Shown here one piece after another: positions 1 through 10,317 of a stretch of 10,317 bases of DNA. The first letter of the stretch is position 1. The number at the start of each line of letters is the position of its first letter. The notes below the pieces were generated by a model. It did not search any database. It worked only from the letters and a program-made list of their open reading frames with translations, and had not been told where the DNA came from. Source of the stretch: Gammaproteobacteria bacterium (lineage in GTDB: Bacteria > Pseudomonadota > Gammaproteobacteria > Eutrophobiales > Eutrophobiaceae); contig VYCZ01000326.1 in NCBI GenBank assembly GCA_009843675.1, forward strand, positions 1 through 10,317. The letters are read 5' to 3'. The position numbers were made by a program, and so were the translations under genes.

Positions 1-1
1 T

Positions 2-175
2 TTTTTTTCGGAAAATGACTTCTTGGAAATCTGCGGCTATGGGGATACCGCCCCTGAAGCTTTGTATGATGTCATAAAAGATATCGCTTATTACTATGAA
101 TATTATGGAAACCTTAATGAAAACGAGGTGACAGGACACGGTGTTACAATCAAAAATCGGTTTCTTGACTTGTAA
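2..175 (+). CDS. C-terminal end of a small unidentified protein, possibly the antitoxin partner of a HicA-like toxin
   Basis: An open frame enters from the left edge and runs 57 codons to a TAA at 173-175; the start lies outside the window. The visible peptide is acidic and tyrosine-rich, with a run YYYEYY near the middle, and ends in NRFLDL. I do not recognise the family. Its stop is 17 bases before the ATG of a HicA-like toxin remnant on the same strand, which is the spacing of a two-gene toxin-antitoxin operon, so an antitoxin role is a reasonable inference and no more. The stretch is AT-rich compared with the DNA to its right, suggesting a different origin from the neighbouring genes. A run of eight T at the very edge codes for phenylalanines and could be a spot for length errors. 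Confidence 0.5.
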   Translation, partial: FFSENDFLEICGYGDTAPEALYDVIKDIAYYYEYYGNLNENEVTGHGVTIKNRFLDL

Positions 176-192
176 TCTGTCAGGAATATCTC

Positions 193-378
193 ATGGAAAG
201 AGAAAAAATAGCGTCCGCGTTACTGAAAAAAGGCTTCATAGAGGACAGTAAAGGTCGTAATCATCGAGACTTTCATCACCAGATCAATGGAAAAAGAACC
301 GGGGCACGAACCAAACTTTCCACTCATATATTTATGTATCATCCTGATAGTGAGCAGCGGGGTTCCTGCCGCTGGTGA
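193..378 (+). pseudogene. Truncated HicA-like (YcfA-type) toxin remnant
   Basis: The frame starts at ATG 193, after a modest AGGA ribosome binding site at 182-185, and stops after 61 codons. Residues 1-43 look like the start of small double-stranded-RNA-binding-like toxins of the HicA/YcfA group: a helix MEREKIASALLKKGF, a central HH pair in DFHHQINGKRTG, then RTKLS. In relatives a histidine-containing HGS-type segment and 30-40 further residues follow. Here, from about position 320, the peptide changes to unrelated sequence (HIFMYHPDSEQRGSCRW) and soon stops. I read this as a gene cut at about 320 by a deletion or insertion, with the tail translated from the foreign side of the junction. It is probably non-functional. 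The family call is from memory of the family pattern, not from a search. Confidence 0.6.
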
Positions 379-991
379 ATCAGGCCGCTTTTCCGGCATC
401 GAAGGTGAATACCACGGGACTATCAAGCGGACTGAAATGACTCTCTGGGCGGCGATGATTGCCGGTCAGGGAGAAGAAGAGCGGGGTCTGGCTTTGATGT
501 TCTTCCCTTCTGCGCAACGCCAGGCGCAGGAGGACCGCCTGCGGCGTATGACCGATGCATTGCTTGCCCCCGGGCAGGGCAGGTGTGACCTGGTAAAGGT
601 CTATGACCAGGTGTATCGTTCCGCACATGGCCCCGGCCTGGTGATTATCCACGGCGGTTGGGAGCAGCAGCCTGAACTGAGCATCGGCCGGCTCCCTCAG
701 GGTTACTGGATGATGAATGACGAGTACATTTTTCTGCGCGGGCGGGAGTACATGGTCAAGCAGGTCAGGCGCAGCGAGGATACCGGCGAGTTGAAATCTT
801 TGCGGCTTACCCGGACGGGGTTTATCCAGAATTTTTTCGATAACCCGAAATTACGACTTGAGAGGGTTGAGACAGAGGCCGATGAACTTCGGTTGCTGGC
901 GGACTACGTGAGGGCGAAATCCAGCGCCCTCAAGGCCCTGGATGCGGCCCTTGAAGGCGTGCCCCAGGAGTCGGTGCTGCCTTGCCCCTGA
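287..991 (+). CDS. Uncharacterised protein with an N-terminal hydrophobic signal-like segment
   Basis: This frame of 234 codons ends in TGA, 3 bases before the transporter start, so the two are probably cotranscribed and translationally coupled. A hydrophobic stretch at residues 11-28 (from FPLIYLCIILIVSS) followed by GVPAAGES resembles a secretion signal with cleavage near residue 29. The mature part is mixed alpha/beta in character, with an IIHGGW segment around residue 123 and an arginine-rich middle; I recognise no domain. The start is doubtful. ATG 287 lies inside the broken toxin gene in another frame, and the resulting first ten residues (MEKEPGHEPN) are acidic, unlike a normal positively charged signal n-region. 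The first downstream alternatives are GTG 350, which would remove most of the hydrophobic core, and an ATG near 437, which would remove all of it. The gene may have lost its own start at the junction near 320. Confidence 0.6.
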   Translation: MEKEPGHEPNFPLIYLCIILIVSSGVPAAGESGRFSGIEGEYHGTIKRTEMTLWAAMIAGQGEEERGLALMFFPSAQRQAQEDRLRRMTDALLAPGQGRCDLVKVYDQVYRSAHGPGLVIIHGGWEQQPELSIGRLPQGYWMMNDEYIFLRGREYMVKQVRRSEDTGELKSLRLTRTGFIQNFFDNPKLRLERVETEADELRLLADYVRAKSSALKALDAALEGVPQESVLPCP

Positions 992-994
992 CCG

Positions 995-2242
995 ATGCAA
1001 AAACGCCATAACATTGTCTTTCTCTGTTTCTGCGCCGCGTTTATCTGTTATATCGACCGGGTAAACATATCGGTCGCCATCATCCCCATGCAGGAGGCCT
1101 TCGGCTGGTCCGATACCACCAAGGGGTTCGTGCTGTCCTCCTTCTTTATCGGTTACATGATCCTGCAGGCGCCCAGCGGCTGGCTGGCAAACCGGATCGG
1201 CGGGAAGCTTGTCCTGGGTTTTGCCGTACTCTCCTGGTCTGTCTTCACCATATTGACGCCGGTCGCGGCGATGATATCCCTTCCCCTGCTGATAGCTGTC
1301 CGCATCGCCATGGGTCTGGGCGAAGCGGCAATGTTCCCGGCCTCCTTCAGCCTGTTTTCACACTGGGTTCCCGAAGCTGAGCGTTCGCGTTCCATGGGTT
1401 TGCTGGCCAGTGGAATTCCCCTGGGCACCTTGTTTGCGCTGATTACCACGGGCTGGATCGTGACCCGGTACGGGTGGCCCTCCGTATTTTATATATTCGG
1501 CCTGTTCGGCGTGGTCTGGGCTGCCGTCTGGTATTTCAAGGCTACCAGTTATCCGGGTGAGTATCCCGGGATTACCGCTGAAGAACTGGAACTGCTGGGG
1601 AGTTCGGCGGATGATAAACAGGAGCCCGCAGACATTCCCTGGAAAAAATTACTGTCGCACAGGGCCGTACTGGTTATATTCATCAATCATTTCTGCACCA
1701 ACTGGGGGCTCTATATGATGCTGGCCTGGTTGCCCAGTTACTTCCGCGATGTGCAGTCTCTCAGTGTTACCGGCGCCGGGTTCTATTCCGCGGCGCCGTG
1801 GCTGACCATGTTCGTGATGACCAATATCGCGGGCTGGGCCGCGGACAGGCTCTTGAAACGCGGCAGCAGTATCACCTTCGTTCGCAAGCTCATGCAGGTC
1901 TGCGGATTGTTCGGTTCGTCTGTTTTTTTCCTGCTCGCGCTGCAAGCGGACACACCCCTGGTCGCATTGTCGGTGATGTGCGGGGCGCTTGCCTTTATCG
2001 CGCTCACGTTCTCGGGCTACGTGCCGAACTTCCTCGATATCGCACCACGCTATGCGGACGTCCTGATAGGAATTTCCAACACGTTTGGCACCATCCCCGG
2101 TATTATCGGCGTTGCCCTGGCGGGCTGGCTGCTGGACCAGACCGGCAGTTATGCCGGCGTCTTCATGATTGTCGCCGCCGTACAGGCATTCGGCGGGATC
2201 CTCTGGTTACTGTTTGCCACCGGAGAGAGGGTGATCGATTAA
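995..2242 (+). CDS. MFS transporter, anion:cation symporter (ACS) type
   Basis: This 415-residue membrane protein has the length and about 12 hydrophobic segments of the major facilitator superfamily. The first helix ends in the CYIDRVNISVAIIPM pattern (residues 18-32) of the ACS group, which includes bacterial hexuronate, glucarate and phthalate carriers and the plant PHT4 and animal sialin (SLC17) carriers. The helix 2-3 loop has GWLANRIGGK (62-71, the MFS motif A position). RIAMGLGEAAMFP (103-115) lies in helix 4. A hydrophilic central loop spans about 183-222. In the second half, NFLDIAPRYADVLIGISNT (345-363) followed by GTIPGIIG is also typical of the group. Family knowledge suggests uptake of an organic anion with H+ or Na+; the true substrate is unknown. 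The start is ATG, 3 bases after the upstream stop, with no clear ribosome binding site, implying coupling. It converges on a catabolic operon and may import that pathway's substrate. Confidence 0.9.
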   Translation: MQKRHNIVFLCFCAAFICYIDRVNISVAIIPMQEAFGWSDTTKGFVLSSFFIGYMILQAPSGWLANRIGGKLVLGFAVLSWSVFTILTPVAAMISLPLLIAVRIAMGLGEAAMFPASFSLFSHWVPEAERSRSMGLLASGIPLGTLFALITTGWIVTRYGWPSVFYIFGLFGVVWAAVWYFKATSYPGEYPGITAEELELLGSSADDKQEPADIPWKKLLSHRAVLVIFINHFCTNWGLYMMLAWLPSYFRDVQSLSVTGAGFYSAAPWLTMFVMTNIAGWAADRLLKRGSSITFVRKLMQVCGLFGSSVFFLLALQADTPLVALSVMCGALAFIALTFSGYVPNFLDIAPRYADVLIGISNTFGTIPGIIGVALAGWLLDQTGSYAGVFMIVAAVQAFGGILWLLFATGERVID

Positions 2243-2253
2243 TACTCCCCGCT

Positions 2254-2271
2254 GTCTGCCGGTTGGCAGGC
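2254..2271. terminator. Possible hairpin between two convergent genes
   Basis: A 7-base-pair stem (GTCTGCC with GGCAGGC, one G-T pair) around a GGTT loop lies in the 31-base gap between the stops of the transporter and the aldolase. No T-run follows it directly on either strand; the nearest, TTTTTT, lies on the + strand about 14 bases downstream, inside the aldolase end. It could serve both convergent transcripts, but the structure is weak. Confidence 0.3.
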
Positions 2272-2273
2272 CG

Positions 2274-3032
2274 TCAATCGGAATATTTTTTCCACAGGCC
2301 CAGCGACCTGCGGCATGCCTGGGCCAGGTACAGCGCGTCGGTGCCGATCGCAAAGAATTGCGCGCCCTGTTGCCTCCAGTAGCCCAGGGGGTCTTCCTGC
2401 AATGCCAGGATGCCGAAGTGCACGCTGTTTTTAAGACATACGGACATAACCTGCTTCCCGATCTCGAGGATGCGCGGGTGGTGCATTTCACCGGGGAACC
2501 CCAATACCTGGGACAGGTCGCCGGGCCCAATGAAGAGCAGGTCCACCCCTGGGACTGCGGCGATTTCTTCGATATTTTCAACCGCCTCCACTGTCTCGAC
2601 CTGGATCATCACCATGATTTCCCTGTTGGCGGTTGCAGCGTAATCAAGCATGTTGACGCCGTAACCACCGGCCCTGCCCGGTCCCAGGCCGCGTATGCCG
2701 TCGGGCGGGTAACGGCACAGGGCAACGGCTTCCTTGACCTCATCCGCCGTGCGGATGCGCGGGAACAGGATGCCTTCGGCGCCGCCGTCCAGCGCCCACT
2801 GTACGTTTGCCGCGCTGGTCTCGGCGAGCCGCACCAGTGGCGCCGCGCGTCCCCGGTCGATGGCGCGGAGCATTTCCAGGGTAGTCTCCGGCCCGATGTT
2901 CGAGTGTTCGGCGTCAATCAGCAGGAAGTCGAAGCCGGCCTGCGACAGCATCTCCGCGGCATCGGGAGACCTGAGTCCAAGGAATACGCCGGCCACGGAG
3001 CGCCCGGCTTCCAGTTTTGCCCTGAGTTTCAT
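2274..3032 (-). CDS. HpcH/HpaI-family class II aldolase (2-oxo acid aldolase)
   Basis: This 252-residue protein matches the metal-dependent pyruvate aldolases HpaI (4-hydroxy-2-oxoheptanedioate aldolase), GarL (2-dehydro-3-deoxyglucarate aldolase) and RhmA, which use a divalent metal in a TIM barrel for reversible retro-aldol cleavage of 2-oxo acids. Family residues are in place with a constant offset of two or three from E. coli HpaI: Asp40 and His43 in DAEHSN, Arg68 in PLVRLAE, metal ligands Glu146 in QVETVEA and Asp172 in GPGDLS. The glycine-rich RGLGPGRAGGYG (114-125) is the usual substrate loop. Length is normal (family about 250-270). The ATG overlaps the stop of the FAD subunit gene as ATGA, so it is the last gene of the operon. 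The exact substrate cannot be told from sequence; in context it would release pyruvate or a similar oxo acid from the pathway intermediate. Confidence 0.9.
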   Translation of the reverse strand: MKLRAKLEAGRSVAGVFLGLRSPDAAEMLSQAGFDFLLIDAEHSNIGPETTLEMLRAIDRGRAAPLVRLAETSAANVQWALDGGAEGILFPRIRTADEVKEAVALCRYPPDGIRGLGPGRAGGYGVNMLDYAATANREIMVMIQVETVEAVENIEEIAAVPGVDLLFIGPGDLSQVLGFPGEMHHPRILEIGKQVMSVCLKNSVHFGILALQEDPLGYWRQQGAQFFAIGTDALYLAQACRRSLGLWKKYSD

Positions 3033-3892
3033 CCGTTTTGCCGCGATATTTCCTCAAGGCCGCGCCTGACCAGCGCTTCCACCATCTGCCGCCGGTAGGC
3101 GCCTGTGGCGCGGAAGTCGTCGATGGGACGTGATTCCCTGGCCGCGGTCGCCGCCGCGGCATTGATGACGGCTTCATTCAGGGTTTCACCCCGGAGCAGG
3201 GATTCTGTTTCCGGCGTGCGCATGGCCACCGGCGCCACCGCGCCCAGGGCGATACGGGCCTGTTCCACTTTATTCTGCTCAAGTTTTACCGTCATGGCGA
3301 GGCTGACGATGGATATGGCGTCGGCCTTGCGCTTGCCCAGCTTGTAATAGAACCAGCGCTCATCCTCTGCCGGATGGGGAAATTCGATTGCGGTAAGCAG
3401 TTCGTCCGACCGCAGGGCGGTACTGCGCACGCCCCGGAAGAACTCCTGCAAGGGCAAGGTGCGGCGTCCGCGCGCGGCGCTGTCCAGTTCGGCCACGGCG
3501 TCCAGCGCCAGCAGCGGAGGGGAGATATCCGCGGCGGCTGAAGCATCGCACACGTTCCCACCTACCGTAGCCAGGTTGCGGATAAGCGGCCCGGCAAACG
3601 CCACGCACATGGGATGCATGAGGCCCTGGACTGCTCCCCCGGGGCGCCACTCGAGCAGTTCGGCAAAGGTGACGCCCGCGCCCAGGCGTACGCTGCCGTT
3701 GGTTTCCGATATCGGCGCCAGTTCCTCAAGGCCGGTCAGGTCCACTACCAGGTCGGCTTCCAGCGGCACGCGTTTCAGGTTCACCATGATGTTGGTGCCG
3801 CCCGCGAGGGGCACGACGCGGCCGCCTTGCGCCAGTGCCTGCAGGGCTTCCTGCAAATCCCCGGGGCGGGTGAATTCGAAATCGTTGGTCAT
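3029..3892 (-). CDS. FAD-binding subunit of a xanthine dehydrogenase/CO dehydrogenase family molybdenum hydroxylase (CoxM-like)
   Basis: This 287-residue protein has the length and motifs of the medium FAD subunit. AGGTN at 30-34 and TVGGNVCDASAAAD at 108-121 form the FAD pyrophosphate-binding loops (usual forms AGGT[ND] and GGN[IV]xxxSPxAD). The C-terminal domain begins near residue 180 with the KLGKRKADAISIVS pattern typical of the CO dehydrogenase flavoprotein C-terminal region. In this enzyme class, electrons from the molybdenum site pass through two [2Fe-2S] clusters to this FAD and on to NAD+, oxygen, a quinone or another acceptor. The start codon overlaps the end of the large-subunit gene by 4 bases (ATGA), as expected for subunits made in a fixed ratio. 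It is cytoplasmic; no signal peptide is visible. The physiological electron acceptor is unknown. Confidence 0.92.
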   Translation of the reverse strand: MTNDFEFTRPGDLQEALQALAQGGRVVPLAGGTNIMVNLKRVPLEADLVVDLTGLEELAPISETNGSVRLGAGVTFAELLEWRPGGAVQGLMHPMCVAFAGPLIRNLATVGGNVCDASAAADISPPLLALDAVAELDSAARGRRTLPLQEFFRGVRSTALRSDELLTAIEFPHPAEDERWFYYKLGKRKADAISIVSLAMTVKLEQNKVEQARIALGAVAPVAMRTPETESLLRGETLNEAVINAAAATAARESRPIDDFRATGAYRRQMVEALVRRGLEEISRQNG

Positions 3893-6645
3893 GTTTTGCG
3901 TTCGGCAATCAGCGCGGAAACCTGCTCCGGGGTCAGGGGCAGGCGCGAGACATCGACGTCCAGTGCGTCGGCCAGGGCATTGGCTATGGCGCCCGTCGGC
4001 GGCGCGATGGGGGGTTCGCCGACACCCTTGATACCCATGATGCCGTCAACTGCCGGCTGTTCCACCAGGATGGTCTGCGTCGGCGGCATGTCTTCGGCTG
4101 AAATCAGCAGGTAATCCGCAAAGCTCGGGTTCAGCACCTTGCCGTCCACTTCCCGCAGTTCCTCCATCATCGCCAGGCCCAGGCCCATGGCCACGCCGCC
4201 TTCTATCTGGCCTTCGCAGCCGGTCGGATTCACGGCCTTGCCGACGTCATGGACTGCGGCGTAACGTTTCAGGTCGATCTCGCCGGTCGTCTCATCCACG
4301 GCCAGTTCCACCGCGTGGGCGCAGAAACTGGGCGCCGGGAAGCCCCCGATGGGATGTTCTTTTGTCGTGGGAGGCTGGTCGTCCAGCAGGGAGGACACGC
4401 CGATCATCGGGCCGCCATGTTTCTTGTGGCGGTTGTAACAGATTTCAGCCAGGCCGATAGCGTTGCTCGGGTCGCCGCGCACAAAGACCCGGCCGTCTTT
4501 GAGCGCCATGTCATCCGGCGCCGCCTCCAGCCGGTCGGCGGCCTCATTCAGTAACTGGCGCTTGAGGTCAAGCGCCGCTTCATACGCGGAGCGGGCAATG
4601 GTAAAGGTCATCCGGCTGCCGCCGTGGCCGTGGTCCCAGGGCAGGGTGTCGGTGTCGCCGCGCACAAGCTGGATGGAATCAACCGGCACGCCGAGACCCT
4701 CGGCTGCCATCTGCAGCACGCTGCTGGTCAGGCCGCCGGTACCCATATCGACACAACCGGAAATGAGCCTGAAGGTGGCGTCTTCGTTGGTCTCGATCAG
4801 CGTCTGGGTACCCCATGTGCCGCTGACCCACCAGTTGCAGGCCAGGCCTTTGCCGGACCCCGGAGGGCAGGGCTTGTCCCATTCCACCGCGTCCGCGGCC
4901 TTCTGCAGGCACTCCTTCAGGCTGACCGCCGCCAGCGGTTGTCCCGTGCAGGTGGCGTCCCCGTCTTCCCAGGCATTCTTCAGCCGGAAGGACAGCCCAT
5001 CCATGCCGACCGCGCGCGCCACCTTGTCCATGTGAGTCTCCACCGCGAACGCCATCTGCGGTCCCGACGGGCAGCGGATGGAACCCTTGGGCACGTTATT
5101 GGTGTAGGTGACGAGACCGGTGATTTCCAGGTTGGGTATACGGTAAGGACCGCCGGCCATCAAGCTGCCCAGGGCCGCGGTATTGGGTCCGTAAGGCCCG
5201 TAAGCGCCGGTATTGAACAGCATGCGCACCTGGTGCGCGACCAGGGAGCCGTCTTTCATGACACCGGTTTTGATGCGCACCTTCGACGGGTGGCGCAGCA
5301 ACATTGCACCGGCCATCTCCTCGTCGCGGCTCAGGGTCATCTGCACCGGCAGTCCGGCCCGCTCCGCCAGCAACACAACATAGGGTTCAACGACGGGAAA
5401 CAGCTTGCCGCCGAACCCGCCGCCGATGTGGGTCGGCACGACCTTGAATGTACTGATGGGCCGTTTCAGCGCCTTTGCCAGGTAGCTGCGCACCGCGAAG
5501 GGTTTTTGCGTAGTGGTCCATACCGTGATACGGCCTGTCGGTTCCGTCATGGCCGTGGCGCTATGGGGTTCGATGGCGCCGGCATGGGCCTCCGGCGTAT
5601 GGTAGGTCCCCTCGACAACCTGGTCCGCTTCCGCAAATCCCTGCTCCACGTCGCCGTCGCCGAATTCCAGCCGGTAACACAGGTTGCCCTTGCGCTCCGA
5701 CTCCCAATCCAGTTGGTAGGCGTTCTGGTCCTCGTGCACCAGCGGCGCATCCTCGGACATCGCTTCCTCGGGGTCGAATACCGCGGGCAGTTCCTGGTAG
5801 TCGACCTTCACCAGCGCAGCCGCTTCCCGCGCCGCGTCGGGCGTGTCGGCCGCGACGGCAGCCACAGGTTCCCCCAAATAACGCACTTTTTCCAGGGCGA
5901 AGACGCGCTGGTCCTGCAGTTCGTAACCGTAGTATCCCATTTCAATGTCCCGGCCGGTGACCACCGCCCTGACGGCCGGGTGGTTTACCGCTGCCGACGT
6001 GTCGATGGACAGGATGGTGGCATGCGGGAACGGACTGCGCACGAGCGCGCCGTAGACCATGCGCGGCAGGCGCACGTCTTCGGCGTAGACCGCGCTGCCG
6101 GTGACCTTTTCCACCGCGTCGGTGCGCACCATGCGGGCGCCTATGGCGTCATCGTTACCGTTGGCGGCCTGCGTATCGAGCGTCCTGTCACGCAATGCCC
6201 GTGCGGCGTCGAAGATCTTGGTGTAACCGGTGCAGCGGCACAGGTTGCTGGATATCGCCACCCGGACTTCCTCCTCATCCGGCTCGGGGTTGCGGTTGAA
6301 CAGGTCTTTCAGGGACAGTACCATGCCCGGGGTGCAGAAACCGCACTGGATACCGCCGCATTGGACCATGGCCTGCTGCACCGGGTCCAGCGCGCCCGGC
6401 TTGCCCAGTCCCTCGATGGTGGTGATCTCCCGTCCCTCGGCCTGCAACGCCAGCACCATGCAGGAGTTTACGGCGTTGCCGTCCAGCAACACGGTGCAAC
6501 TGCCACAGTCCCCGGTGCCGCAGCCTTCTTTCGTGCCGATCAATCCGAGGTCGACGCGCAGGGCATCGAGCAGGCGGGTGCGCGGGGTGACGTCAATGGT
6601 CTCGGCGCGGCCGTTGACAGTGAAGTTAAGCCCCTTTTTTTTCAT
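3889..6645 (-). CDS. Molybdenum hydroxylase, fused [2Fe-2S] and molybdopterin-binding domains (xanthine dehydrogenase/aldehyde oxidoreductase family)
   Basis: This single 918-residue chain carries a plant-type ferredoxin domain (Cys42, 47, 50, 62), a four-helix [2Fe-2S] domain (Cys101, 104, 136, 138), and from about residue 170 the full molybdopterin-binding region. IGGGFGGK (407-414) is the cofactor loop, DMGTG (633-637) a further cofactor contact, and GVGEPP (874-879) places the catalytic glutamate at 877. Domain order and size match the Desulfovibrio aldehyde oxidoreductase Mop (about 907 residues), but here an FAD subunit gene follows, which Mop lacks. The active-site loop reads GSIRCPSGPQ (521-530): Arg524 is conserved, but Cys525 replaces the glycine common in xanthine dehydrogenases. 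Such enzymes hydroxylate aldehydes, purines or N-heteroaromatics with water-derived oxygen. The substrate is unknown. The start codon overlaps the hydrolase stop as ATGA and is followed by a run of eight A. No maturation chaperone (XdhC/CoxF type) lies nearby. Confidence 0.93.
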   Translation of the reverse strand: MKKKGLNFTVNGRAETIDVTPRTRLLDALRVDLGLIGTKEGCGTGDCGSCTVLLDGNAVNSCMVLALQAEGREITTIEGLGKPGALDPVQQAMVQCGGIQCGFCTPGMVLSLKDLFNRNPEPDEEEVRVAISSNLCRCTGYTKIFDAARALRDRTLDTQAANGNDDAIGARMVRTDAVEKVTGSAVYAEDVRLPRMVYGALVRSPFPHATILSIDTSAAVNHPAVRAVVTGRDIEMGYYGYELQDQRVFALEKVRYLGEPVAAVAADTPDAAREAAALVKVDYQELPAVFDPEEAMSEDAPLVHEDQNAYQLDWESERKGNLCYRLEFGDGDVEQGFAEADQVVEGTYHTPEAHAGAIEPHSATAMTEPTGRITVWTTTQKPFAVRSYLAKALKRPISTFKVVPTHIGGGFGGKLFPVVEPYVVLLAERAGLPVQMTLSRDEEMAGAMLLRHPSKVRIKTGVMKDGSLVAHQVRMLFNTGAYGPYGPNTAALGSLMAGGPYRIPNLEITGLVTYTNNVPKGSIRCPSGPQMAFAVETHMDKVARAVGMDGLSFRLKNAWEDGDATCTGQPLAAVSLKECLQKAADAVEWDKPCPPGSGKGLACNWWVSGTWGTQTLIETNEDATFRLISGCVDMGTGGLTSSVLQMAAEGLGVPVDSIQLVRGDTDTLPWDHGHGGSRMTFTIARSAYEAALDLKRQLLNEAADRLEAAPDDMALKDGRVFVRGDPSNAIGLAEICYNRHKKHGGPMIGVSSLLDDQPPTTKEHPIGGFPAPSFCAHAVELAVDETTGEIDLKRYAAVHDVGKAVNPTGCEGQIEGGVAMGLGLAMMEELREVDGKVLNPSFADYLLISAEDMPPTQTILVEQPAVDGIMGIKGVGEPPIAPPTGAIANALADALDVDVSRLPLTPEQVSALIAERKT

Positions 6646-7529
6646 TGCAGGTATCTGCGTACCGCCTTCAGCACCAGGGGCCAGGTGGTGCTGTTCGGAT
6701 TGATGACTTCGAAATGGCCGGATTCAGAGGCCATCACGCGTTCTATCGTGTCATCGCCGATGGCGCGGGCAGCGGTCACGTAGGCTTCGCCGAAAGGCGT
6801 CCAGTCTGTATCGTGCACACCCATCAGCGCGGTGTGCCTGACGCCGATAGGAGCCATACGCGCCGGTTCGACGTAGGCATAACGGTCGGGATGCTCATCC
6901 GGCGATCCGTGCATCAGCCTGTCTATCACGTTGTCGCAGGTACCCTGCTGGTGCAATTGCGTGAGCGCCGCAGCCGGTGCCAGCGCTACGACGCCCGCCG
7001 GCAGCAGTGGATCAGCCAGGTATAAATCGTGGTCAGAAGGAATTTTTGCCCGAGCCCCGGCCCATAGCGCCAGGTGACCGCCGGCGGAATGTCCCATCAC
7101 GACTACCTGCGTAACGTCGAGCGGATAATCCGTGGCCAGGGTCTTCACATGATCGATACCCGAACCGATGTCAAGCAAGAGGCCCGGATAGGTGCCGCCC
7201 GGGTTGCCTACCCGGCGGTATTCCAGGTTCCATACCGCGATGCCCTCGTCCCGGAGCGCCCAGGCCAGGGGCCGGGTGGTGGTGATGTCATACATGGCCA
7301 GCCAGCAACCGCCGTGAATGAATACGACGACCGGGAACGGCCCGTCACCCTCGGGGACGTGGAGTTCGCCGAATTGCAACGGGTCGCTGCCGTAGTCAAT
7401 CTTCGCTCCCGGTTCGCCTGCAGACAACTGCGCCAGCAGGTCTTCCACCGTCATGATGTCCGCCTGTGCGGTGAACAGCCCCGAGCAGAGCCAGAGGACC
7501 AGCGCGCCAAGTCTGTATTTCAGTTTCAT
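6642..7529 (-). CDS. Exported alpha/beta hydrolase (esterase or kynurenine-formamidase-like)
   Basis: This 295-residue protein begins with a good signal peptide: basic MKLKYR, a hydrophobic core to about residue 18, and a cleavage site after AQA at residue 23. Mature sequence has the oxyanion-hole motif HGGCW (72-76), the nucleophile elbow GHSAGG with Ser148, an acid candidate Asp240 (or Asp242), and His272 in GHFEVINP. The EYRRVG and GGTYPG segments (103-116) are typical of the BD-FAE/kynurenine-formamidase-like and carboxylesterase group that cleaves esters or amides. The likely location is the periplasm. Start is ATG with a strong GGGGAGG ribosome binding site 5 bases upstream. It is the first gene of the operon, and its stop overlaps the molybdenum hydroxylase start (ATGA). 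Inferred role: freeing the acid, aldehyde or heterocycle that the cytoplasmic enzymes then use. Substrate unknown. Confidence 0.88.
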   Translation of the reverse strand: MKLKYRLGALVLWLCSGLFTAQADIMTVEDLLAQLSAGEPGAKIDYGSDPLQFGELHVPEGDGPFPVVVFIHGGCWLAMYDITTTRPLAWALRDEGIAVWNLEYRRVGNPGGTYPGLLLDIGSGIDHVKTLATDYPLDVTQVVVMGHSAGGHLALWAGARAKIPSDHDLYLADPLLPAGVVALAPAAALTQLHQQGTCDNVIDRLMHGSPDEHPDRYAYVEPARMAPIGVRHTALMGVHDTDWTPFGEAYVTAARAIGDDTIERVMASESGHFEVINPNSTTWPLVLKAVRRYLQ

Positions 7530-7534
7530 TGTTT

Positions 7535-7541
7535 CCTCCCC
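7535..7541 (-). promoter_or_regulatory. Strong ribosome binding site of the catabolic operon
   Basis: On the minus strand this reads GGGGAGG, 5 bases before the hydrolase ATG. It is the only clear Shine-Dalgarno sequence in the four-gene operon; the three later genes lack good ones and start at ATGA overlaps, so their translation probably depends on this site. Confidence 0.75.
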
Positions 7542-7640
7542 TTATGTCGGGCAGTTTATTTTCTTTAACATATTGTGACGAGTCGACCGGACGCCAACCT
7601 GCACGCCGTTATATTACTATCTTTTTCTGTTACTTTCTTT

Positions 7641-7649
7641 TGTCATAAT
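7641..7649 (+). promoter_or_regulatory. Candidate extended -10 promoter for hflX
   Basis: TGTCATAAT fits the extended -10 pattern TGnTATAAT with one mismatch. The -35 position (around 7621-7626, CTTTTT) is poor, which extended -10 promoters tolerate. Transcription would start near 7656, giving a leader of about 48 bases before the proposed hflX start at 7704. Alternatively TTGTCA at 7640-7645 could be a -35, but nothing good sits 16-18 bases downstream. Confidence 0.35.
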
Positions 7650-7687
7650 CCCCGTATATGATTCAATGACACGGTTTCCACCAAGAC

Positions 7688-7694
7688 AGGAGGG
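7688..7694 (+). promoter_or_regulatory. Ribosome binding site before a proposed non-ATG hflX start
   Basis: AGGAGGG is a near-perfect Shine-Dalgarno sequence, 9-10 bases before the in-frame ATT at 7704. No ATG, GTG or TTG lies in the hflX frame between the upstream stop (7659-7661) and GTG 7803, so this site is the main evidence that translation begins here at a rare codon. Confidence 0.5.
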
Positions 7695-7703
7695 TATACA
7701 AGA

Positions 7704-8816
7704 ATTAATACGGTTGACACAGTTCTCCGGGACAGGCCGCGCGCCATTCTCGTTCATATCAATTTTCAAAACCGGCGTTACAATGAAGAACTGCAGGAAT
7801 TCGTGCAGTTGACCGGGTCTTCGGGGCTGGTGCCTTCCGATACGATTACCGGGAACCGTACCAGGCCGGACGCCAAATTTTTTATCGGTTCCGGTAAAGT
7901 GGAGCAAATCAGGCAGTCAGCCGCGGCCCATGATGCGGATATCGTGATATTCAATCACGGATTATCCCCGGCCCAGGAGCGTAACCTTGAAAAGGAGATA
8001 AATTGCCGGGTGCTCGACCGTGTCGGCCTGATCCTTGATATTTTCTCCCAGCGGGCCAGGACCTATGAGGGCAAACTGCAGGTTGAACTGGCGCAATTGC
8101 AGCACTTGTCCACACGCCTGGTCAGGGGCTGGTCGCACCTGGAAAGACAAAAAGGCGGTATCGGCCTGAGGGGGCCCGGAGAAACCCAGCTCGAAACGGA
8201 CAGGCGCCTGATCGGCAAGCGCATCAAAACGATCCGCGGCCGGCTCGACAAGGTAAAAAGCCGGAGGGAGCAGGGCAGGAGGTTGCGGCGGCGCAATAAT
8301 GCCGCCGTCGTATCCCTGGTGGGCTATACCAACGCCGGGAAGTCCACACTGTTCAACCGCCTGACCGGCGCGGACGTCTATTGCGCCGACAAACTCTTCG
8401 CTACCCTGGACCCGACTATCAGGAAATCCCGCCTGACAGATGAACTATCGGTGCTTTTCAGTGATACGGTGGGTTTTATCCGCCATATCCCGCATGACCT
8501 TGTGGAGTCTTTCCATGCCACCCTGGATGAGATAAAAGGCGCTAACCTGCTGTTGCATGTGATTGATATCAATGATGATCATCGGTCGCGCATAGACGAA
8601 GTGAACCAGGTGATTGAAGAGCTTGGCGCAACCGCCATTCCCCAGATACTCGTATTCAATAAAATCGACCAGGCCGGCAACGGGCATGGCAACGGGCATG
8701 CGCAGGCAAGGACCGAGCACGGCATCAACGGCAGTTGCGCACGCGCATGGGTATCCGCCCTCACCGGCGCCGGTATCCCGGAGCTGGAGCGTCTCATACA
8801 CAGTGAACTCGGCTGA
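7704..8816 (+). CDS. hflX: GTPase HflX, apparently with a non-canonical start codon
   Basis: HflX is a cytoplasmic ribosome-binding GTPase that splits stalled or stress-damaged ribosomes. From ATT 7704 it has 370 residues. The N-terminal strand RAILVHINF (13-21) aligns with QAVLVHIYF of E. coli HflX. LSPAQERNLE (88-97) and the HflX signature GGIGLRGPGETQLETDRR (151-168) follow. The GTPase motifs are GYTNAGKST (207-215), DTVGF (254-258), NKID (319-322) and SAL (351-353). The start is uncertain. GTG 7803 would remove the first 33 residues, including the conserved strand, and has only a weak AGGA site; no ATG, GTG or TTG exists upstream in frame. ATT 7704 has a strong ribosome binding site. The protein ends soon after the G5 motif, so it lacks the roughly 55-residue C-terminal domain of E. 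coli HflX (426 residues). A 12-base tandem repeat lies after NKID. hflK follows 71 bases later. Confidence 0.92.
   Translation: MNTVDTVLRDRPRAILVHINFQNRRYNEELQEFVQLTGSSGLVPSDTITGNRTRPDAKFFIGSGKVEQIRQSAAAHDADIVIFNHGLSPAQERNLEKEINCRVLDRVGLILDIFSQRARTYEGKLQVELAQLQHLSTRLVRGWSHLERQKGGIGLRGPGETQLETDRRLIGKRIKTIRGRLDKVKSRREQGRRLRRRNNAAVVSLVGYTNAGKSTLFNRLTGADVYCADKLFATLDPTIRKSRLTDELSVLFSDTVGFIRHIPHDLVESFHATLDEIKGANLLLHVIDINDDHRSRIDEVNQVIEELGATAIPQILVFNKIDQAGNGHGNGHAQARTEHGINGSCARAWVSALTGAGIPELERLIHSELG
8676..8699 (+). repeat. Perfect 12-base tandem repeat within hflX
   Basis: GGCAACGGGCAT occurs twice in a row. The unit is four codons long and keeps the frame, giving the peptide GNGHGNGH just after the NKID guanine-specificity motif. 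This part of HflX is a surface segment between G4 and G5 where length varies, so an in-frame duplication is probably tolerated. Confidence 0.85.
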
Positions 8817-8831
8817 TTTCCGGACGGTAGT

Positions 8832-8860
8832 TTGGGCAATGTGATAAACTGTTTTGATAT
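8832..8860 (+). promoter_or_regulatory. Weak candidate promoter upstream of hflK
   Basis: TTGGGC (8832-8837) and TGATAT (8855-8860) are 17 bases apart, acceptable for sigma-70, in the 71-base gap between hflX and hflK. A T7 run follows at 8860-8866. hflK then has AGAGG at 8874-8878, 9 bases before its ATG. It may give extra hflKC transcription independent of hflX; both boxes are imperfect. Confidence 0.25.
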
Positions 8861-8887
8861 TTTTTTGATTGTTAGAGGCAAAACCGT

Positions 8888-10030
8888 ATGAGTTGGAATG
8901 AGCCACCGGATAATAGAGGTCAGGACCCCTGGGGCAACCGGGGCAGGGGGGAAGGTCCGCCTGACCTGGATGATATCATTCGCAAGATGCAGGAGGGCTT
9001 CGGCGGGCTGTTCGGCGGGAAGCCGTCCAGGCAGAAGAAAGAGCGCAAGGGCTTCCCGTTCTCCTGGCTGATCGTCGTAATCGTACTGGTGCTGCTGCTG
9101 TTGGTGGACATCACCTACCTGGTGGACCAGCAGGAACGCGGCGTGGTGCTGCGTTTCGGCAAGTATGAGAGAATCCTGCAGCCGGGTCTGAATTTCGTCT
9201 TTCCGAGTCTGATTGACAGGGTGGTAACGTTGAACGTCGGCCAGGTGCGCTCCATCACCCATAAAGCTTCAATGCTGACCCAGGATGAAAACATCGTGGA
9301 CGTGGAGGTGGCTGTGCAGTGGCGCATCGTTGACCCTGCGGACTTTATCTTCAACGTGAAAGACCCGGCGTTGACGTTGCGCCAGGTCGCGGAGAGCGCG
9401 GTACGCGCGATTATCGGCCAGAGCAAACTGGATTATGTGCTGACCGAGGGCCGCAGCGAGATCGCCCAGCAGCAACAGTTGCTGATGCAGGAAATACTCA
9501 TTGAAGACTACAGGTCGGGCATTCTGGTCGTCACTGTTGAAATGCAGCCGGCCAAGCCGCCGGAGGCGGTAAAGGCAGCGTTTGACGATGCCATCAAGGC
9601 CAGGGAGGATGAGCAGCGCCTGGTCAACGAGGCGGAAGCCTATCGAAACGACATCCTGCCCAGGGCACGCGGCGCCGCGGCCCGGGTGCGTGAAGAGGCA
9701 AGCGCGTACAAGGCCTCTGTCATAGCCAGGTCAGAAGGTGATGCGGCGCGATTTGAGCAGTTACTGACCGAGTATGAACGGGCGCCGGAAATCACCAGAA
9801 AGCGCCTGTACCTGGAATCCATTGAGTCTGTCATGTCCGGCACCAACAAGGTATTGATGGACGCCGAAGGGGGGAACAGCCTGATGTACCTGCCCCTGGA
9901 TAAACTGATGCAACCCCGCAGTTCGGGCACACTGAACCTGCCCCGGGGAACCAATAACGACAGCCCAGCGTCCCAGACCGTGAGAGACATCGCTGAGCGC
10001 GCCGCCAACCGGGCGCGGGGAGCAAGATAA
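8888..10030 (+). CDS. hflK: HflK, membrane subunit of the HflKC modulator of FtsH
   Basis: This 380-residue SPFH/prohibitin-family protein pairs with HflC to form a large cage around the membrane protease FtsH and modulates its action on membrane substrates. The N-terminus is the typical HflK form: MSWNEPP, then a Gly/Pro/Asp-rich tail with DPWG and PPDLDDIIRKMQ (24-35). One membrane segment follows at about 57-79 (starting PFSWLIVVIVL), then the SPFH domain from VDQQERGVVLRFGKYERI (79-96), with the conserved LRQVAESAVRAIIGQ and EIAQQQQ stretches. A long Ala/Glu/Arg-rich helix (about 235-310) and a flexible Pro/Ser/Asn-rich tail end the protein. The start is ATG with AGAGG 9 bases upstream. 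Length is somewhat less than E. coli HflK (419). hflC begins 2 bases after the stop. Confidence 0.96.
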   Translation: MSWNEPPDNRGQDPWGNRGRGEGPPDLDDIIRKMQEGFGGLFGGKPSRQKKERKGFPFSWLIVVIVLVLLLLVDITYLVDQQERGVVLRFGKYERILQPGLNFVFPSLIDRVVTLNVGQVRSITHKASMLTQDENIVDVEVAVQWRIVDPADFIFNVKDPALTLRQVAESAVRAIIGQSKLDYVLTEGRSEIAQQQQLLMQEILIEDYRSGILVVTVEMQPAKPPEAVKAAFDDAIKAREDEQRLVNEAEAYRNDILPRARGAAARVREEASAYKASVIARSEGDAARFEQLLTEYERAPEITRKRLYLESIESVMSGTNKVLMDAEGGNSLMYLPLDKLMQPRSSGTLNLPRGTNNDSPASQTVRDIAERAANRARGAR

Positions 10031-10032
10031 CC

Positions 10033-10317
10033 ATGTTGCGAATTATTCTACCTATTATCCTGCTGGCCGTAGTCGCTTATTTTTCGCTGTTCAGGGTACA
10101 GGAGTACGAGCAGGCCATCGTGTTCCAGTTCCGTGAGATTCAGAAGTCCGACTATGAGCCGGGACTGCATTACATGATTCCCGTCATTAATACCGTGAAG
10201 AAATTCGAGAAGCGCCTGCTGAACCTGGACCAGGAACCCCAGCGGTTTCTCACCGTAGAGAAAAAAGACGTGATCGTCGATTATTACGCAAAGTGGTTCA
10301 TCGCCGACGTTGAGAAA
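10033..10317 (+). CDS. hflC: HflC, N-terminal part (runs off the window)
   Basis: The ATG lies 2 bases after the hflK stop, with GGGGAG about 10 bases upstream inside the hflK end, so the two are coexpressed as expected for obligate partners. The 95 visible codons give a membrane segment at residues 2-19 (LRIILPIILLAVVAYF) and the start of the SPFH domain: FRVQEYEQAIVFQFREI, the PGLHYMIPVINTVKKFEKR strand region, and LTVEKKDVIVDYYAKWFI. This is the normal HflC beginning; the family is usually about 290-335 residues, so roughly two thirds is missing beyond the right edge. No defect is seen in the visible part. Confidence 0.95.
   Translation, partial: MLRIILPIILLAVVAYFSLFRVQEYEQAIVFQFREIQKSDYEPGLHYMIPVINTVKKFEKRLLNLDQEPQRFLTVEKKDVIVDYYAKWFIADVEK

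Follow-up and report, generated by a model that had tools for sequence, protein, structure and literature searches.

In Escherichia coli, translation of infC, the gene for IF3, and of pcnB is initiated at AUU, and infC is translationally controlled through this codon, according to the available text of PMC1780047. AUU is described as being discriminated against by IF3 and UUG as being tolerated, in the accessible part of the source, and GUU lies outside that statement. In Staphylococcus aureus, AUU and AUA starts behind strong Shine-Dalgarno sequences support, in poor medium, about 10% of the yield obtained with AUG (PMC13009471, in the portion available). The full length of another ribosome-associated GTPase, different from HflX, has been proposed to require AUU; the part of the report that was accessible does not mention conservation of the codon. 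The hflX gene of E. coli K-12 is annotated from a weak codon as well, reading TTG TTT GAC CGT after GAGGG (NC_000913.3, 4400672; L323 473-475).

The window (the whole stretch of 10,317 nucleotides that was analysed) contains an hflX gene that resembles infC and pcnB, as presented in the available text of PMC1780047, in lacking a standard start codon (ATG, GTG or TTG) and having an AUU codon. For those two genes the use of AUU has been reported, whereas here we infer it, and the hflX codon varies, being ATT or GTT in some genomes and a standard codon in some relatives. As with infC and pcnB, no standard codon usable for the conserved N-terminus was found in the window and in four of the six other genomes of the genus. 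The infC genes of the family themselves have AUC, AUU or AUA behind a GGAGG-type Shine-Dalgarno sequence, at what we take from the known gene to be the usual start place, in all 22 usable loci of the 30 given (L156-L185; six had no motif match and two matched a neighbouring gene). The infC codon varies between genera, and at some loci standard codons occur upstream of this place or a few codons after it. A search found no infC in the incomplete assembly of the window or in G002. The S. aureus genes cvfC1 (AUU) and ccpN (AUA) resemble hflX in that a non-standard start is conserved in relatives together with a strong Shine-Dalgarno sequence; unlike that of hflX, their starts were mapped by Ribo-Ret, and the genes are unrelated to it (PMC13009471, in the portion available). 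The E. coli hflX gene shares with that of the window a weak start codon, with GAGGG before it, but its UUG is canonical for IF3, hfq lies upstream and the protein has 426 residues. The features of the window are as follows.

7659..7661, + strand: in-frame stop TGA, the upstream boundary of the hflX frame
7688..7694, + strand: Shine-Dalgarno-like AGGAGGG, 9 nucleotides 5' of ATT
7704..8816, + strand: hflX, predicted ribosome-splitting GTPase HflX, from the proposed AUU start to the stop, 370 codons plus stop (matches to TIGR03156, NF008280, Pfam domains and E. coli chains 7yla/5ady)
7704..7706, + strand: proposed start codon ATT; four relatives within the genus have ATT or GTT at the aligned place
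7713..7715, + strand: codon 4 (GTT), predicted site of the ancestral UUG start, placed by ungapped codon alignment by eye; TTG in OY282354 and E. coli
7740..7802, + strand: codons 13-33, the first beta strand and the next helix, under purifying selection though 5' of the first standard start
7803..7805, + strand: first in-frame GTG (codon 34), chosen by a mechanical gene call; a start here loses strand 1
8888..10030, + strand: hflK, the downstream neighbour, with an ATG start; control for start-codon use

Read from the ATT (codon 1 in the numbering used here), the product has 370 residues and scores 469.8 bits against TIGR03156 (cut-off 216.75) and 477.3 bits against NF008280 (cut-off 441). 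The N, M and G domains of HflX are all found (PF13167, PF16360 and PF01926). The E. coli chains 7yla/5ady match residues 13-365 with E. coli residues 10-357 of 426, and the C-terminal part of the E. coli protein, after about residue 357, is absent. The protein covers NF008280 to position 355 of 426 and TIGR03156 to 350 of 351; the latter model thus does not need the missing part. HflX in the genus of the window is shorter at the C-terminus, 370 residues as against 426 in E. coli, and the open frames of hflX in other genera of the family have 427-478 codons, except in G028 (333) and G021 (380). The gene is present in a single copy in the assembly, the second match being 31% identical over part of the G domain. 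HflX proteins split ribosomes that are stuck, and splitting of the 70S ribosome with GTP is the function predicted from the family assignment. Elsewhere in the window (3889-6645, minus strand) an open reading frame of 918 residues resembles fused 2Fe-2S and molybdenum-binding subunits; we take it, from its sequence, to be of the xanthine dehydrogenase kind. The hosts of the organisms are presumably sponges, a guess made from the isolate names.

From 7662 the hflX frame continues without interruption until a stop whose last base is 8816; its earliest ATG, GTG or TTG is the GTG at 7803, followed by a TTG at 7809 (codon 36). Re-reading of the coordinates bore out the preliminary description on this point and on the AGGAGGG preceding the in-frame ATT, the spacer (7695-7703) being 9 nucleotides long. 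The ATT also lies, as had been proposed, near the place where E. coli HflX starts: residue 13 here is aligned to residue 10 of the E. coli protein, whose M1 therefore corresponds to codon 4. Within the window alone, the missing start and the pairing of a Shine-Dalgarno sequence with ATT are not beyond chance, and the weight of the argument comes from other genomes. Start-type codons make up 5% of the remainder of hflX, so that 47 codons without one have, in the window alone, a probability of about 0.09. AGGAGGG occurs twice in the window against 1.27 expected, with 77 of 200 shuffles reaching two, and AGGAGG followed by ATT at 4-12 nucleotides occurs twice against 0.54 expected (21 of 200 shuffles).

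Seven genomes of the genus, including that of the window, were compared. Five of them lack ATG, GTG and TTG from the in-frame stop to the conserved first strand; the other two have TTG (OY282354) and ATG (CAR2_bin_11, in TAA CGG ATG right before the strand, at residue 11 and at a contig end). The codon aligned with 7704 is ATT in the window, RHO3_bin_19, jk18x1bzbins.61 and APA_bin_93, hence in three of the six relatives, and GTT in one, Plut_88898. A Shine-Dalgarno-like motif stands 7-9 nucleotides 5' of codon 1 in all five: AGGAGGG at 9 nucleotides in the window, RHO3 and jk18x1 and at 7 nucleotides in Plut_88898, and GAGGG at 9 nucleotides in APA_bin_93. A non-standard codon with a strong Shine-Dalgarno sequence at working distance is thus conserved in five of the seven genomes, and codon 1 alone before codon 13 combines NUU in all five with that distance. 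The earlier suggestions of a sequencing error or of a mutation in this strain alone do not survive the comparison, since three named MAGs, from different assemblies to judge by the names of their contigs, share the ATT of the window, and GTT takes its place in a fifth genome. Deletion of a G from an ancestral TTG at codon 1 (TTGAAT to TTAAT) was also considered and was dropped because the ungapped codon alignment and the E. coli chain match both place the old TTG at codon 4. A start at ATT 7704 appears by comparison to be the best reading, as had been suggested. In Plut_88898 an in-frame TAA immediately precedes the GTT, so that in-frame initiation further upstream is impossible there. This GTT is one base from GTG and two bases from ATG, and no codon between the in-frame stop and codon 13 of that genome is one base from ATG. 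Translation in Plut_88898 would thus begin either at a very weak codon or downstream, or the codon has been misread.

Selection on the stretch upstream of GTG 7803 shows where translation probably begins. Six genomes form 15 pairs, and in 14 of them pN/pS for codons 13-33 lies between 0.06 and 0.26; the exception is window-RHO3, with no non-synonymous and two synonymous changes. The same range holds for the nine other pairs among the five genomes that lack a standard start. Summed over RHO3-jk18 and APA-Plut, which are two independent pairs among these five genomes, the changes affect 4 of about 100 non-synonymous sites and 11 of about 26 synonymous ones (Fisher p = 3e-6). Codons 34-120 give 0.05-0.24, and 0 for the closest pair. 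Codons 13-33 are therefore under purifying selection between lineages and hence probably translated, which probably places the start no later than codon 13. Constraint on codons 2-12 is loose (pN/pS 0.29-1.5, at few sites), so that codon 1 itself is not fixed by selection.

This constraint bears directly on the main rival explanation, translation from GTG 7803 or TTG 7809, by which the HflX of the genus would be without strand 1 and a portion of helix 1. No standard start codon comes earlier in the frame than these two; GTG 34 is kept in all five genomes without a standard start upstream, with AGGA 4 nucleotides 5' of it in the window, RHO3 and jk18x1, and the truncated protein still exceeds both HflX cut-offs, at 451.4 and 450.9 bits. 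The closest listed protein clusters seem to point the same way: among the 43 closest (P0001-P0043) of 120 listed, the call starts at residue 15 or beyond in 25, many of them at residue 34 or 36, as against none of the next 18 (P0044-P0061), which are called from residues -1 to 8. However, AGGA is replaced by ACGA in APA_bin_93 and Plut_88898, and a pN/pS of 0-0.26 over codons 13-33 is unexpected for an untranslated stretch, which makes a start at GTG or TTG appear unlikely. The contrast between the 43 clusters and the next 18 counts for the AUU start as well. The called starts are weak evidence for any one cluster, because errors can arise from gene callers and at contig ends. For the 18 remaining clusters of these 43, the calls begin at residues -28 to 11. 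P0001 retains Ile at codon 1; in P0002 and P0008 the residue that aligns with it by eye is Met (MATLNSAS, compared with VNTLNTAS of Plut_88898), and P0018 and P0019 begin at the same Met as CAR2_bin_11. A quick tree was built from 54 rows, made up of the 43 clusters, the seven genomes and an outgroup of four. On it the label for a late call or a missing standard start requires at least nine changes, as against a mean of 17.9 when shuffled, and none of 500 shuffles was as low; well-supported branches force one change only. On our reading of the tree, the state without a standard start would have persisted, and standard starts would have been regained at several residues.

Initiation at some other non-standard codon of the N-terminal tail, such as codon 4, is very unlikely. 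Codon 4 is the former place of the ancestral UUG and is now CTG in APA_bin_93, CTC in Plut_88898 and GTT in both the window and RHO3, and in some genomes a single base separates ATG from ACG at codon 3 and from AGG at codon 11 as well. Yet codon 4 is GCA in jk18x1bzbins.61 and stands 18 nucleotides from AGGAGGG in the window, and the remaining aligned tail codons differ from ATG by one base in at most four genomes and do not lie at Shine-Dalgarno distance. It can be considered highly improbable that ribosomes reach hflX from an overlapping frame or one upstream, through reinitiation or frameshifting. Such a route would be compatible with RHO3_bin_19 and jk18x1bzbins.61 (L054, L055, 3955-4005), in which a 16-codon open reading frame has its ATG 46 nucleotides before the ATT and a TAA overlapping it (AATTAA), and with APA_bin_93, where a frame of 268 codons ends about 50 nucleotides upstream. 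In the window, however, the small frame is reduced to three codons (ATGATTCAATGA), and the 70 nucleotides read in Plut_88898 contain no ATG for it; it is not conserved and was accordingly discarded as a leader element. The TTG at 7714, in another frame, is missing from jk18x1bzbins.61 and APA_bin_93. There is little reason to believe that hflX is decaying after loss of its start, although the start change accompanies the separation from hfq and the C-terminal part is missing too: there is no internal stop in any of the seven genomes, and codons 34-120 show the constraint given above.

The start seems to have changed together with the surroundings of the gene. In OY282354, as in E. coli, hfq lies upstream of hflX, and an open reading frame that we take from its sequence to be miaA precedes hfq. 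In the other six genomes, that of the window included, hfq is on a different contig from hflX, and in the genome of the window, G001 and G005 no hflX is found within about 1.4 kb after hfq. The order hfq-hflX-hflK, which is common but not required, is broken in the window, where hflK follows hflX and hfq is elsewhere. Upstream of hflX there is a divergent open reading frame, presumably of an esterase to judge from its sequence, in the window, RHO3, jk18x1 and Plut; APA has two further frames there, and the contig of CAR2_bin_11 ends. The idea that the start was lost at a rearrangement breakpoint thus holds in part, in that hflX became separated from hfq in this lineage. The old UUG at codon 4 seems to have decayed, the likely site of initiation now being three codons upstream, behind a strong Shine-Dalgarno sequence.

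Outside the genus, the 43 matched genomes of the family (3 of 53 family genomes gave no match at 1e-60) have TTG only in 37 cases, GTG and TTG in two, GTG only in two and ATG available in two, where "available" means any in-frame start codon between the stop and the strand, not necessarily one that is used. A search of 232 genomes gave 197 matched genomes outside the family, of which 107, mostly the better-scoring ones, make up the class sample. The 105 classifiable genomes have TTG only in 55, ATG available in 25, GTG only in 18, GTG and TTG in six and none in one. A second set was taken from the 80 best named loci by dropping six of the genus and two of the family, which left 72. In this set, which leans to well-matching lineages and shares some genomes with the class sample, ATG is available in 33, with TTG only in 22, GTG only in 10, both in six and none in one. 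These counts show that a weak hflX start, predicted to be UUG, is ancestral: it is usual in the family and commonest in the class sample. A genome-wide habit of weak starts was not seen for hflK, the one control gene counted. Of its 27 matches in 32 loci (30 of the genus or family and two of the class; five without a match), 26 start with ATG and one with TTG, and in L060-L133 (74 searched) ATG is found in 50 of 51 motif matches, the 51st being an evident false match. Judged against this single control gene, the weak start so belongs to hflX. Two loci lack a standard start before the strand, L123 (3932-3946, an Ectothiorhodospiraceae MAG), with ATC 6 nucleotides after AGGAGG, and L265 of the class sample, with CTG or CTA; they are leads for independent non-standard hflX starts. 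The literature, in the part covered, yielded no report of a non-AUG start of a gammaproteobacterial hflX, and such a report may exist elsewhere.

The leader was searched for other elements. Positions 7400-7900 gave no match to Rfam with E up to 1, a scan found no sigma-70-like promoter, and the leader folds no better than shuffled sequences (z of 0.52, -0.45, -0.44, 0.96 and 0.82). An inverted repeat, CCGTAT/ATACGG (7652-7713 in the window), would pair across the ATT start; it is present in RHO3 and jk18x1 as well and absent from Plut_88898.

Assuming that the AUU is used, the following sequence of events can be proposed. Separation of hflX from hfq would have given the gene a new leader with a strong Shine-Dalgarno sequence, with initiation shifting to a site three codons before the old UUG and the UUG decaying thereafter. 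The Shine-Dalgarno sequence would position the 30S subunit so that AUU, or GUU in the one relative, occupies the P site, where the initiator tRNA would read AUU as fMet. IF3 would discriminate against this codon, with the effect that HflX is kept scarce. It is likely, from the comparison of genomes, that HflX is translated from the AUU at 7704 (GUU in one relative), selected by the strong Shine-Dalgarno sequence 9 nucleotides upstream, with a full-length N-terminal domain and a low yield. GUU initiates worse than AUU. UUG being tolerated by IF3 and AUU discriminated against, hflX would have switched its start class if AUU is used. Control of HflX by IF3 is possible, a plausible extrapolation from the codon, and low yield alone may be the selected trait. 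In resuscitating E. coli, newly made HflX is estimated to be about 100 times below ribosomal proteins, RaiA and Sra, in the available text of PMC8407246.

In many members of the genus, the late-called clusters suggest, automatic annotation cuts about 33 residues from HflX. The lineages that keep non-standard codons differ by up to about 18% in HflX, and the standard starts of their relatives lie at several places. It is doubtful, though conceivable, that weak initiation is a selected and ancient property of hflX in Gammaproteobacteria and that this genus crossed from the UUG to the AUU/GUU class, tying the level of the ribosome splitter to IF3 activity, while standard starts were repeatedly lost and regained. 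To our knowledge, few conserved AUU starts are known. The start of hflX would be one whose evolution can be traced, from an ancestral UUG through the split from hfq and the gain of a strong Shine-Dalgarno sequence to non-standard codons. The pattern across the sampled Gammaproteobacteria is that hflX often appears to avoid AUG, whereas the adjacent hflK does not.
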